Assembly (NCBI RefSeq): GCF_018873765.1
Contig: NC_057921.1
Location: 66,453,557 to 66,517,556, forward strand
Length of the DNA stretch: 64,000 nucleotides
Direction: 5' to 3'
Source: Telopea speciosissima
Lineage: Eukaryota; Streptophyta; Magnoliopsida; Proteales; Proteaceae
Under the pieces are notes generated by a model. That model worked only from the letters and a program-made list of their open reading frames with translations. It ran no database searches and was not told the origin of the DNA. Of this stretch, positions 1 through 64,000 are shown piece after piece; positions within the stretch are counted from its first letter, which is position 1, and every line of letters starts with the position of its first letter. The translations under genes and the position numbers were made by a program.

Positions 1-1226
1 ATGAAAGCTACTCTCTGGAGGAAATGGTGATCCGTGAATTGGGGAAAAGCGAAAGCTACTTCTTTACCAAAAAATAAAAGAGAAGATGGGCTAGTTATAT
101 AGAGATTGTTGGGTATAACCTTTTTTTCTTAGTGTTAGCTTTTAGTCTCTGTCATCGTGCTCCCACGGTAACTTTTTTGTTTGGGGGGTAAAATCTTAGA
201 GTATCTTTTATGATAGTGAATAGAGAATCTCGGTTTAAGAGCATCTTATTTTTATTATAATAATTTCCAATGAGGGCGGGCCCATATGGTTCAATCATAG
301 AGCCAAAGAAGTTATTGGGTTGTGGATTACTTTAGTTGTTTTTGTAACTTTTGAGGTGGCTCAAAGGTTGGATAACCCTTTTGAGCTATGTGTGTGCACT
401 AATGTCCACAGAAAAAAAGTTTAACTTTTAGTGTGTGGTCCACGGTATCAGTCGGTCGGGGTCTTGATTGTTTTATAGGGAATGATGGTTAGGTTTTACT
501 GATCTTTCAAGTTTTAATTTTTGAGCTGGCGGCTCAGAAGGTTGGTTAAGAGTCCGAAACAGCTCAGCAGCAAACAGAGTTAGACGGCGGAGTTACGGTT
601 TTTTTTTAAATGAAAGAGAAATTATTTTTCCTTCAAAATTTTCTTTTGTTTTTTTAATTTCTTCCCGCTACGCTTTGCTTGAAACATGACTACTCTACTC
701 TCTCTGCCTCTCTCCTCTGTGTCTTTGCAAATCACCTCCTCGTCGTTATTGCAAATAGCAAAGAAGCAAGTCGCTGTTGCTAATCTCCTCCACCGTGTCT
801 CTTTCTCTTTCCCTCACCCAACTGTGATTAATTAGTAACCAATATCGGTTTTGGCCGATATTGATACAGATTCGCTTGTACCGATTATAAAATAGACGAT
901 TTTACAATCAATTTTATTAAAAATTAGGAATTTCTTAATCCAAGATCGGCCAAGAAGTGGTATTGGTCTCTCTATCAATACGAATTGGCTGATTCGACTG
1001 ATCCAATAACAACTGTTAGAATCATACTCCAAAGTCCCCAAAATTGAAGCTCTCTTTTTCATACACTAGGGCTAAAAAAAAATTTAGTATTAAACAACAA
1101 ACCCAATATATCCATGGTGAAGAAGGAATCTCTTTAATCAATCGTATTGGTCAATTCGTGTTAGTATCAATCATGGCTAATATTGATACTAATACCAAAT
1201 TTATATGTATCAATGGTATCAGTTAA
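1..1226. other. Gene-free left edge with a diverged ATCGG-type repeat
   Basis: No recognisable gene. Positions 836-1226 are rich in diverged, inverted pieces of TATCGG/CCGATA type (for example near 840-890 and 1140-1215). Similar pieces recur near 2930-3170, 7400-7850, 17340-17640 and 62205-62260, often beside CATGGTTTGAG. This suggests an old dispersed MITE-like family, but I could not fix its ends. A 49-codon open frame at 686-835 is discussed among the rejected items. Confidence 0.35.
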
Positions 1227-1765
1227 AAACGTATTTCTCTTTCCATTTTTTGTCGATTTCGACTTGCATTTTCAGTGAATTTGGAACTCGATATAATCAA
1301 CCACTTGCATCAAAATTTTGGATCTAAACCTCTGATTGATCCAGGGCTTGAGCTCATCTCTTAATTGGGCATCTTCAGTTGTTGTGATTGACATTTTTTT
1401 TTTTATATCTCGTTTCTTGGTGAGCTCAGCCGCCACCTATCCTTGTATATCTCAGGTAAAATTTCTCTGTTTCTGATTTTATCTAATACAAATTTTATGA
1501 AGCCATGTATGAAAACTTTCCCCAAATTTTATTTTTGATAAAAAAAAAAATCCTCACATAGGTGAAGGACAATTTAATCCTTAAACAAATTAATCTTTTA
1601 TTAATTTAATTTATCTTGTCTCGGACTCTCGTAGTCGGGATTCATGATTTAAAAGAAAAGGAAATGAGAAAGTGAATCCATTGAATTAATTACTTCTTTT
1701 AGTCACTCTAAATCTCTTTCCTAGTGGTTTCTTGTTTGTTTTCTACTCTAATAATGTTTGATTTG

Positions 1766-1782
1766 GATAAGATCGATCGATC

Positions 1783-1826
<44 letters not shown>
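1766..1826. repeat. GATC/TC microsatellite
   Basis: A short run of GATC units passes into a long TC dinucleotide run. It is a simple sequence repeat with no gene nearby. Confidence 0.9.
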
Positions 1827-1829
<3 letters not shown>

Positions 1830-1966
1830 TTAAATGCTGGCCCGCATCGATAGACCTGATAGGTTAAAACCCAACATTAGATTGGCGGGTTAGAAAACAG
1901 ACCAATGCAAGGTCTAGGCCAATTAATTAATCAATCGACATTGATGTTTGGGTATAGCCCAACAAG

Positions 1967-2360
1967 TAGGGATGCAAATGAATTGAATTCAAATCAATTT
2001 TTCGAATACTGATTTCCTAAATGGATACAAATATAAATCTTGAATACAGATTTGCAATTATCCATTTACATCACCAATGGAGATTTGAGGGAAGTCATGA
2101 GCCGGAAAAGAACATTGTTACAGTTACATTGTTGGCGTTGAATGGAAGAGTGCTGAAGAAGACGAGACGGTGAAAAATTGAATCCATTATCTGATTATAG
2201 ACTAATATTCTACTGGATTGATAGAAGTGTGTCCATAGTCCTTACTAGTCTACGAGACCCGATTACCTAAACAATCGATGACAATGTAGGGACCATAAAT
2301 TGATTGTAACAATTAGGTTCGACCGAAACCAACCAAACCAAACCGGTTGACATCCCCTAG
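1967..2360. mobile_element. hAT-like non-autonomous element (probable)
   Basis: The left edge reads TAGGGATGCAAAT and the right edge reads TTGACATCCCCTAG, so the ends are imperfect inverted repeats of the TAGGGGTGTNAA type seen better preserved at 39696-40532. No coding capacity is visible. I see no matching 8-bp target duplication, so the borders are approximate. Confidence 0.35.
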
Positions 2361-3718
2361 ACTTCTTTCCCAACTTTACTTTACCTGTTTACCACATGGT
2401 CCATCACTCTCTCTCCATCAGTTTCAATTTTTTCATGAGGTTCAAAAAATTGATTGATGATATGTTGTTGCGTGACTATTTATACTTTCATGTGACCTCT
2501 CCCTATCCATCGCTATATCTACCACCTTTACCAAAGATCGATTTTTAGACCGTCGGATTCGAATCATTCTGTAGAGAAAATTGACTGCTTTCGTCGTCTT
2601 AATACAGTATAAATGTGTGGCTCTTATTGTGGGACTTCCCTTGGCCTTAACTTTTAGATTAGAAAGAGGCCAAGAAAAGGAATTATCACACCACATAATA
2701 AATTAATAATTGGTACCTGCAAGTACTACGTGACACCATTTTGAATACGAAATTACGAATGCGTACCATCTTTAGTTTACTCAGTCTTCCTAGGCAACGG
2801 AGACTGGACCCACCAGTGTGTTCAAGGTCTCCATGTCGTATTGTCGTATTCCGTGTATTGGTGATTTGTACCGGTATAGCCGGTACCCAATTTCAACATG
2901 ATACTCATACAGTCATACCATACTGAAGGTAAAATGGTCCAATAAAACTAATACATCGAATATTTTGAAGGGTAAAACCATAGTTTTACTGTATGATATT
3001 GGATCGGGTATCGATCACCTAAGAAATCAATATGATACTACCATTTCACCGATACAAATATAGTATTGAGATTGATAGCTAGTGATACCAATTTGAAACC
3101 GATATCGATATCTCAAACCATGGGTAAAATGGTCCAATACGACTTGATATGGCCAATTTGTATTGATATTTGGCAAGGCGATTACAGATACTGATGTCTT
3201 CTCTCAAATTTACTAAAAAAAAAAAAAAAAAAAAAAAGATATCTTCTCTCAAAGAGCTGTCGGTGGATTACTCTGCCCACTTAATTATCATGTTGTTATT
3301 ACTTTAGTACCCTTTCCTTCATAGAAGTCTCATGAAACCTACTAAGGGTTATTTGGGCAGATTGACGACTGAAAGAGGTGGCGATTAAATAAAGAAAGTG
3401 AAGGAAAGGGAAAGAAAACGAGTACTGAATGGTACAACTAATAGTAAACACGATAATCGTTCTTTTCTATGATAAATATTTTGAAAATTTTCCATTGTAA
3501 GTAGTTTTCCTCTTTGTTGCCTTTGTCCATTTATATTTTTGTGGGAGAGGTTCTCTTAACAAGGTGCATTGGAGATCAATACCAATGAGATTCTATATAA
3601 CGGTATCATATATTGGATGATGGCGATGTCAATTTTATGTGAGATGGAAAGAGATAGATACAAAGATGATACTCGGCCCCCAACTAAAAAAGTTTTTTCC
3701 ATAAAAGGAAAAAAAAAA
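2361..3718. other. Gene-free stretch with relic repeats
   Basis: No gene is supported. Positions 2930-3170 hold a diverged copy of the ATCGG-type repeat, with TCAAACCATGG near its end. A 23-base poly(A) run lies at 3215-3237. The remaining sequence is AT-rich and unremarkable. Confidence 0.4.
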
Positions 3719-5452
3719 GGGAAAATATCATCCCCCTCCCCTCTAAGTTTGCCTAATATCAATTCAGTACCCAAGTTTTAAAAAATATCTTCCCCTTCCC
3801 CTACTTTATAAAGATTATATCAACCGTACCCTAACCGTTAAAAAACGCCATTAAGTGATATCCAATTTTTCTAAAACCCGAGATTACCCTTAGTAATTTT
3901 ATTTCAATTTTACCCTCTTCAACCCAAAACCCCATTTCTTTTTCTTCCTCTCTACGTTTGTTCTTCTTCTTCTGCCAGCACCACCATCATCGCCACCGTT
4001 GCAACCACAGATCCTCTTCCACCACCAACACCAGCGCCACCACCACCACCACTGTCGAACCCCAATTCCATCTTGTAACCCAGCTCCTCCATCCTTCTCT
4101 TGGACTGGATATTACCCATCTCTTTCTCCACATGAAACTGAAACTCAAGCCCACATCTCCATCTCCAATCTTCTTCCCATCTTTCTTCTTCTTCTTCTTC
4201 TTCTCCAAACACCCTAACTGAACCCATCTCTCTTTTCCTTCAATTAACCAAATTTATCATCACACCGTGACCCACTTCCTTTCCAAAACCCAAAAAAACG
4301 ATACCCAAAATTCTGGAATCCAAAATTTGCAGGTTTCGGGTGATTTCAGATAGCAGCCAAGATATTGCTCTGATGCCCACCAAACTAAGCTCGAAGGGTT
4401 ACCTAGGAGATGCTCTTTGATGTCCCAAAAGTTGGGGCTGAACAGGTTACAAAATCAGATTTAAGTAACAAATCAAACCATGTTGAAATAAATAGAAAAA
4501 CAGAGAATCCGGTTTGTTAAAACTGAAATTAAGCTTTGGAGATTTGATTTCTATTATCTTTTATCATTCAACCATCTACAATCACCCCAATTTCCGCCTT
4601 TCACCTTCCACTTTCCACCCTCCACCCAACTTCTATTTGGCTTCTCATTTCCATCTACTTACCTTATGCCTTTCCTATCTTCTTCCTTATTTTCTTTCAA
4701 CCCGGACCCTTGTACATATCAGTATGTCACTTTAACAGAAGTAGGATTTGAACTCAGGATTCAAGAGATTTACTTTAACACACTCAAAGAGACATAGATG
4801 AGCTTAAGAATCCCATCGAGTGGAGATAATATATCAAGGGATAAATTCTAAAAACTTCAAGGTAAAGAGATGAATATATTCTAAGATATGCCAATTCTTG
4901 ATATAGGGATCAGATGTAGAGATTTATCAGCATAGACCAAACCTAATCTCAGACCAGCCTTCAACTACTGTCGAGTAGCCCTTCTAGTTTGATCTCCAAA
5001 ATAGCAGCAGCAGCTGTCGTTCGCCCATGATTTCGGAGGCTGCTGGCCCTCCTTTTGGCCACCATAGGGGCGGCGGTGGGTGAATTGAAACCCTAATAGA
5101 GTTTTTTCCCTGTTTGTCGATTTGGGGAAGACGATGGGGAATATTCTCCGTCTGATTCCCTCAATATAATTAAAAGAAAAAGGTTTTCTTTAAGTTAAGT
5201 AATTGGAATTTGCTAACGTGCACTGCTGAGAAGGTGCTAATGTGTGCCAAGGTTGGGTCGGTGGATCCACCCATTAACTCTAATTTAAAAATGGTAATAT
5301 TGACTTTTCATATGCTATTTTAACAGAGTTAGTCATTTAGGGTACGGATGATAGTAACTTTAAAAAATAGGGGAGGGGGATGATATTTTTCAAAACTTAG
5401 GTACTGGGTTGATATTAGGGATACTTAGAGGGGATGGGGATGATATTTTCCC
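3719..5452. mobile_element. Mutator-like element (MULE), non-autonomous, interior unidentified
   Basis: The element starts GGGAAAATATCATCCCC and ends with its inverse. Inverted similarity extends roughly 150-200 bp inward (3719-3900 against 5270-5452). The 9 bases outside the ends are nine A's on the left (3710-3718) and AAAATAAAA on the right (5453-5461), an 8/9 match that fits the 9-bp target duplication of MULEs. The ends are the same family as those of the element at 54721-56756. The interior (about 3930-5260) has low-complexity Ser/Pro/His-rich frames and no transposase. I recognise no captured gene. Its size, about 1.7 kb, is usual for Pack-MULEs. Confidence 0.75.
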
Positions 5453-8000
5453 AAAATAAAACTGTCCGAGTGTGTATGCACAATGCCCAGAGACACAGTG
5501 AAATGATCGTCCCACCCTAATAAAAGGTGGAAATGCTACACATATTGATGCTTTTGTGCACATTCTCACTGACCCGCCCTAATGTAGTGGCCATGCTTAG
5601 GTATAGAGAATAAATTCAAAAAATAAAAAAATATATAAAGTATGAGGAGCACGTTTTATTGACTAGTTGTCAAATTTTAGTGGTGAAACAAGTTAACAAA
5701 ACTATGGCCAATATGTATATCTGTTATTCTACGGTCCTAAAAGTCGATTAATCTTTTGGGATTGGTGTGTGGTTTGTGTGATTACACTTTCATCAAAAAA
5801 AAATAAAAGAAAGGATGTGTGGGTTTAGTCCCACATCGGGTGAGTGAGTATGATGTGTGTTGTTTATATCTGCCATTCCACGGTCCTAAAAGTCGATTAA
5901 CCTTTTGGAATTGATGTATGATTTGTGTGATTACACTTTCATCCCAAAAAAAAAAAAAAAAAAAAAAACTGTAGCCAATATCTTTTAACTTGCCACCTGT
6001 TAGGTCACAACAAGATTAAGAAACGAAGAAGAAAATTTAGAGAATCTCATATTTCTTAATTAAAATCGAACCAATTGATAGGATTATGGGACATGGGCAA
6101 TTCACTCAAAATTAAAAAAATTAAAAAAAAAAAAAAAACTTAAATCATTTGAGAAATTTATTGATCTAGATAAGAAATCAATTAAAGTAAATAAAATAGG
6201 GCCAAAACAACATATCATGATTGATGCGAATCTGACCCGACCCATTTAAAGCCTATTTGATATAAACCTGATTATAGACCAGTGACAAGCAGGGGTAGGG
6301 TTCATGTCTAACCTCTATATAGGACCAATTAGTTAAAAAGGTACGGTTACAGTACAAAATCTTAAAGTGATACAAAACCGATTAGACCCAATTGAAACCG
6401 ATCAGACCGATCGATTACGATTTGAGACCTCTACATGTGGGTGTGCCCTAGACCCGGCCCACACCCCTGATAAAGGAGGGGTGGCTATGATTTAGAGTTA
6501 CACGTACATGCAGGACAGGGAAGGTTTGTCAAATTCAGTTTTTTTTTTTAAAAAAAATTAAATGAAACCTCACGTTTTCGTTTTCAATCATCAATCAAGG
6601 GCCATCTGTCCCACGTGTAATGTAGGTAAGCTAAAGGACATATTTTTCCCTGCTATGAAACTTCCCACGTGTATCAACTTTCTAGTGTTCGATTCTCTTC
6701 CCCCCTCCATTTGTTTCTTGGCGCATTAGAGAGAAAGAAAGACGAGAGAGCCACAAGTCCACAACCCTACGCTGCCGCCCTCTATCCAAGCGTCTTCGTC
6801 TTTTCTCTATTCTCCAAATGCTCTTTCTTTTGTAACTTGCCCCAAACCTCTTTATGTTTCGTACCCCAACCCTACCACGTACCTCTCTTAAGGTTATTAA
6901 AACTCCAAATTGGGATCTGAATCGGTTCTAGATTATTTTTGTCGGACTTAAACCAATTAGAAAATTTTCTATCTTAATTCCTAACCCTAGATTTTGTACT
7001 TTTGATCGATGGATTTGAATTGACCAAATTCGAAATCGATTAATTTTCATCCATATCATCAACTGTTTTAATTGATTCAATTTCCACCCCTACTCTTCTC
7101 TATCGTTTTAAAAATCTGTAATTGGATCTGCCGTAATCATTTCCATGATTCAACATAACTGATTCTAGGGTTTTGGTCATTGGATCACTGAGTTTTCAAA
7201 TTTGAGAGTCAATTTTAGGATTTTTAGGCTTGAATCCAATTCACATCGGAGTAAATCAATTAGCAAGGTCCAATTCCCCGACTCCTATTCTAATAATGTC
7301 TTCCAAAAAAAAATCATGTACAAAAGATGAAAAGAGTCATTAGTTATCTCTCTAACAAACTTTAAACGAAACCAAAATTTGAACAATGAAAACAGTAAGT
7401 ATGGATACCAATACGTATAGGAATCAATATTGATCGATATGATATTAATACGTGAGTACGGATCCTCTCCAGCGTGCCAGTGAGTGTAGTGCATATCGGA
7501 TGGTTGAAGTTATCCGACATGTACCCCAAAGAAATCTAAAGTTGTTCGACTCATTGGCGCATTGGAGAGGTTTTTTTTGCAACTTAGAACATTGATTCCC
7601 ACCCCCAAAGACCTAAGTGCATGGTTTGAGGTGTTGGTATCAAATCGTCCAATAGGATTGATACTGTATGGTTTTGAAGGTGATCGATAATAATACCTGG
7701 CCGATATTATATTGGTGAATCGCTACAGTTAAGAGATAAAAGAGTTTCAAAAAAAAAAAAAATAAGGATAAACTTGTCTAATACGATTGATTCATGTCAA
7801 TACCGTATCGATATCATATCGATTTTGAAGGTGACTGATCCGTTACCTTTCACTAAACACATGGCTGAGTGAAAAGTGGTGAGTGGTGTCACAACTCTCT
7901 CTATCTCTCTTCTCTTTCCTGAAAGTAGCATACAGCTATGCCTCCGACATAGACCTCACACCAACTTCTATTAATCGCTCCTCCTCAGTCCTCTCCTTCC
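5453..8000. other. Gene-free stretch upstream of the pectinesterase gene
   Basis: No gene is supported. It holds a direct repeat of 78 bp (5717-5794 and 5866-5943), each copy followed by an A-rich tail, which looks SINE-like. Long A runs lie at 5946-5968 and 6115-6138. A diverged hAT-like fragment lies near 6225-6440, and ATCGG-type repeat pieces lie near 7400-7500 and 7620-7850. Confidence 0.4.
5717..5943 (+). repeat. Duplicated 78-bp A-tailed unit with an snRNA-type USE motif between copies
   Basis: Two copies of a 78-bp unit (5717-5794, 5866-5943) differ at a handful of sites and each ends in an A-rich tract. Between them lies GTCCCACATCG (5828-5838), which matches the upstream sequence element of plant U-snRNA genes, followed 24 bp later by a TATA-like TTTATA (5863-5868). 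No known small RNA follows, so this is annotated as a repeat only. Confidence 0.4.
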
Positions 8001-8012
8001 ATTATATTAAAT
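8001..8012 (+). promoter_or_regulatory. TATA-like box of the pectinesterase gene
   Basis: ATTATATTAAAT lies about 105 bp before the start codon of the pectinesterase gene, after a CT-rich stretch. This is a plausible core promoter position, judged from sequence alone. Confidence 0.35.
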
Positions 8013-8117
8013 CCATTCTAAAGCTCACATTTCCCCGCTATTATTCCATTCTCTTGATCCATACCCTTCTTCGCTTCCTCCTCAGCTCCACTCTTTCTCT
8101 TTTCCTGCAAGGAAAAA

Positions 8118-10324
8118 ATGGGTTATGGCCGGCTCGGATCATCGGGGTCCATAGGGTCTCACGAATCTCACCCAACCGAACTGGAGAAACCCACCACCTC
8201 AACCAAGAAAGGAAATCGCAAGCTCATTATAATCGGCGTCTTCGCTTTCGTTCTCGTCGTCGCTACAGTGGCTTCTGCAGGACTCGTCGTCGTACTCCGA
8301 CCAAAAGCTTCCGGTGAACCAGCTCATGCAATTCGGGGAAAACCCACGCAGTCCATCTCCAAAGCCTGCAGCAAGACTCGGTACCCGGATCTCTGTGTCA
8401 ACTCGCTTGTCGACTTCCCCGGAGCTCTCAATGCCGGTCAGCGCGACCTCGTTCACATCTCAGTCAACATGACACTTCAACGTATCGGAAAAGCACTCTA
8501 TGACGTTTCGGATATTGGAAACTTACAGATGGACGTGTTGGTTCGGTCGGCGTACCAGGATTGTCTTGAACTCCTTGAGGAATCGGTGGATCAGCTTTCA
8601 CGGTCACTGATGTCGGTGGCGCCGCCTGCTGAAGGAAACGGACGTGGAGGGCCCGTTGGTTCGACACAAGACGTGATGACGTGGTTGAGCGCGGCACTCA
8701 CCAATCAGGACACTTGTACGGAAGGATTCGATGATGTGAGTGGTGGGTACGTGAAGGATCAGATGTCGGCGAAGCTTAAGGATTTGTCGGAGTTGGTAAG
8801 TAATTGCTTGGCTATCTTCGCTTACTCTAGTGACGGCGAGGACTTCTCCGGCGTTCCAATTCAAAACCGGCGGAGATTGATGGAAACCGGTTTTCCGATG
8901 ATGGAGGAGGAAAATGAAAGTGGTGCTGGGTTTCCGGCATGGCTGACGAAAATGGATAGAAGGCTTCTTCAGATGCCCCCTGCAGCTATGCGGGCTGACA
9001 TTGTGGTCTCTAAGGACGGAACCGGCAACTATAAGACGATCACCGAGGCTATCCAAGCTGCTCCAGAGCAGAGCACTCGCCGTATCATTATTTACCTGAA
9101 GGCTGGAAGGTAACATTAAAAGTAAAATGGAACACTACTTTAACCTATCTCATAGGTTAGTCCAATCTAGCGTCTATGCTTTAGAATGGAAAAAATTTTG
9201 CTGCTACATTTGTAGCAGAAATGTTCCTGCTACAAGGCTGGCAGCCAAGGGAACCGTCTTAGATTTTTGTATTTCTACCCTTTAAAATCCCATTTCGTTG
9301 GCTGCCAGCGTTGTAACAGGAACATTAAAATCGAACATTTGATGATATTTATTTCCTTTTCTTGTTCAAAAATGAAATGAAATTAGGTACGAAGAAGACA
9401 ACCTGAAGGTGGGGAGGAAGAAGACCAACTTGATGTTCATGGGAGACGGGAAATGGAAAACCGTTATAACGGGTGGAAAGAATGTCTACCAGAAGTACAC
9501 CACCTTCCACTCTGCCTCCTTCGGTAGGAATTTTATTTACAAACAAACAGTAACTTTTAATTTTCAATTATATGTATTCATCGTTTTCTTCTTCTTCTTT
9601 AACTCCGACAATCCGGTGAGTTGCAGCGGCGACGGGGAGTGGATTTATAGCAAGGGACATGACTTTCGAGAACTACGCAGGGCCTGCAAAGCATCAAGCG
9701 GTGGCTTTGCGAGTAGGGGCAGACCATGCGGTGGTGTATCGATGCAGCATCATTGGGTATCAAGACACGCTTTATGTACACTCGCAGCGGCAGTTCTATA
9801 GGGAATGTGAAATCTATGGAACCGTGGATTTCATATTTGGAAACGCTGCAGTGGTGTTGCAGAATTGCAATCTCTACGCACGCAAGCCCATGGCCCAACA
9901 GAAGAACACTATTACGGCCCAGAATCGTAAGGACCCGAACCAGAACACCGGAATTTCAATACATAACTGCCGGATCCTCCCTACTCCGGATCTTGAACTC
10001 GTTAAATCAGCCTACCCGACGTATCTGGGTAGTCCTTGGAAACAGTATTCGAGGACGGTGTATATGCTTTCGTACATGGGGGATCACATCCACCCTATGG
10101 GTTGGCTGGAGTGGAATGGCAACTTTGCCCTTGACACCCTTTACTACGGGGAGTACATGAATTACGGTCCAGGTGGAGCTGTGGGGCAACGGGTTAAGTG
10201 GAGCGGTTACCGGGTCATCACCTCTGTTGTAGAGGCTAGTAAATTCACGGTCGGTCAATTCATCTATGGATCGTCATGGTTGCCGGCGACTGGGGTGGCC
10301 TTTGTCGCTGGACTATCGGTTTGA
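8118..10324 (+). CDS. Pectinesterase/pectinesterase inhibitor, PME34/PME61-like
   Basis: Three exons (8118-9109, 9387-9523, 9627-10324) join in frame to give 608 aa. Pectinesterases remove methyl esters from cell-wall homogalacturonan; the N-terminal inhibitor domain is normally cut off before secretion. Visible parts: a cytosolic N-terminus beginning MGYGRLG as in Arabidopsis PME34, a membrane anchor at about residues 36-58, a PMEI domain (about 75-240), an Arg-rich processing region (RRRL and RRLL near 255-290), then the catalytic domain from about 295. Conserved sites present are GRYEE, QAVAL (Gln400), QDTL (Gln422, Asp423) and VDFIFG (Asp444). The usual LGRPW reads LGSPW: the arginine is Ser512 (codon AGT, 10031-10033). 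In known PMEs this arginine is catalytic, so activity is doubtful unless it is a polymorphism or error. The start fits the family N-terminus. Intron 1 holds a MITE. Confidence 0.95.
9191..9330. mobile_element. MITE of the TTTTGCTGCTACA family, in pectinesterase intron 1
   Basis: Inverted ends carry TTTTGCTGCTACA, TGTTCCTGCTACAA and GGCTGCCAGC-type motifs that mirror each other across the element. Related copies lie at 13111-13235 (partial), 39674-40849 (split by another insertion) and 60670-60886. No coding sequence. It lies wholly in the intron, so it need not affect the protein. Confidence 0.7.
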
Positions 10325-10420
10325 CCCCTTTTTTCTCTTTTTTCTATTTTTAATTTTTTCCTTGTTATTTTAGCTTCTTGGTCAAAGGATCATGATGTAA
10401 GACCTAGGTTTTATGAATAA

Positions 10421-10558
10421 TTATCACCTCCAATTCGTGGGCACCTCCAATCTCCCCAATTCCCCTAATAGGGAGAAGTGGACACCACTCTGGGCAGTGT
10501 TTTCGGGTAGAGGTAGGGTGATCATTTCTATTCCATGTGAGGAATTGGAGGGGATAAT
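10421..10558. mobile_element. MITE of the TTATCACCTCC family, downstream of the pectinesterase gene
   Basis: It begins TTATCACCTCCAATT and ends with the inverse, AATTGGAGGGGATAA. The interior has a GGTAGGGTGATCATTTC stretch shared, in either orientation, with copies at 17657-17822, 36324-36480, 43829-43996 and 50626-50750. There is no coding sequence. It starts about 100 bp after the stop codon, so it may lie in or near the 3' untranslated region. Confidence 0.7.
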
Positions 10559-12384
10559 GATTCGGGTTTTATAGGGAAAAAGAAGCTCACAAGATCAGTG
10601 TTTATATTTCTACGACACTCTCACGTCCCACTCATGGACCTTGCACTCTTTCGTCATTAAATGTCAATATTGGATGACTTGATCACCCACACCCTCATTG
10701 GTGGAAAACTACTCTCTGGCGTCGTAGCAATCCTCCTGTCCCTATAAGATATAATACTATAGGTATATATCTGGTATGGATGATGGGAAATTATTTATCT
10801 CTCTCGTCTCTATTTGTATCAAGTTTCCCCCCCCACCTCTCCCCTTCCCCTATTTTTAAAGAAGTTGTACAAGGAATAACCATTTGTGGAAGTGCCCTTG
10901 CCTTCTGCTAATTGTAATGATATTTTCCTTGATAGTTTGTGTATCAAATTTTTTTTTCCTCCACATGTCTCCACCAGTTTACATATTAATAAATAAAGTA
11001 ATGGCAAGAGATTGTTGTCCGATCATGTAACCCCAACATCAATATGGGGTCCAATGAGAATCTACGCAAGGGCATCAACAGGGATAAAATTTTTAATTTC
11101 ATGAGAAGTGGGATGGTAATTTCATGCACTCTTATGTCTGAGCATAGTGACCACCTGGCTAGGTTACATAGATTTTCATAATTATGTGTCAATTCATTTA
11201 CAATTATTAGGTGATGATATGTGTCCTTTTATTTCTATAATGCTCTTTCATGCACTCTAACCTCGAGTAAAACGTACACATACAAATAGGTGATTTGGGT
11301 CCCTCATTTTGCCTCATTGGTATCGAAGGAATATAGGAAGAAATTAAAGTTGGGGGTTGAGTTGGGTGAAGGTCTGCTGGTGGCGTACCATTCAAATCAA
11401 TGATCATCAAGACAATGGCCTACCGAGTCTTGACTCGTCAATCAGTGGGTAAAAACCGGTGAATCTGAATATGGTTTCAAAAGCTTAAGACTTTTCTATA
11501 ATTTTTATTTCTATAAATGTACTTTCAAGCACTCTTTTAATGGCAGCGAGTGAGATAGATGTCATCACCTAACCGTACATGTACGTATAAGTGACCCAAA
11601 GTCAAGTTTAATAGCCTAAGCAAGAAAAGCAAGGCCCTTGGCTGGTCAACCCAAATCAAAACCAGCTTTGCCTGGTTAAACATGTACTAGTGTACCAACC
11701 CCATTACTTAATATGGATTAGTGTTTATATTTTACTTAATTAATTGTATTCTGTTATATAACCTTTCTATTACTCTAGTCATCAATCGTCATCTTATATT
11801 TTCTTATATGAAGGGGTACGTGGCTTAAGGATAGGAATCAAATCATGAATAAGAAGAAGAGTTAATTAGTGGGCTTGTATATGCGAATCCACGGTGAAAG
11901 AGAAATCCCCTCACCATTGCCATCGGTCTTGTCTAATTCAAATAAAAAGACGTATACGTTCATATCGCTTTTCGTTCATTTTTGCCACGCCAATATAGCC
12001 GCCATAATAAGAAACAGGCGAAGCTGTGAAGAAAACCCTTAACCTAACAAGCAAGTCCTCTCGCTCCGTAGGGAGTTAGGCGTGCACTTAGCTGCACGCT
12101 CAAGCGCTTCACTATAGATTTTCAGGCCAAAAAAGACTCCTTTGTGTTGTAGTAGGGCCGTTGCTTGTTTAAGTTGAAGCAAGGAGAGGGTGTTTTCGAC
12201 CCTAAACAATAAGAGGTGTGCGATGTCGGTGTCCCTCTTTTTAGATGATAGGACGCCAATGTTGAATTTATGATGATATAAGAGTGTCATCACAATGTCT
12301 AATCTGGTGAGGGGATTCTCTCTTCTCTACAGTACCAACATTAAAGAGAACGTTATTCTACATAAGTGAAGTGGGTTGCCTTTA

Positions 12385-12732
12385 GGGTGTGTTTGGTTGG
12401 AAGTAAAAGAAGAGAAAATTTTTAAATATAAAAAGGGAGAATGGAATGCTAACTGATAGCTAGGCGGGGCGTGTACTTGTGTCCAGACACAGTCCTGTGC
12501 AAAAAGACTGGTGCACCCCTAGAAAAATAGAAATGACCATGGATACACCAATCTTTTCGTGTTGGGCTATGTCTGGACAGAAGTATATGCCGAGGCACAA
12601 TACCAATTAGCGTTCTTTCTCCCTTAAAAAAAAAAAATTAAAGACACATAAATTCATCATTTATTTCACCATTATTTTTATTACAATATGTTTCTTTTAT
12701 ATTCTGTTTATTTCTTTCCAACCAAACACACC
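12385..12732. mobile_element. MITE with GGTGTGTTTGGTTGGAA ends, carrying a nested MITE
   Basis: The ends GGTGTGTTTGGTTGGAA and TTCCAACCAAACACACC are perfect inverse matches. Inside, 12445-12612 is a second fold-back element: its left part (GCTAACTGATAG, then GTGTCCAGACA) is mirrored in its right part (TGTCTGGACAGAAG, then CAATTAGCG). The inner element therefore looks inserted into the outer one. No coding sequence. The superfamily of the outer element is uncertain. Confidence 0.65.
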
Positions 12733-12850
12733 ATTATACTTCAAGCTTTGATCAGAACTAATCCTTTCAGCTGGATTTATTATTTTAAGACTACTTTGGA
12801 TAAGAATAAGACCATGGATTTTAAAATCAGAATCATGTCGAATCGGTTCG

Positions 12851-12987
12851 TACCAATTCCAATCTGAATCAGATCAAAACTGGTCAGAATCAATCCCCAA
12901 AACCCTAGAATCGATCCCTACCAATTCCAATCTGAATCAGATCAAAACTGGTCAGAATTGATCCCCAAAACCCTAGAATCGATCCCT
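12851..12987. repeat. Tandem duplication, two 68-bp units
   Basis: The units 12851-12918 and 12919-12987 are nearly identical (shared ACCAATTCCAATCTGAATC at the start and CCTAGAATCGATCCC at the end). The unit is part of a dispersed repeat also seen near 46150-46330. It contains no gene. Confidence 0.8.
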
Positions 12988-13343
12988 CAAATCTGAAAAA
13001 CTAACGAATCCAATCCCAAAAGCCCTATAATCAATCACTTCAGAACAACGAACAACCGGAGTGGAGATCTGTCACCGCCTATTCTAAACTGATTCAAAAT
13101 TTGAAACCAAAAAAATTTTTGCTGCTACCCAGGTTGCAGGAATGTTCCTGCTACCTGGGCTTACAGCCAAAGAAATGGAATAATCCACTTTCCCTTTCGG
13201 TTAACAAAAAATTTTCCCCTTTCTTTCCATCAATTGCTACAGTTCTACTTCATACATTTTTCTTCTTTGACCTTTTTTGGCACCTTAAATTCAGTTAATT
13301 AGGTTCTTATCAGAGTATACATAACCAGAAGCACATAGGGACT

Positions 13344-14494
13344 TCACCTCCACTTCCATCTGTATTGGTATAGCTTACAGTGCATATGCAGGTCTGGTCT
13401 CCACCACTGGCGAATCCCATGAGCTCTTGTAAAATCTGGCGATGGGCTTAAGTTTATGGTAAGATTTGCAGATGGAAGGAGGTGCAAAGGTTCTGTTTCA
13501 GTCTTCCTCAACAAAAGATTCCTTATGGAATTCCGGGTAGCCAGTTCTTCAATCTCCCTGGCTCCAATCTTCTCCATCTTCTCCCTGTGCTCAAAATAAC
13601 CAATATACTCTGAGCTTATGTCATCTGCTGGATTCACAAACAAACAGGGGATCCATGGTGACAAGACAACAAAGGGATCCTCTGATTGGTGACCCTTTAC
13701 AGCAACAGCAAGTCCGGCTGTGATAAAACTTTTTGTGATTCGTATCACTTGTGTAAGTTTCTTATCTTCGATTTTCTCAATTGGAGCAGATGAGAATGGT
13801 GGATTAAAGAGGAACGTTTGGAGTAAAACACCTGTCTTGGCCATGTTCTTGCCAGCAAGCATTGCCATGGCAGAGCCCAAAGAATGACCAGCTAACCAGA
13901 TATTTAAAGCTCCAGCTGCATCAACCTTGTTCTTCACAGCTTGCATTGAAACCTTAAAGCGTGAGGTTTCATGGAGTCCATTAATGGTGAAAAGGAAACC
14001 CAATCTGAGGTCCTCTTGTGTGAAGGAGTTTGGGTTAATTACTGTGCCTCGGAAGGCAATGACATATCTTGGGGCCTCCTGGATTGAATGGTGACAATTA
14101 CAAGCTGGAGGTTTGAATTCATAAATGGAACCAAAGATGGAGGAATCGACATCATCCCTGAGCTGAAGAACCAACTGAAAATGGAAGAATTCCCACCAGG
14201 GTGAAGCAAGAGATTCAAGTCCTTTACGATTCTGCTGGCGATCTCGCTCTAAAACATATACACCCTGTACCAAGCTTGCAGCAACAGATCTACGGTGATG
14301 TTCATTGTTCCTGCAAAACACAAAAGAGTTCTTTTTTTCTTTTTTAAATCCCATAACATGTTTATCTGTTACTGTTAGTAGGCATTCCACATTATATTAA
14401 AAGAAGCCATTGATGTAGGGGAGATGTTGTACCAATCAACAGTTGAGAGGTGTAAAGGTCCTAAAAAGCTGAAGAAGTCCCTGTCAGAGGCCAT
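13344..14494 (-). CDS. Alpha/beta-hydrolase, lipase class 3-like (At4g10955-type)
   Basis: Two exons on the minus strand (14433-14494 and 13344-14310) join in frame at a split TG|G tryptophan codon to give 342 aa. The first exon encodes a start MASDRDFFSFLGPLHL, as in Arabidopsis At4g10955, and the second opens NNEHHRRSVAASL. The nucleophile elbow GHSLG lies in LAGHSLGSAMAM at about residue 176, after the strand YVIAFRGT, as in class 3 lipases; the end PDFTRAHGIRQWW...KLYQYR matches the family C-terminus. Databases often call this family GDSL esterase/lipase, but the visible motif is GHSLG. The substrate is not known and I infer only a hydrolase fold. No break is visible. Neighbouring genes are unrelated. 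The intron is 122 bp. Confidence 0.93.
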
Positions 14495-17400
14495 TACACT
14501 CTGGGAATCTGCAGTTTTACCAGAGAGAACCAGGAACAATGATCAAATACACTGCAAAAACTTGAAGGGGAGGGGGAAGATGCTGCATAACGGATTCTTG
14601 AATCAGCAATAAACTGAACATATCACTCTGCATTTTTTTGAAATGCATGAGAACTGATTGAATCTATATTCCAAACCAGAAAGATAATAGTTTGACCATT
14701 TGTTAACTGTTACATTTGAGTTTTAAGGGCTCAGTTACAAGCCACTCTGTCACGATCCAAACCTGTAAGGACTAAGATCAGTGATCTCATTCCTTAAATC
14801 AATATCTCACAGATCTTCATAAAATAAATCCATAAATTCCCCATATAGACAAATCGCAACAAAAAACTTTCATAAATGGAAAATCCAAATCAAAGTCCAT
14901 AATCCATTAAGTTTACCATATGTCCAATACATGTCTGGTGAGTGCCATAATGACCACAGCCTTACCCCTGCTTTCGCAGAGAGATTGTTTCCAGACTCGA
15001 ACCCATGACCACTTGGTCACAATGGAGACCTTACCGTTGCACCAAGATCCACCCTCTAAATGAAATAAAATAAAACATTAAATGGGAAATAAGATTTATC
15101 TTTCTCCTCAAAAACATTTTCTTATACAGATTGACTAATGGGTGCCCCCAGAACAGAACACATCTTGCAAGGTCAAATGTGAATTCAGATCGAGGCTTGA
15201 CTGTGAAGTAGTCAAGTATTTTGCTGCAATATCTTCTATAAATGATTTTAAAACCTGCAACAAACAGGTTTTGCTGTGCCAGATTTTCTAATTTTTGTTA
15301 AATCATCAAAGCATTCAAGCTTAACCAAACTGGCATATATATGTATACAATAGCAAATAGTTTTTAAGCCCCCACTTTCTTACATCCAAGAAGAGAGAAT
15401 ATTTTCTACAGTTCATACAGAGGGTTTGCATCTAATATGATTCACCATATCTTTCACGCTCTGTGCTACCTGTCCCCATATTTTAAATTAGGAACTCTAA
15501 CATAGAAGATTCAATGAGTTTTATTGGGTGCTCATGCTTTTGGGGACTCAAACCAAGCAAGCCCCCCTCCCTCCCTCCTTCCCCTGAAACAGCAGAAGTG
15601 CCAACACAAAATCCAAATCAACCTAACCTTTGATTTGAGCTAGACAAACCTGAGCTTGAATTTAGAAACCTAGCATAACTAGAGTTTGGATGGTAGGGTT
15701 AACTCAGGTGTATACTTACACTTGTAAAATAGCAGCCCCTGCAGTGTTAAAACATAGCAATCCAAAACAGATAGACCCCATGCAATAATTCCTCCATTAA
15801 CCATCAAGAACATCCAAATAATATGATTGCATATCAGAAGTGAAACCATTATATACATACACGAAGCAATATATATTTTGATAAAAACACACACCAAAGC
15901 CATATATTTGGGTTAGTTTCTGCTTTGGATGGGAAAGTTGAGGCATCAATCCAACCTCAGATATCAAGTTAGAATGGAATTTGTATTGTCCCCAACTCAA
16001 ATTGCTCCTGTTATAACCATCATAAATTTCTTGCAATGATAAGTCAGGTGTTTGTCTGTTGATATTAGTAATCTGAAGCATTTTTTGCAGTAATTCTGTG
16101 AACTTGCCAACCCCAATCAATCCAAGCTCTGTACAAGCTGGTGGTGGAATTATATGATCCATAGGTCTCTAAAATTGTATAAATTGGGAGGAAACAATCC
16201 AGGACCATTATATCCAAATAGCTATAACCACCCCCACATGGAAAAGGAGGAGTCACTTTTGGGATTCAGATCCTCTTTTTGGCATGACAACCATTACCAA
16301 AGCCCAATACTGCAAACTCAAAGACCACCACATGAGTCTGAATCAAAAGATAAGTTATTTTCCCTCATCCCATTATCTCTCCTGGGTTCATTAGTTTGAT
16401 GCCTTATTGCTTCATCCAGAGTAGTTAGTTTCTCCACCTTTTAAAGGAAAAAACGAAAAATGTGAAAAGATAATCATCAAACCAAAAGAAAAAAAAATAG
16501 ATGTGAAGGGAACTCTCGAGCTTGGAGAGTCTTTCCTCTAAAAATTTTTACATTTTTTTTGTAAAAAAATGATTGAGCTGATGGATGAACAAGGGTTTTG
16601 GAAAAAAGACAGTAAACACAACCTTTGAAGCCCTGGCTGGACAAATCATTTAGTACTGTTGCAATTACTTGGATCTGTTATAATGTAAAAGAGTAGAAAT
16701 ACAGAATTTTAATTCTAAAATCTGTAGAACTTGGACACGAGGAATTAAAGACTATAAGAGCGAAAAGGAGAGATTAAGATGCATGTCTATAACATTTAAA
16801 AGGGCTTCCTGTTCTGTGGTTTAGGAGATAGGATTGTAACCTTAAGCTTCCCCTCAACCTTTGTTATTCCTCTTCTTGCAGCCTGCAACCGTCAAGTTCC
16901 CTATAGAGTAGAGTAGAGGTAGGAACTAGGAAGGGAGAACAAATCAGAATACAGATATGGTGTGTTGTGTTTCCCTATGCTAGCTGCTTGCTCAGAGAAA
17001 CCTCTCCCTTGAGAGGGTTAAGAGGGTTCTCCAAGCTGACGGATTGGAGAACCCACCCACCAATTATGAATGCATGATGGTGTCGTTGATAAACGCAGGA
17101 GGAGAGAGAAAGACGAGATGCTAGTGTAGCTTCTGCTACCAACTCCGATAACCTTTTCCCCTGAGAACTTACTTTAAAAGAGGATGTGTGTGACAGAGAT
17201 ACCGCCACATGCTCCTTCCAGTTACGAATTGTCTTTGGGATACCTTAGACAAGTCCACACGCTTGTGTCGGTTAGAGTTGGTGGGTGTTGTGACCTGACC
17301 CACAGCCACACGCTTATGGATCAGGTCAGGTATCGGTTAGAGTTAGTGGGTGTTGTGATCTTGAGATCGGATCGGCTAATATTATCGGGATCGGATCGAT

Positions 17401-17656
17401 CAAAATCAATTGGTATCGGTCAATATCGGTCATGATAATATAAAAAGCTAAAAAAAAAACCTTGAAAACTTTGAAAAAATAAAAAAAATTCAGTTAGATC
17501 GATCAAGGATCGGCCGATCCAATCAACTATCCAGCCAAACCTTGTTGTATTGGTCGGTCAAACCTCAGGATCGGCCTCGACAGATACCGATCCAATTCGG
17601 CCAATATCGACCGATCCGATCCGATACCTCAAACCATACACCCAAGTCAATGATCT
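14495..17656. other. Gene-poor stretch upstream of the hydrolase
   Basis: It contains the hydrolase promoter side and an antisense SINE (14938-15058). From 15060 to 17340 I see no confident gene. A minus-strand frame at 17173-17208 (MAVSLSHTSSFK) ends in a good GTAAGT donor but no following exon was recognised. From about 17340 to 17640 the sequence is the ATCGG/CCGATC-type dispersed repeat, ending in CTCAAACCATAC. Confidence 0.35.
14938..15058 (-). mobile_element. Au-type SINE, antisense, partial
   Basis: Read on the minus strand it holds the tRNA-like Pol III promoter region: GGTGCAACGGTAAGGT, GTGACCAAGTGGTCA and the B-box GGGTTCGAGTC, followed by the body with GCAGGGGTAAGG. These match the angiosperm Au SINE as I know it. 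It lacks a clear 3' tail, so it is partial. Related copies lie at 20059-20244 and 26893-27066, with a 3' piece at 18280-18390. Confidence 0.75.
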
Positions 17657-17822
17657 TTATCACCTCCAGTTCCCTGCCCGGTCCAGTTCCCCAATTCCTC
17701 TAACAAGAGGGGATTGGAATGACCACCCTACCCCTGCCCAAACACTCTACCCGAGTGGGGTCCACCATCCCCTATTAGAGGTACTGGGGAACTAAGACGG
17801 GTAGAAATATGGAGGAGATAAT
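17657..17822. mobile_element. MITE of the TTATCACCTCC family
   Basis: It starts TTATCACCTCCAGTTCC and ends GGAGGAGATAATT, with an interior containing ATGACCACCCTACCCCTGCCC and GGGGTCCACC as in the copy at 36324-36480. The ends are imperfect inverted repeats and there is no coding sequence. Confidence 0.65.
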
Positions 17823-17890
17823 TTTCCCCCAAGTAATTAAGTGCTTATTTCTCCATCCTCATTTCTGATAACACAATGGTGGTCAATCTA

Positions 17891-18057
17891 GATCCTCTAC
17901 TGCCGAGCTGCCCGGCAGGACCGTGCAACCCAGACACAATGAGGCATGCAGTGACCACCTTACCTTTGCCCATACGCCTTGCCTGAGTTGGGGTAAGACG
18001 GTCATTGCACGCCTCACTATGTTTGGGTTGCACGGTCCTGCCGGGCAGTAGAGGATC
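17891..18057. mobile_element. Fold-back MITE with GATCCTCTACTGCC ends
   Basis: Left arm (GATCCTCTACTGCC, then GCCCGGCAGGACCGTGCAACCC) and right arm (its inverse, ending GGCAGTAGAGGATC) pair over about 55 bp each, around a short centre. The element could form a near-complete hairpin. No coding sequence and no related copy seen elsewhere in the window. Confidence 0.75.
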
Positions 18058-19359
18058 ACGATCCAATAGTGGTGGTAACGGGGGTGGCCGTGGTGGCAGT
18101 GGAAGCCGCAGCTGCACCCAACACCCTTTGTTCTCACAGTTCAACGACTAGGCAACACGAATCGGTATTGCAACAGTGAAGGTAAAATAATCCAAAAAAT
18201 AATGTTTTTCAAAAAAATGAAGGTAAAATCATCCGATATGTATCGTCATCCACAAGGACTAGATCCTCTCCAACGGCTAGGCAACACTCGAGATGCATGT
18301 TAGGTAAGGCTGCACCGCTGCACATATTATGATCCTCCCCAGACTCCGCAGTAGCACTGTGGTAGGGGCCTTGTGCCCTGGGAACGCCCATTATAATATT
18401 AAAGGAGTAATATAAAATTACTAATTATATAATCACCTCTATATATTTATATTCTAATTCTAAATATGAAAAATAAAATAAAGAAATAACGAAAGTGTGC
18501 CATTAAATGATAATCTAGGTGTTTTAAAAAAAGGAAATGAGAGATTATATTATAATTTATTATGAGAATAAAAAAATCATTAGGAGTTTGGAACTTTGGA
18601 TAAATATAGATTAAGTTTGACAAAAGAATTTTCAATTTTCTTAGATTTCAGATTCAATATTTATTGTGAGTGAAGCTATGTGATGTATTTCATATCATAC
18701 TTATAACAAATATTTTATATAAGGGAGAGGGTTCTCAAGCTGCCACTGTAGAGAGCAATCTACATGCCACACCAATAGTTGTTCTGAAAAAGGTATTATC
18801 CATGCAGAACAAGTAATTTAAAATAATAAAAAAAAGACCAAGAGATCTCTACTAGGTTGCATGGTCTCTACACAAGCGTTTGGGCCAATGGGTGAGCACA
18901 CTTAGGCATCATCTCATAGTGCTCAATGAGAGAGCATAGGAAACACCACCAAGAAGAGATCTTTTTCTCAAAAAGAAATGCTGAGAGAAAATCTGCACAC
19001 TAATGGCATGCCAATCCTTTCCTCTTGATATAATAACAAATAAAAGTGTTTGGAAGAACCTGACAAGAGGTAAAAGAATAAGAAGCTTTTAATGTGCCTA
19101 TCCAACCCAAGTGTTAATAATGTTAATTAAACCCCTCAATCCCTCACCATTAATGAATGAATCACAGTCCCACCTCTACAAATTCAAATGATAGGGAAAA
19201 CTGATTAGAAAATTAAATATAAAAAAATAAGCGTTCCCCCACAATACGAGGAAAATCGAAGGGGGATCCACATGGTTAAGAAGGAAAGAAGGTAGGAGGG
19301 CGTGGAAAATTGACAGTATAGGAATCTTTTTCACTATAAAAAGGGAAGGGTCTGTTTTT
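18058..19359. other. Gene-free stretch downstream of the DRP1A gene
   Basis: A 3' piece of an Au-type SINE lies at about 18280-18390 (GGTAAGGCTGC, CCCCAGACTCCGCAGT, GGGGCCTTGTGCCCTGGG). The rest, 18391-19359, is AT-rich with no gene and includes the presumed 3' untranslated region of the DRP1A gene. Confidence 0.4.
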
Positions 19360-22300
19360 CTATTTGGCCCAAGCAACTGCATCAATCTCTGCCTGGGCAC
19401 TTCTGTATAACTCCAGCCTCTTTGCAAGGGAAGCCCGCCGCTCCATGACCGCTGGATCCTCATCTAACAATGAAGCCAGCTGCTTTGACTGCAAAATCAG
19501 AGATTGAAAATGTCAACTTGACATTATTCCTCTCATTTACCCAAAAAAAAGAGGCATTATTCCTCTCAATTGTAAAGAGGAAACTAGTAATTCAGTTTCT
19601 CCTATCTTTATACTGATTAACAGGATTTTCTACACAATGAAAGTAATTAATCTCCTGTCATTATTTGGAGAATTATTATTGTCACAAAGGTCTGTCATTT
19701 TCCCAAATGTCACAAGGAATTTATTCTGCCACGTGGACACATGATGTCTATTCTGACGGTTGGCTATAGAAAACATGGTCTAGATTAGTCACATGTCAAA
19801 TTTCAGAGTCTAATTCAATCAAATTCCCTCTTAGGTAGTGACACACATCTCATGTATGTCCATGCATGTGTACCAGTACTCCAGACATTACTGTGCACTC
19901 TCCCAAATTTGAGTGGGAACAGACGGTTTAGAATAGGAAAATGTAAAAACATGGATGGCTCAAATTTATCTTGTGCTTTTCAGAAACATCACCTTCACCT
20001 TCCATTGTTACAGGGATAACACCCTATATTTTTTTCCTCACCTGTGAAAAGGTCAAAAGAAGGTGGGGCTTGGTGCAACGGTAAAGTTGTTCCATTGTGA
20101 CCAAGTGGTCACGGGTTTGAGTCTGGAAACAGCCTCTCTGCAAAAAGCAAGGGTACATTATGTCCCTCCCCAGACCCCGCAGTCGTGGGAGCCAAATGCA
20201 CTGGGTATCTCCCCTCCCCCCCCCCCCCCCCAACTTTTTTGTAGAGGTCAAAACAGAGCAACAAAGGAAATCAGCAAGAGAGGAAAAGAATCCTCACCTC
20301 CTTTTTACCCAACTCTGCGAAGAAATGATCAAGTAGGGAACGTTTGGCCTCTCGCACTTGACAATATACAACAGATTTCGGAATGGAGTTCCGCAGGCTT
20401 GCACAGACCATGTTAACATAGGCCAGGACGTTAGATCCTGTCAGAGTTCAAAGAAAATAAGAGAAACAAAAGATTTAGTAATGGAATAGAACTGGAAGGA
20501 CTCAAAATGTCATTCAGAGAATATCAATCAATGGAAATACTATATTTTAACACTGATCTGAGTCTCCAAAAGTCTCAAGACTCCAGAGCCTCTGGGAAGA
20601 CTCAATGACTTAACCCAGTCAATGGATTTTCGAGCAAATCCTTTCATTTTATCAACAAATACAAATTGATTACTCATCCAAGACAACATGCTCATTTAAT
20701 CAACTGAACCAAGTTCCTTACCTATTCGCCTGAGGTATGAATCATTATATCTATCAAAAATTGAATGGGTTGGGTTTCCCCCCTTTTCAACATCTTGAGG
20801 AAGCTTCCGGAAGAAATCAACTGTCAGGTAACTACTTTCCATGTCAACTAGCTTGAGAGTTGCTTTCTTGCTTTCTTCCCTCATTCTCTCTAATGATTCA
20901 CATGCCGCATTTCCAACCTCCACTCTAAGAGTGGGATACTGCCTTAGCTCCTGTCACGGAGAAAAAGAAAATCCAATAAAAAACTAAACACAAGGACCAA
21001 GATGTCAATATGCAATGCATATCAAAAAAAAATAGCTTCAGATGGAAACTGAATTAAGAGCAGTGCTTTAGCATGCAAGTCCTTGGTACCCAACAATCCT
21101 GATCCAATTTATATTAATCATGAAAATTCAATAAAGAACTAATATCCATGACCCACAAAATAATTTACCGAGGTGGAAAACAAAGTGAGACCCAACAGAA
21201 TGACTGGGGGTAGGACGAATATAGAAACAACTGGAAGGCTAACCCAGCACAAGCTCATTATGGAAGAAATGAACCAATAAAAGCATCACACCTGTCCAGT
21301 CTCATTCAAATAACTCATTTACCTTTCAGTTTACCAAATTTGGATGGCATATACACTAATGTGATACCTAAATAGAAATCAAATGCACCAAAATCAGACC
21401 CGGTCAAGTCTCTCCTAAGTCATCAATAAATTACCAAAAGAATGGATCTCCATATTTCACGTTTTTCCAGATGAAGTATGATGTGGGATAGTGCTTGCCA
21501 CCCCAAGTGCCAGGTCCATGGGGCAAGCTAACAAGAGATGTGATCAATTCTGAGTTGGCGACCCAGCTTTTGAACAATTCAATTCTTCTGCCCAAACAAA
21601 AAGGAGGGGGAAGGGACAAAAAACAAAACAAAGAAAAAAATCAAACACTTCACAAGGAATTTTACTACTGCAAAATTTACCAGGATCGGATGGAGCTTTC
21701 TTAATTTCATTTTCCACCAAAGGAGAAAGAAAGTAACACTCCACAGAATGGTTTAAGGAAGCGATCGGCAATGGGATTGGGTATATTTTAAGAACCTTAT
21801 AACCAACAAATCAAGGTATTATTCATATGATAGACCATCCACATTTCATTAAGATCAAGAATTAGCAATTCCAGATGCAAAATACGAAATTAAGTAACTT
21901 AAAATTAATGCCAGCATAATTGCAAATAGAAAATGACATACTTCCAATTTATCAGTGTATGAATTACCTTACAAAAACATTACCCAAAAAAAAAAAAAAT
22001 TACCTTACAAAAAGTTAGCAGGATTAGAAGGACTAAGTTTGATAAAAAGGAGTATGCTCAATTCAAACAAGCTCTAAGTTTCATAAAAAAAAAAAGAGAG
22101 AGGTGCATTGGTCAATTACTAATGCCAAAAATAAGTAATAGAGAAGATTACAAAACAATAGAGGGAAAGTTTTAGAAAACAACTAAAAGTAAAAGAGGGC
22201 AGCAACATGGATGAGGACATACCATAGTTTCACCAACAGCCTTGTGAACCAACTCCTTCAGTATAGAATGGACCTAGAATCACGAACACCACACGTTAGC

Positions 22301-25300
22301 AGCAAATGGTGGAATACAGGGGCGGTATACTTGTACATGTACACACACGCATGCACATGAGTATAGGGGCGGTATACTTGTACAGATACACATACGCATG
22401 CACATACATACTCATGTCCATGCGCACACACAAGCGGGTACACATATACAGTTAGAAACAAAATCTCCTTCACTTGCTGCCTCTGACTGTGACAATTTAC
22501 CCACTCCCAACTAAAATTCATATCGTTTATTAAAGCTGTTAAACCATAACCAGTGGTGGAACTCAGGAACTCTGTCAGCATGTGTACTGTCAGAGAAGGT
22601 CTCAGAGACCATAATGACAGAAGTAAACAGGGAAGAAGCAAAGAAAAACACAATTAGAGGAGTTAATAATCTTATAGTGCATAAAATACCCATTAAAATC
22701 AATCGTAATGGATGTCAAAGTTTAGGGAGCATTAATAACCACATATAGGAAGAAGTCATAAAGCGTTTGATTCAGACTAGGAATGGGACAAATTGCGGAT
22801 AATTTACTTTAGTTTTACAGAGATTATGGTTAGGTGGGATTCTAGAAACCAATCGGCCAGATTTCAGGGAACTATCAGACATTAACAAGAAAGTAATCCG
22901 GTCTAATCTTCAGAGGACCTACAACAGTTCAACTTTATTTAAAATTACTAACTTGCGAGCTTTAGATTTTAATGCATACCGCATCAACGGCCGCCTCTGC
23001 AGGACCCCTTATGGTGACTAAAGAGGATTCAATGAGGCGGCGGTAACCTTGTTCCGGAGCTATCAAGTGAGGCTGGTACCCATCAGCTTCAGTAATTAGT
23101 TTTCTTACATTATCCATAGCAAGTTGCTTGTCAAATTGCAACCTTTTTAAAGCTGCAGGAAGTTGATTGTCGAAAACACTGTAGATTTTATCACCTCCTG
23201 GGCGGCTGTACACACATGAGCGAAAATTTAACACCAAAAAAGTTAATTCCGTGTATGTGAACAGTGAAACCCACAAGGTAATACTGAATAAAGCTAGAAT
23301 TGACAGGGAAGGGGGACCTTAACAATTAAACAATGTAGTATATTAGTGATACATACACGCCATCTAGATGTTCTTTATATATTTGGTCAAAAATACGACA
23401 GATTTCCATGATCATGTATAACTTTCCCTGCACATAATGAGAAAACATCCTTAAAACCTTTTCACCTCGATTGCTTAAAGATCAAGAATCAGACACTGTC
23501 AAAAAGGCCCAAATGCATTCTAGACTTTTGACTGTGTCATTTATTGTAACATAGTAATAGCCCTTGAATTAACACAAGAAGCCAAATAACGTTATATAAA
23601 TAAAGCTTACTCCAGCATCAGTAGCAATAGGCTTCCCAAGACGGCTCAACTCTGCTTCTATATCAACAATACTTTTACTAATAAGTGACTGGATGCCCGG
23701 GATACGAGACTTGATTACAGTTTCCAAATGCTGCAACAGTAACCATATATGGAATTATATCAATTGAACCAAATAAATAGTAAACATAAGCATAAAAAGA
23801 ACACAGTGGTTTACCAACAAATAATAAATATATATCAACACAGTCCTCTCTATTCAAAATGAATGACATCCAGCAATACCCAAATACATGCACTGTACCT
23901 TGGAAAGCATCTTTCCAAGATGCTCGGAGCCCATCCTGTTAACAAGATGCTTGTACTCTGGGCTAGTTGCAAAATACTCACGCTCTCTACGCCGAGCAGC
24001 AATCATGTCAACACTCTTGTTAATATCAGCTTGAGAACGATTAACAACACCAATCCATGGAAACTGTAACTTATATGATTTGCCTTCCAATATCTGAGCA
24101 ACAAAATGAGTGTCAATATGATCAAGGCCAAGCCAGAAAGTCACTTCTTAGTCTAAATTAAACTATTCAACAGGCATAATTCAAAAGTCTCCATGCATAT
24201 ACATGTCTCCTGACTGCTTTCCATAATGTAGTCATCAGTGTAACAATGTCCATAGCAGTCGAGGGGTCGCCCGCAGGCAGTTTTCTGGAGGCAAGTCATG
24301 CTGTCACACCTTAGTTGTTCAAGGCATTTTTTTTAATATACAATTTTGTTTTATTTTTTGTTCTGAATTCTAATGTTATTATTATTATCCGGGGCACGTA
24401 CCTTTTATACACTAAACTACATGGAATCAAGTTCTAAAAAAATAGAACTTCTTCTTCCGTGTTGGGTCACTGTCCAGGGATTCTTCTTCCATGTTGGGTC
24501 CCTATCCAGGACGCTGGGGGAGACGGGAGACTGGAGAGAAGGGGTGCATAAAAACAGGGTTCACTCTAATCAATTTGAGAGCTAACTTTAAGAAATAAAA
24601 ACATGTGTTTTAAAGATGGACACATGGAGAGCTTGCTACGACCGAACCGACAAGGCATTAGCCACAGACGTGGCACTTTATGGGTCAACCAGCCGAACCA
24701 CTGCTGACTCTACACCGTAGAAGAGCACGATCGCACCCTAAGAATCTTGTGCCCGGTAACTAAGTCGTTCAATCAAGGAGAACAGTTGACTAATTAACTA
24801 TTGCGTTACTTGAATTGTAGGTTCATACAAACTCTGTACGAGGTATTCTTCGGCATGTTTGTAGATGTATTTCACTTTTTTTTTATGGAATGGATGTATA
24901 TCACTTGGGCTCTAAATACTTTATTTTGGCCCATGGTTGGGTTTCATGGGCCTTAGGTTTGTTATTTAGTGCTTTATAGATGTAATGGACCTAATTTATA
25001 AGCTCATAAAGTGGGGATAAAGTTAGTATATGGGATTAGTAGTTAAGTGCTTGAGTTGGATCAAAATACTTAATAGCTAGATAGAGTTTTGTTTTGAGTT
25101 TATTTACTTTATTGAGTGTGTGTGTGTGCGCGGTTAGGAGTCTTTTATGAGTCGATAGGAATTACAGAAGGTCTTTATATTTGTAATACACCCCTATGCA
25201 TTAGAGATGATTTAAAAAAAGAAAATTAGTTTTTTTAAAGTGTTTTGGTGTTGTTGAGCAGTGCATACGCGTTTTTTTTTTTGGATAGGACCTACTCTAT

Positions 25301-26656
25301 TCTATTCTAAGGGGGAGGGAAGGTGTGAACCAGGATGTTTTGAACCCAAGACCTCCTGGTAGCAATGGGCTTTCACACACCACAAGCTACCAAGTGTGCT
25401 AGGCACTTGTTCACCAGTGCATACGGGATTGGTATCCCATATCCGATTTTTTCTCTTCTGTTTTCTTCTTCCCTCTTCTTCCTCATAATTAGATCAGTCT
25501 CATCTCTCTCCCCAATCCTTCCATTGATCTGATTTCTTAATTTAACAACATGATTGCTTCCTTTATCTCAGATCTTATTATAGATTTGATCATTGAGCCT
25601 GCTTGCATCTGAGGTCCATATCTGGATTTTCAGATTGCAATAATGGGTATCAAAGCTGAATCTAGCCATTTTTTGTTTTTTTGGATAGGTAAGAAAAAAA
25701 TTGGTAACCTGGCCATAGTTACCTACATTTTCAAGAACAAAGTTGTTAAAACGCAATCGCATAAGATGACCAAATATGGGATCGAAGAAAGCAACAACCA
25801 AGACAATCTCAAACACAAACAGATTTACATGGTTCGGTTTCGCGGGAAACCTGCGTCCACGGGAAGAGTAGCGGCAAACTTTTCACTAAACAAAACAAAG
25901 ATACAAGTTATTTCGTCTAATCCCAAAAGAAAATGGAGTGCGGCAAAACTAAGAAGGATAAGGTGAAAAACGGAACTATTAGAGCTGATGTGGGAGTTGC
26001 CCCAATCAGCAACAAAGCTCCGAGAATGTCGTTTAAGGTGGTTTGGCCATTTGCAACGGAGACATGGGGACACCCCAGTATGGAGGAGTGACCTAATTCC
26101 GATAGAGGGAGCTAAAAGAGCTAGAGGCAGCCCTAAAATAACCATAAGTGAGGTTGTGAAGAATGACATGCAGAGTCTGGGTCTTGTGCCAAGTATGACC
26201 TCAGATAGAGCCTATTAGAGGGCAAGGATCCACGTTGTCAACATTAGGTAGTGGAGATTTTCCTGATTTCCTGGGCTTGCCTCCTTCCTCTTACTCTCAT
26301 TTCTCAGTTTTCCATTTATCACTTTTCTCATCTCATTTATTCATTTTTATTCTTCATTCCTCTTACTTTACTTGCACTTTGTGAGTTTCATACTTTGTTT
26401 TTGTAAGGATCCATGTAGCCAGCCCCATTTAGTTGGGATAAGGCTGAGTTGTTGTTGTAAGTGCAGAAAATATGGATGTACCCATTTTTTTTTCCTTCCT
26501 TTACTACATAACTCAAGTAGTGAAATCAAAAGGTCTGAAAATTTCTCCATATACAACAAACATACTGTGATAAACATCAAAAGCATTTATTTTTCTCCCT
26601 TTCTGATCAATAAATTTTAATATTTAAAAATCAAAAAGAAATTCATGAGCATGCAG

Positions 26657-26691
<35 letters not shown>

Positions 26692-29600
26692 AACAAAAGC
26701 AAACTAGTAAAGGAATGGGAACTTTCTAGAAAGGGAGAAAAGGTAAATGCATTTTCTAGAAAGACAAATGAAGAATAGGGGGAGCAAATGATGAAACAAC
26801 CCCAAAAGAAAATGGGTACCATATGGCTCATTCCCCACCAATGTGTCAATGCTCAACAGCATTCATGTCAACACCCATGAATGTACAAATAAAAAAGGGG
26901 CGTTCCCAGTGCATGAGACTCCCACCATTGCAGGGTCTGGAGAGGGTCATAATGTACACAGCCTTACCGGCTTACCGCCGCTTCGCAGAGAAGCTGTTTC
27001 CCAACTCGAACCCGCTACCACTAGGTAGCAATTGAGCAACCTTACTATTGTGCTGAGGCCCACCCTCCATTAACGCACAAGTAAGGAAACACATAATCAA
27101 TCTAATTGCTAAATGCACAAAATTTTTCGGACCAATGACCAATCAGACCTATATTGCCTATGTTTCTTTTGCATTCATAATCCACACCAAAATGACCAAT
27201 GTTTTGGAATAAAGAATACCAATCAGAATGATGGCTCCAATACTTGAACTCAACAATAGAGATTTTTTTTTTTAAAAACAACAGAACATTTGTATATTAT
27301 CATGCAGAATACCATTTGAACAAATAGTTAGCTAGCTAACACTTACATCAACTGCATTTGTACCCTTGTCCATAAGATCAATCTTGGTTAAGACACCAAT
27401 TGTCCTCTCTCCTGGAAAGTTTAAACAAATAAATTCAGGAAAAAGAACTAGTGACTAATACAAACATTTATATTTATGTACAAAATAAGGGAAAATGTTG
27501 GGCATGCTGCCGATATCACACGCCCTCTCACACTCTCTCCTCCTTGCCCGTGTTCCCATTGGCTTGATGTAGGAGATTCCATCCCACACCGCCAGCTACC
27601 CAAAAAATAAATAATGTCTGCAGAACATATTTTTAGATTTAAAAAAAAACAAAAAACAAAAAACAAAACTTTGAGAAATTTACATCCCAAAATCATAACA
27701 AACAGATATATGAGTTTAGGAGGTGGTCTATCTAACACGGACAATATTTCAAAAGCTTAAATGCATCAAAACAAGGTGGCAAAGTAAAAAAGAATAATAA
27801 TAATAATAATATTAAATTTGTAAAGGCTTACCCTTAGGGTCCACCTCACGAGAGATCTTAATTGCATCAGAAGTAGCAAGATCTTGATTGGCAGGTGAAA
27901 TTGCAAGAATTATACAATTGGGCTGCAAGGTAAAAGGCAAGGTTAAAAGGCTACAGCATTTACCTTTCTGGAATTTCCTTTCATGCATATAAACTGAGAA
28001 AAAAATAAAACTAGGAAACTTTTGAAAAGAACATGGAAACTGGATCACAAAGAAAGTGAGAGAGAGAGAGAGAGATGAACATTTAGACCATACACATCCT
28101 TTAATCCAAAAACTAACACAGAAGTCTACAGACTATTGTTTCTCTGAATAACAGATAGCCAATGACCAGACGCTATAAAAAGAAACATGACCATAAGAAA
28201 ATGAGGAGCTAGCAGCTCCACTAAACCAGATAACACGAAGGCATTATCATGGCATATGGAATCCACAGATAGGTTTGGGACAAGTCTCTTGCAAAGAAGA
28301 TGGGACATACCCTTAAGTGCATCCTAGTTTAAAGATTGTAGAAGGCAAAGATCAAACTAATCACAAAATGAAAAGCCAAATTTTTTTTACTGAATTATAT
28401 AATAAGACACAGTAATGATTCTAGCAAGGCAGCACTACTTAAGCTATAGATCTGAAAAATAAGAAACAGCAGGCTATCCCAACCATCATATCCGTGGTGC
28501 ATTTTCATGTTACATAGTTGTCAAGGCATCACCTAGATGTCCAGGCACCTTGGTTGCCTTGTTGGCGTTGCTTTGCGTCCAGGCCCCCTCAAAAGCCTTG
28601 GGTCGCCTAGACTCCGTGACAACTGTAGCACCAAACCCACTTCACCAGTCTAGTATCATAAGAGATATGCCACAACCTAAGTATAAAGCATAATCATCAT
28701 CCTCTCCAACTTAAGATATCAATAGAAATTTATTCAACCTGAAGCAGCAGTTTATTCATATTTACCAGACTGAAAGGTTCGTCTATTGCAGCTGCTCCTA
28801 AATCATTTGATCATCACACAAATGCCTCCAGAAAATTAGAAACTCAATGCTAAAACATCTGAGCTGAACTACTCATTTTTTGACTCAAGTTTATATAATG
28901 TAGTTGTAATTTATTAACCAGCACATCTTCATATAACCCAGAAGTGATCATTTTTGTCCAGAACACTAAAGCAGAAAATGCAATATTTAATTCATGATAG
29001 ATGTTGTCAAATACAAATGTGGAAATGCCTCTATAAATAAGCCTGAAGTCCTCAGAAATGGCAGAATCCTTAGCTAAGATATCATAATATTTCCATGGTA
29101 CTGATTAGATTTCAGGACTAACAATAAGAATTACCTTTTCAATATAGGAGCGAACCATATTCTCGATGTCATGCACAATACTATCAGGCTGGCCCTCTTT
29201 AGTTCCAAATAAATTAGTCAGCATCAAATAACAGGGAGTATAAATGAATTGAGAAGAAAGTATTTCATAGGGGGAGAAACTGTAACAAAACTAAATAAGC
29301 AGGTCTTACGAAAAGAACCTACCAACAGCTACTTTTGTAAGTCCAGGAAGGTCAATCAATGTCAAGTTTACAACTGTCAAAGTTCAAAAGAATCATCAGA
29401 AACTAAGAAATGAGAAGCAAATCTATCAATATTACACTGCATATTATAAATAAAGCCTTGACAATTGTGAACAGATAGGCATGGAATCCTCAAAGAATGT
29501 ATACGTTTACAACTGTCAAAGTTCAAAAGAATCATCAGAAACTAAGAAATGAGAAGCAAATCTATCAATTTTACACTGCATATTATAAACAAAGCCTTGA

Positions 29601-32600
29601 CAATTGTGAACAGATAGGCATGGAATCTTTACAGAATGTATACATTTAGTATCACTGTTCAATTCCTGCTGAGCCTGATCAGGCAATGGTGGATCGGGCT
29701 ATGTGGACCAATCCAATCCAAATTCACCGATCCAGCCGAAAAAAATCCAGCAACCATGATGGACACATGGCCAACATGCAGATTAGATCTCAGATATCTA
29801 CCACTAATTAGCCTAATAAACTAACAATAGAAAATTACAAGGTAAATCCAACTAATAAAATTCCAAATAAACCCCAAGGGGTTAGCTCAATTGGAAAAGA
29901 CCAACACCTCACAGTTAAGAGGTTATGAGTTCAACTCACCTTGGGCTTGGGGCCTACCTATCAAAATAAATAAATAAACTAAGATATCCTACTAAACCCA
30001 AAAACCTAATTAGATCCGGTTTTTCATATGCCCCCTCCCCCCCCCCCCACAAAAAAAAAACGGGTTTGGGCCAGTCCAAGGGATTGATCCTGCATCAAGA
30101 ATTCTTGGAAACCACAAGCCATTTAAAAGTCTTCAAACTGGTCTTACAGCTAGACTGGACAATGATGGTTCACTGAACCTGGTCACCCAATCAATTGAAT
30201 CAGAAAACAGGTTCAGATCTGTACCAAAGCAACCCAACCCACAGTAATTGGTTTTCTTTCTCTTTTCTAGCAGAATTCTGCATCACTACTGCATCAAGTA
30301 AGTCCTGAAAAGTATCAACACCCACTAGTTTACACTCTTATGACAACAAGAGGCAAACTGTCCTCCCCACTTATAAACCTCAACAAGATTTGAGAAAGTG
30401 AAGGTAACAAACAAAGATAAAAGATAATCATTTATCACACAAATATTCGATACAATTAAATTCTCAAGAATAACAATATTCAAAGTGCAAAAATGAACAT
30501 ATTTGTTAAAAATTGGGATAATCATCCACTTCAGAGGGGAAAACAGCATATTGTTTTGTGAAGATACATATCAATCCAATAATAACAATTGTTCCTCCCT
30601 AGATTCCCTTGATCCCATCTCAGTGAAAACAGTAGATTTATTTAAGGAACTCAGTTCAAGATTCATATCATCTGGCTCTAAATTTAAGTACATGTGAATG
30701 ACAACAGAAACTAAATGGAGTTCACATTCCCATCTCACCATTAGGAGAATAGATGCTAAGATGAATAGGAACAGTAGAGATTTGTTTCGAACGTCCCGTC
30801 TCTCTATCAGTCTCATCTGAGATCTCCTTCCTCACAGCAGCTAGAAAGTATAAATCCAACCAGTATGTGAGATGAAATTATAAATTAGGGGTAACGAAAC
30901 AAATACCTAGATAACGTAATAGAACTACATTAGGAAAAAAAAAATAGCAATATCAAAGAAATAGCTGATGGCGACATATGGCCAGAATGTGAAAGGAACA
31001 CAAAAAAAAATTATTTTAACAATGAAAAGCTATGAGGAAAAAGTAAAATAACATAACCAAAGTATAAACTACAGGATACAATTTTGAAAGGAGTCCAAAT
31101 TGATCACCCATTATGCTGACAAGAGATGTTTACCAAAATCAGTGAACCTCTTTCTTGGGAGGTGAAGGAACTCTGCATACTCTCTTCCTTCATCGATCTT
31201 CTGAAGTTGTAACACAAGTGGACGCCGAGTAACAATACCTACATAAATTATGGTTACATTATTCCTCCAATATTTAAGGGAAATGCATAACAAAAAACAA
31301 CTAAAAGATTAAACCAAATAGATAAGAGGATGTCTTAGACCAGAAACTAATTACCAGATCCACGAGGCAAGAAGTCCTTTCCCACAACACTTTCCAAGAC
31401 TGAAGATTTCCCTGAACTCTATAAAATATTTCCATTTATGTCAGTGGAATTTAAATGTTTCAGGAAAATTCTACTTGATAAGTCAAAAAGAATCCACTTT
31501 CCTGTAGTTACTACCGTAGAACATGTGATCAACTAAGCGTTATTAATAAGTGCAGAATTAAATCATCTGTACTAACCCTTCCGGCAATCTATTTATAAAC
31601 AATCCTCGTAAGGTCACTACCAGACATTTGAAAGTGGTTTCAACTTGTAAGTCAATGGTCTAAATTAAGAGAACTAAAAAATGGCTGAAGAAGGTCAAAA
31701 TGTCTTTTAGATGGGAAGCACTCAAAATAATAGAAGAGAACTGTCTACACTAACTTCTGTACGTTAAACAGCCAAAAATCCTCACAATCTTTTCAAATTA
31801 CAACAGCACTCAATCATTTCTCTGTACTGTGACAGCATATCACCTCCCAGACATTGCTCATTAGACAAGTTCATCTAACAAGGTTTTCAAATAAAAGATG
31901 CATTGTGCGCCAGGAGTAAGAAAGTGGAGAAGGTTACCAGAAATCTCAGACTACTCATGCGTCAGAGAAGAATTAATATTCTAATTTCTAGATTCTACCA
32001 AACATAATTAGAAAATTTTTAAATATATTCAGGACAGGACCTAGCTACCTAAACTAGTCTGAAAATGTTACTTAGTTCCAATTTCAAAGGAATAAAGCAT
32101 TAATTAGCTTCAGTTGTAGCATTTACAGAGAACCGTTATCAGAACACTGATAATTGCTGCCAAATTTACAATTTGGAAATGTGCTCCGCCAAAAAAAGAA
32201 AACAAGAAATCATCTGAGTGTAACATCCAACAGAAAAACTAAAAAACACATAGAGCACTTGGTGGATTTTTCCTAGGTTTTTGGAGTTGGCGTAAAGGCC
32301 AGTACTCACATGCAATCCCAACTTTAAAGGAAATTTTTTAGGACGATCAAAGTAGAAAACACCTTTTTAGAACCAAAACAGGATAAAACTGATCATATCG
32401 CACCAGATCCAAAGGGTGACATATCAAAAATAAAATGCCAACATTTAAACGTAGGAAAATATATGTCTTCAAAAATGGATTATACATGAGACCTTGCATA
32501 ATACATTTCCAGAAGATATTCAATCCCCCAGGAACGGAGGAATCACCCTACTTTTCAACGAGGATTGGTGTAACCATGAACTTGAGCATCTCAAGCATCT

Positions 32601-33133
32601 ATGACCAGAAAGCTTACATAACAAGGAAATAGAAGAAAATAAAACTATTCACAAAATGAAAGAAAAAAGAGCTAGGTGTCGGACATGAATAGGCCAAAAA
32701 TTGACCGATAAATCTCAAACAGAAATAGGTAACAGATCAACAAAAACGTATGAAGCAAATGCCTAAGAAACCAAAAGCAAGCAAGAACCAAGGACATAAA
32801 ACCACGGACCCGGTCATTAAATACGCAGAAACGAGATTTGAGACTATCAAAACCCCGCATTTAAGATGTACCAAATCATTGACAAACCATAAGCAAGTGA
32901 AGGCCTAAGCATAGGAAAATAAACAATCAACAAACAGATCATCAATCATCCGACATTTTACGAAGAAAAAAGAAAGAAAACTATGTGTGAGATCATGAGC
33001 TCACCTGCCCACCGACAACAGCGATCGCTGGCAACGAATCCCATAAGGTCGGCAATGAACTCTCTTCTCCATGGTCACCTAGAGCAGTACAAGCCCTCTG
33101 CAGCTTGTTCACCAAAGAGATTAAAGTGTCCAT
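19360..33133 (-). CDS. DRP1A: Dynamin-related protein 1A (phragmoplastin-type GTPase)
   Basis: Sixteen minus-strand exons, all with GT/AG borders, join in frame to 1830 nt (609 aa): 33005-33133, 31355-31418, 31134-31238, 30739-30840, 29323-29373, 29135-29196, 27832-27922, 27347-27411, 23899-24093, 23611-23730, 23357-23427, 22980-23205, 22223-22273, 20722-20950, 20298-20437, 19360-19488. DRP1 proteins are GTPases that assemble at the cell plate and in clathrin-mediated endocytosis. GTPase motifs are intact: G1 GGQSSGKSS (41-49), G2 Thr68 in IVTRRP, G3 DLPG (141-144), G4 TKID (210-213). The middle domain follows, then a C-terminal effector domain ending [10 protein letters not shown]. There is no PH or proline-rich domain, as expected for DRP1. 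The start [22 protein letters not shown] and overall length fit DRP1A rather than DRP1C/E. Exon 11 uses GTATGT, which keeps the frame (DGVRPGGDK). No break is seen. Introns hold several transposons. Confidence 0.97.
20059..20244 (+). mobile_element. Au-type SINE with target duplication, in DRP1A intron 15
   Basis: The body carries GGTGCAACGGTAAAGTTG, GTGACCAAGTGGTCACGGG and GGGTTTGAGTCTGGAAAC (A and B box region), then CCCCAGACCCCGCAGTCGTG, as in the Au SINE. It is bounded by the direct repeat AGGTCAAAA (20050-20058 and 20245-20253). It ends in a long C run and a T run. The element lies sense to the window and antisense to the host gene. Confidence 0.88.
25270..25414 (-). mobile_element. tRNA-derived SINE with 11-bp target duplication, in DRP1A intron 8
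   Basis: Perfect direct repeats CAGTGCATACG lie at 25259-25269 and 25415-25425. Between them, read on the minus strand, is a tRNA-like head (GTGCCTAGCACACTTGGTAGC), a B-box-like GGGTTCAAAACATCC, and a 3' A tail (the T run at 25272-25282 on the plus strand). The perfect duplication suggests a fairly recent insertion. It is a different family from the Au SINEs nearby. Confidence 0.88.
25955..26460 (+). mobile_element. LINE (L1-type) 3' end, in DRP1A intron 8
   Basis: The conceptual protein is the C-terminal end of a plant LINE ORF2: [10 protein letters not shown], then [36 protein letters not shown] and EVVKNDM. The 3' part encodes the usual closing words around the GGATCCATGTAGCCAGCCCC stretch near 26407. 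It is 5'-truncated, as is common for LINEs, and the reading frame shifts at least once between about 25990 and 26010 and has a stop near 26216. There is no intact reverse transcriptase. It runs opposite to the DRP1A gene. Confidence 0.8.
26893..27066 (-). mobile_element. Au-type SINE, antisense, in DRP1A intron 8
   Basis: Read on the minus strand it shows GGGTGGGCCTCAGCAC at the head, the B-box region GGGTTCGAGTTGGGAAAC, the GTAAGGCTGTGTAC block, and CCAGACCCTGCAATGGTGGG. These are the hallmarks of the Au SINE. Possible flanking repeats are ACAAATAA (near 26886) and ACAAGTAA (near 27078), 7/8 matching. It is in the same orientation as the host gene. Confidence 0.78.
28515..28626. mobile_element. 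Small fold-back MITE in DRP1A intron 6
   Basis: Inverted ends AGTTGTCAAGGC and GTGACAACT pair, with further pairing between CACCTAGATGTCCAGGC and GCCTAGACTCCG. It is about 110 bp with no coding content and lies between the exons at 29135-29196 and 27832-27922. Confidence 0.6.
29367..29644. repeat. Tandem 139-bp duplication spanning an intron acceptor of DRP1A
   Basis: Copies 29367-29505 and 29506-29644 are near-identical. The unit includes the last bases of the exon at 29323-29373 and its splice acceptor (minus strand TTTGACAG), so a second, unused-looking acceptor now lies about 139 bp upstream in the intron. The exon itself is unaffected and the frame stays open with the proximal acceptor. 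Confidence 0.85.
29876..29965 (+). mobile_element. tRNA-derived SINE (GGGGTTAGCTCAATTGG type), in DRP1A intron 4
   Basis: The sequence GGGGTTAGCTCAATTGGAAA resembles a tRNA A-box region, and GAGGTTATGAGTTCAACTC a degenerate B-box region. It ends in AAATAAATAAATAA. A related, more diverged copy (GGTAAGGACC, then AAGAGGTCATGTGTTCA) lies at 34640-34725. Confidence 0.6.
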
Positions 33134-35296
33134 GTTGTCTTCTCCTCCTCAAAGAAGAAAAGTAAAATCAATAGATATGGGAAAAGAAAGGGGGAAACAA
33201 AAAAAGTGGATCACGAAATGCAACTCGGAGCTCGTCGGCGATATGGAGATAGAAACCGATGGGTTTTCGCAATCGCTTGGGCCAGAAGAGGTAGATCGAG
33301 AGAGATTCAACAGAGATCAGAACTCAGATGAGAGAATGAATCGTCAGTTACGCGAGAACAGAGACGACTGAGTCTACGTGCCTCTGTGGTAAATGAGATT
33401 GGCAAGCGAACCGCGTTTTTGCTCCTTGGTTTTTTATATTTTGAATTCCGTTTCAGGCTTCTTCCGTATCAGAGAACTTTCTTACCAAAAAATAAACAAA
33501 ATATCAGAGAACTGATAATTTGACTAAATTACCCTTCCGATATTTTAGTTCCAAACTTCCAGCCAAACAGATCCCTATTAGTCGGGTCGGGTTGAGATCG
33601 GGTCGATGTTAATCGATTTTTTCATTTATCGATTCGGTCCAGTTTTCAGGCCAATAAGTGATTGGATTTACAAAAGCCCAATCCAAAACCAATAGTTATC
33701 AGTCCGGTCAGTTTCGATCCACTAACGTAGTTTAATCCCGACTGGTCATTTCAAAGAAGAAAACAGCTTTTCTATCCAAAAAACCAAAAGTTTCATACTT
33801 GGGACGCAGGCCACGGCCACGCATAGTAGGTGACAAAATGACCGCCATGCCTCCCATATATGGCGGAAATTCTATTGCCCATTGTGTTGCCGTGGCGTGG
33901 CCTTTGTGTCCCATGCAAAGAACGATTTCTCAAAAACAAATAAGAATAAAGACTACGTACATCATCGGATCATATGCCGCTCCCAGACCTTGCAATAGTG
34001 GGAATTGAATTGGGTATTGACATCATGGGCTTCTTTTTCCCTAACTACTATTAACCTTTGTTTATTTTAACCTAAAATTATGTTTAAGTAAAATAATCAT
34101 ACTTTAAAGTTCCACCTCCGAGCATAAAGAAGTAGGCCCATTGTAAGACATTTAGGTCTCCTACTTTTCTTCCAATGAAACAAGTACTCTGTAGAAGAAA
34201 AAAAATTGAACTTACTTTTCCTATATGACCGTTAAGGAACGGGCATCTTAGGCATTCGAATTATTATTTGCAACTTTCAAATCAATTTGAGTTTGTCAAG
34301 TAATAAAACAAGGAAATGAAAATTCTGAAACTTCCAAGAGGATTCAAAGAATTACTATAGGGCATGCACAGACATACATGGAAGGGATTTTAGGCACTAT
34401 AACATGTTGGAACCCTGGTTTATCATATCAAATTCAATATCTTATGGGAAAAGGCTGGGTACACTGCCCACGTGTGGTAAACGAGCACCTATTGTCTCTA
34501 TATCTCTCTCCCCCTCCCCTTCCTTTTTAACTGACCTTCATGCTCCTCTTGTATGATGCCCCGTTCTACACCCTCATCAGTGTCACCTACTAAGTTACTA
34601 CACGAAGACGGTGTGCTTATCTCTCTCCCGTATCTCATTTAGGAGAAATTGTTGGTAAGGACCATTTCTCGTAATTAAGAGGTCATGTGTTCACCCTTTC
34701 TTGGGGCCTATCTATTACCTATAAAAAATTATTCATACACGCTAGTGGTAGGAATCTATTTCCACACATCAACTGTTATTCTGCCATGTGAGTAGATTAT
34801 GTGGCTATATATTTTGACTAATGGATAGAGAAGTCATGGTCTCGACTAGTCAAATACCAATTTTCGGAGCCTAAATCAAGCAACATGCTCCCTTTATTGG
34901 TATGCATCACCATGTATTCTCATGCATGTTTTATGCTTATAGTATTTCACAAAAGTTGGACTCTCCCATAGTTCTAGTAGATTCCCAAATCTCTATCTTG
35001 TGGAGTGGCTAAGAGTATCAGAATGGAACTGAAACCGACCATTTGGGATTGAACTGAATTGAACCGCACGGCATAACAATGATCCAGCTTTGATTTCATA
35101 GCTTTTCTTTTTGGTTTAGTTTTGAATTGCACCATAAAACCAGTGGTTCTAAATCGAATAGAAACCGGTATCTCTCACTCGAATACTAGTCCATGCATCA
35201 ATTGAGTTAATTAATAAAATAATTATTAATTTAATAAGCAACAATTGTTGCATCATTCTTGAAACATAAAATAAGTAAAATATCTTGAGACTACCT

Positions 35297-35327
<31 letters not shown>

Positions 35328-36009
35328 TCAAGTACATATTGAAAATGATGGAATTTTTTTTCTTCCTGAAAATGATGGGTCGTGTTATAATGGATTAACA
35401 AAACTCTACCTGCTAATAGAAGAAATAGTTTGTTTATCCTGTGACAATAGAGAAGGGACAAAAAAAATGAGAAAACATGAAACAAAAAAGGAAAAAGAAG
35501 GATGGGTGAAGATGTAATGTTTTTTATTATCATATAGGTGTAGGAAATAGGATGCGTGGGGGAGATCGAAAAAGAATGGGGAAATGCGGGAATATATAGG
35601 ATTTGAAAAAGGCTGAGGTTGTCTTTATTATTGTTTCTTAAAATTGGCACTATAAACTGCATGTAAACCGATTGTGAATTGGATAACGAAAATTGAATAG
35701 AAACCGATAAAATCGGATCGTATGCAAAACAATTATGATTTTGGTTGGTTCCTATTTAGTTCGAGTTTGCTTTCACCTTATCAAAATGTGAACTACACTG
35801 ATTGACACCCTTAGGTATGGCAATCTTCATTTGAATTGAAACTTTACATGTTAGTAGCGGATCTAGGGGTCAACTTGTCCGCAAAATTCAGGCCTCATTG
35901 GATGTTGGTATTTAAAGTGGAGATGTAGGAAATATTGGCATTCTATCACATCAGAATTGACTCCCTTTTTATTTATTTATTATTTTTTTTGCACGGGGGG
36001 TTCCTTTTA
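33134..36009. other. DRP1A upstream region and gene-free DNA
   Basis: Positions 33134-33440 are the probable 5' untranslated region and promoter of DRP1A; on the minus strand an AATATAAAAAA stretch near 33430-33441 could be a TATA box. After that, 33560-33720 is a diverged hAT-like or ATCGG-type relic, 34640-34725 a SINE relic, and 35299-35326 an AT microsatellite. I see no gene. Confidence 0.4.
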
Positions 36010-37130
36010 GGCGTCACTATACCTGGTGAAGCATAACATTTCACTACTTGCCACTTAACAGTACATGGTTAGTCCATGTGATAGAAGAATTCACATCCAT
36101 CTTAATGATCAAATCTTAACCCAGAATAAATAAGGAAAATGGCTCAAAACTCTTATTCAAAGTTTTTAAGAAATTACAAATTTGTCATTATGAAAGTGAA
36201 TATAAAAAATATATATAATGACATTTTTTTGAAAAAAATGTAACCACTTCCTCTACTCAGTTTAAGCTGAAATTATACTAATAAAATGCTTGCTTTGTCT
36301 TTATTCACTAGGACATATGAATCGTTATCCCCTCCAATTTGCTGGCCCCTCCAATTCCTCACATGGAGGCAAAAATGACCACCCTACCCCTGCCCGAAAA
36401 CACTACCCAAGGTGGGGTCCACTCCCCCTATTAGAGGAATTGGAGGACTTGGAGGTTGCTTGCGAATTGGAGGTGATAATCCATGTACCGCCCGACGAAT
36501 AGTGAAGTGTAATATTTCACAAGCTTAGTGACATCAAAATTTATCTTTGTAAAATTGGGACTGTCTAAATGACATTTCTAAGGTGTATTTAGACCTTCAC
36601 ACCTTTTGATTGTCCTTTGTCTTATTCATAAAATTCTTTTAAAAATAATTTGAATTAAAATAATGATGTCATTATCAAAAAATATCTTTGTTTTGTACAT
36701 TTTTCGAGGACATATGGGTAATGACACGATTTACACTCATTTAAAAAATAGTATAACGATTATTTGAAACCTTAAGGGATATAGGCATCACTATGCGGGA
36801 TGCCTAGTGAAATATATCGATTTTCACTATTTGCCGTCTAAGAGTGCTTGGATTAGTCCATGTGATAGACCCCACATACATATAAATGGCTAAATTTTAG
36901 TCTAAAATAAACAAGGAAAGTTATTCAAATTCTAATTCGAAATTTTAGTAAAATTACCAAAATACCATCAAATGGAGATGAATCTAAAATATAAATGACA
37001 TGTTTTGTAATTTTTATCCACTTTCTCTATTCATGTTAAGTTGAAATCGTACCAATGAGATGTTTGTTTGATCCTCTATCACATGAACTAACCCATGTAC
37101 TACCATATGACAAATAATGAAACATTATAT
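36010..37130. repeat. Two diverged direct copies of a ~310-350 bp repeat
   Basis: Positions 36010-36320 and 36783-37130 share word order throughout: GGCRTCACTAT, CACTAYTTGCC, TTAGTCCATGTGATAGA, then AATAAACAAGGAAA, AATGACAT and GTTGAAATYRTAC-like blocks. They are too diverged to be a recent duplication. No coding frame. A MITE (36324-36480) abuts the end of the first copy. Confidence 0.6.
36324..36480. mobile_element. MITE of the TTATCACCTCC family (best-preserved copy)
   Basis: The ends TTATCCCCTCCAATTTGC and GCGAATTGGAGGTGATAA are near-perfect inverse matches. The interior contains ATGACCACCCTACCCCTGCCC and GGTGGGGTCCAC. At 157 bp, with no coding sequence, it is the clearest member of the five-copy family in this window. 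Confidence 0.78.
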
Positions 37131-37139
37131 ATAGGGATT

Positions 37140-37752
37140 TTAATTCCAGGCCCGGCCTGGTAGAATCGATCGAGCCCGCTTGACTAAAGCACGGCCCATT
37201 TACTAAACGTGTCGGGCTAATCGGACGGTCCTAGTGTAGGGTCCTAGCCTGTCCGGTGCCCGATTGGACTGACCGACTCTAGGCCCGACCTAGCCCGACC
37301 CTTTAACTTGTAAACTTTGCTATGGGCTTGGGCCCTGTTTGATTTATTGGCCCAAATCTCTTTATGACATTAACTTTCTGTTAGGCTGGGTTTGATGTAT
37401 TGGATTATTGGGTATATTTTTATGATATTTACACTATTTCAGCCTATTTCTAATGAATTGATCACGTTCGAATGGTTGAAATATTAAATTTTAATGGAAA
37501 AAGATAGAAAAGAGGTGACAAGATGTTACACCTCTTTGTAAAATTAAAGTATTCAGTTTTAACGGGCTGCATCGTGTAAAGCCCGTTTATATCTAAACAG
37601 GTCCATAGCCTGATTTTACACCGTTTAAGACTCGATTAAGGACTAATTATAGCTTGAAGCCCGACCCGAATACCTAAACAGACAGTAACGGTGCAGGCTT
37701 TAAGCTCCGTGAAGCCTGGGTAGATCCGACCGAACCCAACCGATTGACACCC
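37140..37752. mobile_element. hAT-like non-autonomous element (diverged)
   Basis: A GGCCCGACC/CGGGCC-rich left part and a right end ...CCGATTGACACCC resemble the element at 39696-40532. TTATATAT precedes the element (near 37129-37136) and follows it (near 37755-37762), which could be an 8-bp target duplication, though the sequence is simple. No coding capacity. Confidence 0.45.
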
Positions 37753-39673
37753 AACTTATATATGTCAAAAAGTTGCCTCTTTTTTTTGGTTTTTGCCGAT
37801 TTGAAATCTTCCACCGAAAGAAACTTTTACTTTAATCCTTCTTCATGTATATCTTTCTTCCCCCATTAATGCCTTCCCCGGTTATGATGCTGTGAAGAAG
37901 CTATTACTTTAATCAAACGAGTGGCCTTCTTTTGTGCTGTGAAGAGGAAACCATTATCTACTTCTCAGTAAAAGGGAATTTTTTTGTTTTGTTTTTTTTT
38001 AAATATCAATAATCACCCCACCTCTTGAAAAAATGGTTCAAAAAGAAGATTGAAGAAAGTGGAAACATTTGATTGTTTTTCATTTTAAGGAGAGGGTTCT
38101 CTTGAGCAAATGACATAGAGGAGCACTTTAACGAAACATTTTCGTAAATAAAAAAAAGTAATGAAAGAGTTTTCTAAACAAATGACATGGAGGGGCACAT
38201 GAACGAAATATTTTTGTACATAAGAAGGCAATGAGATCATTCTTTTTCTCTCATTTTATTCTTTCCATTCATAATTAAGTTAAAGAAGCCATTACTTGCC
38301 CTAGTGAGAGAGAGCTCTTTTTTAAAATTTTTGTTTTTAGAATAGAGAATGGAGAAACAAAATGAGAGATATGATTCTTGGGTTTGACTTCAATTAAATA
38401 AGATATGTGATCCACGGTTTCAAGATTTGAGATTGGATCAACCGAATTGATCGATTTGGATTAGAATCGACCAAAGTTGATCCCAAATTCTGACTGATCC
38501 GAATCAGAATTGGACCGGAATCATATGGATTTGATTCGGAACAGGTGATGGAGCTCTTCGTGGAGAAGAGATCCGGCGAGGAGAAGTCATGCACGGCATC
38601 CATTATCGGTATTGCTGTCGATATCTTAACCCTACTAGTATAGTCCTTATTGAATGTTTCACCCATCATAGTAACTATGATTTTGGAGTTGCCCTAGACT
38701 TTGCTGGTGACAACGTTGGTGGAGACATACTTCTAAATTCTAACGATGCAATCAATGGAGTTTATGGCCCAATCACCATAAACTCGATTATGAACTAGTA
38801 AGTAGTAACTGACCAACCAAATAGAAATGTGTCCATACCCTAACCTATGATGCTTGTTATTACCTAATCAATTGATAATGGTGCAACACCTTAAATTGAT
38901 AGAAGACTAATTAGGTCGGTCAAAAATTTGACCAGGCCCAACCGGAGCTTGGAGGTATAAATGAGCTGCTCCATGATGAGGGATGAGTGGATGACAGCTG
39001 GCATGTACTTGGATCCATTTATGATCAACTTTGACGGTTTGAAAAAAGAGACCAAATTAGGGACTTGGCTCCTGTCCTGTAGTGGCGGGAGCTGGAGCGT
39101 CCAACCCATGGAAACCACCCCCACATGTGAAATGACCACCCCACTCCTGTTTTTGTTGTCGTTTAGCTAGGACAACAACCAAATACCAAAATTAGCCCTT
39201 ATCTTAATGCCTACATTTAGGAATCCATTAATCTCTATCGTCACTTTACCCAATCCTACGTGCCATCCAATAAGACTAACGAGTCCAACACGATTTCACT
39301 ATTGAGAGTAAGGGAAGAGCTTGGCACTAAGGGTGTTTTCGATCCAAAGGGTTTTCTTAGAATGCATTCTTGAATGATAAATAGTTGTTTTCATCGTTCG
39401 AGAATATAAAACTGATTTATAATGCATTCCAAGAATGCATATCAAACACTACTTTAAATTCGTTCGATTTATTAAACGGTTTTGAAATCGGGATATGATT
39501 TTGTTTATCATAGGCCAGTCTGGTTCTGGTTCTGGTTCTTAATCGGCTTTGGCATTGTTACACTGTCTATATACTTCTAGGTATATAAATAATTAAAATA
39601 TTCATTACTAAGCATACAAAGTACAAACACTTAAATATCCCTTGGGTCTGTTACTTTTTTTTTGATAGAATAA
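37753..39673. other. Gene-free stretch
   Basis: No gene is supported. A short degenerate duplication lies at about 38090-38150 and 38165-38230 (AAATGACATRGAGGRGCAC in both). Positions 38400-38560 are ATCGG-type relic. Positions 39060-39150 resemble part of the TTATCACCTCC MITE interior. Frames at 38589-38798 match no family I know. Confidence 0.35.
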
Positions 39674-39695
39674 AATTTTGCTGTTACACTACAAG

Positions 39696-40532
39696 TAGAG
39701 GTGTTAACCGGTCGGGCTCAGTCGATCTTGGTCGGGCCTCACCAATTTTATAGGCTGCACCGTGTCTGACCATTTAGGCATTCGGGCTTGCCTTGGGCGG
39801 GCATGGTACGGTTTCATTTCGGTCGGTTGGTGTTCGGTCTTTAATCGGGGCAGCCTTATTCGGGCTAAACGGGCCTAAACCGGATCTAAAACGGGCTAAT
39901 GAGCCGTTTAACTCTAAACGGTCTCTAAACGGTGTGGACTTACTAATTAACATGCAACTAGAATTTTAAGTTCAAACCATCACACCGTTGGACACTCACT
40001 GTACACCTCAACTCGAAATCAAATAAACTTATCCCAACTAAAATAGCAGCAGAACACCGAATAGAAGCACATCTAACAAAGTAAGTAGAGGGAAAAATAA
40101 TAGCAGCACAACACCAAATAGAAACACTTCTAACAAACTAAGTAGAGGGTAATAAAAAAAATAGCAACACAACACCAAATAGAAGCACATCTAACAAAGT
40201 AAGATCTAAAAACTAAAACTAAGCCTCATCTCACCTCCGTTAAGTGTATATAAATCTAACCAATAAATGTCAAAGACCAACAAAAAAACAAACAAAAAAA
40301 GGGAAATTTGGAGGGAAGGGGAGGGGAAGTTTATAAGTTATAGGGTCGGGCTAGGTCGGGCTGCAACAGGGCGGTCTAGGTCGGGCCTGAAAAAGGTCGG
40401 TCCGGTCAAGAGCCCAACGGGCTAGGACCCCACACCGGGACCACCCGATTACTAAACATGTCGGGCTTATGCCGACACGCTTAGTAATGCCGGGTTTAAC
40501 CGACGGCTCGACGGGGCAGAATTTACACCCTA
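39696..40532. mobile_element. hAT-type non-autonomous element with 8-bp target duplication
   Basis: Perfect direct repeats ACTACAAG flank the element (39688-39695 and 40533-40540). The ends TAGAGGTGTTAA and TTTACACCCTA are imperfect inverted repeats of the TAGGGGTGTNAA type. The body is GGTCGGGC-rich at both ends and AT-rich in the middle, with a near-direct repeat of an AATAGAAGCACATCTAACAA stretch in three versions (about 40060-40200). It has no transposase frame. Confidence 0.82.
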
Positions 40533-40832
40533 ACTACAAGGCTAACAAGGAAATGGAATAATTTATTTTCCCTCCGGTTCATAAATATCCTCCTAGATTG
40601 TTGTATTTTCTAAAATACCCTTCTAAGTGTAGTAGCAAATGCCCGACACGTTTAGTAATCGGGCCGGGTTTTAACCGGACGGGCTCGATCGGGCCTGGCG
40701 GGCTGGGCCTAGAATTTACACCCCTAACTACAAGGCTAGCAGCCAAGGAAATGGAATAATTTATTTTCCCCTCTGGGTTCATAAATATCCTCCTAGATTG
40801 TTGTATTTTCTAAAATACCCTTCTAAGTGTAG
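40469..40832. repeat. Tandem duplication across a transposon junction
   Basis: The segment from inside the hAT-like element through its right end and into the MITE (about 40469-40638) is repeated at 40639-40832. The second copy keeps a fuller hAT end (TTTACACCCCTA) and has about 30 bp more; the first copy has lost small pieces. The duplication must be later than the hAT insertion. Confidence 0.75.
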
Positions 40833-40864
40833 CAGCAAAATTTTATAGACTTCAGGGTCAAGAC

Positions 40865-41206
40865 CGTCACAAAATCCATGCCGTAACAGGGAAGGGTCAA
40901 AGTCAAGTAAACTCCAAGTCTAGGACCAGAACGTGGGCATCGCGGGTCGAGTTCAGATATGCTACCCACATGGGGACGGGTGGGGACAAATCTGAACCCT
41001 CCATGGGGGTGTGGGACCCGCCTCTAGGGTATGGGACCCACGCCCCATGGAGGGGTCAGATCTGTCCCCTCCGGTCCCCATGTGGGTAGCTGATCCGGAT
41101 TCGTGGGGTATGGGCCTTCTTCCTCCTCGAACGTCACAAAATCCATGCCGTAACAGGGAAGGGTCAAAGTCAAGTAAACTCCAAGTCTAGGACCAGAACG
41201 TGGGCG

Positions 41207-41234
<28 letters not shown>
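40865..41234. repeat. Tandem duplication with a fold-back element in the first copy
   Basis: A 74-bp block occurs at 40865-40938 and 41132-41205, each followed by a GGGCCTTCTTCCTCCTC stretch. In the first copy the two parts are separated by a fold-back element (about 40950-41098) with arms GCTACCCACATGGGGAC and GTCCCCATGTGGGTAGC. The second copy lacks it, so it marks the empty site. Confidence 0.75.
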
Positions 41235-42988
<1,754 letters not shown>

Positions 42989-43057
42989 ATATTGGAACAC
43001 CCCTTCACTCTAAATCCTCATTAGAATAAAATTTGGCATGGAAGCTTATGTTTTCTT

Positions 43058-43098
<41 letters not shown>

Positions 43099-45248
43099 GG
43101 AGTTGTAAAACGTAAGGAGCTTGTTGGAGATCACTAAGTGAAGATCAGATGTTTGTATTAATGTTTATGGTTATGAACTTATGATCAAACTGGTAAGGTT
43201 ATATCATATATGCAAGGTTATGGAAACGAAACAGATCGAAGTAGTGTGGTGGAGTTAGGGATGACCATGCTCAGCCTAGCCCATCCAGAACATACAAATA
43301 AGTCAAAAATTCCACACTTTCAAATCACCCACAACAAATCAAAGCCCAAATCACTCAAAGTAACATATTCCATAATAAAAATAACTCTTAAAACTAGGCT
43401 TACATATGCGTCTTAAATGGGTACAAGCAATTCTGATTCCAACTACTTCTTTTATTGTTCTTTCGGGTATGCAACCCCATTGGAAAAACTGTCCCACAAC
43501 CACAACCACGCTTATTAATGGGTCGGTCCGAATTTAAGTTTCAAAGTGACAATTCCTTCTTGTAATCCCAAATTCACATCTTATGAAGGGTATTCTAAGA
43601 AATATAGCGATATTATGGAATTTTACAAAATATTATTCGATTTTCATTCATTTGCTCATCAACAAGAAGACGATGAACTCAAACAACTGCAAGAAGCAAG
43701 GATTTTAAACTTGGAATCAAGAGTCAAATCAATCGTTGCTGATTGTTCTGGATTCAAATATGCAATTCCCAAAACCCTAGAATTGGGGAAGTGTCTCTTG
43801 GGGATGTGGTGGCTGCAATGCAGTGGATCTTTGTCCCTTCCAGTTCTCTGTCCAGCCCAGGACCCCGGTGCCTGTAATAAGGGAGGTGCAATGACCATCC
43901 TACCCCTGTCCGAATACTTTGCCTTGGGTGGGGTCCATCCCCTTTATTACAGGCACTCGGGGAACTGGGTTGGGCACGGAACTTTAGGAGATAATTGTTC
44001 GCAGTGCAGTAGGGCATTGGCCTAAGTCCAAGGGAGAGGCCGTTGATTCGACTCTTTGTGCCCCCATCAAATGTTAGCCATCCTACCTTCGTGTGCACAC
44101 TACATAGAACGAGGTGTGTAAAGATCGCCTTAACCCCGCTCCAGCAGGGGTAAGAGTCATGGGGAAGTACAAGAATATTCACTTTTTGTCCATCGATTCC
44201 ACCTTTCGACCTGATCTTAGGCCTTGACTCACTCTCCGTGGATGAACCTTGTGGAGGAACCCTTAGATTTTCGGGCATTAAGGACATAATGCGTCCCAAC
44301 ATAGAATTTGAATGTAATTATGTACCTCAAACTTAACATCAATGCTTATAACTAAGTAAGGAGAATGCTTTCTAATTGTAGCTACTAGAAAGTGTCCTAA
44401 ACTCATGAAACTTTCGAAACTTTTGTAGAGAAGAAGTACATATATCATGTTTATTGGTTTATGTTTTGTAGTTATAATTATGATTAAGTTGTCCTTCATT
44501 TGCGGAGAAGAGGTGACCAAATCACCTACCGGTAGGTGTAGCTTTATATACTTATATACGGTTAAGTGGTGACATCTTTATCACTTGTTGGATCATTAAG
44601 AGTGCATGAAGGAGTATTTATGGAAGTAAAATAGACAAATGTCATCACCTAATTATACATGAAGTGTACACATACATGTAAGAGATCAAACTCGGAGAAG
44701 AGATAATCTCCTCTCCATGGGTGATGTGACCCTATGATTAAACTCCTCCCACCCTTTATTGTACAAGGTACATGGTCGAAAATACTCTTCCCGAAAGGGT
44801 ATCAGCCCAACGCCTTAATCGACTATTTTAGTAATTTGACTTCATAGTCAAAGGCATGGACATGTTTCTATTTGATCGGTTGATTATCGGTTTATAATCG
44901 AGTTTATTACGAGGCTTAAAAACAGGCTAGTTGGTTAATTAGGCTATAAATGGACCTTAAAATCTTAAACAAAATTCTCTACCTCACTCTGTGTGTGTGT
45001 GTGTGGAGGAGAGGCTAAGAGAAAACAAAGTCGTTTATTGTTGACGGTTGACCATTGGAGTCATAAGAGAGAGTCCCAGACCATTCATGGCCTACACCAG
45101 CGCTTAGCGCTAAACACACAACGAAAAGAAACATATATCTCTCGAATCCTTTTCTATGTCCCTAGAGAATCAATAAAAAAAAAAAAAGAGAGGACATTTT
45201 GTTCCTATTGATCTCTGTGAAATTTATGTCGAAAAGGAAAGCCAAGCC
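42989..45248. other. Gene-free stretch between chitinase and PR-1 genes
   Basis: It holds a 38-base poly(T) run (43060-43097), a MITE (43829-43996), a SINE-like piece at 44006-44160 (GCAGTAGGGCATTGGCC at its head), and a dispersed repeat near 44600-44700. A plus-strand frame at about 43540-43800 encodes an unrecognised acidic, helical segment. CTATAAATGG near 44944 could be a distant TATA box for the PR-1 gene. Confidence 0.4.
43829..43996. mobile_element. MITE of the TTATCACCTCC family (diverged)
   Basis: The interior GCAATGACCATCCTACCCC, GGTGGGGTCCATCCCC and the right end AGGAGATAATT align with the copies at 36324-36480 and 17657-17822. The left end is diverged. No coding sequence of its own. 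Confidence 0.6.
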
Positions 45249-45815
45249 ATGCTGCTCTGTTACAAAGCCCATCAAGAAGCTATCTTCTTCTTCATTACCT
45301 TCTTCATCTTTTTATCTCTCTCAACACTTGCCATTGTCGTCGAACCTCGACCATATTCACCTTTTGACCAAATAAAAAACAAACCAACACCGCAAGAGTG
45401 GCTGGCAGCACACAACATGGTCCGACAAGCAATGGGAGAACCACTAATGAAATGGGACAAAAGCCTGGCACGCTACGCAAGACGTTTTGCAGCTAAACGC
45501 GTTGCTGATTGCCAGATGATCCATTCTAATGGTCCTTATGGTGAGAACATCTTCTGGGGTGCTCGCAATATCTTCTCACCTTCACAGGTGGTGGCTGAAT
45601 GGGTCAACGAAAAACATTACTACAATAGAACTGATAACATCTGCGCAGCCAACAAAATTTGCGGACACTATAAGCAGGTGGTGTGGAGAGACACTGTGCG
45701 GGTTGGTTGTTCCATGGTTCAGTGCCTTGATGGTGGCGCCTATGCCATTTGTTCCTATAGCCCTCCCGGGAATTATAGGGGTGAGGACCCCTTTATAAAG
45801 CATGAAAACGACTAG
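45249..45815 (+). CDS. Pathogenesis-related protein 1-like (CAP superfamily)
   Basis: A single intronless frame of 188 aa, the usual length and structure for plant PR-1 genes. A hydrophobic signal peptide covers about residues 10-28, so the product is secreted. The CAP domain runs from PQEWLAAHNMVRQAMG (about 46) to the end. The metal/active-site set of CAP proteins is present: His in AHN, Glu in GENIFWG, Glu in VAEWVNEKHYY, and His in ICGHYKQVVW. Signatures CAP1 (GHYKQVVWRDT) and CAP2 (YSPPGNYRGE) are visible. Six cysteines of the mature domain (DC, NIC, KIC, GC, QC, IC) fit the three conserved disulphides. PR-1 proteins bind sterols and are induced in defence, but induction is not shown here. 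The start is the first ATG that gives a signal peptide. The C-terminus ends shortly after CAP2, as usual. Confidence 0.94.
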   Translation: MLLCYKAHQEAIFFFITFFIFLSLSTLAIVVEPRPYSPFDQIKNKPTPQEWLAAHNMVRQAMGEPLMKWDKSLARYARRFAAKRVADCQMIHSNGPYGENIFWGARNIFSPSQVVAEWVNEKHYYNRTDNICAANKICGHYKQVVWRDTVRVGCSMVQCLDGGAYAICSYSPPGNYRGEDPFIKHEND

Positions 45816-46942
45816 GGAAAAGCTTCCCACAACGCCGGTGTGCAATTTTTCTTTCCATTTTTTTTTAATTCTCTTCTTGCTATCTGAACCCTATGTGTAT
45901 GATACCTTTTCTAGGATAGTCATTGGTGTGGCCTGGCCGTGTGAGTATATATATATATATATTTTTTGATTTTGTTTTTGGGAAAAAATATTGAGACTAC
46001 TTAAGGACTCAATTAAATTGCAAGCTTACTTTTTGCTATATTTTTTAATAACACATTTTTTTACTTCTGACAAAGGTAAAATCATTTCTTTTCACATGTA
46101 TAATTAGAAAACATGAAAGACAATACCATCTCTTAAGAATGACATAATGGTAAACAAGGTTTCAAGAATGAGATCAAATCCGACGCTTCTAACCAATTCG
46201 GAATGGAATCCCTGATTCCAGCTGATCCAGGACGCCTGATTCCCATCTGAATTGGTAGGATTAGAGATTTACAGGTCAATTCTAGGGTTTTTTCGGGCGA
46301 TTGATCCAGATCACGGTTCCATATTTTAAAACCCTAATGATAAGTTGCTTTCAAATAATTTTTTATCCCCAATAAAAGACCATCAAAATAAGATTACATT
46401 TTCAAGTACACTTGCTATTGTCATTCAGACAGTCCCGTAAGTAATCCCCTTACAGGGGCATTCATGTTTTACAGGTTCTTCATACCACCGAGGTAATGTG
46501 GAATATTGTATATAGGGATTGCATAAATGAGATGCGACAAAACAGTATTGTGCATAGGAGGGCAGCAAGGCCATTTAATCAAGGAAAAAAGAGAGACACA
46601 AAGATGCTACAGTATCTTGGCCCAACGGCTCAAAGAACCTTTCCCCATAATATATATGTTTAAACAAACATAATTTTCGGTTTCTTTATTCAGTAAATAT
46701 TTACAGACAGTACTGAAAGTAACTACAGAAAGAGGTTATTAAAAAGATGATAAAGCAAGCTAATTTGAAGATTTGATGCCTCCCTAATTAAGAAAATAGC
46801 CGATTAAGCTTATGCATGGCCTATTCTAGGGCTACCTTCCTCACCTTCTATTAACTTGAAGGAACCTAATACCTTTTTCTTGTTTTCTTTTATTCTTCAT
46901 GAAAGAGAAACCTAGTTTCTTAGTGCCAAATTTACAGCCTTC
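45816..46942. other. Intergenic stretch, PR-1 3' side to CCT gene 3' side
   Basis: The two genes converge here, so both 3' untranslated regions lie in this stretch. Positions 46150-46330 hold a diverged copy of the repeat that is tandemly doubled at 12851-12987 (CCAATTCGGAATGGAATCC, then TCTAGGGTTTT). A short TA run lies near 45946-45962. No gene. Confidence 0.4.
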
Positions 46943-49897
46943 CTAACTCTTTGGAACTTCGGATTCCTCAGTCTTAGCAAACCTTCCTCGTACTCTTGGC
47001 TGGCTGTCAGCCAATGCTTTCCTGCAAGCATACTGAAAGAAACCGCCATTATTAGCCTATTGAGAAAAGGCTCTTGATACGGTTTCAAGTAACCTCTCTT
47101 TACGTTTTTTGGCTGTGTTTTGTATGGATTTAGTGAATAGATTCTGGGTTTAGAACACATTTTGAAGCGAGAAAATAGTGAAGAACTGGGTTTCAGAATG
47201 CATTCTAGACCCAGAGTCTATCCTGAAAATGCATACCATACACAGGCTTTTAATCTGTGAAGGCTGGGCATTTCTAGGGAAAAACCACATAAACGGAAAT
47301 CCCAAGTACAAAAAGCAGGATAAGGAAATCTTCCTTAAAGCATTAAGTATCCATAGGAGCCTAATCAAGGATAAAATCTCAGCTTTATTGGCTACAAGGC
47401 AACTGGCAAGTTCTATATCACATGGACTAAACCAACACAGCTAAAATTAATTTGAGAGAAAAGGTCGTAATTCTCTAAAACCAAAGAAATTATGACCCAT
47501 AATTTGAAGTCGAGAAGGAAATGGGAAAAACAGTAGCTGAAGACTTACCTTAATTTTCCGGCCAAAATTCCTCTTTGTCTTTTTCTTCCTATATCTGGAA
47601 AGCCTTTGCCGGCGTTCTTCAATGGTATAGTTGCCAATGGTTACTGGGCGCTCAAAGTGTGAATGAATGGAGCTCGAATTCCCATTACCAAGAAGCTGTC
47701 AGAAAAAAATCATAATCAGTGATCCTCCTCCACATCATGTGGAAATGGCTTAACACACAAACAGAACATCTTGCGGCATCTACAGTGTTGTTACAAAGAC
47801 CATGAACAATTCAAGGTCATAGCGAACAAATAAAGAAAAAAAAATATGCTGTTTCTATTCTTTTTTACTTTAGGGGAAAAGGTCTCTACAGGCTTCCCAT
47901 TAACCAAAGACCAACCACAGCAGCTCCTTGTAGACCACAGAGGGTCCATCTCCATCAAAATGGCAGTGAAGTGCATATATGAGATTACACAAGCATTCAA
48001 CAGGTAGCACCTATAAAATCTCCTAATGCGCAACACTCAGGCTAATATTAAACCTATTGGCAGATCATCCCTTGTCACTCGATTTCACTCAAACTCAATT
48101 ATATGATCAACCATCAACCTTGTCCTGTTTGACCATCCAAACATGTTTCACAGGGAAATTCTAGAGAATTTTGACATATTTCAACTAGCAGGACTTGAAA
48201 ACTTCACTACACCAAAACGTCCCTCACCACTGTGCTTCCACCTCAATTGTGATATATTGACTTTACTCTAAACATCCAGAGCCCTGAAACCAAATTCTTG
48301 TGACCTGTTTTACCTAACCAAATGAAACAGCAACCCACCACTGGGCTTCATTTACAGGTGGGCATGCCAGATTTCAGATCAGTGGTCTTAAACTGTCATA
48401 CAGCCTGTTTCAATTTGATTTCTAGTTTGCACCAGAGACGGCATAAATTTGCCAGAGGTGGAAAGAAAAGGTAAATTGAATAAGAGCAATTTCAATGGAA
48501 ATCCATAGTTATGATCAAATGCATAGGTAACAGGCCGCAGTGGATTGAACAGAGCCTCAAAATGAGGCAATGGATGGAGTAATATGAACAGGTAGGAATG
48601 ATCAGCCTCAATAATCAGTTCAACTTGTTTACAATAGATTGTTGGATTCAGTTGATCTGGTTTACAATGGACAATTTGATTAAGGACAAAAATTAAATGT
48701 CACTGGGAATGGTGAAGAATGTTACATGTCAGCAATTGCCATGTGGCAGATATGGATGAACCTGAATCTGTAGTCTGTACATGTGATAGTGGATCCCATA
48801 TTCATCTCTTTGGTCAAATTCCAGCCCAAAATAGGTGAGCAAAGTAATTAAAAAGTCCCACAACATTATGAGAGTGAATTTATGATGATGGACTCTGGTG
48901 GCATTTCCCAATCTCCTGTCAATATGGAATCCATTTTGAGGCACTTCCCTTGCTTGTTTGGGCCTAAAGACCATTTCGGTCCATATAACATGGCCACATG
49001 GCACACCCTTGTCTAAACATGGCACATTTACAATGTATCAATTGTGACCAGCCATGGTAATTAGGATCGTTCTAATACGTTTGTCATCATGAAAAAAAAA
49101 AGAGATGTTCACATTGAAAAACAGTTATGCCGTGGATGATGTCCTCACATTTTAATAATTTTATCCATTTTGGTCACACTAAAAGAATTACACTGTTTCC
49201 AGTGTCAAAAGGGGAGAAAAGTTTCTGTTGTGCTAACAGTGGTTACTTGGTATGTTACTCTTTGTCCATATAAAATAAGCTCTTCTAGAAAGTAGGAATG
49301 ACAAAAAAGATATCATCTAATCCCTCAGCATTACCAGATTACATATATACAAGAAGGAAGTGACAGGAACTCTGAAAACAAAGCTCATACCTGTATATCG
49401 CCCTCACTGAAAGCCCTGCGCATCCCACAGGCGGTTTCAAAATCTACTCCCCGAAAATCCAGAAAGTTTGGTCTTATGGCACCCCCATGAACCTGGTCAA
49501 TAGAGCTCAAACACTCAAAACTAACACTTTTCGGGATTTGAATCGCTGAAGTCAACCTATTTTTCTCTGCTGTTGGATCCCCCTCCACCTGGACAGCAGG
49601 AATCTTGACATCCAGGACCTCTGGAAATGATTCCTCCATGCGGGATTTTTCCAACATATCCTTCTCGCACTCATAGAAGAACTCACTTAACAGGTGTTCA
49701 ATTTGAATTGATTCAATATCGGTGACTTTGATTGTCTGGGGAGACATGCCATCTTCCCCACAAGACATCATTGAAATGGCAGCTGTCATGGGATCAAGGC
49801 TTATTACAGGTTCTTCTATGATAGGTTCTGGAGCTTTAAATAGATCTCCTTCTCCTCCCAGGTCATACTCTGACACAGTGGTCTGAACCAGGTTGTC
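46943..49897 (-). CDS. CCT-motif family (CMF) protein, 3' three exons; 5' exon not found
   Basis: Three minus-strand exons join in frame: 49391-49897 (169 codons), 47549-47695 (49 codons), 46943-47032 (29 codons plus TAG). The last two form a CCT domain: the block from YTIEERRQRLSRYRKKKTKRNFGRKIK (split over two words here) into YACRKALADSQPRVRGRFAK. CCT domains act in nuclear proteins of flowering and light signalling through DNA binding and NF-Y contact. The acidic exon before it (DLGGEGDLFKAPEP..., FLDFRGVDFETACGMRRAFSEGDIQ) matches CMF proteins that lack B-boxes. The exon at 49391-49897 starts at an acceptor (CTGTAG, then GACAACCTGGTTC), so at least one coding exon should lie 5' of it, at higher coordinates. 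I found none before the Pack-MULE at 50777. Either the intron is long and crosses the transporter fragment, or the gene is 5'-truncated. Confidence 0.88.
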
Positions 49898-50776
49898 CTA
49901 CAGTACAAAATAAATGTTAGAAACTTAGAAGAATAAAAGAATATCTTAAATTACAGGTAATTAAATTATATTACATTGCCTCCCCATCCATATCTGGGAG
50001 CGTTTGGGTAAGATGTATCAGTAAAATATTGTACAAGGTTATTTCTTTACAGTTGTAAAAGGTATTGCAAAAAGACACACCTCTTAATGCCCTCAAAGAT
50101 ATGGCAAAACCCAAAGAGGAAACTTTCCCAACTTGTAAACACCCCAAAATCTCTTTCCAGCCATTATAATTGAAGAAATTAAAGAGATTTTACTATAAGA
50201 GCAACATAACAAAATCTTCACAGCAATATTCACTAAAAAAATGATACTCCCTCTGTCATGCAAAGACAGTCCTGTTTTGGGATGTTAGTTGTCCCCTCCA
50301 TGGGAAGGCAGCCAATGCCAATTTGCCAAATAGATCATTGGCAACATTTAAATGGCTGAATCAATGACCATGCCTCTCTAGCATTTCTTAGCGAAATTAA
50401 AAATTTCCAGATCACTAGAGATATTTTTAGACACCATAAATGACAGAGGTAAGAGAAATGAACAAGGAAAAGGAAGCTATGGACCGACTTTTCTAAATAG
50501 CCTAAAAAGGTATTATTTTCAAATGAATGATACTAGTCTCCTTGTTTCATAGAACAAAATATTTAACCTTTCTTTGGGAACATAAAGAGTTAGCATTTTG
50601 GGAGAACTGAGGGCCAAATAAGAGGACCTTTATCCCCTGAGGTTCGCTGACCGGTACGGTTGTGCGGTTCCTCTCATAGGGGGGGCTGAAATGACCATTC
50701 CACCCCCTGACCGAACACACTGCCCGGGTGCGGTCCACCTCCGTTTTAGAAAACATTCTCTCTAAATAAATGAGAA
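49898..50776. other. Upstream of CCT exon; MITE remnant
   Basis: No coding exon is recognised in 49898-50620. A truncated TTATCACCTCC-family MITE lies at 50626-50750 (TTATCCCCTGAGGTTC at its start, ATGACCATTCCACCCCCTG and GTGCGGTCCACC inside). The Pack-MULE follows within about 30 bp. Confidence 0.45.
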
Positions 50777-51092
50777 GGTAAAATTTCACAAACAACCCCT
50801 AAAAATATCCAATATTTTAGAAACTTATCATACTTGGTCAAAATGTCTCAGACACCCCAAACGTTAAGCACAGTTAATACCCAAAGGTGAAATATCCATT
50901 TTACCCCTTAATTATTTAAATAAAAATATAGAACTGTCATTTCATCTTCCTCCCTAAATAATCATTTTACCCCTTAGTTATTTAAATAAAAGAACAACAC
51001 TATCATTTCATCTTCTTCCCTCTATAGCTGCGGCTCCGGCGACCATCAGCTGCTTCCCCCTATTTCTAAGTGAGAAAAAGAATATTAGTTTC

Positions 51093-51233
51093 AACATATC
51101 CCAACTCCTCCTCAATTATGCAGGTGTCGAGAACTAAGAGGAACACGGGAGGCTGAGGTGGCGGTGCCCCGTGAGATTCCGGGGCGGTGATGGCGTATTC
51201 GACAGTGGTGTATTGCGGGTAGAGCTCTACGAA
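51093..51233 (-). pseudogene. SEC23: SEC23 fragment (COPII coat), captured in the Pack-MULE
   Basis: The minus frame reads VELYPQYTTVEYAITAPESH, then QPPVFLLVLDTCIIEEELGYV. These match the start of the Sec23 trunk domain (ELYPQYTTVEY and VFVLDTCMIEEELG in plant SEC23). Sec23 is the GTPase-activating subunit of the COPII coat at the endoplasmic reticulum. Only about 47 residues of roughly 770 are present and both edges run into unrelated sequence. The TBCCD1 piece begins within about 25 bp on the opposite strand. Confidence 0.82.
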
Positions 51234-51255
51234 AGAACCAGTCTTTGTTCGGGCA

Positions 51256-51756
51256 AGAAGAGAGCCATTCGAGCATGGACTCCTTCCAATACCGAAGCTC
51301 ATTTTCTCAGATGGCACAGCAACCCTAGGCCCTTTCAAGGAGAAGTTCATCCAACACGCTTCTGCTTCTTCCTCTCCCCTCCGAATCGACGCCGACGGTA
51401 TTTCCCAAGTGCTTCAGATCTCGATCGAGAATGCTCGTCTCGTCCTTGACACCCTCGCCGCGGTGTTGCCCTCTGATTCAGACCCTCTAGTCACCGCCAA
51501 GCCTGGGGACTTGGATTCTGTTGGCGCTGATATTAACGATCTGATTCTCTTCCTTTATATCCAATCTTACAATAGACTTCTCCCCATGACCCACAAGGAT
51601 TCCGCTTCCGTCGCTGATGTCTGGCCTTCCACTTCCGCCTTCGATGGTTACCTATCGGCGCTCTCCCCATTGCAGGTAATAAACGATTATTTTTACTTGC
51701 GTTTGAATTTATGATATTCGACACTCGTTCATATGGGTTTCTACTTTCTATTGCAG
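51256..51756 (+). pseudogene. TBCCD1: TBCCD1 first-exon fragment with following intron, captured in the Pack-MULE
   Basis: The plus frame from 51256 reads RREPFEHGLLPIPKLIFSDG, then ISQVLQISIENARLVLDTLA, and ends ...AFDGYLSALSPLQ at a GT donor (51676). This matches the N-terminus of plant TBCC domain-containing protein 1, a tubulin-cofactor-C-like protein linked to centrosome/Golgi positioning. An 81-bp intron (51676-51756) ends in TTGCAG, after which the sequence no longer matches TBCCD1. The start codon is missing and an in-frame TAG lies just upstream (51220-51222), so it cannot make the native protein. The frame is otherwise open over 140 codons. Confidence 0.82.
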
Positions 51757-51806
51757 CTTTATCCAAACTTTGGTTTATTTGATTGCATTTTCGAATTATA
51801 CTGTTT

Positions 51807-52050
51807 CTTCCGCCGCCGGCAGAAATTTCTTTGCAGTGTCCAATGTGAAGGGGTCATGGTACAGAAACCCTATTTTCCCAAGCACCCAGACCCCAAGAGC
51901 TGAAGTCAAGTACTGCAAAGCAGTTGGTAGACCAGGGAAGTTGAATTCGGTAATAGCGTACTTATTCATGACCGCAAGTAGGCTCGAACAGAGAACGTAT
52001 GCGATAACGAGACACTTGTTGTGTAGTATTGCTTTGAAACATCAAATCTA
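51807..52050 (-). pseudogene. Nucleotide-sugar transporter fragment (UGNT1/GONST-like), captured in the Pack-MULE
   Basis: The minus frame reads IAYVLCSSLLAVMNKYAI, TEFNFPGLPTALQYLTSALG, then VWVLGKIGFLYHDPFT and TAKKFLPAA. This matches the first two membrane segments of UGNT1-type (UDP-GlcNAc/GDP-mannose) Golgi transporters. A preceding piece (SKQYYTTSVSL) is in another frame, so at least one frameshift is present. It covers about 75 of roughly 340 residues and ends abruptly after FLPAA. Confidence 0.8.
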
Positions 52051-52873
52051 GCGGAAACCATTGTTGCAACAGAAGCCAAACAGATTCAAAATGAAAGAAA
52101 CCCAGAAATCTTACCCAATAACAGTAGCTGATTTCAGAGCAAAATCTGGGAATTGCTTAAGGAGATCAAAAGGGGCTCGATCTGCAATGTCTGACGGAAA
52201 CGATGTAGACAAAAATCACAAAATTGAACAGATATACTCCTCAGTTCCGGAGAAGAAACCCACATCACCGACACAGTTAATGAAATGTAGTTCAACAAGA
52301 ATTTAGGAGGATTAGCAGTGGCCGAAGGTTGAAGAAAGGATCCGTCGATGGCGGGGTTGCAGGGGAGCAAGAGAAGGAGGGCTGGAGGGGGTGGCGGCGG
52401 AAGAAACAGCAGAAGGAGAAGAAGGGGGGGGGGAGGAAAAAGGAATAAAAAAAAAGTATTGAATAAAAACAAGGGCAAAATTGTCTTTTTCAAATTATTA
52501 ACTTCTAACATCAATAATTCATCATTAAGGGTATTATAGGGATTTCACTGTGATAAGAGTAATTTCGTCATTTAAACAGAACTAACAGACACTTAACTAC
52601 AGAGACTAACGGAGTAAACTACATTGAAACAAATTCATAAAAAATAGAGGGTGTTTGTAACATTTTGACCAAATATGGTAAATTTCTAAGATATTGAATA
52701 CTTTTAGGAGGTGTCCGTGAAATTTTCCCAAAAAAGAAATGTTTTCTACATTTGGAAGTATAGAATGCGCAAAGACACATGGAAAATGGAGCTAGCTGTC
52801 TAGTGCAAACCCCGAGGCACTGAACATGAGCCTCAGAAGGGGATCCGGTGAGAGAAGAGATGCAATTAATAAC

Positions 52874-53603
52874 CTGAACAACGAGACCTGTACGAGGTTC
52901 GACGGCCACCACATCTCTGCAGGCTCCACCAGATATCTCCGGAATATACCTGCCCACCCAAACCCCAACACCTACAAAATAACTCATCAAATACAACATA
53001 CCCAGCAAGTTAATCATTTATTAGAGATCTCAATCAAGCAATCTAGCAATCAAGCAATCACCACTGCAAACTTAATCAAAAAGAAAAGAAAAAGAGAGAG
53101 AGAGAGAGAGAGAGAGAAATGAAACAGACCTGGGTTGTGATAATAAGTAGGAAGGAAACGAAGAAGGTGAGCTGCCTCTTATAGTAAAGCTTAATAGCAC
53201 TAAGTATGTGAGTAGCATAGACAGTGCCAGCTCCAGAATTAGCAAAGATGGTGATGAGCACATGCTCTTTCACATTGAATGGTCCCGGATTGAGGGTGAA
53301 CTCCCACCGGCTACCCTTAAAGAAAATGCGATCGGTGAGGGTGGATGCCATGAGATGCCCCAGTGGGACCACTGCTATCTGGGCAGATATGGAGGTTATG
53401 GTTAAGGACTCAGTCCTGTACCAGAAGAACTGGTTTAAGAACGACAGTAACACGCACGACACCACCCCAAGTACCCACATTCGGAAGGTCAGCACAGGAA
53501 GACTCATATCGTCCGTCGTCGGCACCGTCAAAGCCACCTGCTTTACCGGTGAGTTTTCATTCTCATCTTCCACCGAACCCATCTCCATCTCCATCGAACC
53601 CAT
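52874..53603 (-). pseudogene. Truncated duplicate of the oligopeptide transporter (exons 1-2 only)
   Basis: Exon 1 (53130-53603, 158 codons, start [18 protein letters not shown]) and exon 2 (52874-52971, 98 nt, encoding [20 protein letters not shown]...) match the full gene at 58108-61912 almost residue for residue, with the same exon lengths and splice sites. Intron 1 is present, so the copy arose through DNA, not RNA. After exon 2 the similarity stops (about 52870) and exons 3-6 are absent; the Pack-MULE edge lies 145 bp further. Both exons are open, so a short truncated peptide could still be made. A TATA-like box, TATCTATTTAAGT on the minus strand near 53670, is shared with the full copy. 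The break could reflect unequal exchange or a transposon-linked deletion. Confidence 0.9.
53085..53117. repeat. AG microsatellite in intron 1 of the truncated transporter copy
   Basis: A pure AG run of about 14 units lies directly beside exon 1 of the truncated copy. The equivalent place in the full gene has only short GAGA traces (61398-61420). A second AG run lies at 53778-53812. Confidence 0.85.
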
Positions 53604-53775
53604 CTTCTGAGTCTCTCTAGAATGAGTTGGAATATGAAGTGCATGGGAAAATGGGATGGGACTTAAATAGATAATGTTTGGGTGGAACCTGCAAATGTTC
53701 TCATTACTACGGTAGGGGATAAGATTCTTAAATTAGGAAGTTTCCTTATCTATGGAGATTCAAAGCCAGTATCAC

Positions 53776-53815
<40 letters not shown>

Positions 53816-54720
53816 ATGAATCATACCACTACCCAAAATAGGTTGTTTTGACTTTTGAGTTTTGATGATTCAAAGTGTAGTGGAGTGGAGCAACAATTGA
53901 TGATGTTTTTGTTTTTTTTTTTTTTTTGATAAAAACAACATTGATGATGTCATCTATAAAAATGTTGTGTTTGTCGATGTATTACGACACGACACAGTTG
54001 CTGTTCAATGGAATTTATTTTAGAGAAAATTTCTTAGATCTATTAGGTAAGAACGAATATTACAAAATAAAGAGGCTTCAAATTAGTTTTACATCCCTTA
54101 TTTACCATTTCAAAAAGAGTTACTTAATCCACAAAGTTGGATAGTACTCATGCCATGCAAGGAAAAAACTAAAAACAAACCTTCAAAATTGCCCTAACCT
54201 CATTTGTCGAAAATAAAAAACTATTTTAAAAAGATTGCAAAGTATTTCTTCCATGTTTCACCCAATGATTTTTATAAAGATATTCTAAAAATTAGTAATA
54301 TAATAATTGAAATTAAGCTTTGGGGAATGATTTCATACTAAACCGTGTATGTGAAAGGGCGGGAGTTTCAAGGTATTAATTAATGGATGAGTATTTATGA
54401 CTTCTTAAACTTTTTGTGAGAGACCCTCTCACGTACACGGTTTACACGACTGTGTACGAAACCTTTTCCCGTAAGCTTTCTTTTTTTTTTTTTTGGTAAA
54501 AATTAAGTTTTCCTTTTAGGACTAAGTTTCCATCTACCCATAGAGGACAGTTTAGCTACCATCGTAGGGTTCACAAACCCCTCCTAGGGTTTTAATATGT
54601 TCCAAAATACCCTTCTGGTACCCTTTTCCACTTGCAGTGAATTGGAATCACATTCACCATTGTATGGAGACATTGACCACCACACGCCCTTTGAAGTTGA
54701 CGTTAGATTATTTTTTTTTT
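53604..54720. other. Upstream of the truncated transporter copy; MITE relic
   Basis: After about 100 bp of shared promoter-like sequence there is an AG run (53778-53812), a T run (53910-53926), and a fold-back element at about 54325-54470. In the latter, TTTCATACTAAACCGTGTATGTGA pairs (as adjoining words) with a right arm ending CCTTTTCCC. No gene is seen. Confidence 0.4.
54325..54470. mobile_element. Fold-back MITE with GGGRAAGGTTTC-like ends
   Basis: The left arm (GGGGAATGATTTCATAC, then AAACCGTGTATGTGAAAGGG) is mirrored by the right arm (CCCTCTCACGTACACGGTTT, then GTACGAAACCTTTTCCC). It is about 145 bp with no coding content. Confidence 0.6.
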
Positions 54721-56756
54721 GGGAAAATATCATCCCCTTCCCCTCTAAGTTTGCTTAATATCAATCTAGTACCCAAGTTTTCAAAAATGATTACTCCCTC
54801 CCCTACTTTCCCAAGATTCTATCAATCGTATCCTATCCTAACTATTAAAAAATGCCATTAAATGATGATGTGGCATGTACAAAATTTCTAAAACCCCAAA
54901 ATACCCTTAACCCAACCCAACCCTAACCTAATCTAAACTAACCTAACCTAACCTAACATTCTCTCTCCTCTCTCACTCCTCCCAATCCCTCGTTTCTCTT
55001 TCTTTCTTCTCCGACGAACACCATCACCGTCACACCTGCAACTCTTCTTCTCTGGTGAAACCAGTGAAAGAATCACAAAAATTAGTTAGATGAGGTTGGT
55101 AGAATGTTAGCTCTTTTTCTGCTTGTTAAGAATATCTTGCTCTATTCTCTAACAAATTAGTAGCTACTCCGGCAAAACTCCCTCTTAGAGTTCTGTGCCC
55201 AAGGCCCCAACCCCAGAGATTAGCCATGGCCTCAAACTCAATCCATAATAACAATAACAACAGCAGCAGCAGCATCAACAACAATCTCCAAGCTCTCAAT
55301 AACCTTTCTGGTTTCATGCAATCTGCTTCCTCCAATTTCGTCTCTCTATTCAATTTCAACCTCAACAGCAACGCCAAGACTTGACGACCTCCCCACCATC
55401 TGGTCCTCTCTCTACTATATCATCTTCTTCGTCAGTCATATGTTTGCCTTTTCTATTACCCGATGTCCCGCGGCCACCAATTCCTTCTCTGTTTAATATG
55501 CCCCCTGCCTCCTCTGACCAAAGCGGTTCCCTTTCATCTTCATCAACATCGGCAATCAAGGGCATGTCGCTGGCATCGGGGTTCCCTTCAACTGTTAGGG
55601 TCGCTGGTCTCAATTCAAGAGTAAAGGAAGGTGGACCTGCTTTCATGGGTTAGGTCTTCAGCATGTGTGACCTTTCCGATACTGGGCCTCATGGCCGTCT
55701 CAACTCGCCTCGAAATTCCCTTATTCCTTTCCAAAAGTTCAGCATTCGTCTATATCTCTCTTTCTTCTCTTTTGTAATTCAAGTTTATATATGCAAATAA
55801 TTCATTGAATCCCACTGTCATCATTGTTCATGGTTAAAAAAAAAAAAATTGAAACTTTTGTTTGGTATTAATTAATTAATTTATGCCCCACTCGATATGG
55901 GAAGGTGGATATGAGCTTCTCTGTTTGGTCGGGTTCTGCATCAACTTGGTTTCATTGATGTTGCAGCGAGTAGCTTATAACTTCTCTTACTGTTTTAACT
56001 TCAACGTGACTGTGACGTCCAATTTGGGGCAAGTGCAAGCCGAGGCTCTTCCACCTTGCATATTGTCCGTTCTATCAGTCACATACTTTTGATTGTTAAT
56101 GGGTAATTGCTCTGTTTATACCTCGAAACAATCGAAGATAGTTGGGAGTGAGAGAAGAACCCTAATCGCCGAGATTGTAATTGCAGGTCCAAGCCGAGCC
56201 GAGATGGGAGTCGCAGGTCGAAGCTGAGATGGGATGGGAGTTGCAAAGCTCAAGGTTTTTGATCTAGGGCACATACGATGCTCTTTAAATTGCAAACTAA
56301 TGAGGTTGATTCAATCGAGAACATGAATTCTAGGATGGAAAAAAAAAAGCAGGATAGCTTTTGAAAAAATTATCATGGCATGGATTGATCAACAGAGAGA
56401 CTTATAATTTCTGTGATTCTTTCACTGGTTTTGCCGGAGAAGAAGAGTTGCAAGTGTGATGGTGTTGGTGTTCGCCGGAGAAGAAAGAAAGAGAAACGAG
56501 GGATGGGGAGGAGTGAGAGAGTAGAGAGAATGTTAGGTTAGGTTAGGTTAGGTTAGGTTACGGTTGGGTTAAGGGTATTTTGGGGCTTTAGAAATTTTGT
56601 ACATGCCACATCATCATTAAATGGCGGCGTTTTTTAACAGTTAGGATACGGTTGATAGAATCTTGGGAAAGTAGAGGAGGGAGTAATCATTTTTGAAAAC
56701 TTGGGTACTAGATTGATATTAAGCAAACTTAGAGGGGAGGGGGATGATATTTTCTC
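54721..56756. mobile_element. Pack-MULE with a captured Tic22-like gene fragment
   Basis: The ends start GGGAAAATATCATCCCC and form inverted repeats of about 240 bp (54721-54965 and 56520-56756). The outside 9 bp are nine T's (54712-54720) and TTTTCTTTT (56757-56765), an 8/9 match. The same ends flank the element at 3719-5452. The inner part of each repeat carries a CCTAA/TTAGG pentamer run. There is no transposase; the interior holds a broken host-gene fragment (55226-55722), and the stretch 55870-56480 has no recognised coding content. Confidence 0.85.
55226..55722 (+). pseudogene. Tic22-like family protein fragment, captured in the Pack-MULE
   Basis: An opening Asn/Ser-rich frame (MASNSIHNNNNNSSSS...) runs to a stop at 55382-55384. 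The next frame carries MSLASGFPSTVRVAGLNSRV, then KEGGPAFMG, a TAG, VFSMCDLSDTG, and in a third frame LMAVSTRLEIPLFLSK. Together these resemble the N-terminal part of the plant protein group annotated Tic22-like (VAGLNSRVKEGGPAFVGQ..., then VFSMCDLSGTGLMAVST). I assign that family from memory. At least two frameshifts and one stop are present, and the last piece ends at what was probably an exon border, so it cannot make the native protein. Tic22 proteins act in chloroplast protein import. Confidence 0.55.
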
Positions 56757-58107
56757 TTTTCTTTTATGATCTCGAATTTTGGTATTCCATTTTCTTTGTT
56801 TTTAATTTCATTTCCTTTGGATTATGATGCTATAAAATATGTTTTCATCTTTTTTGGGTTATACCGTAAAAGGTATTACCATTTTAAATTTTAAAATCCT
56901 CCATCACCATAATACCGTAATAGGTATTACTACTTCCCGTAATCTTCTTATCCTACTTTATCACAATCTTTTCCTATTTTTGTGAACTTCACACGGTTGT
57001 TTTCTTCAATGTGATTTAAACAGTTTTTTACTTTTCAATAAATGAGGTTAAGACAATTACGAAAGTTTGCTTTTATTTTGGATGAGTACTAACTAACTTT
57101 AGGGATTAAGTAAATCTTTTCAAAATGAAAAGTAGTGGACGTAAAATAAATTTAAAACCTATTTAATTATCTTGTAATTTTCGTTTTTATCTAGTAGATC
57201 TAAGAAATTATCCCTTTAGTTTATCTACCAATGATGGAAATTAAGGGAATTATCTATTTAGAAACAAATTGGGGGAAAATGAAATATCTGTTCTCGCATG
57301 CATGAACCGCGCAGAGTCTCCGCAAGTGGAAATCCTTGATTTTTGTTGGCAGTTGGTAAATGCGTCCAAATCTAATTTTGTTTTTGTTTTAATGAATAGA
57401 AAAACAAGTAGCACTATATTTAATGTTCAAATTTGCAAGAATAAATGCATATGGGAACCAACCCAACCTCTGCTACAGATACAGAGTTGAAACTTCCATG
57501 TAAACAAGTAGCACTATATTTTTAATGCTGGCTTGAAAGAACAAGAGGCAATCAAAAAATGAAGAGGAAGATTCCCTGTCTGATTCTACTTACAATACAG
57601 CAATGCATATATGCTTGTGATGCATTGATTTGTTCAGTATACCCTATTTTGGTTGGAAAGAAAATCAAAGGTGGAGGTCCTCAATGTATTTGTATTGAGG
57701 CCTCAGTGAAGAATTTAGGATAAACACTGTACATTACCTCAGATTAGTCCGCCCAATGCAAGGTCATTATTAGAATTGAAGAACTTTGTTTTTTTTGTTT
57801 GAGAATTATGTGTCTGTATCTTATGCAAAAGGCAAAAGCAGGGTACGTTTCTTTGTAATCAGGGCAGTATTATCACAAGAAAAGTTGAATTTGGAACAAA
57901 AATATTCTTGATTCTTATAATTCTACTGAAAATGTAAATTGTCATTGTATTCTTTTCCACCTGTTGAATTTCAAAAAAGTAAGCACCAATGTGAATGCCA
58001 ATGTATTTGACTATATTAAGAAACAAGCAACTGCCCTTGCATAAAAAGGCAAGGTAGAATAAGAAATATTTACATCCAAACGAGTGTTTAGCCTTTGCAA
58101 ATTCAAG
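56757..58107. other. Gene-free stretch downstream of the oligopeptide transporter
   Basis: AT-rich. A frame at 57269-57490 matches no family I know. A short direct repeat, AACAAGTAGCACTATATTT, lies near 57403 and 57503. The part near 58000-58107 is the probable 3' untranslated region of the transporter. Confidence 0.4.
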
Positions 58108-61100
58108 TCAGAAGACCGGGCAATTATCAACAATCACTCCTTCGGCGGTTGGGCAAGAAGCTAAAGGGCAGCCATCTATGTTGGTTCCCCACCAATTAAT
58201 GCTGATTCCCTTCAGTCCTAAGCACAGAAATAGGAGCACACCCATAAAAGCCAGGCCAGCATCTAGAGCCCCTGAGAGAATATAATTGTGGCGTTGCCAC
58301 CAATTTTGTCGGTATCTATAGAGGATGAAGCCAGAGAGGAACGCAAGAAGTAGCCAGGTGCTAAAGTTGATAGCGCTGGCAGGTGGCATCATTCCTGTTG
58401 CACTTAATAGGATTGGCATGTTGATGAGGCGGATCCATTTCTGCTGAGGGAAGGCTTTGTGTGCAACCCAAACAAGAACTGGGGCAATGGCTCCACCTAG
58501 GAAGAACCAATTGACAGCTGAATGTGTACCGAGGTCCCCGAAAAATCTGCGAGGGCCAATCAGTCCCCAGATGACAGATGCATCGTAAAATACACGGTCA
58601 TTTGGACAGGTCCATGGGCTATTGGGGGGCAGCAGGGAAGTATCACAGATGTTTGGGATGGAAGTCATTAGCCACCATGCAGTTCCCAAGTAGACCAAAC
58701 AAGATAGCAAGGTTCCCACAACCTGGCTCATAATGTAAAGAAGAATATTACAGAAGATCAGTTGTTTTGTGGTTAATTAAAAGTCACCCTATTCCTGACT
58801 TAGAAAATGAAAAGGAATGAAAAATTAAAGCTAACCTGGGCCATGAACATTGATTTGGGAGGAATCTTCATGTACTGACCAAGCTTGAAATCTTGCAGAA
58901 AAGTGATGGCTTGAGTCATGCTGATATATATCCATACACCTTGAAGCACATGTTGGCAACAGGACGCCCTGGGTACATGTACCCTATGATATACTCAGTA
59001 ATGATGTTCAACCCTGGTTGCTGTTACATTGGCATGCTAGTGATCAGGCTCACACCCTGGGGAAGATTTTTTTTTTTTTTAAAAAAAAAAGCAAAAAGAA
59101 GGGAACTTTGAATTGTAAACAAGATTAAAAAGAAACCCACCTGGTTTGTGGTGGCATAGATGATGCCAATTGGGAGAGTGAAGATAAAGGCAAGGAAACA
59201 AGCTAGTAAGACTCCCCACCATGGTAACTGAAGTTGGTCGTTGTAGTACTGACAAGCGAAGAGAGTTGCAACAATGTTGAAGAGGAGGATGCAGATGAAC
59301 CACCATTGGGGCACTTGCTTATACTTACTCATAAGCCTTGTGTGTATGTCCATCTTCCTCTTCTCCTTCAATAAGCCTGATTTGCTTAGCTCCAATATTT
59401 CCCTGTTATGTGATTTTAGCATATGAGATTTGTTGTTACTAATGTTGCTGAGAAATTTTTGTTTGTAACAATTTAGAACGAGGAAATTAAGCTACCATTA
59501 CCTTCCATGGAAGAAAAGAACGTGAACAATAGTGGCGGTGAGGGCAGCGAAGCCAACACCATAGCTAATGGCAAAGAAGGTGCTGATGTAAAGAGGGCCG
59601 TTCTGCTTGTAGGCGTTGAGATCAATTTGGAATTTAGAGTTGTTGATAGAAGAGATGTTGTAGGTTTGACCAGAAGAGGTGAAGAGATGGCTGGAGAAGA
59701 TGGGGAAGGTCTTGGCATGGTAGATGTTGAGCCAGTAGGAAACAGGGACGATGAGGTACATGAGGATGAGGAAGCCAACGGCAATGTTGGCTGTAGCAAA
59801 CCAAGGGCTCCCAAGTGGACTGCCAAGGTATGATGAGGCGGTGGACCAATCAAAGGCCATAGCACCAATGCCCAGACCTTGAAGGCCAGAGCCCAGTTGG
59901 TTGGCGAGAACAGACTTAGGAAAGGCCCAGCAGACCCAAGACATGGAGGTTGACATAGGGAATAGGTAACCAGGAAAGATATAATAAGCAAAACTACACA
60001 TGAAGGCAATCAAGAAGAATTGGTTACGCGTCAACCGGCCCTTGGGGGTGTCTTCTTTCTCATGTAAAGCTCTGCAATAGTAATAATCAATCAATCAATC
60101 AATTAAACAATCTATCTATCTATCTCTCTATCTCGTATCCAAAACAAATTAATAATGATACATACATACTATTATACCTATTAATTTCTTCATTCCGTTC
60201 CAAGTCTTTAAACTTCCCTCCACATTTCATATAAAATACACACATAATATATACATACGACGACGTACAAGTTACATACATCCTATGGGCACTGTTAAAT
60301 AGGTATCAACAAGGATCATATCGTTGCCAGGATGTAGGGACAATGAGAGGTGCACAAGAGCATTAATGGGGTGGGATTTTTTATTATTTTAATAGCTCAT
60401 AATATAGGCCGATGGGTATTATGATATGGGCGGGGAAATGTTTACCAAAACAAAAAGCGTATTAATTCGGAGTTTCATACTTTTTAAAATCAGAAAAGAG
60501 GATTAGTGGTTGGGACTTGGGACTTGGGACTTAAATTGGAGATCCCTTATTCCCTACTCTCCAAGGGGAAGGGGACCCATTTTACTGTATTCAACCCTGC
60601 TAGGACCTCACAGCAACTGTTTGTGCTTTTGCCTCTATGGTGCTTGTGTTTGCTCGTGTGGGCACGGGTTGGATAAAATTTTGCTGCCATCCAGTTCGTA
60701 GCCAAAGCAACATAATCAAGAAAGGGGGAAATTTTTTTGCTGCTGCGCCCATAGCAGGAATGTTCCTGCTACAAGGGTTCATAAATATCCTCCTACGTTT
60801 TATTATTTTCTAAAATTGATCCCATTTCCTTGGCTGCTAGTTTTGTAGTAGGAACATTCCTACTACTACTGTAACAGCAAAATTTCGTTCAAAGAAGGGT
60901 ATTTTGAAAAATACTAGAATCGAGGAAGGTGTTTATAAATCCAAAAGAGAAGTGAATTATTCCATTTCTTTTGTTGCAAACACTAGTAGCAGGAAGCCAG
61001 GAACATACCTGCAATGGCTAGGGGTGTTAAAAAAACCCCGGCCAGCCTGAGTCTGCCCAAATCAGCCCTGAGCCCAAATAGGACTTGGCCAAGCCTAGAG

Positions 61101-61912
61101 ATAAGGGTCGGGTTGGGTTTGATATTTTGCATGGCGCAGGGCTGGGCTGAGGCCTCGGCCGTGACAGGGCCAGCCCAACATGTATTTTATATAATATATA
61201 TTTATACAATACATAGAGGGTGTGCTTTAGTGCAACGATCAAACCTGAACAATGAGACCTGTACGAGGTTGGACGGCCACCACATTTCTGCAGGCTCCAC
61301 GAGATACCTCCGAAATATTCCTGCCCACCCAAACCCCAACACCTACATATATGCAATACATACCAGTAAGCAAATTGATCAAGTCAAGAAAAAAGGGAGA
61401 GAGTGAGAAAGAGGTGAGAAGGAATCAAACAAACAGACCTGGGTGGTGATAATGAGGAGGAAAGAAACAAAGAAGGTGAGGTTTCTCTTGTAGTAAAGCT
61501 TAATAGCACTGAGAATGTGAGTGGCGTAGACAGTGCCAGCTCCAGAATTAGCAAAGATTGTGATGAGCACATGCTCCTTCACATTGAATGGTCCCGGATT
61601 GAGGGTGAACTCCCACCGGCTACCTTTGAAGAAGATGCGATTGGTGAGGGTTGACGCCATGAGATGCCCCAGTGGCACCACTGCTATCTGCGCAGATATG
61701 GAGGTGATGGCCAAGGGCTCAGTCCTATACCAGAAGAACTGATTCAAGAACGACAGCAACACGCACGACACTACCCCCAATACCCACATTCGAAAGGTCA
61801 GCACTGTGAGGTTCGTGTCGTCCGTCGTCGGCACCGTCAAAGCCACTTGCTTTACCAGTGAGTTCTCGTTCTCATCTTCCAGCGACCCCATCTCCATCGA
61901 ACCAATCTCCAT
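58108..61912 (-). CDS. Oligopeptide transporter (OPT family), 2-bp frameshift in exon 5
   Basis: Six minus-strand exons: 61439-61912, 61245-61342, 59502-60071, 59141-59402, 58836-59020, 58108-58722. With the disrupted codon phase restored by alignment to the family the length would be about 733 aa, normal for plant OPTs. OPT proteins are multi-pass proton-coupled carriers of small peptides, glutathione or metal chelates. Signature motifs are visible: NPG in [13 protein letters not shown] (exon 1) and a KIPPK motif at the usual KIPPR site (exon 5). The C-terminus ends [10 protein letters not shown]. Exon 5 is 185 nt instead of the 183 nt the protein requires: a TATATAT stretch (58923-58931) has one extra AT pair between GYI and SMTQAI. 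This breaks the frame, so the gene is either a young pseudogene or carries an assembly or allele error; all other exons are open. Exons 1-2 are duplicated at 52874-53603. Intron 2 holds MITEs. Confidence 0.9.
60670..60886. mobile_element. TTTTGCTGCTACA-family MITE(s) in OPT intron 2
   Basis: A partial copy (60673-60722, TAAAATTTTGCTGCCATCC) is followed by a fuller one (60730-60886): TTTTGCTGCTGCGCCC, then GGAATGTTCCTGCTACAAGG on the left, and GGCTGCTAGTTTTGTAG, then TGTAACAGCAAAATTTC on the right, with CATAAATATCCTCCTA in the middle as in the copy at 40533-40849. A further related stretch continues to about 61015. Confidence 0.7.
61016..61200. mobile_element. hAT-like element end, in OPT intron 2
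   Basis: CTAGGGGTGTTAAA at 61018 is the TAGGGGTGTNAA type of end, and the body is rich in GGTCGGG and GCCCAA words as in the element at 39696-40532. The right end is not clear, so this may be a fragment. Confidence 0.4.
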
Positions 61913-61945
61913 TTGTGATATGAAATATGGGGGAACAGGGAAGGT

Positions 61946-61971
61946 ACTTAAAAGATATATATATATATATA
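61946..61971 (-). promoter_or_regulatory. TATA-like box of the oligopeptide transporter
   Basis: Read on the minus strand, TATATATATATCTTTTAAGT lies about 35-60 bp before the start codon. The truncated copy at 52874-53603 keeps a similar TATCTATTTAAGT about 70 bp before its start. Conservation between the two copies supports a core promoter role, but no start site is known. Confidence 0.35.
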
Positions 61972-62449
61972 GTTACTAGGAATCAAAATCCGAATTGGAA
62001 TCGGGAACCTCCTACTTAATAGGAAAGAAATTGGCTTAGCTGGCTTTCGTAATCCCTTATTAAGTAAGGTTCTTTATTCCTTATTTATTATATATATATA
62101 GGGATTTTGGGTCATCATACACATAGAGTAGAGTTATAAAGGGTATTAAATTCTTAAGTACGAATCTTAGAGTTATATAGGGATTCTGTTATCAACCATG
62201 GTTTGAGCAATCGGTATCGGATCGGCCGATTCGTAATGGTACAAGGGTAAAAATGTAAAAAAAAAAAAAAATATATATTACAATTTTCAAAGGAAACAAT
62301 ACCGATACATGTGATTGATTTGTTGATGTAGGAAGACACAGTTGTTATTGAACGGGATTCTGTTTTACCAACCAATGGTAAGGAATCTGTTGGGGCAAAC
62401 ATGAATCATGCATTATCATCTCAGAATTGAAGAACCTAGATTATTTTTA
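61972..62449. other. OPT upstream region with ATCGG-type relic
   Basis: No gene. A TA run lies at 62088-62100. Positions 62200-62250 (CATGGTTTGAGCAATCGG, then ATCGGATCGGCCGATTC) belong to the dispersed ATCGG-type repeat, followed by an A run at 62258-62271. Confidence 0.4.
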
Positions 62450-63084
62450 GGGAAAATATCACGTACCTCCCCAGAGGTATGACTTATGTACATTTTCAGA
62501 CGTTGAACGTTAGAATTTTGATTTAAATGGTCAAATTGCCCCCATCTTCTTCCCCAAATTATTTAGGGTTTGAAACCTTTCAATCCTAAACGTAAAATAA
62601 GGAACCAGAAAGGAAAACAGGGGAAAATCCCCTTTGATCGTTGCTTATCGGCGTCACCCACGGCCAAATTAGCTCACAGGTGTCCTTTAGATTCCCGGCG
62701 AGTGATAACCATGTTCCGGCAACCAAATTGCCCTCATCTTCTTCCCCAAATAGTCTTCTTCAAGCACCAGCCCCACCCCTGGCCACCGTTACAAACACCG
62801 CCCCTGCTATATGCACTGCACCATCATCCCCACCCCTGCCCTCTCCTCTCCACTGCCACCTCTACCCTCTCCCCCTTCATCGCAAACCCTGTAACCCCCT
62901 AGGCAAGCTCCTTCGTCTTCCTCCTCTGTTTTTTTTTTTCAATACCAAACTGAAACTGAATATATTCAACTTTCCTTTAGCATCATTAAACAGGACCTCA
63001 TTCGTTGCTTGCCAGATTGAGTAATCAAGTAGAATGGTTTTTGTTAACATTTCAACATTTTTGTTTTTCTTGGGAAATATATAC

Positions 63085-63147
63085 CTTGGTTAACCACTGA
63101 GTTCGTGCATTCAGTACTGAGGAGATCATTCCAGTGACATCCATGAG
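63085..63147 (-). pseudogene. Exon-like fragment, 21 codons, unknown gene
   Basis: On the minus strand a TTAACACAG acceptor is followed by 21 open codons (LMDVTGMISSVLNARTQWLT, then K) and a GTATATA donor. The size and splice signals look like a real internal exon, but I do not recognise the protein. Its position near pieces of other genes suggests a captured fragment. Confidence 0.35.
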
Positions 63148-63397
63148 CTGTGTTAACAAAAGAATTCATTAGATCTGGAAATGATTTCATTATCAAGGAA
63201 GATTCATCAACAAAACCACCGTAAATGGAGAAACAACTTTAATGTAGAAATTTTCTTTTCCTTTTACCGAAAGCCCATACCAAATAACAAACACAGACAT
63301 CTAAGTGGCCTAGGAAGCATATTTGAATTCCATTCTCCCAAGTTGGATTCTTCAAGTTGTGAGGATAGAGATTAAAACCCAGGTTACAACGGGTTCC

Positions 63398-63540
63398 AAC
63401 ATGTCGATGCCCTATCAAGCGGGGAGTAGCTAAGCCATAAGGGAAATCAACACCTCCTGGTACCAATTCACTGCGCCCACCAAAAGGTCCAAGAACTGCA
63501 GGTTCTCTGACAGAAAAATAAGGATTCCCAAATGGGTATG
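63398..63540 (-). pseudogene. Unrecognised coding-like fragment
   Basis: The minus frame reads LGPYPFGNPYFSVREPAVLG, then PFGGRSELVPGGVDFPYG and LIGHRHVGTR. The composition is protein-like and Gly/Pro-rich, with no stop over about 47 codons. I do not recognise the family. It may be a captured gene piece on the strand opposite to 63559-63834. Confidence 0.3.
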
Positions 63541-63558
63541 GCCCTAATCTCGTTTAGG

Positions 63559-63834
63559 GTTTGATTGTTACCATGAAACAGATCCAGAGCCAGAGCCAGA
63601 GCCAGAGATAGATGCAAAATTACAGGGTGGAGATGCACCTGTGGCTGAAGAGGTAGGTGATGATGCTTCAGAGTTCCCTTCGCCTATTGTGGAATCGCCA
63701 GAGACGATGGCTGGGATTCGGTATTTCAAGCATCAAGTTGGGTCTTCGCAATCGACGAATGACTCTGCTAATTGGATGCCACCGCCAAAGAAGCTGAGGC
63801 ATGCCGATCCTAGCGAGCCCAGAGAAGTTTTCTG
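63559..63834 (+). pseudogene. Unrecognised coding-like fragment, acidic N-terminal type
   Basis: The plus frame reads DPEPEPEPEIDAKLQGG, then EEVGDDASEFPSPIVESPET, MAGIRYFKHQVGSSQSTND, WMPPPKKLRHADPSEPREVF, then TGA. It has a Pro-Glu repeat and a basic PPPKKLR stretch (nuclear-signal-like). No ATG opens it in the window, so it looks like an internal exon or a fragment. Family unknown. Confidence 0.3.
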
Positions 63835-64000
63835 AATCATAGGCCGCGACTTTTGGATTTCGTTTCATCTTTGGAAGAAATCCTAGTGAAATGCTACCTG
63901 AGATCAACACTGTTTGGCGGCCGGCCCTCTTGTTTGGCCCCTGCTAAAGGCGGCGGTGGGGTTTTGAAATCCTAAAATGGGTATAAAGTTTGATGTTTTG

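Follow-up and report, generated by a model that had tools for sequence, protein, structure and literature searches.

How could pieces of three unlinked host genes come to lie side by side inside a single mobile element? The question is raised by positions 50777-52729 (1953 bp) of the window, by which we mean the whole stretch of 64,000 nucleotides analysed here (C6:66453557-66517556 of an 823-Mb plant genome). A sequence-only reading of this DNA had proposed that one element carries three gene pieces, from SEC23, TBCCD1 and a nucleotide-sugar transporter, in the orientations minus, plus and minus, and this is the arrangement that we find (Table 1). We are highly confident that this window copy, hereafter EL1, belongs to the Pack-MULE type of non-autonomous Mutator-like elements; its mosaic was probably made by template switching and was then amplified.

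Table 1. Features of the mosaic element EL1 and its flanks, in window coordinates (TSD, target-site duplication; TIR, terminal inverted repeat).
Feature	Position	Strand	Remark
Left TSD copy AAATGAGAA	50768-50776		7/9 match to right flank
Left TIR, 81 bp	50777-50857	+	67/81 match to right arm
Left MULE-family end, TIR and subterminal part	50777-51054	+	Common to other family elements
About 40 bp of no found source, left end to SEC23 piece	51055-51094		39-bp pattern search
Captured SEC23 coding-exon piece, 133 bp	51095-51227	-	95% to L064:4696-4828 = C4:54380195-54380327
6-bp microhomology GAGCTC, SEC23/TBCCD1 joint	51222-51227		Present in both donors
Captured TBCCD1 piece, 582 bp	51222-51803	+	98% to C10:6069382-6069963
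17-bp TBCCD1/transporter joint CTG-TTTCTTC-CGCCGCC, CTGTTTCTTCCGCCGCC	51801-51817		Reverse complement of 52393-52409
Captured 5' part of GDP-sugar-type nucleotide-sugar transporter gene	51811-52317	-	97% to C11:1790252-1790759 (508 bp)
31 bp of no found source, transporter piece to right end	52318-52348		Pattern search
Right MULE-family end including TIR	52349-52729	+	Element positions 1573-1953, or nearly, in at least 35 further matches
Right TIR, 81 bp	52649-52729	-	67/81 match to left arm
Right TSD copy AAAAAAGAA	52730-52738		7/9 match to left flank

The long inverted ends and the 9-bp flanking repeat of the earlier reading are both present, the inverted ends reaching 81 bp and the flanking repeat being imperfect. 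A 66-bp tandem duplication (50890-51021) lies inside the left end. Under a criterion that accepts lengths of 8-11 and up to 2 mismatches, 0.9% of pairs drawn at random from the window would also count as flanking repeats, so the duplication of EL1 itself is backed mainly by its family. A genome search with the whole element returned at least 112 matches (40 of 1564 candidates were scored, and the counts are lower bounds), and at least 35 further matches, besides the three mosaic copies described below, contain the right end, which starts at about position 1573 of the element. We fetched 36 right-end loci, including the other two mosaic copies EL2 and EL3; 33 of these have both ends and 3 lack the left end. 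The set that we compared thus consists of 34 elements, the 33 fetched ones with both ends (EL2, EL3 and 31 others) and the window copy. At the exact ends and without any shift, 19 of the 34 have a perfect 9-bp TSD, 7 match at 8/9, 6 at 7/9 (EL1 among them), one at 6/9 and one at 4/9. Scores of at least 8/9, seen in 26/34 family elements, occurred in 0/2112 comparisons when the flanks of the 33 fetched elements were shifted by 10-200 bp as a control, and a score of 7/9 occurred in 1/2112. The ends had been taken for those of a MULE with relatives elsewhere in the genome, and the recurring right end together with TSDs in most of the elements compared bears this out. Both the duplication length and the long ends of the family are those of Mutator-like elements, for which a target-site duplication of 9-11 bp is given in the relevant passages of a tomato study (PMC3310237). 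Of the 44 frames in 50700-52800, 10 were searched against Pfam, and these identified no transposase in EL1, returning two weak matches below the cut-off. Helitrons can also carry gene fragments, but they are not known to have inverted terminal repeats or target-site duplications, and the long TIRs and 9-bp duplications speak against an element of that kind.

All three donor genes are present in the same genome, as had been anticipated, and remain in place on three chromosomes (C4, C10 and C11). Searches with the element's own pieces were uninformative, as Pfam gave no assignment and solved structures gave weak matches for the SEC23 and transporter pieces and none for TBCCD1, so we take the identities from the donors. 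On this footing the proposed gene names hold. The SEC23 donor exon, an open frame, matches Pfam Sec23_trunk and zf-Sec23_Sec24 as well as solved SEC23 chains, and the transporter donor has an uninterrupted 358-residue frame with a match to Pfam TPT, and two GDP-mannose transporter sequences are all that this frame matches in solved structures at E values up to 1e-5. Presumably this transporter is nearest to the plant GDP-fucose transporters. The transporter piece carries a 1-base deletion in its coding part. As for the third name, the TBCCD1 donor exon is followed, 14 kb downstream on the same strand, by a TBCC domain (PF07986) with one stop inside the six-frame match; the captured exon itself has no Pfam match and is presumably from TBCCD1. 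A paralogous locus (C10:60079719), 85% identical to the captured piece, likewise has a TBCC match about 24 kb downstream on the same strand, and these two matches on C10 are 2 of the 6 TBCC places in the genome. The TBCCD1 piece covers the greater part of the first coding exon, which it leaves at 51675, and continues for 128 bp into intron 1.

The joints between these pieces are informative about how the mosaic was assembled. The SEC23 and TBCCD1 pieces had been described as lying about 25 bp apart; they actually overlap at a hexamer that is common to both donors. At the second joint, the TBCCD1 piece ends with CTG, which is followed by TTTCTTC and then by CGCCGCC of the transporter piece, and the whole 17-mer is the exact reverse complement of a part of EL1's own right end. 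This 17-bp match is the longest between the joint and the reversed right end, compared with a maximum of 9 among 1149 other cargo windows and of 14 among 5000 shuffled joints, none of which reach 17. EL2 and EL3 each differ from the EL1 17-mer by one base. The CGCCGCC step sits in a GC-rich repeat, which makes this microhomology less telling than the 17-mer as a whole. We read the 17-mer as a filler probably templated from the opposite end and placed between two microhomologies, which, on the letters of the joint, points to template switching. The segments that connect the left end to the SEC23 piece (51055-51094, searched as the 39-bp pattern) and the transporter piece to the right end (52318-52348) have no genome matches outside the three copies of the mosaic when up to 3 mismatches are tolerated.

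In the scheme that we propose, an ancestor element would have been broken or excised, and repair synthesis that was due to copy the sister strand would have switched templates at short matches, first from SEC23 to TBCCD1 at 6 bp, second from TBCCD1 to the element's own right end at 3 bp and third from the own right end to the transporter gene at 7 bp, before the synthesis finally rejoined the right end. The finished mosaic would then have transposed with transposase supplied in trans. The whole mosaic may have been made in a single repair event, with the polymerase moving from SEC23 to TBCCD1, then to the element's own right end (on the opposite strand) and lastly to the transporter gene, a reading to which we give somewhat less than an even chance. 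If it is true, the element would be a stepwise record of gene capture by plant MULEs, and a MULE upstream of SEC23 could be a relative of the starting element.

Alternatively, capture may have started with SEC23, with the remaining two pieces added in subsequent rounds of ordinary repair, and we hold this as a serious but tentative possibility. SEC23 is the most diverged of the pieces: in the three copies, divergence of the cargo from its donors is 4.5-7.0% for SEC23, 2.1-3.4% for TBCCD1 and 1.6-2.6% for the transporter. In EL1, 7/133 positions of the SEC23 piece are diverged (5.3%) versus 25/1089 (2.3%) in the other two pieces (Fisher p 0.07), and in EL2 the counts are 6/133 versus 22/1089 (p 0.11), and the SEC23 piece is thus not clearly more diverged than the others. 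A family MULE also lies at L064:2527-3805, upstream of the coding exon of the SEC23 donor, so that SEC23 could have been taken in cis; the right end of this MULE has 0 transversions over 296 sites relative to the right end of EL3, and we regard it as a lead on where SEC23 was acquired rather than as proof. Separate rounds are, however, not what the other observations suggest, since no element with one or two pieces was found (4/4 candidates were scored for the SEC23 region and 40 of 1564 for the rest) and since filler from an end of the element itself links TBCCD1 to the transporter, as would be expected of continuous repair synthesis. The same MULE near the SEC23 donor might instead suggest capture by neighbouring insertions, in which two elements flank host DNA and move together, as parts of the literature describe for Arabidopsis Pack-CACTA elements. 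We consider this very unlikely for EL1, as its donors are on three chromosomes, no family MULE end (E up to 1e-6) occurs in the 9.9 kb around each of the TBCCD1 and transporter donors, and both donor-donor joints consist of microhomology and templated filler and not of MULE ends.

Amplification is recorded in other copies of the mosaic. A search of the genome for elements with the same ends had been suggested as a check and, apart from the large family, it uncovered the same mosaic at at least two other loci. EL2 (C1:39106559-39108520) is a second full-length copy with 93% identity. EL3 (C6:44913088-44914818) has an internal deletion of element positions 391-640 and has lost the SEC23/TBCCD1 joint, and its identity is 93% over element positions 641-1953 and 86% over positions 1-390. 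The joints retained in each copy are the same across copies and the 1-base deletion in the transporter frame is common to all three, which indicates that capture was finished and the mosaic complete before amplification.

The three copies have decayed unevenly. Divergence among them is 11.5-14.4% in the left ends and 6.2-12.9% in the right-end segments versus 1.4-3.5% in the gene pieces. EL1 and EL3 differ by 61 transitions and 15 transversions over 650 sites in the ends and by 15 transitions and 14 transversions over 1005 sites in the cargo, giving p values for ends versus cargo of 1e-13 for transitions and 0.18 for transversions; the pattern for EL2 and EL3 is similar (transversions, p 0.07). 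We scored C-to-T changes in the ends against the family majority, an imperfect ancestor, and in the cargo against the donors. Counted in this way, C-to-T or G-to-A changes at C/G sites number 30/189, 21/185 and 26/187 in the ends of EL1, EL2 and EL3, respectively, and 13/575, 11/575 and 7/434 in their cargo, so that the rate is 11-16% of C/G sites in the ends versus 1.6-2.3% in the cargo, a six- to nine-fold difference. Other substitutions, too, are more frequent in the ends, by a factor of 1.4-3.3 over the cargo, for which reason the ends may partly be older, and they may be older than the capture. In the three copies the ends decayed mainly by C-to-T change, and the contrast with the well-kept cargo would fit cytosine methylation that was concentrated on the ends and largely spared the cargo, a suggestion drawn from the substitution pattern. 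This decay is not family-wide: in cargo groups C and D the ends are about as diverged as the interiors, while cargo groups A (right end) and B resemble the trio.

It could also be that, after capture, recombination among members of the family placed the cargo on other ends, which would account for the ends of the three copies differing more than their gene pieces. Between EL1 and EL2 the ends have an excess of transversions too (p 3e-5), which deamination does not explain and which counts in favour of an exchange. Further, in right-end trees with 35 rows the AU test rejected the three copies as a clade (p 0.0016; p 0.0024), and it did so again after purine/pyrimidine coding (p 0.0012 and 0.0015). 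However, six sites found to distinguish two right-end groups, themselves chosen from the tree, fall in a low-complexity tract (52399-52422), and a test limited to the last 280 bp does not reject the trio clade (p 0.20 and 0.22), although 2/6 pair tests are still nominally low (EL1+EL2 DNA, 0.027; EL1+EL3 recoded, 0.041). The left ends of the trio do not reject the clade, and the excess in the ends is mostly of transitions. After the low-complexity control we withdrew end exchange as a claim for the three copies. Elsewhere in the family, a clade of cargo group B is rejected by the left ends (p 0.001 and 0.0003) and one of cargo group D by both ends, the left ends in each case being analysed without the low-complexity control; the interior of group D is a high-copy repeat and need not form a clade. 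Overall we find it unlikely that the cargo changed ends in this manner; end exchange is possible in the family and unproven for EL1.

The other members of the family also carry diverse cargo. By coverage profile, the interiors of the 34 elements fall into about 20 types, some of which have modules in common. Interior frames from ten other elements were compared with Pfam, and 4/10 were above the cut-off for host domains, namely PRA1 (L036), AAA_assoc (L039 and L047) and Aldo_ket_red (L028), while 5/10 had no match and 1/10 had a C2 match under the cut-off. Genome searches for interior donors covered three sister interiors (L025, L035 and L030). The L025 interior is itself repetitive, with 255 first-look candidates (40 scored), so recent gene capture does not account for every interior. 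Part of the L035 interior (positions 827-1358) recurs in L023 and L049 at 93-94%, and as these three elements belong to different cargo groups the cargo is mosaic across the family. Separately, we observed in the sister element L036:2382-3179 (in C2:29165600-29169800) a 266-codon frame without interruptions, in which a PRA1 domain is almost complete (profile 3-143 of 143, E 6e-49) and which, judged by eye, looks like a whole coding sequence and not a fragment.

The earlier reading had noted in the TBCCD1 piece a GT donor and an 81-bp intron with an AG acceptor and had called a spliced chimeric transcript possible. The AG in question (51755-51756) falls inside donor intron 1, which is about 785 bp long as judged by eye from the reopening of the conserved frame LVRSNSRRF..., and the native acceptor was not captured. 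Native splicing of the TBCCD1 intron was rejected for this reason, as the next donor coding frame comes about 785 bp after the donor site and 128 bp were captured, and the anatomy of the element gives no support to a spliced chimeric transcript. That EL1 is a domesticated chimeric gene, making a spliced protein or regulating its donors under selection, strikes us as highly improbable. The TBCCD1-frame ORF is indeed open for 163 codons, and the window copy has exact 24-mers in common with the loci of TBCCD1 (331), the transporter (266) and SEC23 (29), but the first ATG of this ORF comes only at codon 122, the splice acceptor is missing as described, the deletion in the transporter frame is present in three of three copies and the SEC23/TBCCD1 joint is gone from EL3. 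Because the frames are broken or have no start codon, the present role of the element as a protein is most likely none, and any effect on the donors would putatively act through small RNA or antisense RNA.

EL1 is a known kind of element, and what stands out is how unusually clear its joints are. Rice Pack-MULEs include pieces of several loci (Jiang et al. 2004, as cited in PMC8903248, PMC8277862 and PMC13317346), and according to passages of PMC8903248 and PMC4858842 there are Pack-type elements, in rice and in further plants, to which several loci have contributed pieces. Like the rice elements, as they are described in these passages, EL1 has non-autonomous MULE ends, TSDs, unlinked host fragments, several copies and more than one source locus. 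In EL1 the donor-donor joints can be read against donors at 95-98% identity, and one of them has a filler probably templated from the element's own opposite end. Joints that can be compared with their donors at this identity, along with the own-end filler, make template switching testable through close relatives. For Pack-MULEs, gap filling combined with template switching is an earlier proposal; in animals it is argued from microhomology in a study which, in its discussion of plant Pack-MULEs, leaves the use of its models for them open (PMC8277862). The animal Pack-TIRs and the gap-filling and fork-switching (FoSTeST) models, as outlined there, resemble our case in breakpoint microhomology, proposed template switching and multiple copies via transposition, the difference being that EL1 joins three unlinked donors in series. 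A known single-fragment Pack-MULE was, according to its description, likewise amplified after capture of a host fragment and likewise has repetitive motifs in its ends, but it has one fragment and duplicated TIRs whereas EL1 has three fragments and a 66-bp tandem duplication. In their remarks on the subject, the tomato study calls MULE gene acquisition "yet to be understood" (PMC3310237, 2012) and the animal study calls gene acquisition by MULEs and their kin perplexing (PMC8277862, 2021). Within a collection of open-access papers, we found no Pack-MULE with TBCCD1, none with SEC23 and no paper that links Pack-MULEs with magnoliids.

Finally, several other features of the window lie around the element. 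Two oligopeptide transporter (OPT) gene copies are found at 52871-53732 and 58108-61972. Only the start of the copy nearer the element is recognisable (Pfam OPT at 53076-53732), its piece 52871-52976 matches 61242-61347 at 93%, and it looks truncated about 140 bp from the element, while the farther copy has more parts of the OPT domain at 58108-60094. To the left of the element, a gene with a CCT motif in two halves, as if split by an intron, lies at 46943-47698 on the minus strand, one half being above the cut-off (E 1.4e-9) and the other below it (0.0045). Two further elements with long inverted ends were observed, one at 3719-5452 with an 8/9 flanking repeat that is a run of A, and one at 54022-57215 with an 8/9 flanking repeat if one-base shifts are allowed. 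Inside the latter, at about 54712-56765, is an inverted-repeat element with telomere-like repeats and no clear flanking repeat.
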